A stretch of 64,000 nucleotides of DNA, from contig NZ_CP020538.1 in the NCBI RefSeq assembly GCF_002080435.1, positions 1,550,001-1,614,000 of the forward strand. The letters are read 5' to 3'. Positions 1 through 64,000 of the stretch are shown piece by piece. Both the position numbers and the translations under genes were made by a program. This DNA comes from Sphingobium herbicidovorans (GTDB lineage: Bacteria; Pseudomonadota; Alphaproteobacteria; Sphingomonadales; Sphingomonadaceae). Position 1 is the first letter of the stretch. Every line of letters begins with the position of its first letter. The notes beneath the pieces were generated by a model, which saw only the letters and a program-made list of their open reading frames with translations, was not told where the DNA came from and did not search any database.

Positions 1-7936: not shown

Positions 7937-10504
7937 ATGGCGATTACACGCGGGGTGCTCCTGTTGGGAACCGCTCTTGTTGCGGGGCGCGCATTTCCCA
8001 CAAGTGCACATGATGCTCCTGCGCAGGCCGTAACGCCGCCGCAGGTGGCTCCGGTCGCCGCTCATGATGACAGGAGCCTAGTGTCCGACATCATCGTCAC
8101 TGCGCAGCGCCGCGCTGAGCGTGCGCAGGACGTGCCAATCGTAGTCACCGCGTTTTCAGGGGAGAGGTTACGGCAGCTAAATGTCACCGAGCCGCAGAAC
8201 CTTTATGGCAGTGTGCCGTCGCTCGTTTCCGGCACGCAGGGACAGGCAACCCGCGACGTCCAGTCCTACTCAATCCGCGGCCAATCGACCGGCTACCTCT
8301 CGTCGCCGGGCGTGGCTGTCTACATGAGCGAAGTGCCTCTGCCATCGGCGGTGACACTCAACCTCCAAGGCGCGCCTGGTCAATTCGTCGATCTCGAGGA
8401 CGTCCAGGTTTTGTCGGGTCCGCAGGGCACCCTCTTCGGTCGGAACACAACCGGCGGCGCGGTTCTCCTTCGGCCCCGTCGACCGACGAACAATGCCGGC
8501 GGCTATGTCGAGGCTAGCATCGGAAACTACGACCTTCGCGCCGCTGAAGGTGCGGTCAACTTGCCGATTGTGGACGACAAGCTCATGGTGCGGGTCGCCG
8601 GAGCCTATCAGGACCGACGCGGCTACACCAAGGACTTGGTCTGGAACAAGTGGCGCGACGATCAGCATTGGTACACGGGCCGCATTGGGATCCTCATGCG
8701 TCCCAGCGAGCGGTTTGAGAATTATCTTCTCGCCTACGGCACCCGTTCGTCCAATAACGGCTCCGGCAACGTTCATCGCGGCTTTAACATCGCGGGCCTG
8801 CAGACGTTCGGATTCTGCGTCGAGCCTCCGTTCACACCCCCTGGTCCGTCCGGCATCGCGGTAAGCTGCGACGTCTACCGGCGGCAGACGGAGATTGCAG
8901 ATCAGATCGGGCCTCGCCGGACGCGAGGAAATGTCGACAGCTATAGCGAGATTGAAAGCTGGGGGGTGATCAACACGTCCTCCTTTGAACTCACCGACGG
9001 GCTGACGCTACGCAACATCGTCAGCTACCAGAAGCTCAAGGACGATTATGGCGCGGACCTCGATGCCACGCCGATCCAGCAATTCGAAGGTGCGAACAGT
9101 GCACGGCAGCCAGACTTTCCAATCGCAGGATTCACGGATGATTTCGGACTTCCGCTGACGGGCGCGTACAGGGACGATGGCGGGTTTGATCTTCCTCAGG
9201 ACTATATCAAGCAGTTCACCGAGGAGCTGCAGATGCAAGGAGTCCTCCTCGACAATGACCTCAACTTCGTCATCGGTGGCTTCTACTACGACGCTAAGCC
9301 TGCCGGCCAGTGGGGCATCAACAGCGTTGTCTTCTGCCCCGCCGCCTTCACCGGCCTTTGCGCACCGCAGGAGACCCGCAATGGCGTCAGCAACAAGTCG
9401 AAAGCGCTCTACGCCCAAGCGACGCTTGATCTCGGGGCGTTCTCGCCGGCGCTGGAAAACATCCGTCTTACGGCGGGATATCGCTACACTTGGGACACGA
9501 TCGAAGGATCCAACTTGTCTTACGCCCGCAACGCCGATGGCCTCACCGCTACCTGCGTGTTCAACGGCGCACCGAGGACGGATGTGCCGATTGCCCAGAT
9601 TGCGAGTTGCGGATATTCGGCGCGGCTGAAGAGTAGCGCGCCGACGTGGACATTAGGCGCCGACTATCGGCCGATTAAAGACCTTCTCGTCTATGCAAAG
9701 ATCAGCCGCGGGTACAAGGCCGGCGGGTTCAACACTCAAGCGGTGCGCCCGGAAACGCGAACTTTCCTCCCCGAGAAGGTCACCGTTTATGAAGTGGGTT
9801 TCAAATCCGACTGGCGGTTTGCGGACATGCCCGTGCGGATTAACGCGGGATACTATTATTCAAGTTATTCAAATATCCAGCGTCCAGGCGGAGACGTGAA
9901 CCCGGTCACCAACGTCGCAGGCGCGGCGATCTACGCGGCTGAGGCGCGGATCCAGGGCATCGAGGCGGATGTGTCGATCCGTCCAGCCCGGGGGCTCGAG
10001 ATTGGCAGCACCATCAGCCACACTGATGCCAAATATAAGCGGTACATGGTTCCAGCTTTTAACGTGGCGGCCGGTTGTCAGGGGCCGGTTTTTCCGTCCG
10101 GTAATCCTGCCGCGCCGAATTTCGCCGACCTGAGCTGTGCGCCATTCCAATTCGTCACCCCTTGGATCTACAGCGTTCACGCCTCGATCGACTTGCCGAT
10201 CCCGAGCAGGATGGGCGAATTGTCGCTGTATACCACCTACAATCGCGTGAGCTCACAATATACCGCGCCTGGTCCGTTCGAGCCCGGCGCGTTGCTCAAG
10301 GGATACGGGCTGCTCAACGCTTCGCTCACTTGGAGAAACATTGGCGGCGGCCTATTGGATGCAACCTTATTCGCCAACAACATCACCAATAAACTTTATC
10401 GGGTGAGCAACACAAACAGCCTGAACAGCCTGCTAGTGATCAGCAGTCTCTACGGCGAGCCGAGGATGTTGGGTTTCAGACTGCGCTATCGGTTTGGTCA
10501 ATAG
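7937..10504 (+). CDS. TonB-dependent outer membrane receptor
   Basis: An 855-residue receptor with an N-terminal signal peptide (MAITRGVLLLGTALVAGRAF). The plug domain has a typical sphingomonad start (DIIVTAQRRAERAQDVPIVV) and the LSGPQGTLFGRNTTGGAVLL motif. A 22-strand-type barrel ends in LGFRLRYRFGQ, with a terminal-region aromatic residue as expected. It imports a substrate across the outer membrane using TonB energy. The start follows AAGGGAGA. It lies 165 bp after the SnoaL gene, in the same direction, and probably serves the same substrate as the sulfatase and amidohydrolase. This style of receptor is common in sphingomonad catabolic clusters; iron uptake is less likely. Confidence 0.93.
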   Translation: MAITRGVLLLGTALVAGRAFPTSAHDAPAQAVTPPQVAPVAAHDDRSLVSDIIVTAQRRAERAQDVPIVVTAFSGERLRQLNVTEPQNLYGSVPSLVSGTQGQATRDVQSYSIRGQSTGYLSSPGVAVYMSEVPLPSAVTLNLQGAPGQFVDLEDVQVLSGPQGTLFGRNTTGGAVLLRPRRPTNNAGGYVEASIGNYDLRAAEGAVNLPIVDDKLMVRVAGAYQDRRGYTKDLVWNKWRDDQHWYTGRIGILMRPSERFENYLLAYGTRSSNNGSGNVHRGFNIAGLQTFGFCVEPPFTPPGPSGIAVSCDVYRRQTEIADQIGPRRTRGNVDSYSEIESWGVINTSSFELTDGLTLRNIVSYQKLKDDYGADLDATPIQQFEGANSARQPDFPIAGFTDDFGLPLTGAYRDDGGFDLPQDYIKQFTEELQMQGVLLDNDLNFVIGGFYYDAKPAGQWGINSVVFCPAAFTGLCAPQETRNGVSNKSKALYAQATLDLGAFSPALENIRLTAGYRYTWDTIEGSNLSYARNADGLTATCVFNGAPRTDVPIAQIASCGYSARLKSSAPTWTLGADYRPIKDLLVYAKISRGYKAGGFNTQAVRPETRTFLPEKVTVYEVGFKSDWRFADMPVRINAGYYYSSYSNIQRPGGDVNPVTNVAGAAIYAAEARIQGIEADVSIRPARGLEIGSTISHTDAKYKRYMVPAFNVAAGCQGPVFPSGNPAAPNFADLSCAPFQFVTPWIYSVHASIDLPIPSRMGELSLYTTYNRVSSQYTAPGPFEPGALLKGYGLLNASLTWRNIGGGLLDATLFANNITNKLYRVSNTNSLNSLLVISSLYGEPRMLGFRLRYRFGQ

Positions 10505-10654
10505 CCGAATGCTAGTCGACAGCCTTAAACTCCGTTTCCCTCGGGTGGACAAGTACAGGTTGAGGTCGGTCGTCTCGATGGAGACCTCAACCAGAATTTT
10601 CGATCCGTGACCATTGTTCTGAGCGCAAGGTCTCGATCAGAAGGAAAAAGGAAC

Positions 10655-11239
10655 ATGGCGCTAATCAACCCTGCGAAAAACACGGTTCCACTTATTGCAC
10701 GCTTGAAGGCCGAAGATGACCCGATCCGGCGACGCAACCTGCTGAACATGATTGATCACTCCCGTGCCGAGCTCGCGCTAAACTTCGATGCCACGCTCGC
10801 AGGATTGTCTGAGAACGCCCAGCACCGCAGCTACAATTCAAACGACCCTGAGCAGAATCCCAAAGGTAAGGTCGAAATAAGACGATATTATGAGCGCTTG
10901 CGAGACCTAAACCTGCTGCGAATAGAATGCGAAACGGATCGACTGGTGGTAGACAGGCACTGCGTCTTCAGAGAGGGGCCGCTTCGTATCGCCTATCCAG
11001 GCAAGGTCCTCGCGATGATGGGCATCGCCGTCGATCAAGAGGATGCTGACTACCTGTTCGAGGCTCGCATCGCGACGCTGTGGCCCTATGACGACGACGG
11101 ACTTTGCCTCGGGGAGCACAGCTACATGGCGGGCGACGGCTTTGACGCGATTGCCGATCGAAAGCTGCGTTGGGAGGATATCCTTCCCGCCGACCCCTAC
11201 CTGCCCGTGACCCAGGATCTTGCGTGGGCTTATCAGTAG
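10655..11239 (+). CDS. SnoaL-like domain protein, second in the module
   Basis: A 194-residue protein starting at ATG 10655 after AGAAGGAAAAAGGAAC. It has the broad outline of an NTF2/SnoaL fold: helix RRRNLLNMIDHSRAELALNF, then VEIRRYYERLRDLNLLRIEC, a charged strand region, and LFEARIATLWPYDDDGLCLG near the C-terminus. It resembles the protein at 7232-7771 in size and position but not closely in sequence. It is the last intact gene of the module before the remnant and repeat region, so probably the same pathway. Assignment to the fold is by general pattern only. Confidence 0.6.
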   Translation: MALINPAKNTVPLIARLKAEDDPIRRRNLLNMIDHSRAELALNFDATLAGLSENAQHRSYNSNDPEQNPKGKVEIRRYYERLRDLNLLRIECETDRLVVDRHCVFREGPLRIAYPGKVLAMMGIAVDQEDADYLFEARIATLWPYDDDGLCLGEHSYMAGDGFDAIADRKLRWEDILPADPYLPVTQDLAWAYQ

Positions 11240-11510
11240 TCCTTCCGTACCGGGCCTTCCGGATCCCACCGACATCATTCTCGTGCAGCTGGATGGCAGC
11301 GCCAGCATTGCCGCCTCCGATATGAGGTTTCCCACTGGCATGTCGATCAGCCCTGAGATTCCGAAGTGCCGTTATATCGCCGCCGCGGGAATTCGGCGCC
11401 ACGCCGCAGGTTAATTTTTAGCTGCTGCCGATCGCAACAAGCCCGCGAACTACAGGCGTGTCATTGTACCATGACCGCGGCATCGGCCGGCGGTTCTAGG
11501 GTCAACGGCG

Positions 11511-11669
11511 GTGTCGGACTCCTACGAGGCGACGAACGATGCCGTCACTGCCATGGGACCGCTCGGCATCAAGACTTATTCTTCCATCTGGCATCCGATG
11601 AATCGCCCTCAGTTACCAGTGGATGACGATCGGTTGAGGCCGGCGGAGGGATGGCAAGAGATTGACTAA
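11511..11669 (+). pseudogene. Possible amidohydrolase 2 fragment
   Basis: A 52-residue open frame reads YEATNDAVTAMGPLGIKTYS, then SIWHPMNR and a short tail. The first part resembles the segment before the central His strand of amidohydrolase 2 proteins (A-V-x-x-M-G-x-x-G-I-x-I/T). There is no start region or catalytic domain around it. With 11240-11510, where I see no gene, it forms a degraded stretch after the module. Weak call. Confidence 0.3.
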
Positions 11670-11694
11670 AGAAGGCGGCCTTTACAAGTGACTT

Positions 11695-11880
11695 GACCTG
11701 ACTCCCAGAGCGGAGACTCGCTTACTTTGATCTATCCTTGCTGAAGGGTTAGCTGGAATCGTCGACTGCTTGGCAGCGTTGTCGTTCGACTGAGTAAACT
11801 GACGCTGCCGAAGCGCCCAATGTCGGCTTTTGTCGGAGGTCGCCACTGTCGGGCTGGACAGGAGCGACTGCTTTGTCCCA
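11695..11880. repeat. Diverged direct repeat, copy B
   Basis: The partner of 1224-1409, same orientation. Similarity begins at about TTGACCTGACT and ends at about CTTTGTC; beyond that the sequences differ. In copy A the block is the 3' flank of a decayed integrase. Here the integrase part is missing and the nucleotidyltransferase region begins shortly after. Confidence 0.7.
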
Positions 11881-12015
11881 GCCCCAGTCGTTCATACTCC
11901 GCCGTCCCGATGAATGGACTGCGGACAAGGGGTTTCGAACGGCTTGATCATTAAGCCATAGCCTTGCAACGATTGCGCTTGCCAAACAACGGCGAATGCC
12001 GAAAGAATCTTGGCA

Positions 12016-12936
12016 ATGCGCACCGACATCGACCATCTTCCTGCGGCCAAGCAGCGCGAGCTTGAGCGCATTGTCGAGATCATTTTCGAGGAATTTCGTG
12101 ACGCGATCGGGAATGCCACCGGGCCTCGCAAGGGCGCGCGCATCCTCAAGATCGTGCTGTTTGGCAGCCACGCGCGGGGCGACTGGGTCGATGCGCCGCT
12201 GTCGGCAAACCAGTACAAGTCCGACTACGATATCCTCATCATCGTCAGCCAGAAGGAACTGACCGAGCGGGCGGCTTACTGGGCCAAGGCCGAGGAGCGG
12301 CTGATCCGGGCCTACACGATCGAGAAGACGCTGCGCACGCCGGTCAATTTCATCGTCCATTCGCTGCACGAGGTGAATGACGGCCTCGCCCATGGCCGCG
12401 TCTTCTTCATGGAAGTCGCCAAGGATGGGATCGCGCTTTACGAGGCGGACGATCGTGAGCTGACAACGCCGAAGCCGAAAACACCGCAGCAAGCGCTACA
12501 CGCCGCGAGGGAGTATTTCGAGGACTGGATGCCGCAAGCCGCCAGTGCGCAAAAGGGCTTCTTGTTTTTTCTTTCTCAACATGAGCATCGGGATGCAGCC
12601 TTCATGCTGCACCAAGCCACTGAACGTCTCTATTCTGGCTTGCTGCTCACGTTGACTTTTTACGCCCCCCACAACCACAACATCACCTTCCTGCGGTCGC
12701 TGGCCGAAGGGCTGGATCGCCGCCTCTACGGAATCTGGCCAGAAACCACGCGCCGCGAACGCGCCATGTTCCAGAAGCTGAAGGAAGCCTACACCAAGGC
12801 CCGCTATTCCCGGCACTACCGGATCAGCGCCGAAGAACTGGCGTGGCTCGGTGAACGCGTCGAGGAACTGGGCCGCGTCGTCCATCAGGTCTGTTCGGAA
12901 CGGATCGCCGAACTGGAAGCTGCCGCCGGGAAATAG
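12016..12936 (+). CDS. Nucleotidyltransferase-HEPN fusion protein
   Basis: A 306-residue protein with two domains. Residues about 1-130 form a minimal nucleotidyltransferase with the signature LFGSHARGDW and SDYDILIIVS, giving both metal-binding Asp residues. Residues about 160-300 form a HEPN domain (AAREYFEDWMPQAASAQKGF, then HQATERLYSGLLLTLTFYAP and ARYSRHYRIS, an R-xxx-H type motif). In two-gene HEPN-MNT systems the MNT protein AMPylates and silences a HEPN RNase; here both are in one chain. I chose ATG 12016; a TTG at 12010 is also in frame. It lies in mobile-element backbone, so a defence or addiction role is plausible but inferred. Confidence 0.85.
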   Translation: MRTDIDHLPAAKQRELERIVEIIFEEFRDAIGNATGPRKGARILKIVLFGSHARGDWVDAPLSANQYKSDYDILIIVSQKELTERAAYWAKAEERLIRAYTIEKTLRTPVNFIVHSLHEVNDGLAHGRVFFMEVAKDGIALYEADDRELTTPKPKTPQQALHAAREYFEDWMPQAASAQKGFLFFLSQHEHRDAAFMLHQATERLYSGLLLTLTFYAPHNHNITFLRSLAEGLDRRLYGIWPETTRRERAMFQKLKEAYTKARYSRHYRISAEELAWLGERVEELGRVVHQVCSERIAELEAAAGK

Positions 12937-13156
12937 TGATCCCGCCTGACAGCTTGCCCGGATTCCCCATGTCTGGCATATTCGGCGGCACGGGATGGAA
13001 GAACTGGCGGCCATCCCGGGGATAACCCTGCCAGGCATCATGTAGGTCCGGCCACTCCGGTCGGGCAGTTGCTGGAAGCCGCGATGGCGGCGCACAGTGG
13101 ACACCGCTTGCACCATCCGCGCCCAGACGCGCGGACCGCTGGTGTGCGAGCTGCAA

Positions 13157-13645
13157 ATGACACCCCCTACCGACGTTTACGCGCGCGAAGTGGTGATGGC
13201 GCGCGTCAATCATCTGATCCGGCGCAAACAGAATGAGATCGAACGCATCGCGCGTATCATTCGCGCCTGCTTCGAGCCCGAGACGGTCCAGGCACCCCAA
13301 CCGGGGAAGATCAGGCGGATCATCCTGATCGGTCCCTATGCGCGCCGGTCATGGTATGAGGACCGGCACACGATCCAGTTCTCCGATTATGAATTCTGGA
13401 TCGTCGTCAACCATCCCGCCTTCAAGCATGAGCGCTGCTGGCAGCGGGTGCGCGATGTCATCGACAGCGAGCTAGGCAACCGGTGCGCGGTCGATATCAA
13501 CATATTCTCAAAGGCCGACATCCGTATCGCCAGGATCGAGCGCGACACCTTCATCCTTGATCGCATCGAAGCCGGCATCACGCTCTATCGCGCCTCTCGC
13601 GATGCACCGTTGAAAAACCGCGAACGTCGGGAGGCACGGCGATGA
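13157..13645 (+). CDS. Degenerate nucleotidyltransferase-like protein
   Basis: A 162-residue protein related to the nucleotidyltransferase domain of the preceding gene. The usual GS-x-A-R-G motif is altered to LIGPYARRSWYED, and the D-x-D region reads FSDYEFWIVV, so only the first Asp is kept and the second position is Glu. VDINIFSKADI supplies a later acidic strand. No HEPN domain follows. ATG 13157 is my choice; the frame is open upstream from 13097. Its end overlaps the start of the sigma-factor gene (ATGA at 13642), so the two are probably co-translated. It may be an inactive or divergent partner. Confidence 0.65.
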   Translation: MTPPTDVYAREVVMARVNHLIRRKQNEIERIARIIRACFEPETVQAPQPGKIRRIILIGPYARRSWYEDRHTIQFSDYEFWIVVNHPAFKHERCWQRVRDVIDSELGNRCAVDINIFSKADIRIARIERDTFILDRIEAGITLYRASRDAPLKNRERREARR

Positions 13646-14154
13646 GCCCCTCCCGTTCTACGGCAGCCTTCGAGGCACTTTACCGGGCAGAATATGCGCG
13701 GGTTCTGCGCTTCCTCCGAAAGCGGATGGGCGGAGACGATGCCTCCGACCTCGCGCAGGAGGTTTTCGTGAAGCTGTTCGCTGCGGGCGTTGTCGAACAT
13801 ATCGAAAATCCGCCGGCCTATCTCACCCGATGCGCGCGCAACCTTCTTATCAGCCGTGCGCGTCGCAGGGCGTCGGCACACATCGTCACCTGTCCCATCG
13901 ACGACGGCCGGGATGCACCGGCGCCTCCCGAGCAGACGTGGGAAATCGAGGAGGGAGACGTCCGGAGAATCTATCGACGGACACTGCTGGCCATGCCCCG
14001 CAAAACCCGCCGCATCTTCCTGATGCACCGGCTGAAATGCATGACCTAGGCGGAGATTTCCGAGCAGGTCGGCATCGGCTACGCTGGCGTCGAATATCAT
14101 ATGACGCGCGCCCTGGCACGGTGCCGCAGGACGGCTTCTGTGCATCGATTGTAG
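13642..14154 (+). pseudogene. ECF-type sigma factor interrupted by an in-frame amber stop
   Basis: An RNA polymerase sigma-70 family protein, about 170 residues if read through. Region 2 is clear: FEALYRAEYARVLRFLRKRM and DLAQEVFVKLFA. Region 4 begins with LLAMPRKTRRIFLMHRLKCM and continues as AEISEQVGIGYAGVEYHMTR, but a TAG at 14047-14049 lies between them where homologues usually have a Tyr or similar codon. One substitution explains it. The first 135 codons alone lack most of the -35 recognition helices, so the product should be non-functional unless the stop is suppressed. No anti-sigma gene follows. Confidence 0.8.
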
Positions 14155-15103
14155 AATGGCTTCCTAGGCTGGCTATTGAGCGCCGCCAGCGGCGCAATCT
14201 TGCCACAGTTCTTGAGGGAGAAAGAGGCTCTGCCTCTCTCTCCCTACAAGGTGCCGCTTTGGGGCCGTGGCTCGCTGTGCTGCGCCCGCACCACCCCCGG
14301 CACCGGACCTTGCCCCCCTCTCTCCGCCCCTCGCCGGGTCGGCAGGGGTCATGCGCGGCATGACCCGCTGCGCGGATTGGAAGGGAGTAACAGCAATGAC
14401 CCAGAGCACCGGCAAGCAAGACCCTCACAGCTGTATCACAGACCGCATCTTGGCCGAGCTCGAACAAGGCACCCGCCCCTGGCTGAAACCGTGGAGCGGC
14501 GGCGACATGGCCACGTCCCGGCAGGCTCGCCCCTTGCGGGCCACCGGCCAGCCCTACCGTGGGATCAACGTGCTTCTTTTGTGGATCGAGGCGCAGGCAT
14601 CCGGCTTTGTCAGCCCTTCGTGGATGACCTATAAGCAGGCGCAAGCCTTAGGCGCGCAGGTGCGCAAGGGGGAGCATGGTGCGACCGTGGTCTATTATGG
14701 CGACAGCACCAAGACCGTGCATGACGATACCAGTGGGGAGGATCGGGAACAGGGCTTCCGTTTTCTGAAGACCTATACCGTGTTCAACGTGGCGCAGATC
14801 GACGGCTTGCCCGAACGATTCCATATCATACCGGAGCCCGCGCCGGAGATGGAGCGCATCGAAGCCGCCGAGACATTCTTTGCCAGCATCCCCGCAACCG
14901 TGAACCATGGCGGCAACAAGGCCTATTATATCCCGTCAGCCGACCGCATCCAGCTACCGCCCTTCCCAGCCTTCCATGATGCCCACGGATATTACGCCAC
15001 GAGGGGCCATGAGACCGTGCACTGGACTCGCCATGAGAGCCGCCTTGATCGCAGCTTTGGCCGCGAGAAATGGGGCGATGAAGGATATGCCCGTGAGGAT
15101 TTA

Positions 15104-15108
15104 GTGGC
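15104..15108 (+). repeat. Direct repeat GTGGC at left junction of the inserted element
   Basis: The same five bases occur at 21659-21663, at the point where the interrupted ardC resumes. They are the probable crossover or target-core sequence of the element. The exact cut within the five bases cannot be decided from sequence. Confidence 0.6.
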
Positions 15109-15110
15109 GT

Positions 15111-15123
15111 TATCTGGACAGTC
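15111..15123 (+). repeat. Left terminal inverted repeat of the three-recombinase element
   Basis: TATCTGGACAGTC, matching 11 of 13 bases with the reverse complement of 21645-21657. It lies two bases inside the GTGGC junction repeat and is a likely recombinase-binding site. Confidence 0.6.
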
Positions 15124-15175
15124 TGCACCGCATGGCACTTTGCAGTAGGATGTGGTGATGGACGCCGACGGTAGG

Positions 15176-15235
15176 CAGTTATCAGGCTGGCCGTAGCGCT
15201 GACCCAAGAGCTGGCGGAGGCCAGCCTGATAACTG
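15176..15235. repeat. Perfect 17-bp inverted repeat upstream of the first recombinase gene
   Basis: CAGTTATCAGGCTGGCC at 15176-15192 is the exact reverse complement of 15219-15235, with 26 bases between. It lies 69 bp before the first recombinase start. The arm contains TTATCAGG, close to TTATCTGG at the element end, so it may be an extra recombinase-binding site or an operator. It could also form a hairpin in the leader transcript. Confidence 0.7.
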
Positions 15236-15304
15236 ACGGGCCATAGGGCGCAACGGTGCGAGGTCAGCTTCCGGGTGGGGGGTCCGGGGGAGGGTTTCGC
15301 GCTG

Positions 15305-16654
15305 ATGTCGATCATCTCTGTCTGCGAGCGTCGCGAGGCCAAGGGTCTCGATGCGCATGTGCCGCTGATCTTGCGCGACGACGCGCTTTACGATCCCGAT
15401 CTGGATCGCTTCTTTCTCGACCTGCCGCTGTCGGGCGTCCGCTCGCGGCACTCGCTTCGCGCCTGTGCCTACGATGTCGCGGTCTGGCTTCGCTTTCTCG
15501 ATGCCTTTGGCAAGACCGTGTGGACTGCGACCCGCGACGATGTGGTCGCCTATCATCGTGAGCGACGCCGCGACGAGGCTGATAACCGGATCACGGCGGC
15601 AAGCTGGAACCGGGCCGTCGCCAGTCTCGATCGCCTCTACCGCTGGGGCGAGCAGCAAGGGCTGATCGCCGAGGCGCCGTTCAGCCGCCGTGCCGTGTGG
15701 CGACCGGCGCAGGGCGGCCGTCGCGGCATGATCGCGGCGCGCAACGACGCCTATGAACGTGTCGCGAGGCGGTCGGATGTTCGGTTCGTCCCGATGGACG
15801 ACTACCGCATTTTCCGTGAGGTCGGCCTGCGCGGTCTCGCCCCTGACGGCACCGAGCGCCCTGGCGCGCGCGATCGGAACGGGCTGCGCAACGCGCTGTT
15901 CGCCGATCTTCTCGTCACCACCGGCCTGCGCCTCGAAGAGGCGTCGTGCCTGCTCGCTGCCGAGCTCACGGCGATCGACCGCGAAGACGGTGATGGACAA
16001 CAACTTTGGCTGCCTCTCCCGCCGCCGCTCACCAAGGGCGACCGAGGACGCAGCGTTCTGGTCCCGCGCCGGCTGCTTCGTCAGATCGCCGCCTATGTCG
16101 CCGTCGAACGGGCCGCAGGCGTTGCCAAGTTTGCCGCGCGCGATGGCGCGGCCAGTTTTGAGCGACCGATCCCTGTCACTCGCGCCGGTCTCGACCGCAT
16201 GCGGGATATCTGCACCCCGGAGGAACGATGCCGCCTGATCCTGTGTGATGAGGATGGAACGCTCCGGGAGCCGGCGGCGCTATGGCTGACCGAGGTCGGG
16301 CAACCTGTCCGTCCCAACTCGTGGGAGGTGATCTTCACTCGGGCCTGCAAGCGGTGCGCGGAGAACGGTTTTCCGCTGTCGATCAGCCCGCACCAGCTTC
16401 GCCACACCTTCGCAGTCCATATGCTCGCGTTGCTGATCCAGCAGCGACTACGCGAAGCCGCATTGCCGGCGGGGGCGGTAGAGAGCTACCGGCTGATCTT
16501 GGGCGACCCGCTGCAACAGGTGCAACGCCTGCTCGGCCACGCGAGCCTTACGACCACCTATATCTACCTCGACCATATCGCGACCCGCGCCGATACGGTC
16601 GACGCAGCCGTAGAGGAGCTACTCGCGCTGCTGCCGGGACCGCAGGGCGCATGA
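15305..16654 (+). CDS. Tyrosine recombinase A of the trio
   Basis: A 449-residue site-specific recombinase. An N-terminal SAM-like DNA-binding domain (RSRHSLRACAYDVAVWLRFL) precedes the catalytic domain. All key residues are visible: Arg in LVTTGLRLEEASCLLAAEL, HQLRHTFAVHML (H-x-x-R), LLGHASLTTTYIYLDH with the nucleophile Tyr. It should cut and join the element ends together with the next two proteins. ATG 15305 follows GGGGGAGGG. Its TGA overlaps the next ATG (ATGA at 16651), which indicates translational coupling and fixed stoichiometry. Confidence 0.9.
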   Translation: MSIISVCERREAKGLDAHVPLILRDDALYDPDLDRFFLDLPLSGVRSRHSLRACAYDVAVWLRFLDAFGKTVWTATRDDVVAYHRERRRDEADNRITAASWNRAVASLDRLYRWGEQQGLIAEAPFSRRAVWRPAQGGRRGMIAARNDAYERVARRSDVRFVPMDDYRIFREVGLRGLAPDGTERPGARDRNGLRNALFADLLVTTGLRLEEASCLLAAELTAIDREDGDGQQLWLPLPPPLTKGDRGRSVLVPRRLLRQIAAYVAVERAAGVAKFAARDGAASFERPIPVTRAGLDRMRDICTPEERCRLILCDEDGTLREPAALWLTEVGQPVRPNSWEVIFTRACKRCAENGFPLSISPHQLRHTFAVHMLALLIQQRLREAALPAGAVESYRLILGDPLQQVQRLLGHASLTTTYIYLDHIATRADTVDAAVEELLALLPGPQGA

Positions 16655-18440
16655 GCGGGCGTCCCCGCAGGGGCCGGCCTGTCGCTTTCGCTCCGATCAC
16701 CCCGGAGGCTGTGCAGCCCGATCCGGTGCTCGGCCTCAAGTTCACCATCGAGGCGCGGCATGGCGGGACCGTCCTGGTCGATATGACCGGGCTCGAGCCT
16801 CGTCCGCTCGCCATTGCCTTTGCCGGCGCGCTCCATCGGTCAGCGGCACTCGGCGGATCAATCGGTGCGGCCAGCGTCATCAAGCAGTATCTCCAGGTCT
16901 ATCGTCACTTCTTCGCCTGGCTTGCCGACGAAGCGCCGAAGGTGGCCGGCATCAGTGATCTCCACGCGGCCCATATCGATGGTTTTTCCTCCACGCTCGA
17001 GCGACTCGGGAAGAGCGCGATCCACCGGCACATAATCGTGGGCAAGGTGATCAACACATTGCGCATGATGGAGGCAGATCGGCCCGACCGGATCGCGCCC
17101 GACCTGCATGAGCGGCTTCGTTACACGTTGGCCACTTCGGCAGGTCGCTCGACCCCGCGCGATGCCTACAGTCCGTTCGTCGCTCGCGCACTGCGCGACG
17201 CCGCAAGGGCCGATATCGAAGCGATGTTCCGCCGTTTCGGCGCCGATGACGACCACACCGATGAGGGCGATCCGATCATCGCCAGGGCGCGCGCTGAAGT
17301 CGAAGCGGTCATCGCGCGGCAGGGCTTTATCGTCGCAGACCATCCCGCGCTGAAGAGCCTCTATTTCATGCGCGCACGGCGCGGCCTGCCGATCAGCACG
17401 CTGGTCGATGACCTGCATCGCCGCCATCATCTTCACGTCACCGATATCCCCCATTGTTCGTGCTACTTTCGCTCGATACTGGCCTGGAGCCCGAGTGCTT
17501 GAAGGCGTTGACGGTTGATTGCCTGGCCAACCCATCCGCTGGCACTGTCGAGTTGCGTTACCTGAAGCGACGCGCCCGCGCTGCCGAGCACAAGAGTATG
17601 CGCGTGCGCGACGGCGGCATCGGCACGCCAGGTGGCCTTATCCGCCGGCTGATCGAGGTCACGGCAGTTGCGCGCCAACATCTGTCCGCTGATTGTCTCT
17701 GGGTCTACCACAACGCTGGCGGGCTGCACGCCGGTATTCGTCATCCGCGCGAACGTCTCGATGCGTGGGTGGCTCGGCACCGGATTGTCGATGACGACGG
17801 CAAGCCGCTCTACCTTCTGCTTTCCCGCCTTCGCAAGACCCACAAGGCGCTGTGGTACACCAAGACCGAAGGGCATATGGCTCGGTTCGCGGTCGGGCAT
17901 AGCCGTGAGGTCGCCGCGCGCCATTACGCGGATCTACCCTCGCTCCGGCCCCTGCACGAGGCCGCGGTCGCCGATGCCTTCCGCGAGGCGGTCGCCGCTG
18001 CGATGCCGACCATACTCCCGCCCACTGCGGAGCAGGCACTGCGCGAAGGGCCCGAACAGGCCGCGCCGCTGATGCCGCCAGATACGGTCGATCCGCTGCT
18101 CGACGGCGAACAGGATGTCTGGCTCGCCGCTTGTGCGGGCTTCCATCGCAGTCCCTTCGCCGAGGTTGGTTCGCCCTGTTCTCAGCCTTTCTGGGGGTGT
18201 CTCCATTGCCCCAACGCTGTCATCACCGCGCGCAAGCTGCCCGCGATCCTGGCCTTCCTCGCATTCGTCGAAGATCAACGGCAGGGCCTGCCTGGTTCTG
18301 ACTGGATGGCCAAGTTCGGGCAGGTTCATGCCCGGATAGTCAACCAGATTCTGCCAGCATTTTCCGATGCGGTCGTCGCCGAAGCGCGGCTGCGCGCAAC
18401 CGACGAGCATCTCTATCTCCCGCCCGAGACGCGCGCATGA
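16651..18440 (+). pseudogene. Tyrosine recombinase B of the trio, frameshifted
   Basis: The frame starting at ATG 16651 runs to a stop at 17502. The rest of the protein continues in another frame from about 17454 to 18440, including LLSLDTGLEPECLKALTVDC (first catalytic Arg region is replaced by Glu-Pro-Glu-Cys style), LLLSRLRKTHKALWYTK, and FAVGHSREVAARHYADL with the H and Y. The switch falls at a run of five C at 17448-17452; one more C would read DIPPLFVLLSLDTG and give one protein of about 596 residues. A Cys-rich end (CSQPFWGCLHCPN) is typical of large trio recombinases. Either a true inactivating deletion or a sequencing error in a homopolymer. Confidence 0.8.
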
Positions 18441-20650
18441 CGGCCCCCGCCTATGTCCCGGCGCTCGCGTTCGATGATCGGCCCGTGTTGACGATTGTGC
18501 CGCTCAAGCCGGGCCATTCCCGTGAGGCACTGTCGCGTGTCGGTGACCCGAGCTGGGATCTTGGACCCGCTGTTTTCCGCGAGAACGCCCGGCGCTGCCA
18601 TGTCACCGTGCATTTCGACGTGCTTGAACATGCCGATGTGCAGGCGACGATGCGCGCCTATCTCTATGCCCGTCTCAACGTCGATCTCCCCGGCTACCGT
18701 CCGAAGCTATTGCCCGCCTGTATCCGGCAAGCGTTCAATCGGGCGCGGCGCTTCTTCGGTTTTGCGCGCGGACGACTGGGTGTGCTCGACCTTAGCCGCA
18801 TCGATCCCGCGCTGATCGATGCTTATGCCCGCCATCTGCGTGATGATCCCGCAAGGAGGCCCGTCATCGTTGGCCACCTTCTCGAGGTGATCATCGATCT
18901 ATACCATTACCGCGACCATCTTCCCGGTGGCGGCCTGTCGTTTGAGCCTTGGGAAGGACGGGCTCCTGCGCGCGTCGCTGGCTATCGGCATGTCCGGGAG
19001 AACCGCACACCGCGTATGCCCGAGGGGATCATCACCCCGCTGCTGGCCTGGTCGCTGCGCTATGTCACCGTCTTCGCGCAGGATATTTTCGCGGCCCGGC
19101 GTGAGCTTGATCGCCTCGAAGCCCAACGTGACCGCTGGTTTGCTGCCGAACGGGGACTGGCACACGCCGAGCGTCGTCAACGGCAGCGGATGCGATTGCA
19201 GCGCTATTTCCGGTCGCGCGCGCGGCAAGGCCGAGGCGTACCGGTCTGGGTAAGCCCACCCAACGGATCTGCCTCCATCGATCCGGCCAGCGGGACGACC
19301 ATGCCAGTCGTCAACGTGCAGCTTCTCCATCTCCACGTCGGGGTCGACGCCGCCGCAGAACCGGCGATGCACCTTACTCTCGCTGGCGGTGCTTCCGATC
19401 TCATTGAAGCTGCCATCGCGGATATGGGCGTCGAACCTGGCGGTATGGATACGCCGATCTCGATTGATCCCGATCGTGGTTTACCATGGCGGCCCCGTTT
19501 CGATGCCAAGTCCCTTATCCTCGAAGAGCGCATGCTGCAGGCGGCAGCCTATGTGGTCTGCGCTTATCTGACCGGGATGCGCGATTGCGAGGTGCAGGCG
19601 ATGCGTCGGGGATGCCTGACCCTCAAGCGGAGTGAGGATGGCGTCGTGTCACGGCACCGCGTGCGTTCCACCGCCTACAAGGGCAAGGGTAGCGGGGGAG
19701 CGCCGGCCGAGTGGGTGACCATTGCTCCTGTCGCTGATGCGATCAGTGTGCTCGAGCTATTGTGCAAGCGTGCGGCCGACGCTCGCGGCCTTGATACACT
19801 CTGGCCCGTGCTGTCACTGACGCGGAGCCGCAAGTCGCACGTTTCCGCGGAGATCGTCCGTCAGATCAACGCCTACCGTGACCATCTCAACACGCTGTTC
19901 GGTTCGGACGAGGCGCCCGCTATTCCGCCAGGACCGGACGGCAAGCCCTGGCGGATTACGACCCGCCAGTTTCGCCGCACCATTGCATGGCATATCGCCA
20001 ACCGCCCCTTCGGAACGGTGGCTGGCATGATCCAGTACAAGCATGCCTCCGTTGCCGCCTTCGAGGGCTACGCAGGAAGCAGCGCCTCCGGGTTCCGCGC
20101 CGAGGTGGAGACGCAGCGCGGACTCGGCCAGCTCGACGACTTGCTCGATTATTTCGACAGGCGGCGAGGTGGGGCCTCCCTTTCCGGACCAGCGGGCCGG
20201 CGCATCGAGCGCGTCCTCGATGAGACGGCCACGCAACTCAGCCCATTGCCAGCGATGATCGCCGACCGGTCCCGTCTGCGCACCATGCTCGCCAGCCTTG
20301 CCCGCACCCTGCATGTCGGCACGCTGGCCGATTGCTTCTTCGATCCGGCAACAGCCTTGTGCCTCAAGCGTGCGACAGATTCCTCGGCGAACCGGCCGTT
20401 GACAGCACTTTGCGAACCGACCCGCTGTCCGAACGCCTGCATCGCCGAACGTCACCGGCCCATCTGGGAGCGGAGCGCCACCGAGGCGCGGATGTTGCTG
20501 CGCGAGAAGCGCCTGCCTGGATTGCAACGAGCAGCGCTCCAGCACGAGGTTGACCGGATCGAGGGCGTGCTGGCCCAGATCGCGCCTGAAGGCGCGACGC
20601 CGCCCTTTCGGGCGGCGGTAGAGGGAGAGGAGGGCCTGGAGATGGGGTGA
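18437..20650 (+). CDS. Tyrosine recombinase C of the trio, large
   Basis: A 737-residue recombinase whose ATG overlaps the stop of B (ATGA at 18437). Catalytic features lie in the C-terminal half: VCAYLTGMRDCEVQAMRRGC (Arg), TTRQFRRTIAWHIA (box with Arg), and MIQYKHASVAAFEGYAG (His and a Tyr). The N-terminal 250 residues include a core-binding region (RQAFNRARRFFGFARGRLGV). The last 100 residues include FFDPATALCLKR and CEPTRCPNACIAERH, a Cys-containing tail seen in this type. It probably works with A and B on the element ends. Confidence 0.88.
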   Translation: MTAPAYVPALAFDDRPVLTIVPLKPGHSREALSRVGDPSWDLGPAVFRENARRCHVTVHFDVLEHADVQATMRAYLYARLNVDLPGYRPKLLPACIRQAFNRARRFFGFARGRLGVLDLSRIDPALIDAYARHLRDDPARRPVIVGHLLEVIIDLYHYRDHLPGGGLSFEPWEGRAPARVAGYRHVRENRTPRMPEGIITPLLAWSLRYVTVFAQDIFAARRELDRLEAQRDRWFAAERGLAHAERRQRQRMRLQRYFRSRARQGRGVPVWVSPPNGSASIDPASGTTMPVVNVQLLHLHVGVDAAAEPAMHLTLAGGASDLIEAAIADMGVEPGGMDTPISIDPDRGLPWRPRFDAKSLILEERMLQAAAYVVCAYLTGMRDCEVQAMRRGCLTLKRSEDGVVSRHRVRSTAYKGKGSGGAPAEWVTIAPVADAISVLELLCKRAADARGLDTLWPVLSLTRSRKSHVSAEIVRQINAYRDHLNTLFGSDEAPAIPPGPDGKPWRITTRQFRRTIAWHIANRPFGTVAGMIQYKHASVAAFEGYAGSSASGFRAEVETQRGLGQLDDLLDYFDRRRGGASLSGPAGRRIERVLDETATQLSPLPAMIADRSRLRTMLASLARTLHVGTLADCFFDPATALCLKRATDSSANRPLTALCEPTRCPNACIAERHRPIWERSATEARMLLREKRLPGLQRAALQHEVDRIEGVLAQIAPEGATPPFRAAVEGEEGLEMG

Positions 20651-20699
20651 CGGGATGAGGAGCGGGAGAGGCCTGCTTCGCCCGTCGTGGAGATCGAAC

Positions 20700-21602
20700 A
20701 TGTCCCGCTCATCAGCGCCGGCCGAGCGCGCCGACGTTTATACCCGCATCACCACCGAGATCATTGCCGCCATCGAGGCGGGCGCGGGCACCTGGCGCAT
20801 GCCCTGGCATCATGATGGCGCCGCCGTCACGCGGCCCGAGAACTTCTCATCCCATAAGCGCTACCGGGGCGTGAACGTGCTCGCGTTGTGGGCGGCCGCA
20901 CAGGTGAGCGGCTATGCCAGCGGCCTGTGGGGCACCTATCGGCAGTGGCAGGCGGTCGACGCCCAGGTTCGCAAGGGCGAACGCGGCACGACAGTCGTTT
21001 TCTGGAAGCAGGCTGCGTCCAACGTCGATCAAGACCATGACGATGGCGATCAGCGGCCCGGTCGTATGTTCGCTCGCGCTTTCACCGTGTTCAACCTCGC
21101 GCAGGTCGAAGGTTATGAGCCTGCGCCGGTCACCCTATTGCCGGAGACCGAACGCCTCGCCCATGCCGAAGCATTCGTCGCGGCGCTGAACATTCCGATC
21201 ACCGAAGGCGCCTACGATGCCCATTATCGCATCGATCTCGACCAGATCTTCATGCCGCCTTTCTCGGCGTTTCACGATGCAGCCGCTCACATGGGCACCC
21301 TGCTGCACGAGTCCGGCCACGCCACAGGGGCAAAGCATCGGCTCGACCGCAACTTCCAGGACCGGTTCAAGCGCGATTGGCTGCCGATCGAAGAAGCCTG
21401 CGCCGAACTCACCGCATCGTTCGTCCTGGCGGACCTCGGCATTGCCCATCATCCGCGCCCCGATCACGCCGCCTATGTGGCATCGTGGCTCAGTGCTCTG
21501 AAGAAAGATCCACGGGCGATCTTCACCGCCGCCAGCAAGGCCCAGCAAGCCGCCGACTGGATGTGGGCGCAGCAGCCCCAGCGCGAGGAGTTGGCAGCAT
21601 GA
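20700..21602 (+). CDS. ardC: ArdC-like antirestriction protein, cargo of the element
   Basis: An intact 300-residue ArdC. N-terminal ssDNA-binding domain: VYTRITTEIIAAIEAGAGTW and RYRGVNVLALWAAAQVSG. C-terminal zinc-metallopeptidase domain: LLHESGHATGAKHRLDRNFQ (HExxH) and EEACAELTASFVLADLGI. ArdC proteins bind single-stranded DNA and shield entering DNA from restriction during conjugation. It lies 49 bp after recombinase C, inside the element, and is related to the host ardC that the element interrupts but clearly different in sequence. Start at ATG 20700. Its stop overlaps the ATG at 21599. Confidence 0.92.
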   Translation: MSRSSAPAERADVYTRITTEIIAAIEAGAGTWRMPWHHDGAAVTRPENFSSHKRYRGVNVLALWAAAQVSGYASGLWGTYRQWQAVDAQVRKGERGTTVVFWKQAASNVDQDHDDGDQRPGRMFARAFTVFNLAQVEGYEPAPVTLLPETERLAHAEAFVAALNIPITEGAYDAHYRIDLDQIFMPPFSAFHDAAAHMGTLLHESGHATGAKHRLDRNFQDRFKRDWLPIEEACAELTASFVLADLGIAHHPRPDHAAYVASWLSALKKDPRAIFTAASKAQQAADWMWAQQPQREELAA

Positions 21603-21865
21603 CCAGCACCTCCGCTCGACCCCCAAAAATTCAAATTAGGGCTGGACTGTCAGGATATGTGGCTGAACTAGGCGCCGCCTTTCTTGCGGCCGATCTTGGG
21701 CTTTGTATCGAGCCGCGCCCCGATCACGCCAGCTATATCGCAAGCTGGATCAAGGTGCTTCAAAACGACACCCGCGCCATCGTGCAAGCGGCCGCCCATG
21801 CCGAACGCGCCGTTGCCTATCTTCACCAACTGGCGGCCCCCGAAACGATCCAGCAAGCGGCGTAG
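21599..21865 (+). pseudogene. ardC: 3' part of the split ardC, read from an element-supplied start
   Basis: From 21664 this encodes the missing end of the ardC at 14396 (ELGAAFLAADLGLCIEPRPD, then HASYIASWIKVLQ). The right end of the element adds an ATG at 21599 overlapping the cargo ardC stop, so an 88-residue fusion could be made. Alone it lacks both the ssDNA-binding domain and the HExxH site, so it should have no ArdC activity. Confidence 0.8.
21645..21657 (-). repeat. Right terminal inverted repeat of the three-recombinase element
   Basis: Read on the minus strand this is TATCCTGACAGTC, matching the left end TATCTGGACAGTC at 11 of 13 positions. It is separated by one base from the GTGGC at 21659-21663. 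Confidence 0.6.
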
Positions 21866-21966
21866 ACTAATTATGATGAGGCTGCCCCAAGCAGGGCGGC
21901 CCCGTCGTTTGTCGCACCCACCGGCCCCATGTGCGGGCCGCTCCCTTCGATCGCGGCTGATCCGTT

Positions 21967-22308
21967 TCAGGCAGCGAGCGGCGAAACCGAAGTTTGCTTT
22001 CCGCCCACACGCGGCGCGACGGAAATCTTCACCCGAACGTCCCGGTTGAGCCGGTCGAGAATCCGCAACAGCCGGTCGATGGTGAAACGCTCCAGTTTGA
22101 CCTGACGGATACGCGAAAAATCGGCGGCCGATATGCCAGTGCGCGCTTCCGCATCGCGCACCGTCAGCCGCTCGGCATCAAGCGTTTTAACGATTTCAGC
22201 AGCAAGGATCGCACGGAACTGGCGAATGCTGGCATCGGGCTGATCGAAGTCGGCAAAGACATTGCCAGAACCACGGATCAGTTCGAAATCGTTATCTTGG
22301 TCAGCCAT
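21967..22308 (-). CDS. XRE-family antitoxin of a HigBA/RelBE-like pair
   Basis: A 113-residue DNA-binding protein. The helix-turn-helix is in IVKTLDAERLTVRDAEARTG, followed by ISAADFSRIRQVKLERFTID, the usual pattern of HTH_37-type antitoxins. Its start overlaps the toxin stop by eight bases (22301-22308), so the order is toxin first, antitoxin second, as in HigBA. It should bind the toxin and repress the shared promoter upstream of 22660. It lies between the split ardC and the island integrase, a usual place for island-stabilising modules. Confidence 0.88.
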   Translation of the reverse strand: MADQDNDFELIRGSGNVFADFDQPDASIRQFRAILAAEIVKTLDAERLTVRDAEARTGISAADFSRIRQVKLERFTIDRLLRILDRLNRDVRVKISVAPRVGGKQTSVSPLAA

Positions 22309-22660
22309 CGAGCATCTCCTTCAGCCGCTTGATCCGCTCGCGCACGAGATCGATCTCGTGGCGTGGCGTCGCAATTCCCTTGGTCGATTTCTTCTGGAAG
22401 GCATGAACCACCCAGATGTCATCGCCCAGTTGCAGCGCATAGACGACCCGATAGGCGTCGCCGCGCTCCTTGATCGCCAGTTCCCACACACCGGCACCCA
22501 GCCCGGCAAGCGGCTTGGCAATGTCCGGCGTTCCGCCATCGGCGACCACGGTCAGGGCATCCAATGCCCGATCCATGGCACGCGCAGGGAACGCCTCGAA
22601 ATCCTTACGCGCCGCCTTGATCCAAGAGACAGTGCGGAGCGTGTTACGTGATTTCATCAT
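22301..22660 (-). CDS. RelE/HigB-type toxin (Gp49 family)
   Basis: A 119-residue putative mRNA interferase. The fold pattern of the phage Gp49/HigB group is clear: TVSWIKAARKDFEAFPARAM, then KPLAGLGAGVWELAIKERGD, AYRVVYALQLGDDIWVVHAF and QKKSTKGIATPRHEIDLVRE. Basic residues in ERGDAYRVVY and FQKKS are those expected near the active site. Two ATG codons start the frame. An upstream TTTGACTACATATGATG stretch overlaps the likely promoter. The pair should act as an addiction module keeping the island in place. Confidence 0.88.
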   Translation of the reverse strand: MMKSRNTLRTVSWIKAARKDFEAFPARAMDRALDALTVVADGGTPDIAKPLAGLGAGVWELAIKERGDAYRVVYALQLGDDIWVVHAFQKKSTKGIATPRHEIDLVRERIKRLKEMLDG

Positions 22661-22701
22661 ATGTAGTCAAATTTGCCAACGATGTCAATCCGCTTGCAGC
22701 A

Positions 22702-23940
22702 TCATGCCGCCGCTGCAAATGGCGAGGTGCTGACCAGCACTTCCACGGCTTTCAGCTTATGCTCGGGCGCGAGATGGGCATAGCGCAGCGTCATCGCATA
22801 ATCGCTATGCCCAAGCAGTTCGCGCACGGTGTTGAGATCGACCCCGCCCATTACCAGCCGCGAGGCGAAATGGTGGCGCATGTCATGCCAGCGGAACGCG
22901 GTGATGCCCGCATCCTTGAGCAAATGCCGCCACGAGAAATTGACGCGATCAAACCGCTGGCCCGCGTCGTTCACAAAAACCAGCCCATCGGTGCTTTCCG
23001 CTTGCGCCCGCCAGCCCTGCAAAACGAACATGGCCTCCCGGTTGAGCGGGATATGGCGCGTTCGCCGCGACTTCGCGGTCGCACCCGTCACGGTCAGAAT
23101 ACGCCGGTCGAGATCGACATTCGACCAGGTGAGATCGAAAAGTTCACCGCGACGGCAGCCCGTGTTGATCGAGAGCAGGATTAGCGGCTTTACATGGTCG
23201 GTAAAGGCCAACTGCCGCAGGCTCGGCAGCAATTCATACCCGCGTTCGCTCCGCCAACGGTTAGCCGAATCGCGCTCGGCGCGGCGGCGCTCCTCGCGAA
23301 CATCGAGCGCCGCCCGCAAGCGGGCCTCTTCGTCGTAGGAGAGATAGCGAACTTTGGGGCAATTGTCGGTACGCGATTTCTTGACCTTGGCGAGAGGATT
23401 GGTCCCGAGCAATTCCCATTCCACCGCGCGGTTGAATGTGGCCTTGATTGAGGAAATATCCCGGTTGATGGTTTCGAGGCTCAGCCCGCGTTCGACCTCG
23501 CCTGCACGCCAGCGTTCGACATCTAGAGCCGTGATTGCATCGAGGCGCTTATCCAACAGCACTTTGAACGCGGTCGCCAGCCGGTTGAGGTTTTGCTTAT
23601 GCGCTTTTTGATTGGCCTTGGCCCAAAGCCCATAGTCGCCATCGAGAAAGGCGCGGAAGGTCGGCACCTCCCGCTTGGGCTTGCGCGCTTCGATGGGATC
23701 AATGCCGCGATAGACTTCGGAAAGAATGACGCGGGCGCTCTCGCGCGCCTCGGACAAACCCACCGCATCAGCCCTGCCCAGCCACACCCGCTTGCCCCGC
23801 GCATATTCGCAATAGAAGGACTTCACCCCGGCGGGCGTTATGCGCAGGATCAAGCCTTTCAGTCGGGCATCCCTATAATCTTTGACTTTAACCGATATGG
23901 GAAACTTATCGACCATGGATTGTGTCAAAGCAGTCCGCAT
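22702..23940 (-). CDS. Island integrase, tyrosine recombinase of the tRNA-targeting type
   Basis: A P4-like integrase of about 412 residues from ATG 23940 (the frame is open upstream to 24093, but MRTALTQSMVDKFPISVKVK looks like the natural start). The DUF4102-like arm-binding N-terminus has DARLKGLILRITPAGVKSFY. The catalytic domain has LLSINTGCRRGELFDLTWSN (Arg), RWHDMRHHFASRLVMGGVDL (H-x-x-R) and ELLGHSDYAMTLRYAHLAP (His, Tyr). It lies 214 bp from the tRNA 3' fragment and reads away from it, as expected for the enzyme that inserted the island. Confidence 0.92.
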   Translation of the reverse strand: MRTALTQSMVDKFPISVKVKDYRDARLKGLILRITPAGVKSFYCEYARGKRVWLGRADAVGLSEARESARVILSEVYRGIDPIEARKPKREVPTFRAFLDGDYGLWAKANQKAHKQNLNRLATAFKVLLDKRLDAITALDVERWRAGEVERGLSLETINRDISSIKATFNRAVEWELLGTNPLAKVKKSRTDNCPKVRYLSYDEEARLRAALDVREERRRAERDSANRWRSERGYELLPSLRQLAFTDHVKPLILLSINTGCRRGELFDLTWSNVDLDRRILTVTGATAKSRRTRHIPLNREAMFVLQGWRAQAESTDGLVFVNDAGQRFDRVNFSWRHLLKDAGITAFRWHDMRHHFASRLVMGGVDLNTVRELLGHSDYAMTLRYAHLAPEHKLKAVEVLVSTSPFAAAA

Positions 23941-24153
23941 TATTCCGGCCTCGCATGCCAAAATCAAATCCCGAATCGCATCGTTCTGGTGGTGCGCTGG
24001 TGGTGCAACCTGCTGCAACAGAGCGGAACATAACGGGACAATCTGCACCACCAGACATGTCGGCAGACTGGCAGAAAAGACCATATTTTTCAAGGTTTAT
24101 CGTTTAACTTCGGTGCATTAGGAGCCATCAAAAAGGCGGGCTGGGGGTGTGGG

Positions 24154-24185
24154 GGTCGGAGGTTCGAATCCTCTCGTCCCGACCA
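24154..24185 (+). repeat. att site: 3' end of a tRNA-Pro gene
   Basis: This has a T arm (GGAGG, loop TTCGAAT, CCTCT), an acceptor 3' strand CGTCCCG, discriminator A and CCA. From memory it closely matches the 3' part of bacterial tRNA-Pro, and similarity appears to extend back to the anticodon loop near 24141. There is no acceptor 5' strand (CGGGACG expected) or D arm upstream, so it is not a complete tRNA gene. It is the duplicated end left by integration of an island into tRNA-Pro. Confidence 0.75.
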
Positions 24186-24351
24186 AAATTCATGAATGAA
24201 GTGGTGAAATAAACGCGGTTTCGCGAGCGCCCTTCCTGGCTGACCAAAATCCTATTTTTCCTATTTTGGCGCAAGGCGGCGATTTTCGCTGTCCTACAGC
24301 GAACCATATGGGATAAATGCTTCGCCTCATTCGGATAGAGGAGGCGGTTTC

Positions 24352-24894
24352 ATGGATGTTGCGGCGCTGATTGATGAAGTGATCGCGCGCGAGGGGGGCT
24401 ATAGCAACCATCCCGCGGATCGGGGCGGCCCCACCAATTTCGGCATTACCCAGGCAGTGGCGCGGGCCAATGGCTATGCTGGCGACATGCGGCAGTTGCC
24501 ACGCAGGATGGCCGAAGCAATTTACCGGCGGCTTTACTGGGAACGGCCAGGCTATGCCTTCGTCGCGCAGGCCGCGCCGCACATAGCGGCGGAACTGTTC
24601 GACAGCGCCGTCAACATGGGTCCGGGAACCGCGACAGGGTTCCTGCAAAGAGCGCTCAACGCCCTCAATCGCAACCAGAAGGATTATCCCGACCTGAAGG
24701 TCGATCGCGCGATCGGGGCGAAGACGCTGGCGGCGCTGCGCGCCTTCATGATGCTGCGCGGCAAGGCCGGGGAGAAGGTGCTGCTCAAGGCGATCGAGGC
24801 GTTGCAGGGCGAACGCTATGTAGCGCTGGCCGAGAGCAGGCCCGCCAATGAGGCGTTTCTCTACGGCTGGCTTGCAAACCGGATCGGCAATTGA
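24352..24894 (+). CDS. Glycoside hydrolase family 108 lysozyme-like protein
   Basis: A 180-residue muramidase-like endolysin. The N-terminal GH108 domain has VIAREGGYSNHPADRGGPTN with the catalytic Glu in REGGY and the FGIT strand. The C-terminal third (VDRAIGAKTLAALRAFMMLR) is the peptidoglycan-binding type that usually follows. No signal peptide, as expected for an endolysin released by a holin. Its TGA overlaps the ATG of the holin-like gene. It lies just outside the island end, so it may belong to the core genome, perhaps for release of a gene transfer agent or from an old prophage. Confidence 0.9.
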   Translation: MDVAALIDEVIAREGGYSNHPADRGGPTNFGITQAVARANGYAGDMRQLPRRMAEAIYRRLYWERPGYAFVAQAAPHIAAELFDSAVNMGPGTATGFLQRALNALNRNQKDYPDLKVDRAIGAKTLAALRAFMMLRGKAGEKVLLKAIEALQGERYVALAESRPANEAFLYGWLANRIGN

Positions 24895-25166
24895 TGAGCG
24901 TGTCCCGCGCCAGGCGGACACCGGCGGATCCCTGGACGGTGCGCGCGAGACCCGCGTTCCTCTACGTCATGTACGGGCTGCTGTTATGGTCCGTACCGCT
25001 GGGGCTGGTCGGAGGCGCGCGGCCGGAGATGGCCGAAGCGATCATCCGGACGATGCGCGCCTATTTCGAAGCGCTGCCCGAACCGCTCTATGCGCTGTTT
25101 GGAACAGGCTATCTCGGCTACACGGCAGCGCGCACATGGGGAAAGGTGAAAGGCGCTGAACGGTAG
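24894..25166 (+). CDS. Holin-like membrane protein (3TM-holin type)
   Basis: A 90-residue protein with a hydrophobic segment at about residues 21-42 (FLYVMYGLLLWSVPLGLVGG) and a second near 60-80 (LYALFGTGYLGYTAARTWGK). This arrangement resembles the small alphaproteobacterial holin family associated with GH108 endolysins and gene transfer agent release. ATG 24894 overlaps the lysozyme stop. The pair would open the inner membrane and then cut peptidoglycan. A strong terminator follows at 25204. Confidence 0.75.
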   Translation: MSVSRARRTPADPWTVRARPAFLYVMYGLLLWSVPLGLVGGARPEMAEAIIRTMRAYFEALPEPLYALFGTGYLGYTAARTWGKVKGAER

Positions 25167-25203
25167 CAACGCGCGCCCCGCTTTTCGCCAACCATAATGA
25201 GAG

Positions 25204-25234
25204 GGGCCGCTGGGCAGATAAATCCCAGCGGCCC
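25204..25234 (+). terminator. Terminator-like hairpin after the lysozyme-holin pair
   Basis: A perfect 11-bp stem GGGCCGCTGGG (25204-25214) and CCCAGCGGCCC (25224-25234) with a nine-base loop. Only a weak T stretch follows, so it may also stabilise the 3' end. Confidence 0.65.
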
Positions 25235-25656
25235 ATCATTGACATGGTCAGCGGCCGGAAGCGCCGCCCAAGGGAAACGTGGATCGCGCTATCTTCGCAA
25301 GCGGAGGACCATCACGCCACGGATCGCGGCGCAGATGCCTCAAAATGCTCTTGAAAATCGACGCCGACGGCGTCGCTCAGCGGCGCGTTTCCCGAAGGGA
25401 CTTGACCGACCTCACTGCTGAACCATGAGACATCGGATCACCTCCTTTCGCTTGTTGAAGCCCGGCGTGGCCTGCCTTGGAAATCATCTCGTGCTTGGCC
25501 ACGAACCGGACTGTGAATCAGACGGAAGACATGATCAAGACTTGTAATATTCTTTTTTCGAATCATACTTGCGCGTCCGCTTGAAAAGCCGATCTGGTGC
25601 GTCACGAGGCAACCGGCCCACAAGATATGGCGAAATTCGTGCCGACAGCAGCGCGG
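25235..25656. other. Gene-free stretch
   Basis: About 420 bp between the holin terminator and the end of the minus-strand lipoprotein gene. I see no convincing reading frame, RNA or repeat. Confidence 0.5.
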
Positions 25657-26190
25657 TTAGCGGCGGCAATCCTCGATCACGCGTCCCACCTCTGCCCAGG
25701 CGGGAACGATCAGCGTTTCCAATCCCTGGACTTCCACCGCGAACCGGCCCCGGCTGTAGGCAATCTGGTCAAGCGTCGCGTCGCTGGCGGCGCGGATGGC
25801 GAGCGTGCCCGTAGTGGCGGCCGTAGCAGGCCAGCTGACCGCACCATAGGTCGTGCGCAGCGTCATCGACCCCTGCCCCGCTCCCGCGCGCAGAAAGCTG
25901 ATCCGGCCCGCCGCAGGATCGCAGCGCACTGTCAGCATAGCGCCGGCGCCGGGCGTGGAGAAGGCAGCCATCGACCCCGCGCCTTCGGCACGATACGCCC
26001 AGTTGCCGGGCGTGGCGGGGCGATATTGCCAGTCCAGCGGCGCCGGAACGGGCGCAGGCGCCGGGGCTGGCGCGGGAGGCGGCGATGACGGCCGGGGCGC
26101 TGGCGCTGGCGCCCGCTCCGGCGCGCCCACGCAGGAGGGTAAAAGGAACAGCATGGGCGCGAGCGCGACGGAGATGGGATAAAGACGCAT
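25657..26190 (-). CDS. Putative lipoprotein with Ala/Pro-rich linker
   Basis: A 177-residue protein with a lipoprotein signal peptide: hydrophobic LAPMLFLLPSCVG with the lipobox Cys near residue 20. A long Ala/Pro linker follows (about residues 24-52), then a compact domain of about 120 residues starting DWQYRPATPGNWAYRAEGAG. The domain contains a conserved-looking Cys near VRCDPAAGRISFLR and another in the C-terminal EDCRR, possibly a disulfide. It should be anchored in a membrane with the domain in the periplasm. No known function; similar small proteins occur in sphingomonads. Confidence 0.7.
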   Translation of the reverse strand: MRLYPISVALAPMLFLLPSCVGAPERAPAPAPRPSSPPPAPAPAPAPVPAPLDWQYRPATPGNWAYRAEGAGSMAAFSTPGAGAMLTVRCDPAAGRISFLRAGAGQGSMTLRTTYGAVSWPATAATTGTLAIRAASDATLDQIAYSRGRFAVEVQGLETLIVPAWAEVGRVIEDCRR

Positions 26191-26544
26191 GCCGCTTCAT
26201 GCCCGAGGCAGGGGGAAGGCTTCAACCGGAAAAGGGCCGGGCAGCCCGAAAGGCGAGCCAGCGGACCGGCGCGCCCGCCATGGCCTGTCCCTCAACAATG
26301 CGCGCGCGTGGCCGCAGGCAGGCGGAAAGGCCCCTCAACGCCAGCTGCCGATTGACAGTTTCCCGCCGAATCGCTAGGGGCTGGCTCATCCCGGACATGC
26401 TGGTGAGCGGCAGTGCATGGCACTGGCCGTCTTTTTTGCGTCCCGGGGGCTATCGAATCGGCTGAAGTCCTTCTAGGGCTTTGGCCCGGACGCTTTGAGA
26501 TGGGATGGCGCCAACCGTCCCGTGGAGCAGGAGTACAGATTACC
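26191..26544. other. Divergent intergenic region upstream of rpsM
   Basis: About 350 bp between the lipoprotein start and rpsM. It must hold promoters for both, but I cannot assign boxes with confidence. No spc-operon genes (secY, adk) lie directly upstream of rpsM, unlike in many bacteria. GGAGCAGGAG near 26525 is the rpsM ribosome binding region. Confidence 0.4.
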
Positions 26545-26913
26545 ATGGCACGTATTGCGGGTGTTAACATCCCGACCAACAAGCGCGTAATCATCGCGCT
26601 CACCTACATCCACGGCATCGGCCGCAAGACCGCCGTCGACATCGCCACGAAGCTGGGCATCGACCAGAGCCGCCGCGTTCAGGACCTGTCGGACGCCGAA
26701 GTCCTGCAGATCCGCGAAGCCATCGACGCCGACCTCACCGTTGAAGGTGACCTGCGCCGTGAAACCGCGATGAACATCAAGCGCCTGATGGATCTGGCCT
26801 GCTATCGCGGCCTGCGTCATCGCAAGGGCCTGCCGGTCCGCGGTCAGCGCACGCATACCAATGCGCGCACCCGCAAGGGCAAGGCCAAGCCGATCGCCGG
26901 CAAGAAGAAGTAA
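26545..26913 (+). CDS. rpsM: 30S ribosomal protein S13
   Basis: A 122-residue S13, the normal length. It starts [20 protein letters not shown] and has the typical GIGRKTA helix and the basic C-terminal tail with [21 protein letters not shown]13 sits in the head of the small subunit and contacts P-site tRNA and the large subunit. ATG 26545 follows a GGAGCAGGAG. First gene of the S13-S11-alpha-L17 group. Confidence 0.99.
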
Positions 26914-27016
26914 GAAACAGTCCGGGGGACTATTTCGTCTTCTTCTCCGCCGGAGGCAGTTCTCCCCAAAGCGAGACGCCTCCAGCAACACAAGTTTCGA
27001 GTAGGATTTGAGCAAC

Positions 27017-27406
27017 ATGGCACGCGAACCCCAGCGCATCAAGCGGCGCGAGCGCAAGAACATCTCGGCCGGCGTCGCGCACGTCAACGCCAGCTTCAAC
27101 AACACCATGGTCACCATCACCGACGCCCAGGGCAATGCGATCAGCTGGTCCTCGGCAGGCATGATGGGCTTCAAGGGCAGCCGCAAATCGACCCCGTACG
27201 CCGCGCAGGTTTGCGCCGAGGACGCGGGCCGCAAAGCCGCCGAGCATGGCGTGCGCACGCTGGAAGTCGAAGTGAAGGGCCCCGGTTCGGGCCGTGAATC
27301 GGCCCTGCGCGCTCTGCAGGCCGTCGGCTTCCACATCACTTCTATCCGCGACGTGACGCCGATCCCGCACAATGGCGTGCGTCCTTCCAAGCGTCGCCGC
27401 GTCTAA
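27017..27406 (+). CDS. rpsK: 30S ribosomal protein S11
   Basis: A 129-residue S11, the usual length. Typical sequence: [20 protein letters not shown], then [20 protein letters not shown], and the C-terminal [15 protein letters not shown]11 lies on the small-subunit platform next to the 3' end of 16S rRNA. ATG 27017 follows AGGA; a TTG three codons earlier is in frame but less likely. It lies 103 bp after rpsM and 117 bp before rpoA, in the same operon. Confidence 0.99.
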
Positions 27407-27523
27407 CAGCGGCACAAGGCTTGCCGGGCGGCGGACGCGTCGCCCGTTTACCCATCTGCATCGCCGCAACGTCCTGCCGGGTTCAGGATTTCAGCGTTCC
27501 GGCCTTATCCCCAGGGGAAATAC

Positions 27524-28585
27524 ATGACTGTCAACATGAAGAACTGGCAGGAATTGAAGAAGCCCAACAGCCTTGAGATCAAGGCCGCGGGCGACGGCAA
27601 GCGCAAGGCGACCTTCGTCGCCGAGCCGCTGGAGCGCGGCTTTGGCCTGACGCTTGGCAACGCGCTGCGCCGGGTTCTTCTGTCCTCGCTCCAGGGCGCG
27701 GCGGTCACCTCGATCAAGATCGAGAACGTCCTGCATGAATTCTCGTCGCTGGCCGGCGTGCGTGAAGATGTCACGGACATCGTCCTCAACATCAAGCAGG
27801 TCGCGCTGCGCATGGAAGGCGACGGACCCCGCCGCCTGCAACTGTCCGCGACCGGGCCCGGCGAAGTCCGCGCTGGCGACATCACGACCGTTGGCGACAT
27901 CGAAGTGATGAACCCCGAACTGGTGATCTGTCACCTGGACCAGGGCGCGACGCTGAACATGGAACTGACCGCTGACGTCGGCAAGGGCTATGTCCCCGCC
28001 GTCGCCAACCGTCCGGCCGATGCGCCGATCGGCCTGATCCCGATCGACGCGCTTTACTCGCCGGTCCGTCAGGTCGCCTACAAGGTGGACAACACCCGCG
28101 TCGGCCAGGAACTGGACTATGACAAGCTGTCGCTGACCGTCGAAACCGACGGCACCGTCACGCCGGAAGACGCGGTGGCCTATGCCGCCCGTATCCTGCA
28201 GGACCAGCTCCAGCTGTTCGTCCACTTCGAAGACGCGCTGCCCGTCGCCGCTCCGGCCGCTGGCGCATCTGCCTCGGCCGCTTCGGAAGGCGAAAGCGAC
28301 ACCAACCAGATCAACCGCTACCTGCTCAAGAAGGTGGACGAACTGGAACTGTCGGTCCGCAGCGCAAACTGCCTCAAGAACGACAACATCATCTATATCG
28401 GCGATCTGGTCCAGAAGACCGAAGCCGAGATGCTGCGCACCCCCAATTTCGGTCGCAAGTCGCTGAACGAAATCAAGGAAGTGCTGTCGTCCATGGGCCT
28501 GCGCCTGGGCATGGACATCCCCGGCTGGCCGCCGGAAAATATCGAGGAAATGGCCAAGAAGCTCGAACAGGAGCTGCTGGGCTGA
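27524..28585 (+). CDS. rpoA: DNA-directed RNA polymerase subunit alpha
   Basis: A 353-residue alpha subunit. The N-terminal assembly domain has [20 protein letters not shown] and [21 protein letters not shown] linker rich in Ala and Ser (near residue 245) leads to the C-terminal domain with [20 protein letters not shown] and [20 protein letters not shown], which contacts UP elements and activators. Length fits alphaproteobacteria. ATG 27524 is the first start; ATG 27536 is a possible alternative. A repeat cluster separates it from rplQ. Confidence 0.99.
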
Positions 28586-28589
28586 TCCA

Positions 28590-28680
28590 GTCCCGTCACT
28601 CCGGCGCCTGCCGGGGTTTCAGGCCCCAAGGGCAACCTTGGGGCACGAGATCCCAGCTTCCGCTGGGATGACGACATCAA
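28590..28680. repeat. REP-like palindromic repeat cluster between rpoA and rplQ
   Basis: Two clear hairpins in tandem: CCCCAAGG/CCTTGGGG (28624-28643) and ATCCCAGC/GCTGGGAT (28650-28669). A third smaller one (CCGGCGCCTGCCGG) lies before them. The GATCCCAGCTTCCGCTGGGATGA type unit is a common dispersed intergenic repeat in sphingomonads. Its place inside an operon could tune the rpoA to rplQ mRNA ratio. Confidence 0.7.
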
Positions 28681-28755
28681 GGTGATAGGCACGACCTCAA
28701 CTGTGCCGGGTCTGGGCTACCTCACACGGGCCCTTAACGAACGAAGGAAGATATC

Positions 28756-29181
28756 ATGCGTCACAAGATCGGTCATCGTAAGCTGCAGCGCAGCACCGGG
28801 CATCGTAACTCGCTGCTCCGCAACCTCGCAGCCTCGCTCATCAAGCATGAGCAGATCCAGACCACCACGCCCAAGGCGAAGGAACTGCGTCCCTACGTCG
28901 AAAAGCTGATCACCCTCGCCAAGAAGGGTGGCCTGTCGAACCGTCGTCTGGCCCATGCCCGTCTTCAGGACGACACGCAGCTGACCAAGCTGTTCGAAGT
29001 TCTGGCCGAGCGTTACAAGGATCGCAACGGCGGCTACACCCGCGTCATCAAGGCCGGTTTCCGCGCTTCGGACGCAGCGCCGATCGCGATCATCGAACTG
29101 GTCGATCGCGACGTCGATGCGAAGGGCCAGGATTCGGGCCCGGTGCAGAACGCCGATGCGGACGAGCTGGAAGCAGCCTGA
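28756..29181 (+). CDS. rplQ: 50S ribosomal protein L17
   Basis: A 141-residue L17. It starts [20 protein letters not shown], then [20 protein letters not shown], and has the basic core [20 protein letters not shown]. The acidic C-terminal tail (DADELEAA) is an extension common in alphaproteobacteria. L17 lies near the exit tunnel. ATG 28756 follows GAAGGA. It is the last gene of the operon; a strong terminator follows. Confidence 0.99.
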
Positions 29182-29220
29182 TCGGGCAAACCGCTTTTAC
29201 AAAGGCGGATCAGTAGATTA

Positions 29221-29263
29221 GAAACAGGCCATGGCTCAACCGAGCCATGGCCTGTTTCATTTT
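29221..29263 (+). terminator. Rho-independent terminator of the rpsM-rplQ operon
   Basis: A perfect 17-bp stem, GAAACAGGCCATGGCTC (29221-29237) and its complement (29242-29258), with a four-base loop, followed by ATTTTTA. The textbook form makes this a confident call. Confidence 0.93.
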
Positions 29264-29284
29264 TAGCGGTACGAACAGGAGAGG

Positions 29285-31459
29285 ATGCGCGCTTTTCAGC
29301 TGTTATTGGCGGCGCTGATCCTGCTGGCGGCGACGCCCGCCGCCCTGGCCGGACCCGATGCGGGCGGCATTCGCCATGACGCCCCCGCCGCGCTGCGCTA
29401 TCCCGACGCCAGGCGGCTCGACCTGATCGACGAGCGTTTCGGCATCAAGGTGGCCGACCCCTATCGCTGGCTGGAAAATGACATTCGCACGGACTCGAAT
29501 GTGCGCGATTGGGTGGACAGGCAGAACGCCCTCACCCGCCGCACCATCGATCGCCTGCCCGGGCGCACCATCCTGCGCAAACGGATGGAAGCGCTGCTTG
29601 GCCAGGGCCGCTTCACGCTGCCGCGCAAAGCCGGGAACCGCTATTTCTACGGCTATAACAGCGGGCTTGAACGGCACACCCCGCTCTATGTCCGGGAGGG
29701 GTTGAGCGGGACGCAGCGGCTGCTGCTGGACCCCAACAGCTGGGCCGAGGATGGCGGCGTGGCGCTGGCCGAATGGGCGCCCTCCCCCGACGGCCGACGG
29801 CTGCTCTATGCGGTTCAGGTGGCGGGCAGCGACTGGCGCACGCTGAAGATACTGGACGTCGATAGCGGCCGGGTGCTGGACGACCGGGTCGATTGGGTGA
29901 AATTCTCCCAGCTGGCGTGGGACGGGCGAGGCGAGGGATTTTTCTACGCGCGTTTTCCAGACCCGCAGGATGGGGAAGCCTTCCGCTCCGCGACGCTGGG
30001 GCAGCAGATATTCTATCACCGGCTGGGCCAGCATCAGGCGCAGGATCAGTTGGTCCATGCGACGCCCAAGCGCCCCAGGCTGGGCCATATGGCGCAGGTG
30101 ACGAGCGATGGCCGCTGGCTGCTGGTCAGTTCCTTTGAGGGCGCCGACCCGCGCCGCGAGCTGCGCGTGGCGGAGTTGACAGGCGGGCGGCTGAAGCTGC
30201 GCATGCTGGTGCGCGGGATCAGCAATGACTGGCGACTGATCGGCAGCCGGGGGTCGATGCTTTATTTCATCACCGACCTTGGCGCGCCCAACCTGCGCGT
30301 GGTGGCGATCGATGCGCGCAACCGGCGGCGGGGCGTGCAGCAGGTGGTGGCGGAACGCACGGACAGCCTGGCGGGCGGATCGCTCATCGGCAGCCGCCTG
30401 ATCCTCGCCTATGCCGCCGGTGCGCAGACGGTCGCGGAGCTGGTCGAACTGGACGGACGGCGGGTGGGCGACGTGCCGCTGCCGGGCGTCGGCGCTGCGG
30501 CGGGCTTTTCGGGGCGGGACGGCGATCCGGAAACTTTCTTCAGCTTTTCCGGCTTCACCAATCCGCCCAGCATCTACCGCTTCGACACGGCGACGCTGCG
30601 TTTCGACCTGTTCGCCCGGCCCGACCTGTCATTTGACCCGGATCAGTTCGGGATCGAGCAGGTCAGCTATCCGTCGAAGGACGGCACGCTGATCCCGATG
30701 ACGGTCATCCGCAAGAAGGCGCTGGCGGCCAGCGGAAAGCCCGCGCCCACGATCCTCTATGGCTATGGCGGGTTCAACATATCCCTGACGCCGGGCTATT
30801 CGGCCACGCGGCTCGCATGGCTGGAACAGGGCGGGGTCTATGCCGTCGCCAACCTGCGCGGCGGCGGCGAATATGGCCGCGCCTGGTATGATGCCGGGCG
30901 GGCGGCGAACAAGCAGAATGTGTTCGACGACTTCATCGCGGCGGGCGAATGGCTGAAAGCGCAGGGCTATACCACGAAGGACGGGCTGGCGATCGAGGGG
31001 CGATCCAACGGAGGACTGCTGGTGGGCGCGGTCGTCAACCAGCGGCCCGACCTGTTCGCCGCAGCACTGCCGGCCGTGGGCGTGATGGACATGCTGCGTT
31101 TCGACCGCTTCACCGCCGGGCGCTACTGGATCAAGGATTATGGTTCGCCGGACAGGGAAGAAGATTTCCGGCTGCTCCATTCCTATTCGCCCTATCATAA
31201 TATCCGGGTGGGACGGGATTACCCCGCAATCCTGGTGAAGACCGCCGACACCGACGACCGCGTGGTGCCCGCGCACAGCTTCAAATATGCCGCAGCGTTG
31301 CAGGCGGCGGACCTAGGCCCCAGGCCGCGCCTGCTGCGCGTCGATACCCGCGCGGGGCATGGGTCGGGAAAGCCTGTCGACAAGCTGATCGACGAATATG
31401 CCGACAGCTATGCCTTTGCCGCTTATTATACGGGGCTGAGCATCCGCGACGAACCGTGA
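29285..31459 (+). CDS. S9 family prolyl oligopeptidase, exported
   Basis: A 724-residue serine peptidase that cuts short peptides after proline. Signal peptide at residues 1-22 (MRAFQLLLAALILLAATPAA). The N-terminal propeller domain begins DPYRWLENDIRTDSNVRDWV. The C-terminal alpha/beta hydrolase domain has GRSNGGLLVG with Ser574, the Asp in ADTDDRVVPAHSFKY and the His in RAGHGSGKP. The oxyanion region GGFNIS and LRGGGEYGRAWYDAGR are also typical. It is expected in the periplasm. The start overlaps nothing; it follows the rplQ terminator by 21 bp and so has its own promoter. Confidence 0.95.
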   Translation: MRAFQLLLAALILLAATPAALAGPDAGGIRHDAPAALRYPDARRLDLIDERFGIKVADPYRWLENDIRTDSNVRDWVDRQNALTRRTIDRLPGRTILRKRMEALLGQGRFTLPRKAGNRYFYGYNSGLERHTPLYVREGLSGTQRLLLDPNSWAEDGGVALAEWAPSPDGRRLLYAVQVAGSDWRTLKILDVDSGRVLDDRVDWVKFSQLAWDGRGEGFFYARFPDPQDGEAFRSATLGQQIFYHRLGQHQAQDQLVHATPKRPRLGHMAQVTSDGRWLLVSSFEGADPRRELRVAELTGGRLKLRMLVRGISNDWRLIGSRGSMLYFITDLGAPNLRVVAIDARNRRRGVQQVVAERTDSLAGGSLIGSRLILAYAAGAQTVAELVELDGRRVGDVPLPGVGAAAGFSGRDGDPETFFSFSGFTNPPSIYRFDTATLRFDLFARPDLSFDPDQFGIEQVSYPSKDGTLIPMTVIRKKALAASGKPAPTILYGYGGFNISLTPGYSATRLAWLEQGGVYAVANLRGGGEYGRAWYDAGRAANKQNVFDDFIAAGEWLKAQGYTTKDGLAIEGRSNGGLLVGAVVNQRPDLFAAALPAVGVMDMLRFDRFTAGRYWIKDYGSPDREEDFRLLHSYSPYHNIRVGRDYPAILVKTADTDDRVVPAHSFKYAAALQAADLGPRPRLLRVDTRAGHGSGKPVDKLIDEYADSYAFAAYYTGLSIRDEP

Positions 31460-31518
31460 CGCGTGTTCAGCCGTGCGACAGCCGATTGGGTCTAGAGCGC
31501 CGCCGGTCTGAAGGAGCG

Positions 31519-32106
31519 ATGGCGATGATCGGCAAGGCAGGTTGGATAACAGGATCGGCATTTGGCGCGGCTTTGCTGGTGACCGGCGCGGCAATGGCCC
31601 AGACGCAGCCCGATTATGACTATCCCGGCCCCAATGATCGGCAGGCGCAGGAAGAGAGCGCCGCCGATGAATATAGCTATAGCGACGAGGATGATGTGGC
31701 GCAGGGCCGGCAGGAGCCAGCGGACGAAGAAGATTTCTCCGATGTGGTCGGATCCGGGCAGGCGCAGCCGCCTTCCGCCCGCCCCGATGAAAACAGCCGC
31801 CGCTTCGGATCGCGCGACGACCAATATGCGCCCGGTGCGCAGGACGCCGACGAGCGGGAGGAAAGCGCGATGACCAATGCCTGCGCGCTGGCTGCGCGGG
31901 ATGAGGCGGAGCGCGACGGCGGTTATGCCGAAGTCCGTCAGATGGAGGCCCCGCGCGACAGCCGCGACGGCTTCAGCATAGATGGCGACGTCGAGATACG
32001 CAGCGGATGGCGTGCGCAGGACGGACGCCTGCGCCATTTCACCTGCACGATCGCGAACGGGCGCATCCGGGATGTCTATTTCCCGCGGGATCGGGCCGCC
32101 CGCTAG
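31519..32106 (+). CDS. Hypothetical exported acidic protein
   Basis: A 195-residue protein with a signal peptide (IGKAGWITGSAFGAALLVTG, cleavage near AMAQ). A long acidic, disordered stretch follows (Asp/Glu/Gln-rich, about residues 28-110). A small C-terminal domain has ACALAARDEAERDGGYAEVR and LRHFTCTIANGRIRDVYFPR with two Cys residues. Start: ATG 31519 after a strong AAGGAG. It probably sits in the periplasm. Similar proteins are common in sphingomonads, but I know no function. Confidence 0.75.
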   Translation: MAMIGKAGWITGSAFGAALLVTGAAMAQTQPDYDYPGPNDRQAQEESAADEYSYSDEDDVAQGRQEPADEEDFSDVVGSGQAQPPSARPDENSRRFGSRDDQYAPGAQDADEREESAMTNACALAARDEAERDGGYAEVRQMEAPRDSRDGFSIDGDVEIRSGWRAQDGRLRHFTCTIANGRIRDVYFPRDRAAR

Positions 32107-32252
32107 GCGGTATCGGCATTCAGCCCCGGCGGCCTGCAAACGGCGATTTTGGCGCATCCCGACCGCGCCCTTTCGAATGGCCGCTTCCGCTTTCTCGCCG
32201 GTCCGGCAATCGGCTGTTTCCAGAGAGCGCGCAAATGCTCTAGGCGACCGGC

Positions 32253-33488
32253 ATGCGTCCCCCGTCCTCCCCCCATCGCACAGGCGCAATCGCGTTCATC
32301 CTGGTGACGGCGCTGCTCGACGTCATGTCGATGGGGATCATCATCCCGGTGCTGCCGCAACTGATAGAGCAGCTGTCGGGGTCCACCAGCGCCGCTGGCC
32401 TGTGGAACGGTCTGTTCGTGGCGCTGTGGGCGGCCATGCAATTTCTCTGCTCGCCAGTGATCGGGTCCCTTTCCGACCGTTTCGGACGGCGGCCGGTGAT
32501 CCTGGTGTCGGTGGCGGGACTGGCGCTGGATTTCATGCTGATGGCTTTGGCCCCCAACCTCTGGTGGCTGGCGCTGGGGCGGATATTGGCGGGCGTCACA
32601 TCGTCCAGCTTTACATCGACCTTTGCCTATATGGCCGACATCACGCCGCCGGACAAAAGGGCGCGTGGCTATGGGCTGATCGGTGCGGCGTTCAGCGGCG
32701 GCTTTGTCGCGGGACCTCTGCTCGGCGGGGTGCTGGGCGAAATTTCGTTGCGGGCGCCCTTCTGGGCGGCGGCGGCGCTTTCCGCCCTCGCTTTCGTCTA
32801 CGGCCTGTTCGTGCTGCCTGAATCGCTGCCGGTGGAACGGCGCATGGCCTTTTCCTGGCGGCGGGCCAACCCCTTTGGCGCGTTGAAGCTGCTGCGGTCG
32901 CACCCCGAATTGTCGAGCCTGGCCATCGTCAATTTTCTGCTTTATTTCGCGCACCACCTCTTTTCGGCGGTGTTCGTCCTCTATGCGGGCGACCGCTATG
33001 GCTGGGGCGCGTGGCAGGTAGGGACGCTGCTGGCGCTGGTGGGCGTGATGGACATGGGCGTGCAGGGGCTGCTCGTGGGGCCTGTGGTCAAGCGGCTGGG
33101 CGATCGCACGACGATGGTGACCGGCCTGGCGTTCGGCGCGGTCGGCATCATGGCGATGGGACTGGCGCCCACCGGCTGGCTGTTCGTCGCGGCGATGCTG
33201 CCCAACGCGCTATGGGGTCTGGCGATGCCCACCATCCAGTCGCTGATGACGCAGCGGGTGTCGGAATCGGAACAGGGGCAGTTGCAGGGCGCCAACAACA
33301 GCGTCGGATCGATCGCGGGGATATTGTCGCCCATCTTCTTCGGCGGCATCTATTCGCTGTCGGTGGGCGCGAAACCGATGCTGCCCTTCATCGGCAGCGC
33401 CTTCCTGATCGCAGCGGCCGTTCTGGGCGCCGCGGCTCTGCTGGGATGGGCGGCGGGACGGCAGGGGCAGGCTGAAGCGCTGTCCTAG
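32253..33488 (+). CDS. MFS transporter, TetA-like (DHA1)
   Basis: A 411-residue, 12-helix drug:H+ antiporter-like exporter. The N-terminal TALLDVMSMGIIIPVLPQLI and the loop 2-3 motif GSLSDRFGRRPVILVSVAGL are hallmarks of the TetA/DHA1 group. A second half repeat starts near LLRSHPELSSLAIVNFLLYF. It should export a drug or metabolite through the inner membrane. It looks like a chromosomal member of the family seen in many alphaproteobacteria and not an acquired tetracycline gene; there is no adjacent TetR. Substrate unknown. Confidence 0.88.
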   Translation: MRPPSSPHRTGAIAFILVTALLDVMSMGIIIPVLPQLIEQLSGSTSAAGLWNGLFVALWAAMQFLCSPVIGSLSDRFGRRPVILVSVAGLALDFMLMALAPNLWWLALGRILAGVTSSSFTSTFAYMADITPPDKRARGYGLIGAAFSGGFVAGPLLGGVLGEISLRAPFWAAAALSALAFVYGLFVLPESLPVERRMAFSWRRANPFGALKLLRSHPELSSLAIVNFLLYFAHHLFSAVFVLYAGDRYGWGAWQVGTLLALVGVMDMGVQGLLVGPVVKRLGDRTTMVTGLAFGAVGIMAMGLAPTGWLFVAAMLPNALWGLAMPTIQSLMTQRVSESEQGQLQGANNSVGSIAGILSPIFFGGIYSLSVGAKPMLPFIGSAFLIAAAVLGAAALLGWAAGRQGQAEALS

Positions 33489-33582
33489 ACCTGCGCAGGG
33501 AAGCGGGAGTAAACTGGACATATCGAAGCGGGCGGACTAACCGCGCCCCATCCCTCTTCTTCTGGCTGACAAAGGCGATTCG

Positions 33583-35142
33583 ATGACGCTGCCCCTTCAG
33601 GATTCCATCCTTATCGTGGACTTCGGCAGCCAAGTGACGCAGCTGATCGCGCGGCGCGTACGCGAGGCGGGCGTCTATTCCGAAATCGCGCCCTTCAACA
33701 GCGCCGCCGAAGCGTTCAAGCGGCTCCAGCCAAAGGGCATCATCCTGTCGGGCGGCCCATCGTCCGTCATGTGGGAGGACAGCCCACGCGCGCCGCAGGC
33801 CTTCTTTGACGCGGGCATCCCGATCCTGGGCATCTGCTATGGCCAGCAGACGATGATGCAGCAAATGGGCGGCAATGTCGAAGGCGGCGAAAGCGGCGAG
33901 TTCGGCCGCGCCTTCATCGAGGTGAAGAAGCGGTGCGCCCTGTTCGACGGCCTGTGGGCCGAAGGCGAGCGGCATCAGGTGTGGATGAGCCACGGCGACA
34001 AGGTGACGAAGCTCGCCCCCGGTTTCGAAGTGGTCGCGGTGAGCGAGGGCGCGCCCTTCGCCATGACCGCGAATGAAGAAAAGCGTTTCTACGCCACGCA
34101 ATTCCACCCCGAGGTGGTGCATACGCCGGACGGCGGCAAGCTGATCGCCAATTTCGCGCGGCATGTCTGCGGCCTGAAGGGCGACTGGACCATGGCCGAG
34201 TTCCGCGCGACCAAGATCGCGGAAATCCGTGAGCAGGTGGGCGACGGCAAGGTGATCTGCGGCCTGTCGGGCGGGGTCGATAGCGCGGTCGCCGCCGTAC
34301 TGATCCACGAGGCGATCGGCGACCAGCTGACCTGCGTGTTCGTCGATCATGGCCTGATGCGCAGCGGCGAGGCGGAGCAGGTGGTGAGCCTGTTCCGGGG
34401 CAGCTACAATATTCCGCTGGTGCATGTGAACGCCGAAACGCTGTTCATGAAGGGGCTGGAGGGCGTCACCGACCCCGAAGCCAAGCGCAAGTTCATCGGC
34501 AAGACCTTCATCGACGTGTTCGAGGATGAGGCGAAGAAGATCGGTGGCGCGGCGTTCCTGGCGCAGGGCACGCTGTATCCCGATGTGATCGAGAGCGTCA
34601 GCTTCACCGGCGGGCCTTCGGTGACGATCAAGAGCCATCATAATGTGGGCGGCCTGCCCGAGCGCATGAACATGAAGCTGGTCGAGCCGCTGCGCGAACT
34701 GTTCAAGGACGAAGTGCGCGAACTGGGCCGCGAACTGGGCCTGCCGGACGTGTTCGTGGGCCGCCACCCCTTCCCCGGTCCCGGCCTTGCCATCCGCATT
34801 CCGGGCGAAGTGAACAAGGAACGCTGCGACATACTGCGCAAGGCGGACCTGATCTATCTGGAGGAAATCCGCAACGCAGGGCTATACGACGCGATCTGGC
34901 AAGCCTTCGCCGTCCTGCTGCCGGTGCGCACCGTAGGCGTGATGGGCGACCACCGCACCTATGACAATGTGTGCGCCTTGCGGGCCGTCACATCGACCGA
35001 CGGGATGACGGCGGACATATACCCCTTCGACGCATCCTTCCTCAGCCGGGTGGCCACGCGGATCATCAATGAGGTCAAGGGCATCAACCGGGTCTGCTAC
35101 GACTTCACGTCCAAGCCCCCCGGCACGATCGAGTGGGAATGA
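33583..35142 (+). CDS. guaA: GMP synthase (glutamine-hydrolysing)
   Basis: A 519-residue enzyme that converts XMP to GMP with ATP and glutamine. The N-terminal glutamine amidotransferase domain has [11 protein letters not shown] with the catalytic Cys and FHPEVVHTP with the His and Glu. The ATP pyrophosphatase domain has the P-loop [12 protein letters not shown]. The C-terminal dimerisation domain ends [15 protein letters not shown] as in all GuaA. Length is normal. It is last in its direction before the minus-strand putA. Confidence 0.99.
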
Positions 35143-35216
35143 TTTTGTCCCCTGCCAGCATGGCGGTCATGCACCGAATGGGATGTTGGCGACAGGCTGA
35201 CTGAAACCGCCTGCGG

Positions 35217-38200
35217 TCACCCTATCGTCATCAGGCTCGCATTCCCCCCGGCTGCTGTCGTGTTGATCGAAATCGACACCTCTTCGAGCAGCCATTCGAG
35301 CGGGTAGGGCTGGCCAGCGATACAGCGAGCAGAGGATGCGGCATGGACCGGCACAATGGGTCCGGGCCGGTTCGCCATCGCTTCCGACAGGCTGATGATG
35401 TCGGCATCGTCGCCTTCGACAAGAACCCCCGCAAGGACGCCGTCGGTGTCATGCGAAAGTCTCGCCGCGACGCTGGCGGGCAAGTCCGAAGGAAGTTTCG
35501 CTGCATCGATAACGCCTTCACAGCCTGTTGCGAGCACCGCCGCGATTTGCGTCAACAGGCCGGGTTCGGTTTTCGCATGCAGCCATATGCGGCCGCGTGG
35601 GCGGATCGTGTAGAGATTGCGCTCACCGACCGGCCCCGGCAGCTCTGTCGTCTGGCCGAGCCTGGATTGCGCCGCGCAGGTCCGGGCCGACGCGAGCACC
35701 GCTGTTTCGCCGCGCTGCGCCAGCCATTGGATGAATACCGCCAGCGCCTCGTCAACAGGCGTCGCCGTGCCCCGGCTGGCCGCTGGCGGTTCCCGGACCA
35801 GACGGGCGAGATAGAGAGGCCCGCCTGCCTTGGGGCCCGTACCGGAAAGCCCGCGTCCCCCGAATGGCTGGACGCCGACGACCGCGCCGATCATGTTGCG
35901 ATTGATATAGAGATTGCCCGCCTTCACCCGCTCGGTGACATAATCCATGGTCGCGTCGAGGCGGGTGTGGAGACCGAAGGTCAGCCCATATCCTGTCGCA
36001 TTGATCGCTTCGATCACATGCCCAAGCCGTTCTCGGTCATAGCGGATGACATGAAGCACCGGACCGAAAACCTCACGCTCAAGATCGGCGACGCTGTCGA
36101 TCTCGATGATCGTCGGTGGCACGAAGCTGCCCCGCCCGATGTCGGTCGGCATTGCATGCTGCTCGATACGCCGCCCCTTTGCGCGCATCGCATCGATATG
36201 CTTTTCGATGCTGGCCCTGGCCTCCATGGTGATGACCGGACCAATATCGACCGACAGGCGATCAGGGCGTCCGATGCTGAGTTCCTTCAGAGCCCCCTTC
36301 AACATTGAAAGGACGCCATCGGCAATCTCGTGCTGCAGGCACAGCAGGCGAAGCGCCGAACATCGCTGGCCAGCACTGTCAAAGGCCGACGCGATCACAT
36401 CGGCCACCACCTGTTCGGCAAGGGCGCTGCTATCCACGATCATGGCATTTTGACCGCCCGTTTCCGCAATCAGCGGGACCGGGCGGCCACCGGGCGACAG
36501 ACGCGTGGCGAGCTGTTTCTGGATCAGGCGCGCAACCTCTGTCGAGCCGGTGAAGATCACGCCCGCGATTTCCGCAGCCCCGACCAGCGCGGCCCCGATC
36601 TCGCCCGCGCCCGGCAGCAGCTGGAGCACATCGGCCGGGACGCCTGCGGCATGAAGGATGCGCACCGCCTCGGCGGCGATCAGCGGGGTTTCTTCCGCCG
36701 GTTTGGCAAGGACCGGATTGCCCGCGACCAAAGCTGCAGCGATCTGGCCCGTGAATATCGCAAGCGGGAAATTCCAGGGGCTGATGCAGACTATGGGGCC
36801 GAGCGGCTGTTGCGTTGGCCCCAAGGTCGTTCGAGCCTGCGCGGCATAGTAGCGCAGGAAATCGATCGCCTCGCGAACCTCGGCGATCGCATTTGCCGCT
36901 GACTTGCCTGCCTCGCGGATGGCCAGCCCCATGAGCTGAGGCATGTGCGCCTGCATGGCGTCGGCTGCCCGCTTCAGCATGGCGGCGCGGTCGGCAACCG
37001 GCGTAGCGGCCCAGGCTGCTGCGGCATGGGCGGCTATCCGGCAGGCGTCGCGCGCGTCCTGCTCGACGCAGAAGGCCACCGTTCCCACCACATCGGTCGC
37101 ATCCGCAGGATTGCACACCGGTCGTTCGCTGCGCACGACCGGGCGCCCGTAAATTGCGGGCGCGGCATGCCATTGCCTCGTCGCACTCTCTGCCAGGGCG
37201 CGCGACAGATGCGCCAGCGCGTCCTCATCGCTCAGGTCGATGCCCGCAGAGTTGCGGCGATCAGCGTAGAGGGCGGACGGCAAGGCGATCTGGTCGTGCG
37301 GGCGTCCGGGCAAGTCCATCGCGCGGACCTGCTCGACCGGATCCATGACGAGTTCGTCGATCGCTACGCTTGCATCAGCGACCCGGTTCACGAATGACGA
37401 ATTGGCCCCGTTTTCAAGCAGGCGGCGGACAAGATAGGCCAGCAGCGTTTCGTGCGTCCCGACCGGCGCATATATGCGGCACGGCCGGTCGAGCTTCCCC
37501 TTTCCGACCACCTCGCCATAAAGCGGCTCGCCCATGCCGTGCAGGCATTGAAACTCATAGTCGCCGACCGTGAAATCCGGGCCGGCGATGTGAAAAATGG
37601 TCGCCAGCGTCTGGGCGTTATGGGTCGCGAATTGCGGGAATATGGCGTCGGGCGCGGCCAGCAGCTTTTTGGCGCAGGCTATGTAGGCGACATCGGTATG
37701 AACCTTGCGCGTATAGACGGGAAAGTCGGCCAGCCCATCGACTTGCGCGCGCTTGATTTCGGTATCCCAGTAAGCGCCCTTTACGAGCCGCACCATGATC
37801 CGCCGGTTCGCGCGGCGCGCAAGATCGACGGTCCAGTCGATCACAAAGGGGCATCGCTTGCCATAGGCCTGCACCGCCAAGCCCAGGCCGTCCCAGCCCG
37901 ACAGATCGGGATCGAGCGCGAGGCTTTCCAGCAGGTCCAGCGACAATTCGAGGCGGTCCGCCTCCTCCGCATCGATATTGAGGCCGATATCATGGCGTTT
38001 CGCCAGCGCGGCCAGCGCCTTGACGCGGGGCAGAAGTTCGTCGGTCACGCGACCGGCCTGGGCGCGGCTGTATCGCGGGTGAAGGGCGGAGAGCTTGATG
38101 GAGACGCCGGGGCCGACATAAATGCCGCGGCCGGCCGATGCCTTGCCTATCGCATGAATGGCCTGCTCATAATCCCGATAATAGCGGGCGGCGTCCGCGG

Positions 38201-38885
38201 CTGTCATCGCCGCCTCGCCCAGCATGTCGTAGCTATATGTGAAACCCTTTGCCTCCAGAGAGCGCGCGCGCTTCAGCGCCTGGCCGATCGTTTCACCGGT
38301 AACGAACTGCTCCCCCATCAATCGCATCGCGATATCGACGGCGCGCCGGATCACAGGTTCCCCCGCCCGCGCAAGCAAATGCGAAAGTGCGGCGGCCAGC
38401 CCCCGGTCATTCACGCTGTCGAGAAGCTTGCCGGTGACGACCAGCCCCCAGGACGCTGCATTGACGAACAGGGGCTTGCCGCTACCCACATGCGACATCC
38501 AGTCGCCCTTTGCGATCTTGTCACGGATCAACGCGTCGCGGGTCTGGTCATCCGGGATGCGCAACAGGGCCTCGGCCAGGCACATCAACGCCACGCCCTC
38601 CTGGCTGGACAGGGCAAATTCCTGAACCAGGGTTTCGACGCCGCTGCGGGTCCGCTTTTCCCTGATCGCCGAGACAAGCGTGAACGCGGTGTCGCGGGCG
38701 TCCGACCGGAGCTTGCGGGGCAAGGCGGCCAGATCCAGCAAGGGCTGGACACATTCTGCTTCGGGTCGGCGATAGGCCGCCGTGATCTCCTTGCGCAGCG
38801 GTGATGGCTTGCGGACCGGCGGCGCGAAAGCCGCGAAGGGAGGCGGTTGCGTCACCGCGAAAGGACCCCGCAAGGATCCGTCCAC
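35217..38885 (-). CDS. putA: Bifunctional proline dehydrogenase / glutamate-semialdehyde dehydrogenase
   Basis: A protein of about 1,212-1,222 residues that oxidises proline to glutamate. The proline dehydrogenase domain (about residues 190-490) has [40 protein letters not shown] and [20 protein letters not shown]. The aldehyde dehydrogenase domain (about 560-1010) has [13 protein letters not shown] (Glu) and [17 protein letters not shown] (catalytic Cys). A C-terminal domain of unclear role follows. No ribbon-helix-helix DNA-binding domain at the N-terminus, so it is not an autoregulator. Start uncertain: GTG 38885, or GTG 38855 ([13 protein letters not shown]), because the upstream DNA has been rearranged. 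Confidence 0.95.
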
Positions 38886-38889
38886 ATGC

Positions 38890-39145
38890 CGTCAGGATGC
38901 GTGTGCATACACACATATTCTTCGACATTGCCCGGCTTCAGCGCGGGTTTGAGCCGCTCCTTTGCCTCAAGAGAGCGCAGGAATACCACCCGAAATGGCT
39001 GGATATTCATCGAGGTCGGTCCCCATTTGGCGATATCATATGCCTCCTGAAGTTCCGCATCCGTTACCACCTGGTCGGTCCAGCCATTCTGAGAACGTGC
39101 CTCTGTGAAGAGGATTTCCAGGGTTTTCTCGTCAGCAACCGTCAT
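38890..39145 (-). pseudogene. Truncated nitroreductase (RutE/malonic semialdehyde reductase-like)
   Basis: The first 72 or so residues are a clear nitroreductase N-terminus: LEILFTEARSQNGWTDQVVT, then DIAKWGPTSMNIQPFRVVFL and a helix ending LKPALKPGNVE. The homology stops near 38930; the frame then reads unrelated YVCMHTHPDG into the putA leader and stops at 38852. About two thirds of the protein, including the rest of the FMN site, is missing. This marks a deletion or insertion junction directly upstream of putA. Confidence 0.8.
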
Positions 39146-39181
39146 TGGCAGCCCTTCCGTTTGTTTGATTTCTGATTCCGG

Positions 39182-39805
39182 TCAGCCAAGGCCGACCATG
39201 ACGTTCTTGCGATAGGCGTGCCGTTCCGCGAGACGGTCGGCCCACCTACGAAGATTGGGCTGCTCCGAATCCCTGGCGAACCCGAGAGCTATCCAGCGAT
39301 AGACCATGATTCCGCAGGGAATATCGGCGAGCGAAAATGCATCGCCAGCAAGGTAGGAATTTTGTGCAAGGGCATCGTCTAGTAGCGCAAAGCAGCGCTG
39401 CGACTCCATGCGCGCCCGGTCTAAAGCCTGCAGGTCTCTCTCGGCTTCCGGAGTTTTGACGATGCCGATATAAAGCTGTGACATGAACTTGTTCAAGGCG
39501 GCAAGATGCCAGTCCATCCAGCGCTCGACCATTGCCCGGTCGATCGGGTCCTGGGGATAAAGCGAGGTGGGTCCGCGCGAATTGCACAAATAGCGGAGAA
39601 TGGTGTTGGATTCCCAGATCGCGTTGCCTTCGTCTATCAACGTCGGCACGACGCCATTGGGATTCACGGCAAGATATTCCGGGTCGCGGTTCCCGCCAAA
39701 TTCGCCGCCGAAATTTTCCTGGCTGAACGGTATATCCAACTCGTCCAGGAGCCAGAGGACCTTCTGGACATTGGAGGAGCTGCGCCTTCCTAAAACTCGA
39801 AGCAT
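39182..39805 (-). CDS. Glutathione S-transferase family protein
   Basis: A 207-residue GST. The thioredoxin-like N-terminal domain has SSNVQKVLWLLDELDIPFSQ, the cis-Pro in NPNGVVPTLIDEG, and the WESNTILRYL helix. The helical C-terminal domain contains SLADIPCGIMVYRWIAL. It probably conjugates glutathione to, or removes a group from, a small electrophile. It forms a run with another GST and a YciI-like gene, seven bases apart at one joint, which suggests an operon for detoxification or degradation of an aromatic or halogenated compound. Substrate unknown. Confidence 0.9.
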   Translation of the reverse strand: MLRVLGRRSSSNVQKVLWLLDELDIPFSQENFGGEFGGNRDPEYLAVNPNGVVPTLIDEGNAIWESNTILRYLCNSRGPTSLYPQDPIDRAMVERWMDWHLAALNKFMSQLYIGIVKTPEAERDLQALDRARMESQRCFALLDDALAQNSYLAGDAFSLADIPCGIMVYRWIALGFARDSEQPNLRRWADRLAERHAYRKNVMVGLG

Positions 39806-39812
39806 GACTCTC

Positions 39813-40442
39813 TCAACCTGCTTCCGGTATGTTCATTCCGCGTTGCACGGCGGGGCGTGCACCAACGTGATCGTACCAGCGCTTGAGATTTGGTACCTTT
39901 TCAAGATCGATGTTGTGAAGCGGGTTGCGCGCGAGCCAGGGATAGGTGGCGATATCGGCGATAGTATACCCGTCCCCCGCGATATAAGCTGAATCTTGCA
40001 GCCGCTTGTTAAGCACGCCGTAGATTCGCTCCACCTCTTTCTGGTAGCGCCCGAGCGAATATTCCTGGTCTTGAGCATATCTGCGAAAGTGATGGAGTTG
40101 CCCAAGCATCGGGCCCACGCCGCCCATCTGGAACATCAGCCATTGCAAGGTTATTGCCTGCGCGCGTGGATCGGACGGCAGTAGCTCGCTTCGGTATTTC
40201 TGTGCCAGATAAACCAGAATGGCGCCGGACTCAAAGAGCACCAGTTCCTCACCTCCGGGGCCATCGGGATCGACGATCACAGGGATCTTGTTGTTGGGGT
40301 TCTTCGCTAGAAAGTCCGGCGAGAATTGCTCATCCTTTAGGATGTTGATCGGCCGCAGTTCATAACCCAGCCCCAGCTCTTCGAGCATGATGGAAATCTT
40401 GCGCCCGTTCGGCGTCTGCCAGGTAAAAAGCTGCAAGGTCAT
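39813..40442 (-). CDS. Glutathione S-transferase, YfcG/YghU-like
   Basis: A 209-residue GST of the nu class. The N-terminal domain has LFTWQTPNGRKISIMLEELG, with the Thr-Pro-Asn region typical of YfcG, and NPNNKIPVIVDPDG with the cis-Pro. The C-terminal domain has AITLQWLMFQMGGVGPMLGQ and YTIADIATYPWLAR. Such proteins act as disulfide reductases or GSH-dependent lyases. Its stop is 7 bp from the start of the next GST gene, and one base separates its start from the stop of the YciI-like gene, so the three are co-transcribed. Confidence 0.92.
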   Translation of the reverse strand: MTLQLFTWQTPNGRKISIMLEELGLGYELRPINILKDEQFSPDFLAKNPNNKIPVIVDPDGPGGEELVLFESGAILVYLAQKYRSELLPSDPRAQAITLQWLMFQMGGVGPMLGQLHHFRRYAQDQEYSLGRYQKEVERIYGVLNKRLQDSAYIAGDGYTIADIATYPWLARNPLHNIDLEKVPNLKRWYDHVGARPAVQRGMNIPEAG

Positions 40443-40443
40443 A

Positions 40444-40746
40444 TCAGTTCCTCCGGTCGGGGTTGCCGCGGGTCCAGCGCCACGGCAAGATCAAGATCGC
40501 ACCGACAAGCCCGGCCTTTCGGTAGGGATCATTTCGGGAGAATTCCTCGACATCGTGCCGATTCGTAGCTTCAACCACGATGAGCGAGCCGACCTCCTTC
40601 TCCTCCGCCTCGTCCATCAATGGCCCGGAAAGGATGACCCGAACCGGAAGTTCGCCGCCCGACATATAAGCCACGTGGCGCTCGCGCGTTTGCGCGCGAA
40701 TATCACCCGCGTCCGGGCGGTCCATCGCCTGAAGAACGAAGTACAT
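40444..40746 (-). CDS. YciI-like domain protein
   Basis: A 100-residue ferredoxin-like-fold protein of the YCII family: it starts MYFVLQAMDRPDAGDIRAQT, has LSGPLMDEAEEKEVGSLIVV and ends near FSRNDPYRKAGLVGAILILP. The conserved His of the family lies in RERHVAY and an Asp in FSRNDPY. Family members are putative small-molecule dehydrochlorinases or isomerases. It is first of three intact genes reading towards putA; a truncated gene and the IS lie immediately upstream, so the original promoter has probably been lost. Confidence 0.85.
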   Translation of the reverse strand: MYFVLQAMDRPDAGDIRAQTRERHVAYMSGGELPVRVILSGPLMDEAEEKEVGSLIVVEATNRHDVEEFSRNDPYRKAGLVGAILILPWRWTRGNPDRRN

Positions 40747-40749
40747 GTG

Positions 40750-40794
40750 TCAAGCCACCGGGTGCAGGTTAAACCGATAGTCGAGCGTGTAGAA
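40750..40794 (-). pseudogene. 3' end of a gene cut off by the IS1380-family copy
   Basis: The last 14 codons (FYTLDYRFNLHPVA) and stop of a coding frame remain between the YciI-like gene and the IS end at 40795. The bases across the IS (from 42466) do not obviously continue it. Too short to identify. Confidence 0.5.
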
Positions 40795-42465
40795 CCTGCA
40801 TTCCCCAAGTGGCGTGTCGTTTGAGGTGAAGATCGCCTGTATCCGAGCGCTAGACAAGGATTTTCTGCCGCAAGCGGCACCTGCGGTCGCGCAGACTGCT
40901 GGATCTGGACGGATCAGACCGCGAAGCCGCTGTTTCCTTGCCCAGGGGCGGCGTTTTTCAGCGCAGCGGACAGATCTGTCCAGCCGCTTTCGTTCAGTTT
41001 GAGCGTGGATCGCGATCATGCGCATAGCGGTGGCGCTCGCAATCGGCGGATAGCGGCGAGGATGGCGCGTACCATCGTGCCGGTGACAGCGACCTCGGCC
41101 AGCTGGAAGGTGATGGTGCGGGCGTGACGGACCACACGTGCCCCGATCTTGATCAGCTTCAGTTGCAGGCTGGTCAACGACCAGTCGGCCATGGCCTCGG
41201 GCAGCTCGATGCAGCGCAAGAAGGTGGCCAGGTTGTACGCCAGGGCGTGCAGTTGCAGCCGCACCTCATTGTCGCGGAACTTCCGGCACGACAGCCGCGT
41301 CCAGCGAAAGGCGTATTTGCCCTCTTTGATGTGCTGCTCGGCGGTGCCGCGCTGGTTGTAGAACCGCACCACCCAGTCCGGCTCCATCGGCAGGTTGGTG
41401 ACGATGAAGCCGACACGCGGGAACAGTTCGCCCGGATGCCATTCGATCTTGGCGATCACCCGGCGTTCCTTGTCCCAGGACGCCGCCTGATACTCGAATT
41501 CCTCGAAGAACCGCTTGACCTTGGTCAGTGACGGCCGCCCGACAGGGCGCGTTAGCCGATGCGCGATCTTGTCCTTGAGGACCGCGTTTGCGGGCAGCCG
41601 GATGGCGTAGAAGAACCGCGCTTCTTCCAATCGCTCATAGATCGCCGGGATCGCGTAGGCAGCATCGGCCCGGAAGAACCTGCCACCAAGGTCGCGCTCC
41701 GCGTAGCGCGCAATGACGGGGTCGAGAACATCACGCCAGCCATCGGCGCTGTGGACGTTGCCATGGCGCAGGGCGCAGCGTTCCAGCATCCCGAACTGGT
41801 TGAACAGAAAGTTGGGGTGATAGCAGCTACAGTCGAAATGGCCATTCCAGGCGGACCCTTCCTGGTCGCCATGGGTCGGGCTGACCGAGCTGTCCATGTC
41901 CAGAACGATGTACTTCAGCCCGTTACGGTCATGGAACCGGTCGATCCATTGCCCGTTCAGGTCGGCCAGCGCGGCACGGTTCCCGGCCAGAGCCAGCGTC
42001 TCGGTCTCGAACCGTCCCATCTGCGATGCCGAGGCCGCTTGTGCATCGACCGCTCTGCCGCCGACAACTTGGCGCATGACCGGATCGCAGGCGAGACGGT
42101 TGGCGTCGTTGACATCCTCGTATCCGGCCAGCCGCCCAAAGACTGATTGCCGGAACAGGCCGTCGAGCCGATGGACCGTGTTCTTGCCAGAGCGAGTATC
42201 GCGCAGCGCCGCTGACGCCAAATCGGACAACCCGAGCGCGTCATCAAGCTCGCGCATCACCAGAAGGCCGCCGTCGGAACTGAGCTGCGTGCCGCGAAAT
42301 TCCAGCCGCACGCGAGGGTCGAAATCCACCCGATCTGCCCGTTGCAAGCCCGCACCCTCTGGGTGATCCATGAAACGCGCCCCTCGCAGCCTTCAACACC
42401 ATGTTTTATATAGGAAATATAATGGTCAGGACAGCGAAATCAGCGCCTTACTTGGGAAATGTGGG
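40795..42465 (-). mobile_element. IS1380-family insertion sequence, complete copy 2
   Basis: A 1,671-bp element bounded by imperfect 16-bp inverted repeats: CCTGCATTCCCCAAGT (40795-40810) and, reversed, CCCACATTTCCCAAGT (42450-42465), 13 of 16 matching. One transposase gene fills it. The flanks are AGAA on the left and ATTC on the right, so I see no target duplication, which suggests rearrangement after insertion. Identical to copy 1 over the 1,216 bp they share. Confidence 0.9.
41016..42371 (-). CDS. IS1380-family transposase
   Basis: A 451-residue DDE transposase. N-terminal FRGTQLSSDGGLLVMRELDD; core with YIVLDMDSSVSPTHGDQEGS (Asp) and RFFRADAAYAIPAIYERLEE (Asp); C-terminal RGTAEQHIKEGKYAFRWTRL with the conserved Glu in the family's typical place. 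Full length for the family. It has short leader and trailer regions to the inverted repeats. This copy looks active. Confidence 0.95.
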   Translation of the reverse strand: MDHPEGAGLQRADRVDFDPRVRLEFRGTQLSSDGGLLVMRELDDALGLSDLASAALRDTRSGKNTVHRLDGLFRQSVFGRLAGYEDVNDANRLACDPVMRQVVGGRAVDAQAASASQMGRFETETLALAGNRAALADLNGQWIDRFHDRNGLKYIVLDMDSSVSPTHGDQEGSAWNGHFDCSCYHPNFLFNQFGMLERCALRHGNVHSADGWRDVLDPVIARYAERDLGGRFFRADAAYAIPAIYERLEEARFFYAIRLPANAVLKDKIAHRLTRPVGRPSLTKVKRFFEEFEYQAASWDKERRVIAKIEWHPGELFPRVGFIVTNLPMEPDWVVRFYNQRGTAEQHIKEGKYAFRWTRLSCRKFRDNEVRLQLHALAYNLATFLRCIELPEAMADWSLTSLQLKLIKIGARVVRHARTITFQLAEVAVTGTMVRAILAAIRRLRAPPLCA

Positions 42466-42575
42466 ATTCTTATTCATCGCGGCTCAGACAAGTGCGATCA
42501 TCGGTTCGGGCTTCGCAAGGCGGGCCCCGGCAAGGTCGCTATACTCGCCGCGCAACAGGCTTTATCCCGGTCGCC

Positions 42576-43751
42576 ATGACCATCAGGCTACCGCTCGGCC
42601 ATCCCGTTTACCGGGACATGCCCGCCACCATCTTTGAGAAAATGTCCGCCCGCGCGCGGGAAACGGGCGCGATCAATCTCGGCCAGGGCTTTCCCGATGC
42701 GCAGGGACCCGACGACATTCTCCGCGCGGCGGCCGAGGCGTTGCTCCACCGGTCGAACCAGTATCCGCCAAGCGGAGGCCTGCCCGAACTGCGGCAGGCG
42801 GTAGCCGCGCATTATGAGCGGCATCAGGGGCTGGACCTGCGCGCGGAAGAAGTAATCGTCACTTCGGGCGCGACCGAAGCGATCGCGGCGAGCCTGTTCG
42901 CGCTGATCCAGCCGGGCGATGAAGTGCTGCTGCTCGCGCCGCTATATGACGCCTATCTGCCGCTGGTCGAACGGGCTGGCGGGGTTGCCCGCATCGCAAG
43001 ACTGACGCCGCCCGACTGGCGGATCACGCGCGAAGCGCTTGACACGATGATCGGGCCGCGCACGCGCCTGCTGATCCTCAACAACCCGCTCAATCCCAGC
43101 GGCAGCGTGATGGCGCGGGAGGATCTGGCGATGCTGGCGTCCTTCTGCTTGGATCACGACCTGATCGCGATCTGCGACGAGGTATGGGAGCATGTGACCT
43201 TTGACGGCGTCCGTCACCAGCCGCTGATGGCTTTTCCCGGCATGCGGGACCGGACGGTGAAGATCGGGTCGGCGGGCAAGATATTCTCGCTGACCGGCTG
43301 GAAGCTGGGCTGGATGTGCGCGGCCCCGCCAATCGCGACGCTGCTTGGGCGGGCGCACCAGTTCCTGACCTTCACCAGTCCGCCCAACCTGCAATGGGCC
43401 GTCGCCGAAGGGCTGGGGAAACCGGACGACTGGTTCACGGCGATGCGTGCGGGCTACCAGGCTTCGCGTGACCGGCTGGTGCGTGGGCTGGGTGATGCGG
43501 GATATGCGGTTCAGCAGAGCGCGGGCACATGGTTCGTGACCGTTGACCTGGCCGCATCGGGCATGGCGCTGAACGATGTGGACTTTTGCGAGCGGATCAT
43601 CGGCGAGGCGGGCGTTGCCGCCATCCCGATATCCGCATTCTATCCCGACGCGGCCGTCACGCATCTGGTGCGTCTCTGCTTTTCCAAGAGCGACGCGGTG
43701 ATCGACGAAGCCGTCGCGCGGCTGGGCGCATTTCGCGCGTCGCTCGGCTGA
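42576..43751 (+). CDS. Class I/II pyridoxal-phosphate aminotransferase
   Basis: A 391-residue fold-type I enzyme resembling the YbdL/kynurenine-oxoglutarate transaminase group (methionine or kynurenine aminotransferases). It has INLGQGFPDAQGPDDILRAA, the PLP site VKIGSAGKIFSLTGWKLGW with the Schiff-base Lys, NNPLNPSGSVM and the C-terminal VRLCFSKSD with the carboxylate-binding Arg. Start: ATG 42576; the region between it and the IS (110 bp) would contain its promoter. Substrate choice cannot be decided from sequence. Confidence 0.92.
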   Translation: MTIRLPLGHPVYRDMPATIFEKMSARARETGAINLGQGFPDAQGPDDILRAAAEALLHRSNQYPPSGGLPELRQAVAAHYERHQGLDLRAEEVIVTSGATEAIAASLFALIQPGDEVLLLAPLYDAYLPLVERAGGVARIARLTPPDWRITREALDTMIGPRTRLLILNNPLNPSGSVMAREDLAMLASFCLDHDLIAICDEVWEHVTFDGVRHQPLMAFPGMRDRTVKIGSAGKIFSLTGWKLGWMCAAPPIATLLGRAHQFLTFTSPPNLQWAVAEGLGKPDDWFTAMRAGYQASRDRLVRGLGDAGYAVQQSAGTWFVTVDLAASGMALNDVDFCERIIGEAGVAAIPISAFYPDAAVTHLVRLCFSKSDAVIDEAVARLGAFRASLG

Positions 43752-43820
43752 ACGCAACGAGGGTTGCCGGGACCGGGCCGGGCCGCTAGGTTCCCCTTTC
43801 GTTCCATAAGGGGGATCATC

Positions 43821-45254
43821 ATGGACAGCCTGGCCGTCATCTTAAGCCTTATCGCCCTGGTTGCGGGGTTGGGGCTTGGCTGGCTGCTGCGCGGCAAGGC
43901 GGCAGCGTCGCTGGCCGCGGAAAAGGCGGAGCTTGCGGCAAGGCTGGATCAGGCGGAGGCGCAGCGTAACGGCGCGCTACGGGAACTGGTCGTGGCGCAG
44001 GATCGCGCGGTCCAGGCCGGTGAGCTTGCGCGGCGGCTGGAGGAAGAGCGTAACGCGCGCGGTCTGGTCGAGCAGGAGATCGCCGCGCTGCGATCCGACA
44101 CACAGGCGCGGGCCGAGGCTTTCGAGGCGCAGATCGCGGCGCTGAAGGACGCCAAGGAGCAGTTGTCGGCGCAGTTCAGCGAGATTGGCGGCAAGCTGCT
44201 GCATCAGGCGCAGAGCCATTTCCTGGAGCGGGCGGACCAGCGGCTGGCGCAGGCGCATGAAAAGAGCGAGGCGCAGCTGAAGCAACTGCTGCACCCGGTC
44301 AACGAGACGATCCAGCGCTACGACCAGAAGATCAGCCAGATCGAACAGCAGCGCACGGAAGCCTATGGCATCCTGCGCGGTGAAATAGAATCGATGAAGT
44401 CGGGACAGGAAGCCGTGCGGGCCGAAGCGCAGCGGCTGGTCGATTCGCTGCGCCATGCGCCCAAGGCGCGCGGGCGCTGGGGCGAACAGCAGCTGCGCAA
44501 TGTGCTGGAGACATGCGGGCTTTCCGAACATGTCGATTTCCGCACCGAGGTAAGCGTCGAGGGCGAGGATGGCCGGTTGCGTCCCGACGCCATCTTGCGC
44601 GTGCCGGGCGGACGAGCGCTGGTGATCGACGCGAAAGTGTCGCTCAATAGCTATCAGGACGCCTATGGCGCGGATGGCGAGGATGAACGCAAGCGCCTGC
44701 TCTCGGCTCATGCGGCGGCGATGCGGGCGCATGTCGATGCGCTGGGGCGGAAAAGCTATGCCGACCAGTTCGAGGAAGCGCCCGATTATGTCATCATGTT
44801 CGTGCCGGGCGAGCATTTCCTGTCCGCCGCGCTGGAGCACGATCCACAGCTATGGGACCATGCGTTCGGCAAGCGCGTGCTGCTGGCGACGCCGACCAAC
44901 CTCATCGCTATCGCCCGGACCGTCGCGGCGGTGTGGCGGCAGGAGAAGATGGCGGACGAAGCCAAGCGGATCGGCGCGCTGGGCAAGGAGCTTTATGAAC
45001 GGCTGGCCGGGGCGGCGGGATCGCTCAAGAAGCTGGGCAACCGGCTGACCGGCGCGGTAAGCGATTATAACAGCTTCGTGGGCAGCTTCGAAGGACGGGT
45101 GCTGGTGACGGGGCGCAAGCTGCGCGACCTCAATATCGAAACGGGCGGGCGTGAACTGGACACGCTGGAGCCGGTGGACGCACTGGTGCGCGAGCCGGTT
45201 TCGGCCGAGGCCGTGCGCGCATTGCCAGAGGCAGTGGCCGACGCGGCGGAGTGA
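43821..45254 (+). CDS. rmuC: DNA recombination protein RmuC
   Basis: A 477-residue protein with an N-terminal membrane helix (LAVILSLIALVAGLGLGWLL), a long coiled coil (about residues 30-190) and a nuclease-like RmuC domain. The latter has APKARGRWGEQQLRNVLETC, LVIDAKVSLNSYQDAY and YVIMFVPGEHFLSAAL. RmuC limits inversion at short inverted repeats in E. coli. The domain order and length fit. Start ATG 43821 follows AAGGGGGATC. Confidence 0.95.
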   Translation: MDSLAVILSLIALVAGLGLGWLLRGKAAASLAAEKAELAARLDQAEAQRNGALRELVVAQDRAVQAGELARRLEEERNARGLVEQEIAALRSDTQARAEAFEAQIAALKDAKEQLSAQFSEIGGKLLHQAQSHFLERADQRLAQAHEKSEAQLKQLLHPVNETIQRYDQKISQIEQQRTEAYGILRGEIESMKSGQEAVRAEAQRLVDSLRHAPKARGRWGEQQLRNVLETCGLSEHVDFRTEVSVEGEDGRLRPDAILRVPGGRALVIDAKVSLNSYQDAYGADGEDERKRLLSAHAAAMRAHVDALGRKSYADQFEEAPDYVIMFVPGEHFLSAALEHDPQLWDHAFGKRVLLATPTNLIAIARTVAAVWRQEKMADEAKRIGALGKELYERLAGAAGSLKKLGNRLTGAVSDYNSFVGSFEGRVLVTGRKLRDLNIETGGRELDTLEPVDALVREPVSAEAVRALPEAVADAAE

Positions 45255-45365
45255 AGGGCGGGTCCGGCATGGCCCACCCTTGCATCGTCCGCGCGCCACG
45301 TTCGTCGCAGCGGGGCGGTTACCCAATTGCCTCCGCGCGCAATATTCCCTAAACGCGCCCGGTCA

Positions 45366-45500
45366 TCTGGGGAGTAGCCAGCCATTCGCGCGATCGAATG
45401 GGCCGTATGTCAACATATTTGGCCGAGAGGTCATGGCATGCGGGATGCGGGGAAGTCGGGCAAGCGCCCGGACCACCGCATCGGGCGAGACCAATGGCAT
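45366..45500 (+). ncRNA. yybP-ykoY manganese riboswitch (likely)
   Basis: The leader of the TMEM165-type gene contains GGGGAGTAGCC near 45369, then GTATGTCAACATATTTGGCC and, after a long stem region, GGGCGAGACCAATGG near 45482-45496. The GGGGAGTAG start and the GAGACC 3' half with closing stems are the landmarks of the yybP-ykoY class. This class senses Mn2+ and commonly controls TMEM165/GDT1 family exporters, which is the gene that follows. Exact ends are approximate. Confidence 0.8.
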
Positions 45501-45580
45501 CGGCTGTTCCCTGTCCGGCCGGGCGGGAGGAGGCGATGGCATTGCGTCTTCAACCCTTCGCCCGGCCCCGGATATTATCT

Positions 45581-46159
45581 ATGGACGCTCTTCTCACCTC
45601 CACCGCGCTGGTCGCCTTCGCCGAGATGGGCGACAAGACCCAGTTGCTCGCCATGCTGCTCGCCACCCGCTTTCGAAAGCCGGTGCCGATCGTCATGGGC
45701 ATATTGTTCGCCACGCTGGCCAATCATTTCCTCGCCGCGCTGGTCGGTCATTCGATCGCAGGCATCCTGACGCAGGACTGGTTCCGCTACGCCGTGGCCG
45801 CCAGCTTCATCGCCATGGCCGCCTGGACACTGATCCCCGACAAGATTGACGAGGATGAGCCGCTGAAGGCGCCGTCGAAGGCGGGCGTATTCCTGACCAC
45901 GCTGATCGCCTTTTTCCTGGTAGAGATGGGGGACAAGACGCAGGTCGCGACCGTGGCGCTCGGCGCGCAGTTCGAGAATGTCTTTGCGGTGACGGCGGGC
46001 ACCACGCTGGGCATGATGATCGCGAATGTTCCGGCGGTGATATTTGGCGAGGCGCTGGCGAAGAAAGTGCCGATGCGCGCGCTGCAGGTCGGCGCGGCGC
46101 TGTTGTTCCTGGTCCTGGGCCTGTGGATGATCGCGGACCTTCTGGGCTGGATCGGCTAA
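45581..46159 (+). CDS. TMEM165/GDT1 family (UPF0016) membrane transporter, probable Mn2+ exporter
   Basis: A 192-residue protein with six predicted helices and the two family signature motifs E-x-G-D-K-T: FAEMGDKTQLLAMLLATRF and LVEMGDKTQVATVALGAQF. An acidic loop (DKIDEDEPLK) links the halves. Related proteins in bacteria and eukaryotes move Mn2+ or Ca2+ in exchange for protons. The riboswitch-like leader supports manganese export. ATG 45581 was chosen because the first motif follows within 20 residues. Confidence 0.9.
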   Translation: MDALLTSTALVAFAEMGDKTQLLAMLLATRFRKPVPIVMGILFATLANHFLAALVGHSIAGILTQDWFRYAVAASFIAMAAWTLIPDKIDEDEPLKAPSKAGVFLTTLIAFFLVEMGDKTQVATVALGAQFENVFAVTAGTTLGMMIANVPAVIFGEALAKKVPMRALQVGAALLFLVLGLWMIADLLGWIG

Positions 46160-46251
46160 AAAAGGAACCTGCGCCCTCGCCCGCCTGTTGTCAGCGGGCG
46201 GCGGCTGTTGCAAGGGAAACGCTTGCAGTCATTTCCCCAAGCAGGACAGGC

Positions 46252-47199
46252 ATGGAACGCGTGATGAAGGACAGTCTGGTTACGGTGTTCGGCGGCGGCG
46301 GCTTCCTCGGCCGGCAGGTAGCGCAAGCGCTGATGGAACGCGGCGCGCGGGTTCGCGTGGCGCAGCGGGACCTGGCGAGCGCGCTGCGCGTGAAGCCGCT
46401 CGGCGGGCTGGGCCAGACCCAGTTCGTCGCAGCAGACATCCGCAAGCCGCAAAGCGTAGCGCGCGCCATTGCGGGCAGCGACGTCGTCATCAATCTGGTC
46501 GGCGTGCTGAGCGGCGATATGGAAGGATCGCATCATGACGGCGCGGCCAATGTCGCAAAGGCGGCCGCGCAAGCGGGCGTACAGGCGCTGGTCCATGTGT
46601 CGGCGATCGGCGCGGACCCGAAAAGCCCGTCCGCCTATGGCCGGTCAAAGGCGGCAGGCGAGGCGGCGGTGAAGGCCGCTTTCCCCCACGCAACCATCAT
46701 CCGTCCGTCGATCATCTTCGGTCCCGAGGATCAGTTCCTCAACCGCTTTGCCGAGCTGATCAGCCGGCTGCCGGTTGTTCCGGTCATTGGCGCCGATACG
46801 AAGTTCCAGCCGGTTTATGTCGCCGATGTCGCGCAGGCGATTGCCAACGCGGCGGCTGACCCCGATCGTCACGGCGGCAAGACGTTCGAACTGGGCGGAC
46901 CCAGCCAGATCAGCATGATCGACCTCAACCGCTGGATCGCCAAGGCCATTGGCCGTGAACGCAGCCTGGTTCCGGTGCCCCCTTCGATCGCGTCGGCAAT
47001 CGCAAGCCTTGGCTGGTTGCCGGGCGCACCGATCACGCGGGACCAATATGCGATGCTGCAGAAGGACAATATCGTGTCGCCCGGCGCTGCTGGTCTCGTG
47101 GAACTGGGCGTGTCGCCCACCCCGATGGAGGCCGTCGCGGACAAGTGGCTGGTCCGCTATCGACGCCACGGCCGCTTCGCCGGTCGCGCAAAGGCTTGA
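46252..47199 (+). CDS. NAD(P)-binding protein, complex I NDUFA9 subunit family
   Basis: A 315-residue atypical short-chain dehydrogenase. The Rossmann nucleotide site is VTVFGGGGFLGRQVAQALME. SAIGADPKSPSAYGRSKAAG holds the Tyr-x-x-x-Lys-like pair, and IRPSIIFGPEDQFLNRFAEL is typical of NDUFA9-type proteins. In mitochondria the relative is an accessory subunit of NADH dehydrogenase; in bacteria it may be a quinone-pathway or NADPH-binding protein. ATG 46252 or 46264 could be the start. Function in this organism is unproven. Confidence 0.85.
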   Translation: MERVMKDSLVTVFGGGGFLGRQVAQALMERGARVRVAQRDLASALRVKPLGGLGQTQFVAADIRKPQSVARAIAGSDVVINLVGVLSGDMEGSHHDGAANVAKAAAQAGVQALVHVSAIGADPKSPSAYGRSKAAGEAAVKAAFPHATIIRPSIIFGPEDQFLNRFAELISRLPVVPVIGADTKFQPVYVADVAQAIANAAADPDRHGGKTFELGGPSQISMIDLNRWIAKAIGRERSLVPVPPSIASAIASLGWLPGAPITRDQYAMLQKDNIVSPGAAGLVELGVSPTPMEAVADKWLVRYRRHGRFAGRAKA

Positions 47200-47374
47200 A
47201 CGAGCGCGCCGACCGGCTGACTTGACGAGTCTCGGCGGAACGCCCGGATGGCGCGGTCGGACAACAGGCGCGGCATTGCGCGCGCCCTTCGCTTCTGCAC
47301 AATAGGCTCTCCAACGCCGCGCCCGACCCGTCCGGGCCGGTTTTCCTTCTCTGTTCGAGGACCTTGGCCGCCTG

Positions 47375-48184
47375 ATGGATCTGCATTATCTGACGGTCAT
47401 CCTGCTGGGCATAGTCGAGGGCCTGACCGAATTTCTGCCGGTATCATCGACCGGTCACCTCATTCTGGCGAGCGAACTGCTGGGATATGACGCGTCGGTC
47501 TGGGCGATGTTCAATGTGGTCATCCAACTGGGAGCGATCCTGGCGGTGGTCGTCCTCTACTGGCGCACTTTCTGGGCGGTGGGCATGGGGCTACTGCGCC
47601 GCGATGCCACCAGCTGGCGCTTCCTGCGCAATCTGGTGATCGCTTTCATCCCGTCGGCCATTATCGGCCTGGCGCTGCACGATTATATCGAAATACTGCT
47701 GGGCGCGCCGCATGTGGTGGCATGGGCGCTGATCGCGGGCGGCGTGGCGATCCTGCTGATTGAGCGGACGATCAAGGCTGGCCGTTTTCACGGCATCGCC
47801 GACATTCCCATGGTGCGCGTGGTGGGCATCGGCCTGATCCAGTGCATTTCGATGATTCCGGGCGTCAGCCGATCTGGCGCGACGATCATGGGCGCGCTGG
47901 CCCTGGGGGTCGAGCGGCGGACCGCCGCCGAGTTCAGCTTTTTCCTCGCCATTCCCACCATGCTGGGGGCCACCACCCTGGAGTTGCTGAAAAAGGGCGA
48001 TCAGATCACGTCGTCCGCGGTTGGATGGGACAGTATTTTCCTGGGCTTTGCGGTCTCGTTCGTTGTCGCTGTGCTGGTGATCCGCTGGTTTGTCGGCCTG
48101 GTATCGCGTCACGGCTTCGCGCCATTTGCCTGGTATCGCATCCTCGCCGGAGTCGGTGCGCTGGCATGGCTATGGGCACGTTAG
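47375..48184 (+). CDS. uppP: Undecaprenyl-diphosphatase
   Basis: A 269-residue integral membrane phosphatase (BacA family) that regenerates undecaprenyl phosphate for cell wall synthesis. Both active-site motifs are present: GIVEGLTEFLPVSSTGHLIL and MIPGVSRSGATIMGALALG. Hydrophobic helices throughout fit the family. ATG 47375 is preceded by a 175-bp gap after the NDUFA9-like gene, with no clear terminator. Confidence 0.97.
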   Translation: MDLHYLTVILLGIVEGLTEFLPVSSTGHLILASELLGYDASVWAMFNVVIQLGAILAVVVLYWRTFWAVGMGLLRRDATSWRFLRNLVIAFIPSAIIGLALHDYIEILLGAPHVVAWALIAGGVAILLIERTIKAGRFHGIADIPMVRVVGIGLIQCISMIPGVSRSGATIMGALALGVERRTAAEFSFFLAIPTMLGATTLELLKKGDQITSSAVGWDSIFLGFAVSFVVAVLVIRWFVGLVSRHGFAPFAWYRILAGVGALAWLWAR

Positions 48185-48347
48185 GTCCGAATAGGGACTA
48201 AATTGAGCCAAAGCCATTGGTTCAACGACGAAGCGGGCGGGAAATCCTGTATAATTAGGTCACATTAGCTGTCTTAAATGTCAGAATCCACGTGACTCTG
48301 CGGGTTTTTCTGCTATGTGAGCCCTGAATTCATTTTAGGGACTCATC

Positions 48348-49799
48348 ATGGCTGACAATCCGATGCTGAAATTCGTGGGAACGGGCCAGGCCTATCCCGA
48401 GAAGCGTTCGGCGGATGATCGCGCGGACGATTTCATGGAAATCAGCCGCAGCTTCCTGCTGGAACGAGCGGAAGAACAGTCTGCGCGCTGTTCGCAGTGC
48501 GGCGTCCCCTATTGTTCAACGCATTGCCCGCTGCACAACCATATTCCCGACTGGCTGCGCCTGACGGCGGAGGGGCGGTTGCGCGAAGCCTATGAGCTGT
48601 CGAACCTGACCAGCACCATGCCGGAAATCTGCGGTCGCATCTGCCCGCAGGATCGCCTGTGCGAAGGCAATTGCGTCATCGAATTTTCCGGCCACGGAGC
48701 CGTCACCATCGGCAGCGTGGAAAAGTTCATCACCGACACCGCCTGGAAGGAAGGCTGGGTCGAGCCGCTGGTTCCCGGCAAGCCGATCGGTCAGTCGGTC
48801 GGCGTCATCGGCGCGGGTCCGGCGGGGTTGACCACCGCGGAATATCTGCGCGTCGCAGGCTATGAAGTGCATATCTATGACCGGCATGACCGCGCGGGCG
48901 GGCTGCTTACCTATGGCATCCCCGGCTTCAAGCTGGAAAAGGACGTGGTCATGCGTCGCGTCCAGCGCCTGAAGGATGGCGGCATCGTCTTCCATGAAGG
49001 GTTCGAGGTCGGGCGCGACGCTTCGCTCGAAGAGTTGCGGACCCGCCATGACGCGATCCTGATCGCGACCGGCGTGTACAAGCCGCGCGACATCAAGGCG
49101 CCCGGCGTCGGCGCTGCCGGTGTCGTCAAGGCGCTCGATTTCCTGACCGCGTCGAACAAGGCCGGATTTGGCGACGCAGTGCCCGAACATGATGACGGCA
49201 CGCTGCACGCGAACGGCAAGAAGGTCGTCGTGATCGGCGGCGGCGACACGGCGATGGACTGCGTCCGCACCGCCATTCGCCAGGGCGCGACTTCGGTGAA
49301 GTGCCTCTATCGCCGCGACCGCGACAATATGCCCGGTTCGCAGCGCGAAGTGCAGAATGCGGAAGAAGAAGGCGTCGAGTTCGTCTGGCTCTCCGCCCCC
49401 ATCGCGTTCGAAGGCACGGAACATGTGTCGGGCGTGAAGGTGACGAAGATGCGGCTGGGCCAGCCCGACGCGTCCGGCCGCCGCGCGCCTGAAGCCGATC
49501 CGGGCACCGAATATACGCTGGAAGCAGACATGGTCATCAAGGCGCTGGGCTATGACCCCGAAGAACTGCCCAGGATGTTCGGCGCGGAAGACCTGTCGGT
49601 CACGCGCTGGGGCACGCTGCGCGTCGATCACAAGACGATGATGACGTCGATGGACGGCGTGTTCGCCGCTGGCGACATCGTGCGCGGCGCGTCGCTGGTC
49701 GTGTGGGCGATCCGCGACGGACGCGACGTGACCGAGCATATGCACCGCTATCTGCGCGCGAAGGCGAAGGCGGCGGCGGGTCAGAAAGTCGCGGCCTAA
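48348..49799 (+). CDS. gltD: Glutamate synthase (NADPH) small subunit
   Basis: A 483-residue beta subunit. Two Cys clusters for 4Fe-4S centres: CSQCGVPYCSTHCPLHNHIP and CGRICPQDRLCEGNC. The FAD site is VGVIGAGPAGLTTAEYLRVA, and the NADPH site VVVIGGGDTAMDCVRTAIRQ. It passes electrons from NADPH to the large subunit for glutamate formation from glutamine and 2-oxoglutarate. It precedes gltB, the reverse of the E. coli order. ATG 48348 follows AGGGACTC. Confidence 0.98.
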   Translation: MADNPMLKFVGTGQAYPEKRSADDRADDFMEISRSFLLERAEEQSARCSQCGVPYCSTHCPLHNHIPDWLRLTAEGRLREAYELSNLTSTMPEICGRICPQDRLCEGNCVIEFSGHGAVTIGSVEKFITDTAWKEGWVEPLVPGKPIGQSVGVIGAGPAGLTTAEYLRVAGYEVHIYDRHDRAGGLLTYGIPGFKLEKDVVMRRVQRLKDGGIVFHEGFEVGRDASLEELRTRHDAILIATGVYKPRDIKAPGVGAAGVVKALDFLTASNKAGFGDAVPEHDDGTLHANGKKVVVIGGGDTAMDCVRTAIRQGATSVKCLYRRDRDNMPGSQREVQNAEEEGVEFVWLSAPIAFEGTEHVSGVKVTKMRLGQPDASGRRAPEADPGTEYTLEADMVIKALGYDPEELPRMFGAEDLSVTRWGTLRVDHKTMMTSMDGVFAAGDIVRGASLVVWAIRDGRDVTEHMHRYLRAKAKAAAGQKVAA

Positions 49800-49820
49800 A
49801 AACGACCCATTCAGCCCGTT

Positions 49821-49873
49821 CGGTTCGAGCTTGTCGAGAACGTGGCACAGCAAATCGAGACAGGCTCGAACCG
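49821..49873. repeat. Inverted repeat in the gltD-gltB gap
   Basis: CGGTTCGAGCTTGTCGAGA (49821-49839) and TCGAGACAGGCTCGAACCG (49855-49873) form an imperfect palindrome. The sequence resembles dispersed TTCGAGCCTGTC-type intergenic repeats of sphingomonads. It ends 24 bp before gltB and could form a hairpin in the joint mRNA. Confidence 0.65.
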
Positions 49874-49896
49874 ACGGATTTGACGAGGAGGCATTC

Positions 49897-52800
49897 ATGG
49901 CCAACACCCCCTATATGGCGAGCGCCGAAGAGCGCGCGCGCCTTGCCGCCGAGGGCATGTATCATCCCGAAATGGAAGGCGACGCCTGTGGCGTGGGCCT
50001 GGTCGCCGCGACGGATGGCCGCCCGAGCCGCCGTGTCGTCGCCAGCGCCATCGATGCGCTGAAGGCGGTATGGCACCGTGGCGCGGTCGATGCCGATGGC
50101 AAGACGGGCGACGGCGCGGGCATCCATGTCGACCTGCCGGTGCGTTTCTTTGACGACGCGATTGCCGATTCGGGCCACAAGCCCCTGCCCAACCGCCTTG
50201 CCGTCGGCATGATCTTCCTGCCGCGCACGGACCTGTCGGCGCAGGAGAATTGCCGCACCATCGTCGAAAGCGAGATCATCGACGCGGGCTACACCATCTA
50301 TGGCTGGCGTCAGGTGCCCGTCGATGTCTCCGTCATCGGCGAGAAGGCGCAGCGCACCCGTCCCGAGATCGAACAGATCATGATCGCCGGGCCGATGCCC
50401 GAAGAACGCGACATCGCCGAGTTCGAAAAGGACCTGTACCTCATCCGCCGCCGGATCGAGAAGAAGGTCATCGCAGCGCAGATCCAGGATTTCTACATCT
50501 GTTCACTGAGCTGCCGGTCGATCATCTACAAGGGCCTGTTCCTCGCAGAGTCGCTGTCGGTCTTTTACCCCGATCTTCAGGACGATCGGTTCGAAAGCCG
50601 CGTGGCGATATTCCACCAGCGTTATTCGACCAACACCTTCCCGCAATGGTGGCTGGCCCAGCCGTTCCGTACGCTGGCGCATAATGGTGAGATCAACACG
50701 ATCCGCGGCAATAAGAACTGGATGAAGAGCCACGAGATCAAGATGGCCAGCCTCGCGTTCGGCGAGCAGTCGGAAGATATCAAGCCCGTCATCCCCGCCG
50801 GTGCGTCCGACACCGCCGCGCTGGACGCCGTGTTCGAGGCCATCTGCCGCTCGGGCCGCGACGCGCCTACGGCAAAGCTGATGCTGGTGCCTGAGGCATG
50901 GCAGGCGGCGGCGAATGAAACGCCGCAGTCGCATGTCGACATGTACGAATATCTCGCGTCCGTGATGGAGCCGTGGGACGGCCCCGCCGCGCTGGCGATG
51001 ACTGATGGCCGCTGGGTGGTTGCTGGCGTCGACCGTAACGCGCTGCGTCCGCTGCGCTACACGTTGACGGGCGACAATCTGCTGATCGTGGGTTCGGAAA
51101 CCGGCATGGTCGTCGTGCCCGAAACCACCATCGTCAAGAAGGGCCGCATGGGCCCCGGCCAGATGATCGCCATCGATTTGCAGGAAGGCGAAATCTATGA
51201 TGACCGCGCGATCAAGGATCAGATTGCGGGTGAGCGGCCCTATGCCGAACTGATCAAGGACTTCATGACGGTCGGCGACCTTCCGCAGGCGGATAGCGCC
51301 CTGCCCGCATGGGACAAGGCGGAACTGACGCGCCGTCAGGTCGCGGCGAACCTGACGCTGGAGGACATGGAACTGATCCTCGCCCCCATGGTCGAGGATG
51401 CCAAGGAAGCCATCGGATCGATGGGCGACGACACGCCGCTGGCCGTCATTTCCGACAAGCCGCGCACGGTCAGCCACTTCTTCCGCCAGAATTTCAGCCA
51501 GGTCACCAACCCGCCGATCGACAGCTTGCGCGAACGGCATGTGATGAGCCTGCGCACACGGTTTTCGAACCTGCACAACATCCTGGAACAGGATACGCAG
51601 AACAGCCATGTGCTGGTGCTGAGCTCTCCGGTGCTCATATCGTCCGAATGGGCGCGGCTGAAGGCGCATTTCGGCCCGGCAGTGGCCGAGATCGACTGCA
51701 CATTCCCGGCAGAGGGCGGGCAGGAGCAATTGCGCGCGGCAATCGCCCGCATTCGCGAGGAAGCCGAGCAGGCCGTGCGCGAAGGGCGGACCGAAATCTT
51801 CCTGACCGACGAGCATGTCGATGCCGACCGGATCGCCATTGCAGGCGTGCTGGCGGCGGCGGCGGTGCATACGCATCTCGTCCGCAAGGGGCTGCGCAGC
51901 TATGCGTCGATCAACGTGCGCTGCGCCGAAGCGCTGGACACCCATTATTTCGCGGTGCTGATCGGCGTGGGCGCAACCACGGTCAACGCCTATCTCGCCG
52001 AAGCAAGCATCGCGGACCGCCATGCGCGCGGTCTGTTCGGCGATCTGTCGCTGGACGAGTGTTTCGAACGGTTCCGCATCGCCATCAACGAAGGCCTGCT
52101 GAAGATCATGTCCAAGATGGGCATTGCGGTCATCAGCAGCTATCGCGGCGGTTACAATTTCGAAGCCGTCGGCCTGTCCCGCGCACTCGTCAACGATCTC
52201 TTCCCCGGCATGCCCGCGAAGATTTCGGGCGAAGGCTATGCGTCACTCCACTACAGCGCGAAGCTGCGCCATGAGGCGGCTTATGACAGCGCGGCCGTGC
52301 GTTTGCCGATCGGCGGCTTTTATCGCCAGCGCAATGGCGGGGAAAGCCACGCCTATTCCGCGCAGCTGATGCACCTTCTCCAAACGGCGGTGGGCACGGA
52401 CAGCTATTCGACCTATCTGCAATTCGCGCGCGGCGTGCGCGATTTGCCGCCGGTCTATCTGCGCGACCTGCTGGAGTTCAACTTCGCCCGCGAAGCGGTG
52501 CCGATCGACGAGGTCGAAGCCACGACCGAAATCCGCAAGCGTTTCGTGACGCCGGGCATGTCGCTGGGCGCGCTGTCGCCCGAAGCGCATGAGACGCTGG
52601 CGATTGCGATGAACCGCATCGGCGCGAAGGCCGTGTCGGGTGAGGGCGGCGAGGATGCTAACCGCTTCAAGCCGTATGAAAATGGCGACAATGCCAACAG
52701 CGTGATCAAGCAGATCGCGTCCGGCCGCTTTGGCGTTCATGCCGAATATCTGGGCAGCGCCGAGGAAATCGAGATCAAGGTCGCGCAGGGCGCAAAGCCC

Positions 52801-54435
52801 GGCGAAGGCGGCCAGCTGCCCGGTTTCAAGGTGACAGAGTTCATCGCCAAGCTGCGCCATTCGACGCCCGGCGTGACGCTGATCTCGCCGCCCCCGCACC
52901 ATGACATCTATTCGATCGAGGATCTCGCGCAGCTCATCTACGACTGCAAGATGATCAACCCGCGTGCGCGCGTCTGCGTAAAGCTCGTCAGCCAGGCGGG
53001 CATCGGCACAGTCGCGGCGGGCGTGGCGAAGGCGCATGCCGACGTCATCCTGATCGCGGGCCATGTCGGCGGCACTGGCGCGTCGCCGCAGACGTCGATC
53101 AAATATGCCGGCACGCCATGGGAAATGGGCCTGTCCGAAGCCAATCAGGTGCTGACCCTCAACGGCCTGCGCCATCGGGTGAAGCTGCGCACCGATGGCG
53201 GCCTCAAGACCGGGCGCGACATCGTGATCGCCGCGATCCTGGGTGCGGAGGAATATGGCATCGGCACGCTGTCGCTGGTGGCCATGGGCTGCATCATGGT
53301 GCGCCAGTGCCACAGCAACACCTGCCCGGTCGGCGTCTGCGTGCAGGATGAAAAGCTGCGCCAGAAGTTCACCGGCACGCCGGAAAAGGTCATCAACCTG
53401 ATGACCTTCATCGCCGAGGAAGTCCGCGAAATCCTGGCACGGCTGGGCTATCGCAGCCTGGACGAGGTGATCGGGCGCACCGAACTGCTCAAGCAGGTCA
53501 ATCGCGGCGCGGAACATCTGGACGATCTCGACCTCAACCCCATCCTGGCCAAGGTCGATGCGCCCGACGATCAGCGCCGCTTCTCCTTGACCGAATGGCG
53601 CAACGAGGTGCCCGACAGCCTGGACGCGCAGATGATGCGCGACGCCAAGGCGGTGTTCGAACGTGGCGAGAAGATGCAGCTGACCTATACGGTGCGCAAC
53701 ACGCATCGCGCGGTCGGCACCCGGCTGTCCGCCGCCGTGACCGAACGGTTCGGCATGTCCACGCTGGCGGACGGGCATCTGACCGTGCGTCTGCGGGGCA
53801 GTGCTGGCCAGTCGCTGGGCGCGTTCCTGTGCAAGGGCATCACGCTGGAAGTCTTTGGCGATGCCAACGACTATGTGGGCAAGGGCCTGTCGGGCGGCAC
53901 CATCGTCGTGCGTACGACCGTGTCATCGCCGCTGTCGAGCAAGGACAACACGATCATCGGCAACACCGTCCTGTACGGCGCAACGGCGGGCAAGCTGTTC
54001 GCGGCGGGTCAGGCCGGGGAGCGCTTCGCCGTCCGCAATTCGGGCGCGCAGGTGGTCGTGGAGGGCTGCGGCGCGAATGGCTGCGAATATATGACCGGCG
54101 GCACGGCAGTCATCCTGGGCAAGACTGGCGCCAACTTCGGCGCGGGCATGACCGGCGGCATGGCCTTCATCCTGGACGAGGATGGCAGCTTTGAACGGCG
54201 CGCGAACCCGGAAAGCATCGTCTGGCAGCGGCTGGAAAGCGCCCATTGGGAAGCCCAGCTCAGGGCCCTGATCGCCGAACATGCGGTGACGACCGACAGC
54301 AAGTGGTCGAACACCATCCTGGACGATTGGGATCGCTGGCGCCGTTACTTCTGGCAGGTCTGCCCGAAGGAAATGATCAACCGCCTGGCCCACCCGCTAA
54401 GCGATGCGGCTGCGGAAGTCGTTGCGGCGGAATAA
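49897..54435 (+). CDS. gltB: Glutamate synthase (NADPH) large subunit
   Basis: A 1,512-residue alpha subunit. The propeptide of 30 residues ends before the N-terminal nucleophile Cys31 (EGDACGVGLVAATDGR) of the glutaminase domain. The FMN synthase domain has EGGEDANRFKPYENGDNANS and GHVGGTGASPQTSIKYAGTP. The 3Fe-4S cluster motif is CIMVRQCHSNTCPVGVC. The C-terminal beta-helix domain has GANGCEYMTGGTAVILG. It forms glutamate in nitrogen assimilation with GltD. ATG 49897 follows GACGAGGAGG. Confidence 0.98.
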   Translation: MANTPYMASAEERARLAAEGMYHPEMEGDACGVGLVAATDGRPSRRVVASAIDALKAVWHRGAVDADGKTGDGAGIHVDLPVRFFDDAIADSGHKPLPNRLAVGMIFLPRTDLSAQENCRTIVESEIIDAGYTIYGWRQVPVDVSVIGEKAQRTRPEIEQIMIAGPMPEERDIAEFEKDLYLIRRRIEKKVIAAQIQDFYICSLSCRSIIYKGLFLAESLSVFYPDLQDDRFESRVAIFHQRYSTNTFPQWWLAQPFRTLAHNGEINTIRGNKNWMKSHEIKMASLAFGEQSEDIKPVIPAGASDTAALDAVFEAICRSGRDAPTAKLMLVPEAWQAAANETPQSHVDMYEYLASVMEPWDGPAALAMTDGRWVVAGVDRNALRPLRYTLTGDNLLIVGSETGMVVVPETTIVKKGRMGPGQMIAIDLQEGEIYDDRAIKDQIAGERPYAELIKDFMTVGDLPQADSALPAWDKAELTRRQVAANLTLEDMELILAPMVEDAKEAIGSMGDDTPLAVISDKPRTVSHFFRQNFSQVTNPPIDSLRERHVMSLRTRFSNLHNILEQDTQNSHVLVLSSPVLISSEWARLKAHFGPAVAEIDCTFPAEGGQEQLRAAIARIREEAEQAVREGRTEIFLTDEHVDADRIAIAGVLAAAAVHTHLVRKGLRSYASINVRCAEALDTHYFAVLIGVGATTVNAYLAEASIADRHARGLFGDLSLDECFERFRIAINEGLLKIMSKMGIAVISSYRGGYNFEAVGLSRALVNDLFPGMPAKISGEGYASLHYSAKLRHEAAYDSAAVRLPIGGFYRQRNGGESHAYSAQLMHLLQTAVGTDSYSTYLQFARGVRDLPPVYLRDLLEFNFAREAVPIDEVEATTEIRKRFVTPGMSLGALSPEAHETLAIAMNRIGAKAVSGEGGEDANRFKPYENGDNANSVIKQIASGRFGVHAEYLGSAEEIEIKVAQGAKPGEGGQLPGFKVTEFIAKLRHSTPGVTLISPPPHHDIYSIEDLAQLIYDCKMINPRARVCVKLVSQAGIGTVAAGVAKAHADVILIAGHVGGTGASPQTSIKYAGTPWEMGLSEANQVLTLNGLRHRVKLRTDGGLKTGRDIVIAAILGAEEYGIGTLSLVAMGCIMVRQCHSNTCPVGVCVQDEKLRQKFTGTPEKVINLMTFIAEEVREILARLGYRSLDEVIGRTELLKQVNRGAEHLDDLDLNPILAKVDAPDDQRRFSLTEWRNEVPDSLDAQMMRDAKAVFERGEKMQLTYTVRNTHRAVGTRLSAAVTERFGMSTLADGHLTVRLRGSAGQSLGAFLCKGITLEVFGDANDYVGKGLSGGTIVVRTTVSSPLSSKDNTIIGNTVLYGATAGKLFAAGQAGERFAVRNSGAQVVVEGCGANGCEYMTGGTAVILGKTGANFGAGMTGGMAFILDEDGSFERRANPESIVWQRLESAHWEAQLRALIAEHAVTTDSKWSNTILDDWDRWRRYFWQVCPKEMINRLAHPLSDAAAEVVAAE

Positions 54436-54444
54436 GATGTCAGG

Positions 54445-54477
54445 ATGGGAGCGGGGCAGATGGCTCGCTCCCATTTT
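54445..54477 (+). terminator. Rho-independent terminator of gltB
   Basis: ATGGGAGCG (54445-54453) pairs with CGCTCCCAT (54466-54474), followed by TTTG. It starts ten bases after the gltB stop. Confidence 0.75.
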
Positions 54478-54524
54478 GCCATGGGGTTGACGAGACCGCT
54501 TTCCGATAGCCGCTCCCTACAGCG

Positions 54525-55001
54525 TCAGTAAGGCCCGCCGTTGAGCGGCGCTGCATGTTCGGCAAGGCTGTGCTGAACCATCTGCACCGGCACGTGCACC
54601 TCGCCAGCTGCGAAGCGTTCGATATTGGGCGGCAACTGCCGAACGGGCGTGGGCCGCGCTTCCTCGGCCACAACCGGCGCGACTTCGCTTATTGCATAAT
54701 CCTGCGCCATATAGTCGCGCACGACAGGATCGTCATAACCGCTCCACCCACCGCCCGTCATCGCCGCCATCTGCCGATCCGCCAGCGTGGGGCCACAGCC
54801 TTTGCATGTGATTTCGACGGGACCGTTCAAAGCGGCCGGTTCAGGTTCCTCCACCACATTCTCCTGATAGTCGGAATAGGACGTGGCGGCGTCGGTAAAC
54901 GCGACACGGGGCGGAGTCGTCGCGTACAGGCCAAGCCCCAGCCCGCCTGCCAGGGCGGCCCCTGCACTTGCCATGCTGAACAACCAGAAACGGGGAGACA
55001 T
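54525..55001 (-). CDS. Hypothetical membrane-anchored protein
   Basis: A 158-residue protein with one N-terminal hydrophobic helix (FWLFSMASAGAALAGGLGLG) and the remainder outside the cytoplasm. It has a CKGCGPTLADRQMA segment with a C-x-x-C pair, possibly metal or redox active. The C-terminal half is rich in Pro, Glu and Val. ATG 55001 lies after AAGGAGCAGG, a strong binding site. I do not recognise the family; the signal anchor and CxxC are the only firm features. Confidence 0.7.
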   Translation of the reverse strand: MSPRFWLFSMASAGAALAGGLGLGLYATTPPRVAFTDAATSYSDYQENVVEEPEPAALNGPVEITCKGCGPTLADRQMAAMTGGGWSGYDDPVVRDYMAQDYAISEVAPVVAEEARPTPVRQLPPNIERFAAGEVHVPVQMVQHSLAEHAAPLNGGPY

Positions 55002-55148
55002 GCGACCTGCTCCTTCTTTCACGCGCCCTGTTGATTTTCGTCCTCGGCAAAAGAAACGCGCATGAAGATCGGTTGTTGCATGGGTCCGAACCCTTTGCTA
55101 AGGGCCGGCTCCTACCAAGGCACCGGCCCCGCCGGTTCCCGGAAATGT

Positions 55149-55235
55149 GCGGTCGTGGCGGAATTGGTAGACGCGCAACGTTGAGGTCGTTGTGGGCGAA
55201 AGCCCGTGGAAGTTCGAGTCTTCTCGACCGCACCA
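55149..55235 (+). tRNA. tRNA-Leu (GAG)
   Basis: An 87-nt tRNA with matching acceptor strands GCGGTCG and CGACCGC, discriminator A and encoded CCA. The anticodon stem CAACG/CGTTG encloses TTGAGGT, anticodon GAG, which reads Leu codons CUC and CUU. A long variable arm (about 55193-55211) fits the class II shape of tRNA-Leu, and the T loop is TTCGAGT. Confidence 0.95.
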
Positions 55236-55319
55236 AATCCTTTGAAAATAAGGATAATCTCGGGGGTCTGGCACGCTGCCAACCCTCAACTATGCTGTGA
55301 GCGGTGCAAGAATCCCCCG

Positions 55320-56174
55320 TCAGGCGGAAGCAACACTCACGCGGACATCCATATCGATAAAATCTTCGGCCGCACCGATAAAGCCGCCCGCGACCGGCAT
55401 GATCTGCTTGTTGCACCGGCCGGCCGCCACGGCGATGAGGTTGGCCGAACCAACGCGCCGGTGCGTCGGATCAAACGCGATCCAGCCCGCCGAAGGAAGA
55501 TAGACCTCCGCCCAAGCATGGGTCGATCCCGGATCGGACGCGGGCTGATCGGGATCATATAGATAGCCCGACACCGCGCGGGCGCCAAAGCCCAGATGAC
55601 GAACCGCATCGATGAACAGGGCCGCCATGTCCCTGCATGAGCCGCTCCCAAGGGACAGGGTTTCCAGTGGCGCCTGCGTTCCGGCCTCGTCCCGAACCCG
55701 GTAGGCGATAGCATCCCCTATCCCTGTGTTGACGTCCTTGAGCAGAGACAGGGTGTCGGTGCCCGTCCCGTACACAAAGCCCTGGACCCATTGATCGAAT
55801 TTCCCGCCGTCGTCGGGATAGTGGGTTTTCATGTGCGCGCCGAGATCGGCGATTTCTTCGTCCGAATATCGGAATGGATAGGAATGAGCGACCGGGGCGA
55901 TCCGGAATACTGGCCAGGCCGGCGCATGTTGCTCGACCAGGATATCGGTGGAAATGCAAAGCTGGCTCGTACGCTCCGAAAAGTGGGCGGAGGCGACCAG
56001 ATTGCCGAAAACGTCCTGCGTCCATTCCACCTCTGCATGCGGGGCGATACGAACCGAGTTCGACAAAATCCGCAGATCATGGGAATTGCGCGGCATGAGC
56101 ATGAGCCGATGCGTTTCCAGTTCAACCGGGTTCCGGTAGCGATAAGTCGTGTCATGACGGATGCGAAGTTTCAT
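55320..56174 (-). CDS. Transglutaminase-like cysteine protease family protein
   Basis: A 284-residue protein with an N-terminal beta domain (MKLRIRHDTTYRYRNPVELE) and a transglutaminase-like core. The triad is visible: SGSCRDMAALFIDAVRHLGF (Cys), STHAWAEVYLPSAGWIAFDP (His and Asp). This bacterial group is thought to hydrolyse or transfer amide bonds; no signal peptide is evident. It is separated from the nucleotidyltransferase gene upstream by about 100 bp, and could be read with it, though functional linkage is only a possibility. Confidence 0.9.
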   Translation of the reverse strand: MKLRIRHDTTYRYRNPVELETHRLMLMPRNSHDLRILSNSVRIAPHAEVEWTQDVFGNLVASAHFSERTSQLCISTDILVEQHAPAWPVFRIAPVAHSYPFRYSDEEIADLGAHMKTHYPDDGGKFDQWVQGFVYGTGTDTLSLLKDVNTGIGDAIAYRVRDEAGTQAPLETLSLGSGSCRDMAALFIDAVRHLGFGARAVSGYLYDPDQPASDPGSTHAWAEVYLPSAGWIAFDPTHRRVGSANLIAVAAGRCNKQIMPVAGGFIGAAEDFIDMDVRVSVASA

Positions 56175-56270
56175 GACCGCCTAACGCACCATCACGGCGG
56201 GCGGGGGCAATGTTGGTCGTATCGCATGATAATCGGCTGCGCGGTGGCCCGGCGGTTTAAACCCCCACAG

Positions 56271-57377
56271 TCAAATCTTGCCCAGTTCATTGCGCAGGAA
56301 CAGCCGCTCGACACTCTCGCGCCGGGGCAGGCCCGCGCCTGCCATGGGGCCTGCCCTGCCCTGCCGTCGCGCCGCGCGTCTCGCTGAAAGATAACAGGGG
56401 TCCAGCAACGACAGCAGCGTCAGAAATGGCGCCATTCCCGGCCATCTCAGCTGGATCAGCCGCCGTCGATATTGCAGCCGTGGCCGGACGCCGCGCGTCA
56501 TCGTTCGGGGCACGGTCATGCCCAGCAATCTGGATGCCGTCAGCAGTTGGGTGCGCATCGCGTTGCGCGCATAGGCCGATGCGAACAGGCGGTTGAGTTC
56601 CGCCCAGTCCGCTTCCCCAAAGCCGGCGGCGAACGATTTGATGTCGACAAGATGGCGCAGGTCGATCCGGCCCCGCAGATAATCACGGCCCTTGAGCTGG
56701 TCATGGAGCAGCAGGATCGCGGTGCAAGCGACCGGAGACGGCAGCAAGACCCTGCTGCCGGGCAGTGCCACTTCGGTCGCGCTCTCCGCCAGGTCATCGA
56801 AAAGATAGAATAGCGTGCTGACGCTGCCATATTCGCAATGAAGGTCGATCGTCGCCGCATCCTGCGGTCGCGACAGGACTGCCGGAACGCCCGGCTGAAC
56901 GACTGGCGCTTCAAGGCGATAGCCTATGCTGCACAACTGGTCGATCACATCGCCGAAGCGGTCGGCCGCGACCATCAGGTCGATGTCGGCCAGCATCCGC
57001 GCCGATCGATCCTGCGGCGGCGCATGGGCGAGCCATGCCGTGCCCTTCAACAATAACGGACGAACGTCATGGGCGTTCATGACGCCCGCCGCCTCATCGA
57101 GCTGGCTCAGCAGGCGCTCGTTACGCTCGGCATTGCGCCTTTCCATCTCGGTGAGGAATATGCGGACGTCGGCGGGCAGTTCGGCCAGCCGCCCGGCATT
57201 GTTCAACCGGGCAGAGACAGTGGGGCTGCACAGCGACTTGTTGGCCAGTCCGATGATGGCCGACCAATCAGCGGCAGCAGGCAAGTCTCCGCGCAGGCAG
57301 GCGAGCAGGCCATGAAGAGGATCAAGCCGGGCCACAAAATGTACCCAGCAACGCCGCCGCCTCGTCCAGATCGTCAT
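56271..57377 (-). CDS. Nucleotidyltransferase family protein (PF14907-like)
   Basis: A protein of about 354-368 residues. Its core matches the uncharacterised nucleotidyltransferase group found beside HprK-related kinases: VRPLLLKGTAWLAHAPPQDR, then ARMLADIDLMVAADRFGDVI with the D-x-D metal site, and TIDLHCEYGSVSTLFYLFDD. The C-terminal part is helical. The frame begins 56 bp inside the PqqD-HprK gene; GTG 57334 (ARLDPLHGLLACL) gives a smaller overlap and may be the true start. The tight overlap means the two products are made together. It may activate or nucleotidylate a peptide or sugar; substrate unknown. Confidence 0.8.
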   Translation of the reverse strand: MTIWTRRRRCWVHFVARLDPLHGLLACLRGDLPAAADWSAIIGLANKSLCSPTVSARLNNAGRLAELPADVRIFLTEMERRNAERNERLLSQLDEAAGVMNAHDVRPLLLKGTAWLAHAPPQDRSARMLADIDLMVAADRFGDVIDQLCSIGYRLEAPVVQPGVPAVLSRPQDAATIDLHCEYGSVSTLFYLFDDLAESATEVALPGSRVLLPSPVACTAILLLHDQLKGRDYLRGRIDLRHLVDIKSFAAGFGEADWAELNRLFASAYARNAMRTQLLTASRLLGMTVPRTMTRGVRPRLQYRRRLIQLRWPGMAPFLTLLSLLDPCYLSARRAARRQGRAGPMAGAGLPRRESVERLFLRNELGKI

Positions 57378-58422
57378 AATGCAGTTCGCAGCTTCGCGCC
57401 GCGCTGACGGCGCCCATCAACGCGTCCAGCGCCGAGCGATCCGCCTCGCCGCTGGCCGACGCCGCTTCGGACAGAAGATGCCTGATAATCGCCATCGGTT
57501 GCTGGGCCGTCAGTTGCGCGCGCGCGCCCTTCCTCCGCCGCAGCTTGACGATCCAGCCGACCGGCAGCGGCCTCTGGTCCACGGGGGTCGACAAGCCAAG
57601 GTAGCGCACCCGCCGACCGTCGGGACGCCAATGGATCATGGGTTGAAGACGCCCCGGATAGCGCGATGCCATCATCGGCCACGCGCCCGACTTCACCGTG
57701 GGCAGGAAGGGCAGGCCCTGGACCCGGCCGTCGCGGTCCAGCATGGCGATGTCGTCGCCATGATAGACGAAATCGCCTTTCAGCAGCCAGGATGTCAGCG
57801 TCGTCTTGCCCGCGCCCGGATGGCCCGTCAGCAGCAGCATTTGGCCGTTGCGGCTCACGCAGCCCGCATGAAGCGCCAGGCTCCAGCGCCTGTCCTGGAT
57901 GACGTCCTGGATGATCTGCGCCTTGACGATCGTTCCGGCCTGGTTGAGTTGCAGCACGGACGCATGGCCTGCATCGCGGCTGAACAGGCACAGGCCGTGG
58001 GTGGACCAGAGATGATAGACATTATCGACCGGCTCATGCGGCCGCTCCGCTTGCAGATGCGTGAAAAGCGGGGCGACATGATCGACCAACGCCTGATCAT
58101 GGTAGCGCAGCGCGACGCTCCGCCCACCGATTGACACGGACTGGAGCAGGATAGGATCGGAGGCAGGCGGCCGGTCGGTGGCATGCACCAGTCCCGATTG
58201 GGACCAGTCCGCCAATACAGCCTGGAGCATCGCCGAGGCGGGGGTGAAACCGCGCTCGACAACCTCCTGCGCAAGCTGGGGCAGGCTGACGCCATCTTCC
58301 AGGCGGCATCCGATATAGCCGGCGATCTGGTTCAACTCGAAAAGGGCATGACGGGACCGGGAGATGATCACCGGCTGATCGTCGATGAACGTCATCGAGG
58401 TGCCAGGCGTCAGACGCAACAT
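57322..58422 (-). CDS. PqqD-like domain fused to an HprK-like kinase
   Basis: A 366-residue protein. The N-terminal 80 residues look like a PqqD-type peptide-recognition domain (HALFELNQIAGYIGCRLEDG and SLPQLAQEVVERGF). The rest resembles the HPr kinase fold: P-loop LLLTGHPGAGKTTLTSWLLK, then GDFVYHGDDIAMLDRDGRVQ (acidic motif), as in HprK-related kinase A of HPr-rel-A type clusters. Real HprK phosphorylates HPr; relatives in peptide clusters phosphorylate peptides. ATG 58422 was chosen; the frame is open to 58452. The gene lies between the small peptide gene and the nucleotidyltransferase. Confidence 0.82.
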   Translation of the reverse strand: MLRLTPGTSMTFIDDQPVIISRSRHALFELNQIAGYIGCRLEDGVSLPQLAQEVVERGFTPASAMLQAVLADWSQSGLVHATDRPPASDPILLQSVSIGGRSVALRYHDQALVDHVAPLFTHLQAERPHEPVDNVYHLWSTHGLCLFSRDAGHASVLQLNQAGTIVKAQIIQDVIQDRRWSLALHAGCVSRNGQMLLLTGHPGAGKTTLTSWLLKGDFVYHGDDIAMLDRDGRVQGLPFLPTVKSGAWPMMASRYPGRLQPMIHWRPDGRRVRYLGLSTPVDQRPLPVGWIVKLRRRKGARAQLTAQQPMAIIRHLLSEAASASGEADRSALDALMGAVSAARSCELHYDDLDEAAALLGTFCGPA

Positions 58423-58484
58423 CGGACAAGCCCCGTTACGAGAGCCGCGCACGCTTCCGCTTCGCCGTTGAAGCCCAGCTTAGT

Positions 58485-58763
58485 TCACCCGCCCTTGTTG
58501 CCGGGACTGCCGGGGCCAGTGCCGGGTCCGTCATTGATCGGGGGGTTGCCGGGAGGCTGCGGGTCCAGCCCGTTGCCTACCCCGTTATTGCCCTTGGGCC
58601 CGCCGCCACCGCCGCCGGCCGACGCCGCGATCGCTGCGGAGGACAGGGACGTGGACAGCATGATCGTCATCGCGGGCGGAACAGTCGCAGCGAAACGGCC
58701 GCAGCTTTTCAGGAAGCGACGCCGGTCTTCGACCGCGGACAGAATGGCAGGTTCCTCAGACAA
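58485..58763 (-). CDS. Small Tat-signal protein with Gly/Asn/Pro-rich tail, candidate modified peptide
   Basis: A 92-residue protein starting at TTG 58763 after GAGGAGG, a strong binding site. It has a twin-arginine-like signal (DRRRFLKSCGRFAATVPPAM) and a hydrophobic stretch to about residue 48. The tail is low complexity: six Gly, then GPKGNNGVGNGLDPQPPGNP, PINDGPGTGPGSPGNKGG. No other coding option is plausible. It is first in the cluster with the PqqD-HprK fusion and nucleotidyltransferase, so it may be their substrate. The role is inferred from position only. Confidence 0.75.
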   Translation of the reverse strand: MSEEPAILSAVEDRRRFLKSCGRFAATVPPAMTIMLSTSLSSAAIAASAGGGGGGPKGNNGVGNGLDPQPPGNPPINDGPGTGPGSPGNKGG

Positions 58764-58910
58764 GGGTAGCCTCCTCTTTTCAGGGTTGGCTCAAGCTACC
58801 ACCGACTCCGCTACCAGCGCATTGCTATGGGGGAGTATATCACAAGGTATAAGAGGGAAACGGGCCAGCATCAGCGTCACCGCCGCGCCGGCCCGTCGCC
58901 TTGTCAGCGG

Positions 58911-61767
<2,857 letters not shown>

Positions 61768-61881
61768 CACGATCCGGTCCCGCCGGTTCAGCACCGGTCG
61801 CGCGCCGTCATGCGATATGCTATTTTCCCCGCCGCGAACGGCCCGTCATGGAGTCGGGCGTCTGACGAGAGGAGCGCAGCC

Positions 61882-62943
61882 ATGTCCGCACCGATCGACG
61901 AAGTAAAACTGCACCTGTTTGTGGGAAAGATGCTGGGCGACCTTGGGGGCGCGATGAGCGTGCCCACCGTAAGACTGGGCGTCAGGCTGGGGCTGTTCGA
62001 TGCGCTGGCGAATGCACCGGCCACCGCAGCCGATCTGGCGCAGCGCGCCGGCGGCCTGCATGAACGCTATGTGCGGGAATGGGCGCTGGCGCAGGCGGCG
62101 AACGGCTATATCGATTTCGACCCCGCCGCCGACCGGTTCAGCCTCTCGCCCGAACAGGCCATGGTGTTCCACAATGCGGATAGCCCGGTCTATCTGGTCG
62201 CGGCCTTTGAAATGGTGGCGGCGATGATCGAAGCCGAAGCCAAGGTCGAGGAATGTTTTCGCCATGGAACGGGCGTGCGCTGGGGGGATCATGCGGGTTG
62301 CCTGTTCTGCGCGACGGGGGCCTTCTTCCGCCCCGGCTATGTCAATAACATCGTCCAGAACTGGATCCCGGCGCTGGAAGGCGTGGAGGCGAAGCTTCGG
62401 TCGGGCGCGGAGGTTGCCGACATAGGGTGCGGCGTCGGTTTTTCGACCCTGCTGATGGCCGAGGCTTATCCGGCAAGCCGGTTCACCGGCTACGACTTCC
62501 ACGAGCCGTCGATCGAGGAAGCGAGGCGTCATGCCCGGGCGCATGGACTTGAAGATCGGCTTCAGTTCGAAGTGGCGACCGCAAAGGAAGTTCCGGGCCG
62601 GAATTTCGACCTGGTCACCATGTATGACTGCTTGCACGACATGGGCGATCCGCGCGGATGCGCCAGGCATATGCGGGAGATCCTGGCGCCCGGCGGGTCC
62701 TGGATGATCGTCGAACCGATCGCCGGAAACAGGCCGGAGGAAAATTTCAATCCCGTCGGACGGCTCTATTACAACGCATCGACGATGATCTGCGTGCCCA
62801 CTTCGCTGGATCAGGAAGTAGGCGAAGGGCTAGGCGCGCAGGCTGGCGAAGAGAAGCTGACCGCCGTGGTGCTCGACGGCGGGTTCGATCGCGTGAGACG
62901 CGCGGCGGAAGGGCCTTTCAACATGGTGCTGGAGGCGCGCTAG
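61882..62943 (+). CDS. Class I SAM-dependent methyltransferase with winged-helix N-terminus
   Basis: A 353-residue protein. The N-terminal winged-helix region (VRLGVRLGLFDALANAPATA) is like that of O-methyltransferase and transcription-factor-like methyltransferases. The SAM-binding motif is EVADIGCGVGFSTLLMAEAY, and post-motif DLVTMYDCLHDMGDPRGC. ATG 61882 follows GAGGAGCGCAGCC. It would methylate a small molecule; the substrate cannot be predicted. Confidence 0.88.
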   Translation: MSAPIDEVKLHLFVGKMLGDLGGAMSVPTVRLGVRLGLFDALANAPATAADLAQRAGGLHERYVREWALAQAANGYIDFDPAADRFSLSPEQAMVFHNADSPVYLVAAFEMVAAMIEAEAKVEECFRHGTGVRWGDHAGCLFCATGAFFRPGYVNNIVQNWIPALEGVEAKLRSGAEVADIGCGVGFSTLLMAEAYPASRFTGYDFHEPSIEEARRHARAHGLEDRLQFEVATAKEVPGRNFDLVTMYDCLHDMGDPRGCARHMREILAPGGSWMIVEPIAGNRPEENFNPVGRLYYNASTMICVPTSLDQEVGEGLGAQAGEEKLTAVVLDGGFDRVRRAAEGPFNMVLEAR

Positions 62944-64000
62944 ATTCCTCGAACATCAGCTTCATGCCCGTCCTCGGCCGGATCGTCAGGCGGCTGATCG
63001 GTTCCGGCTTGAACCCGTCAGGCACGGACAGCCGGTAGCGGCGCACCACGCTTGCGATCACCGTCATCACCTCCTGCTGGGCAAAGCCCGCGCCCACGCA
63101 GACGCGCGGGCCCCGACCGAAGGGAAACCAGGCCTGCTTCACCATCTCCGCATTGGCGGGGTCATCGAAGCGGTCCGGGTCGAAGCTGTGCGGGCACGCC
63201 CAATTATCCTTGTTCCGCTGCGTCAGCCAGGGCGCAACCACCAGCATCGCGCCTTCTTCGAGATTCTTGTCGCGCATCGGCATCGGGCAGGTGACTTCGC
63301 GCGGGAAGAAGGCGACGGGCGGATAGAGGCGCAACGTCTCGCGGAAGATGTTGCGGATCGCTCCCATGTCCTTGAGCATCGACGCCGCAAGCGGGGCGTC
63401 ACCCGCAATCCCGGCAACTTCGGCGCGGGCGGCGGTCTGGATGTGGGGGCATTCCGCCAGCATGTAGAGCGCCCAGGTCATCGTGCTGGCGGACGTTTCA
63501 TGGCCCGCGAGGAATATGGTCGAAACCTGATCCATCACCTGTTGCAGGGTGAAGGGTTCGCCGCTGTCGGGATGCTTCGCCTCGATGAGCGACTGGAGGA
63601 TGTCGCGATGGGGCGCTTCGCCGCGCGCGTGATATCCTTCGTAGCGGGCCTCCACGATGGGACGGAACACATCATGGATCGCCTTTGCGGGTTTCAGCGA
63701 CCGCGCTTCGAACCAGCGCGCCGGCGCGCCATAGAGGCGCAGCATGGAGGCGCTGTGGGCGAAGCGCTGGAACTTGCCGAATGCATTGTGGATGATGTTG
63801 GAGCGGCGCTCGTCCAGCGCTTCGGAGAAGAGCGTGCGGAATATGATGTCGGCCGCGACATGGGTCATCATCGGGTCGATATCGACCGGTTTGCGGCGAT
63901 CCGCAGCGTCGATGCGGGCGAGCAGGTCGTCCGCCGCCGCGACCATCAGCGGCATGGAACGACTGAGCGCCGTATGCGCAAATGCGGGGTTCACCATCGC
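62918..64000 (-). CDS. Cytochrome P450, N-terminus outside the window
   Basis: A bacterial P450 whose start lies beyond position 64000; at least 360 residues are present. The I helix has FLAGHETSASTMTWALYMLA, the K helix IFRETLRLYPPVAFFPREVT with E-x-x-R, and the heme loop FPFGRGPRVCVGAGFAQQEV with the Cys ligand. It should oxidise a hydrophobic substrate with electrons from a redox partner not seen here. Its stop lies inside the end of the methyltransferase gene, overlapping by 26 bp on the opposite strand. Confidence 0.95.
   Translation of the reverse strand, partial: AMVNPAFAHTALSRSMPLMVAAADDLLARIDAADRRKPVDIDPMMTHVAADIIFRTLFSEALDERRSNIIHNAFGKFQRFAHSASMLRLYGAPARWFEARSLKPAKAIHDVFRPIVEARYEGYHARGEAPHRDILQSLIEAKHPDSGEPFTLQQVMDQVSTIFLAGHETSASTMTWALYMLAECPHIQTAARAEVAGIAGDAPLAASMLKDMGAIRNIFRETLRLYPPVAFFPREVTCPMPMRDKNLEEGAMLVVAPWLTQRNKDNWACPHSFDPDRFDDPANAEMVKQAWFPFGRGPRVCVGAGFAQQEVMTVIASVVRRYRLSVPDGFKPEPISRLTIRPRTGMKLMFEESSAPPAPC

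Follow-up and report, generated by a model that had tools for sequence, protein, structure and literature searches.

Several described systems come close to the locus reported here. In lasso peptide clusters, as the accessible part of PMC8498205 describes, an HPr-kinase homologue phosphorylates a Ser of the peptide, and in the case of pseudomycoidin a nucleotidyltransferase then adds a hexose to the phosphate; that is to say, kinase and nucleotidyltransferase jointly decorate peptides in these clusters. The bufferins are MNIO-modified RiPPs whose Sec signal peptide is thought to help enzyme recognition, and in the accessible part of PMC12452194 the presence of a signal peptide on a RiPP precursor is described by the authors as an original feature. 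In addition, NCBIfam names the HPr-rel-A system, with the kinase TIGR04352 and the PqqD family chaperone TIGR04353, and the entries and literature examined nowhere state its target or function. Among titles and abstract openings of the open-licence literature, no paper describing a precursor, fusion and transferase trio was found, and a term search of the accessible parts of RRE surveys found no mention of kinase, HPr, nucleotidyltransferase or twin-arginine.

The window, i.e., the whole stretch of 64,000 nucleotides that was analysed, carries on its minus strand a tight cassette transcribed in the order small protein (58763–58485), RRE/PqqD–kinase fusion (58422–57322) and transferase (57335–56271). 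All three ORFs are present, so the three-gene set of the original prediction is real, and the co-occurrence counts across genomes given below place its arrangement beyond chance. The cassette has no gene for a lasso cyclase, a radical SAM enzyme or a transporter, which bears out the proposal that it represents a distinct system.

The small protein (92 aa) consists of a Tat-type leader and a Gly/Pro/Asn-rich tail ending in Gly, and is the probable substrate. It begins at a TTG start, 6 bases 5′ of which lies the ribosome-binding site AGGAGG (58770..58775, minus strand). An RRRFLK motif, a hydrophobic stretch and an AIA cleavage-type site can be recognized in it by sequence rather than by a signal predictor. 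The conserved leader, residues 12–51 (58611..58730, minus strand), corresponds to the 40 positions of model A3, and the leader model matches the protein strongly, at 89.1 bits. In the Tat consensus, Ser or Thr usually stands before RR, whereas this position is mostly Asp in the 103 unique leaders, so that Tat targeting is uncertain. A search with the small-protein alignment (E up to 0.01) collected 2386 proteins; none of the 120 matches listed carries a Pfam label, and the named ones among them are called hypothetical or uncharacterized. The possibility that the tail is common to other proteins was rejected, because, as a query in 79 genomes of the family (the leader-bearing ones there being G000 and G073), it matched only itself.

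The fusion is a 366-aa protein (57322..58422, minus strand), assigned as such by profile, fold and conservation evidence, and its closest named relatives are from Sphingobium. The full ORF spans 57322–58452, and the start was set at the ATG at 58422 as the likelier one, since many relatives start at MLRL. The original prediction of a PqqD–HprK fusion stands in its kinase half through the predicted fold and in its PqqD half through the family profile: Pfam PqqD matches the window's protein weakly and below threshold (E 0.22), and the fusion-family profile matches the lasso RRE proteins TfuB1 (E 1.6e-7) and TbiB1 (E 8.2e-7) in the PDB. The RRE/PqqD domain covers about residues 1–90 (58153..58422, minus strand), and its assignment rests on sequence, since the fold comparison mainly covers residues 67–366. 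The kinase part of the family has a predicted fold like that of HPr kinase/PEP carboxykinase, the latter being among the fold matches. Its P-loop GHPGAGKTT lies at residues 200–208 (57799..57825, minus strand), and this loop together with H185, D223 and D224 is invariant in 61 sequences; we take H185 and D223 to correspond to catalytic residues of HPr kinase. Several relatives of the fusion (P0009 and others up to P0081) carry the precomputed label PF27840 (PF27840.1), which is absent from the Pfam scan of the window's fusion; part of the fusion may therefore already belong to a recent family entry.

The third gene encodes an NTP_transf_5 protein with a nucleotidyltransferase fold (354 aa; PF14907, E 1.5e-30). 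Its start is probably the GTG at 57335, which gives a 14-bp overlap with the fusion gene, as in L040, the nearest relative read. LKG and DxD motifs are conserved, and the structure was predicted with a pLDDT of 85.7. A PDB sequence search found nothing, and the Foldseek matches are weak (best E 1e-3, to ANT(2'')-Ia; FKRP 0.08), including antibiotic- and sugar-phosphate-modifying nucleotidyltransferases. The transglutaminase-like gene next to the cassette (55320–56174; PF08379 and PF01841) is real, but it is not conserved with the cassette: among 33 full-length fusion loci it occurs beside one, the window itself, and the proposed role as a further partner was therefore dropped. L047 contains a weak relative of it, at a distance of about 5 kb from a different kinase. 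A defence system was also considered and rejected, the best PADLOC match having E 0.028.

The neighbourhood survey that had been suggested as a check was carried out on the same 33 loci, which include Sphingomonadales, Rhizobiales (Ensifer, Sinorhizobium and Mesorhizobium), Inquilinus and Rhodobacterales. A leader gene adjoins 27 of them and a transferase 30, the latter counted only where it is encoded on the same strand as the fusion, which leaves out the opposite-strand transferase of L143. The leader model was partly built from these loci; at plasmid loci outside it, a leader gene was present in 8/8 (two of them S. meliloti, and some with close relatives in the model), and at the new fusions of the phylum search, likewise outside it, in 3/3 (L158–L160). 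Among the six fusions without an adjoining leader gene, the genomes of L046 and L112 carry leader genes at other places and that of L143 only weak leader-like ones, L142 stops at a contig edge, L144 is without a leader gene, and L049 has another Tat-type protein. Two arrangements of related leaders were seen in passing. At L105 (7427–8338, G375:C61), three tandem small proteins combine a related leader with Cys-rich tails (CEPCSTCTPCD), the fusion of G375 lying on a different contig. At L051 (9457–9744, G273:C55), a window-type leader gene and an HPr-rel-A-type kinase locus are about 1 kb apart, and G273 also has a fusion cassette on another contig.

Across genomes, leader and fusion occur together. 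Of the 298 genomes surveyed in the window's family, 9 have the full-length fusion and 8 have a strong leader (at least 80 bits), each of these 8 being among the 9 (Fisher 6e-15); no strong leader gene was found in the family genomes without the fusion. In the ninth, G257, a weaker leader match of 44 bits lies where another contig ends. A tenth, remote fusion in G220 (L049; 113 bits) was matched by the family model only and has the different Tat-type protein mentioned above alongside. In the class survey of 385 genomes, a leader match occurs in 8/9 fusion genomes versus 4/376 others, the match in G375 being weak and one of the four fusion-less matches having an internal stop; clear leader genes are present in G410 and G418, in which the search found no fusion. 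Full-length fusions in this count are those above 180 bits that start at model position 12 or lower (20 for G641), so that G528 (143.7 bits) and G522 (87.3 bits) were left out. In G663 and G215 the fusion is split over contigs. In the phylum sample of 249 genomes, fusions above 300 bits are found only within the same class as the window; a possible fusion outside the class (G822, L162; 135.6 bits) has a transferase, and the leader gene is absent from its stretch. As for the concern that the enzymes might regularly occur without the small protein, they mostly do not: one of the nine fusion genomes is without a strong leader in the family, and one of nine is without any in the class. The converse concern, a small protein spread over many genomes lacking the enzymes, finds no case with a strong leader in the family and a few in the class. 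This co-occurrence, with the leader gene beside most fusions, upholds the small protein as the probable substrate.

Conservation differs sharply between the two parts of the small protein. In the 103 unique leaders, R3, R4, F6, G11, P18, P19, T22, L25 and S26 are invariant, which exceeds what an RR motif and hydrophobicity would demand. The tails, in contrast, are low-complexity and diverse, with unrelated kinds between groups: GNNGVGNGxDPQPPGNPPINDGPGT in sphingomonads (well conserved among the sphingomonad-type proteins listed), GNGWGDKNHIHVGPPG in Mesorhizobium, RPGRPGRPG in Inquilinus and KKKKRKKKRRGRKRRRNRT in Leisingera. The window's genome itself encodes three leader proteins, two of them far from the cassette, and their leaders are 72–88% identical, their tails 38–41%. 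A nearly invariant leader combined with differing tails and, in some genomes, with further leader genes distant from the enzymes is the signature of a modification guided by the leader and directed at several substrates. Moreover, in 142 distinct proteins with a gap-free leader alignment and RR in register, the position two past the predicted AxA site holds Ser 135 times, Thr 6 times and Ala once, and in two proteins this residue is the sole hydroxyl residue of the mature part. On both grounds it is our best guess, from sequence, for the phosphoacceptor; in the window it would be Ser48 (codon 58620..58622, minus strand), the second residue past the AIA site. Its conservation may instead serve export.

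Taken together, we consider it fairly probable that the cassette is a leader-guided protein-modification system for Tat-exported substrates. The small protein would be made with a Tat-type leader that doubles as a recognition sequence; the RRE/PqqD domain of the fusion would bind this leader in the cytoplasm and present the segment behind it, and the HprK/PEPCK-like kinase would phosphorylate a hydroxyl, most plausibly that of the near-invariant Ser/Thr. The NTP_transf_5 protein would then add a group to the phosphate, by analogy with pseudomycoidin a hexose, or else a nucleotidyl or sugar-phosphate group, and the finished protein would be exported by Tat and cleaved. A single set of enzymes would act on several substrates, part of which are encoded at other places in the genome. 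Gene linkage, the contrast in conservation and the predicted folds are observations; leader binding, the chemistry and its site, the transferred group, export and the biological role are what we infer from them, phosphorylation and capping of the leader-bound protein before export by analogy with the lasso kinases and pseudomycoidin. Tat, unlike Sec, accepts folded proteins, a property that would suit a modification before export.

The same observations can be read in other ways. The leader could be an unusual Tat or membrane signal and the small protein a periplasmic partner, with the enzymes acting on another molecule such as a sugar, a lipid or a metabolite. PEP carboxykinase and the antibiotic- and sugar-phosphate-modifying nucleotidyltransferases among the fold matches are indeed small-molecule enzymes, and at L153 and L154, on Rhodobacterales plasmids, the cassette lies close to polysaccharide or lipopolysaccharide biosynthesis/export genes; but RREs bind leader peptides and here one is fused to the kinase, the conservation of the leader reaches beyond RR motif and hydrophobicity, and in leader genes remote from the cassette the leader is retained but the tail is not. 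We regard this reading as unlikely, if the most serious of the alternatives. It is less likely still that the leader is the working part, e.g., a membrane-anchored sensor or inhibitor controlling the kinase, and the tail mere filler. The diversity of the low-complexity tails would fit such a role, as would the Tat-type partner at L049, which has about 3 residues past its putative cleavage site, while the sphingomonad-type tail is well conserved, as one would expect if the product were functional.

A decayed or rearranged lasso-peptide cluster, in which kinase, RRE and nucleotidyltransferase were left without cyclase and protease, is disfavoured and seems very improbable. RRE, HprK-like kinase and nucleotidyltransferase are all found in lasso clusters in the accessible part of PMC8498205, and the window's genome does encode, 1.4 Mb from the cassette, a B2 protein of the lasso type (NF033537) next to a cyclase-like gene that scores below cut-off; behind these lie genes which, judged by eye, resemble isopeptidase and TonB receptor genes (L141 6582–13960; G000:C1, about 159–166 kb). 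However, the three-gene set is kept across several alphaproteobacterial orders, so that it is not a remnant, and the precursor has a Tat-type leader and is without a C-terminal Ser.

The HPr-rel-A kinases of NCBIfam form a sister branch with a separate PqqD protein. The other kinase of the window's genome (L050, G000:C1:897000-913000) scores 234.2 bits to TIGR04352, and the separate PqqD of L052 scores 51.6 against a TIGR04353 cut-off of 35. Another Tat-type protein family lies within 4 kb of 83 of the 108 non-fusion kinase matches in the 298 genomes (a count that includes the second half of the split fusion of G215), and of its 89 matches scoring at least 69 bits, 84 are close to a kinase match. 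In the samples from family, class and phylum, 50/59 unfused kinase loci, or 49/58 distinct ones (L022 and L124 being the same locus), have a small ORF whose leader is Tat-like, versus 4/39 control segments (Fisher 1e-13 for the distinct loci), a comparison tuned after the fact, since the pattern was loosened once. The first pattern, with a 14-residue hydrophobic window, had given 0/19, 10/20 and 11/20 loci and 3/39 controls and missed Tat-type proteins already seen; the loosened one gave 18/19, 15/20 and 17/20. The second ORFs matched in L119, L134, L163, L165 and L175 look spurious, as does the match in L131, where the first pattern shows a convincing one. These loci are top-ranked kinase matches, several of one genus, rather than a random sample, and the controls were other parts of alphaproteobacterial loci and of the window. 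Transferase-like ORFs, by our own narrow model, occur at 43/59 unfused loci (42/58 distinct), and Ser/Gly-rich repeat tails at several (L126, L128, L129, L130 and L135). The Tat-type proteins that were scanned had no NCBIfam match at E up to 0.01, and no Pfam match save sub-threshold ones to one long tail. In addition, phosphate-uptake genes stand beside the HPr-rel-A genes and their Tat-type protein in L050 (PhoR-, PstS-, PstC- and PstA-like), L052 (PstB and PstA), L053 (PstB) and, by eye, L051, a hint that the sister system may be tied to phosphate supply.

On this basis we tentatively put forward, as a possibility somewhat short of probable, a large, as yet undescribed class of ribosomally made products in Pseudomonadota, in which proteins with Tat leaders and variable, often Gly/Ser-rich tails would be modified while in the cytoplasm by an RRE-guided HprK/PEPCK-type kinase, often with a nucleotidyltransferase-fold partner adding a phospho-sugar or nucleotidyl cap, and then exported. 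The leader would be a transferable tag through which one enzyme set reaches several substrates whose genes are scattered over the genome, and HPr-rel-A would be one branch, targeting its own Tat-type protein. If true, enzyme families that are named but uncharacterised would gain a target and a mechanism, leader-guided peptide modification would be extended by kinase chemistry and Tat export, and other cargo might be marked with the leader tag. The idea can be tested directly, since the cassette is present in two strains (USDA1021 and Ak57) of S. meliloti, a species with good genetics.

Compared with known systems, the cassette shares with HPr-rel-A an HprK-related kinase, a PqqD domain, NTP_transf_5 and a Tat-type protein alongside, but its kinase falls far below the cut-off of TIGR04352 HprK_rel_A (49.7 of 200 bits), its PqqD part is fused rather than separate, with no TIGR04353 match in the NCBIfam scan of the fusion, and the HPr-rel-A Tat protein is of another family whose mature part is conserved. 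With the lasso kinases and the pseudomycoidin pair it shares an HPr-kinase homologue and a nucleotidyltransferase, and differs in its Tat-type leader; by eye, no lasso cyclase or B protease is found among the ORFs around it, and the C-terminal Ser that is the rule for lasso kinases occurs in 2/120 relatives of the small protein. As in RRE/RiPP-like systems, there is an RRE/PqqD domain and a nearby precursor with a conserved leader and a variable core, the tail being also conserved within the sphingomonad type. The bufferins likewise have a RiPP precursor with an export signal, but this is Sec and not Tat, an iron-dependent oxidative enzyme acts on Cys, and a kinase is unmentioned in the accessible part of PMC12452194. 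Finally, the fusion has the HPr kinase/PEPCK-type fold with its P-loop and conserved His and Asp, and is set apart from known members of this fold by an identity of about 12%, by the RRE in front and by a predicted peptide acceptor.
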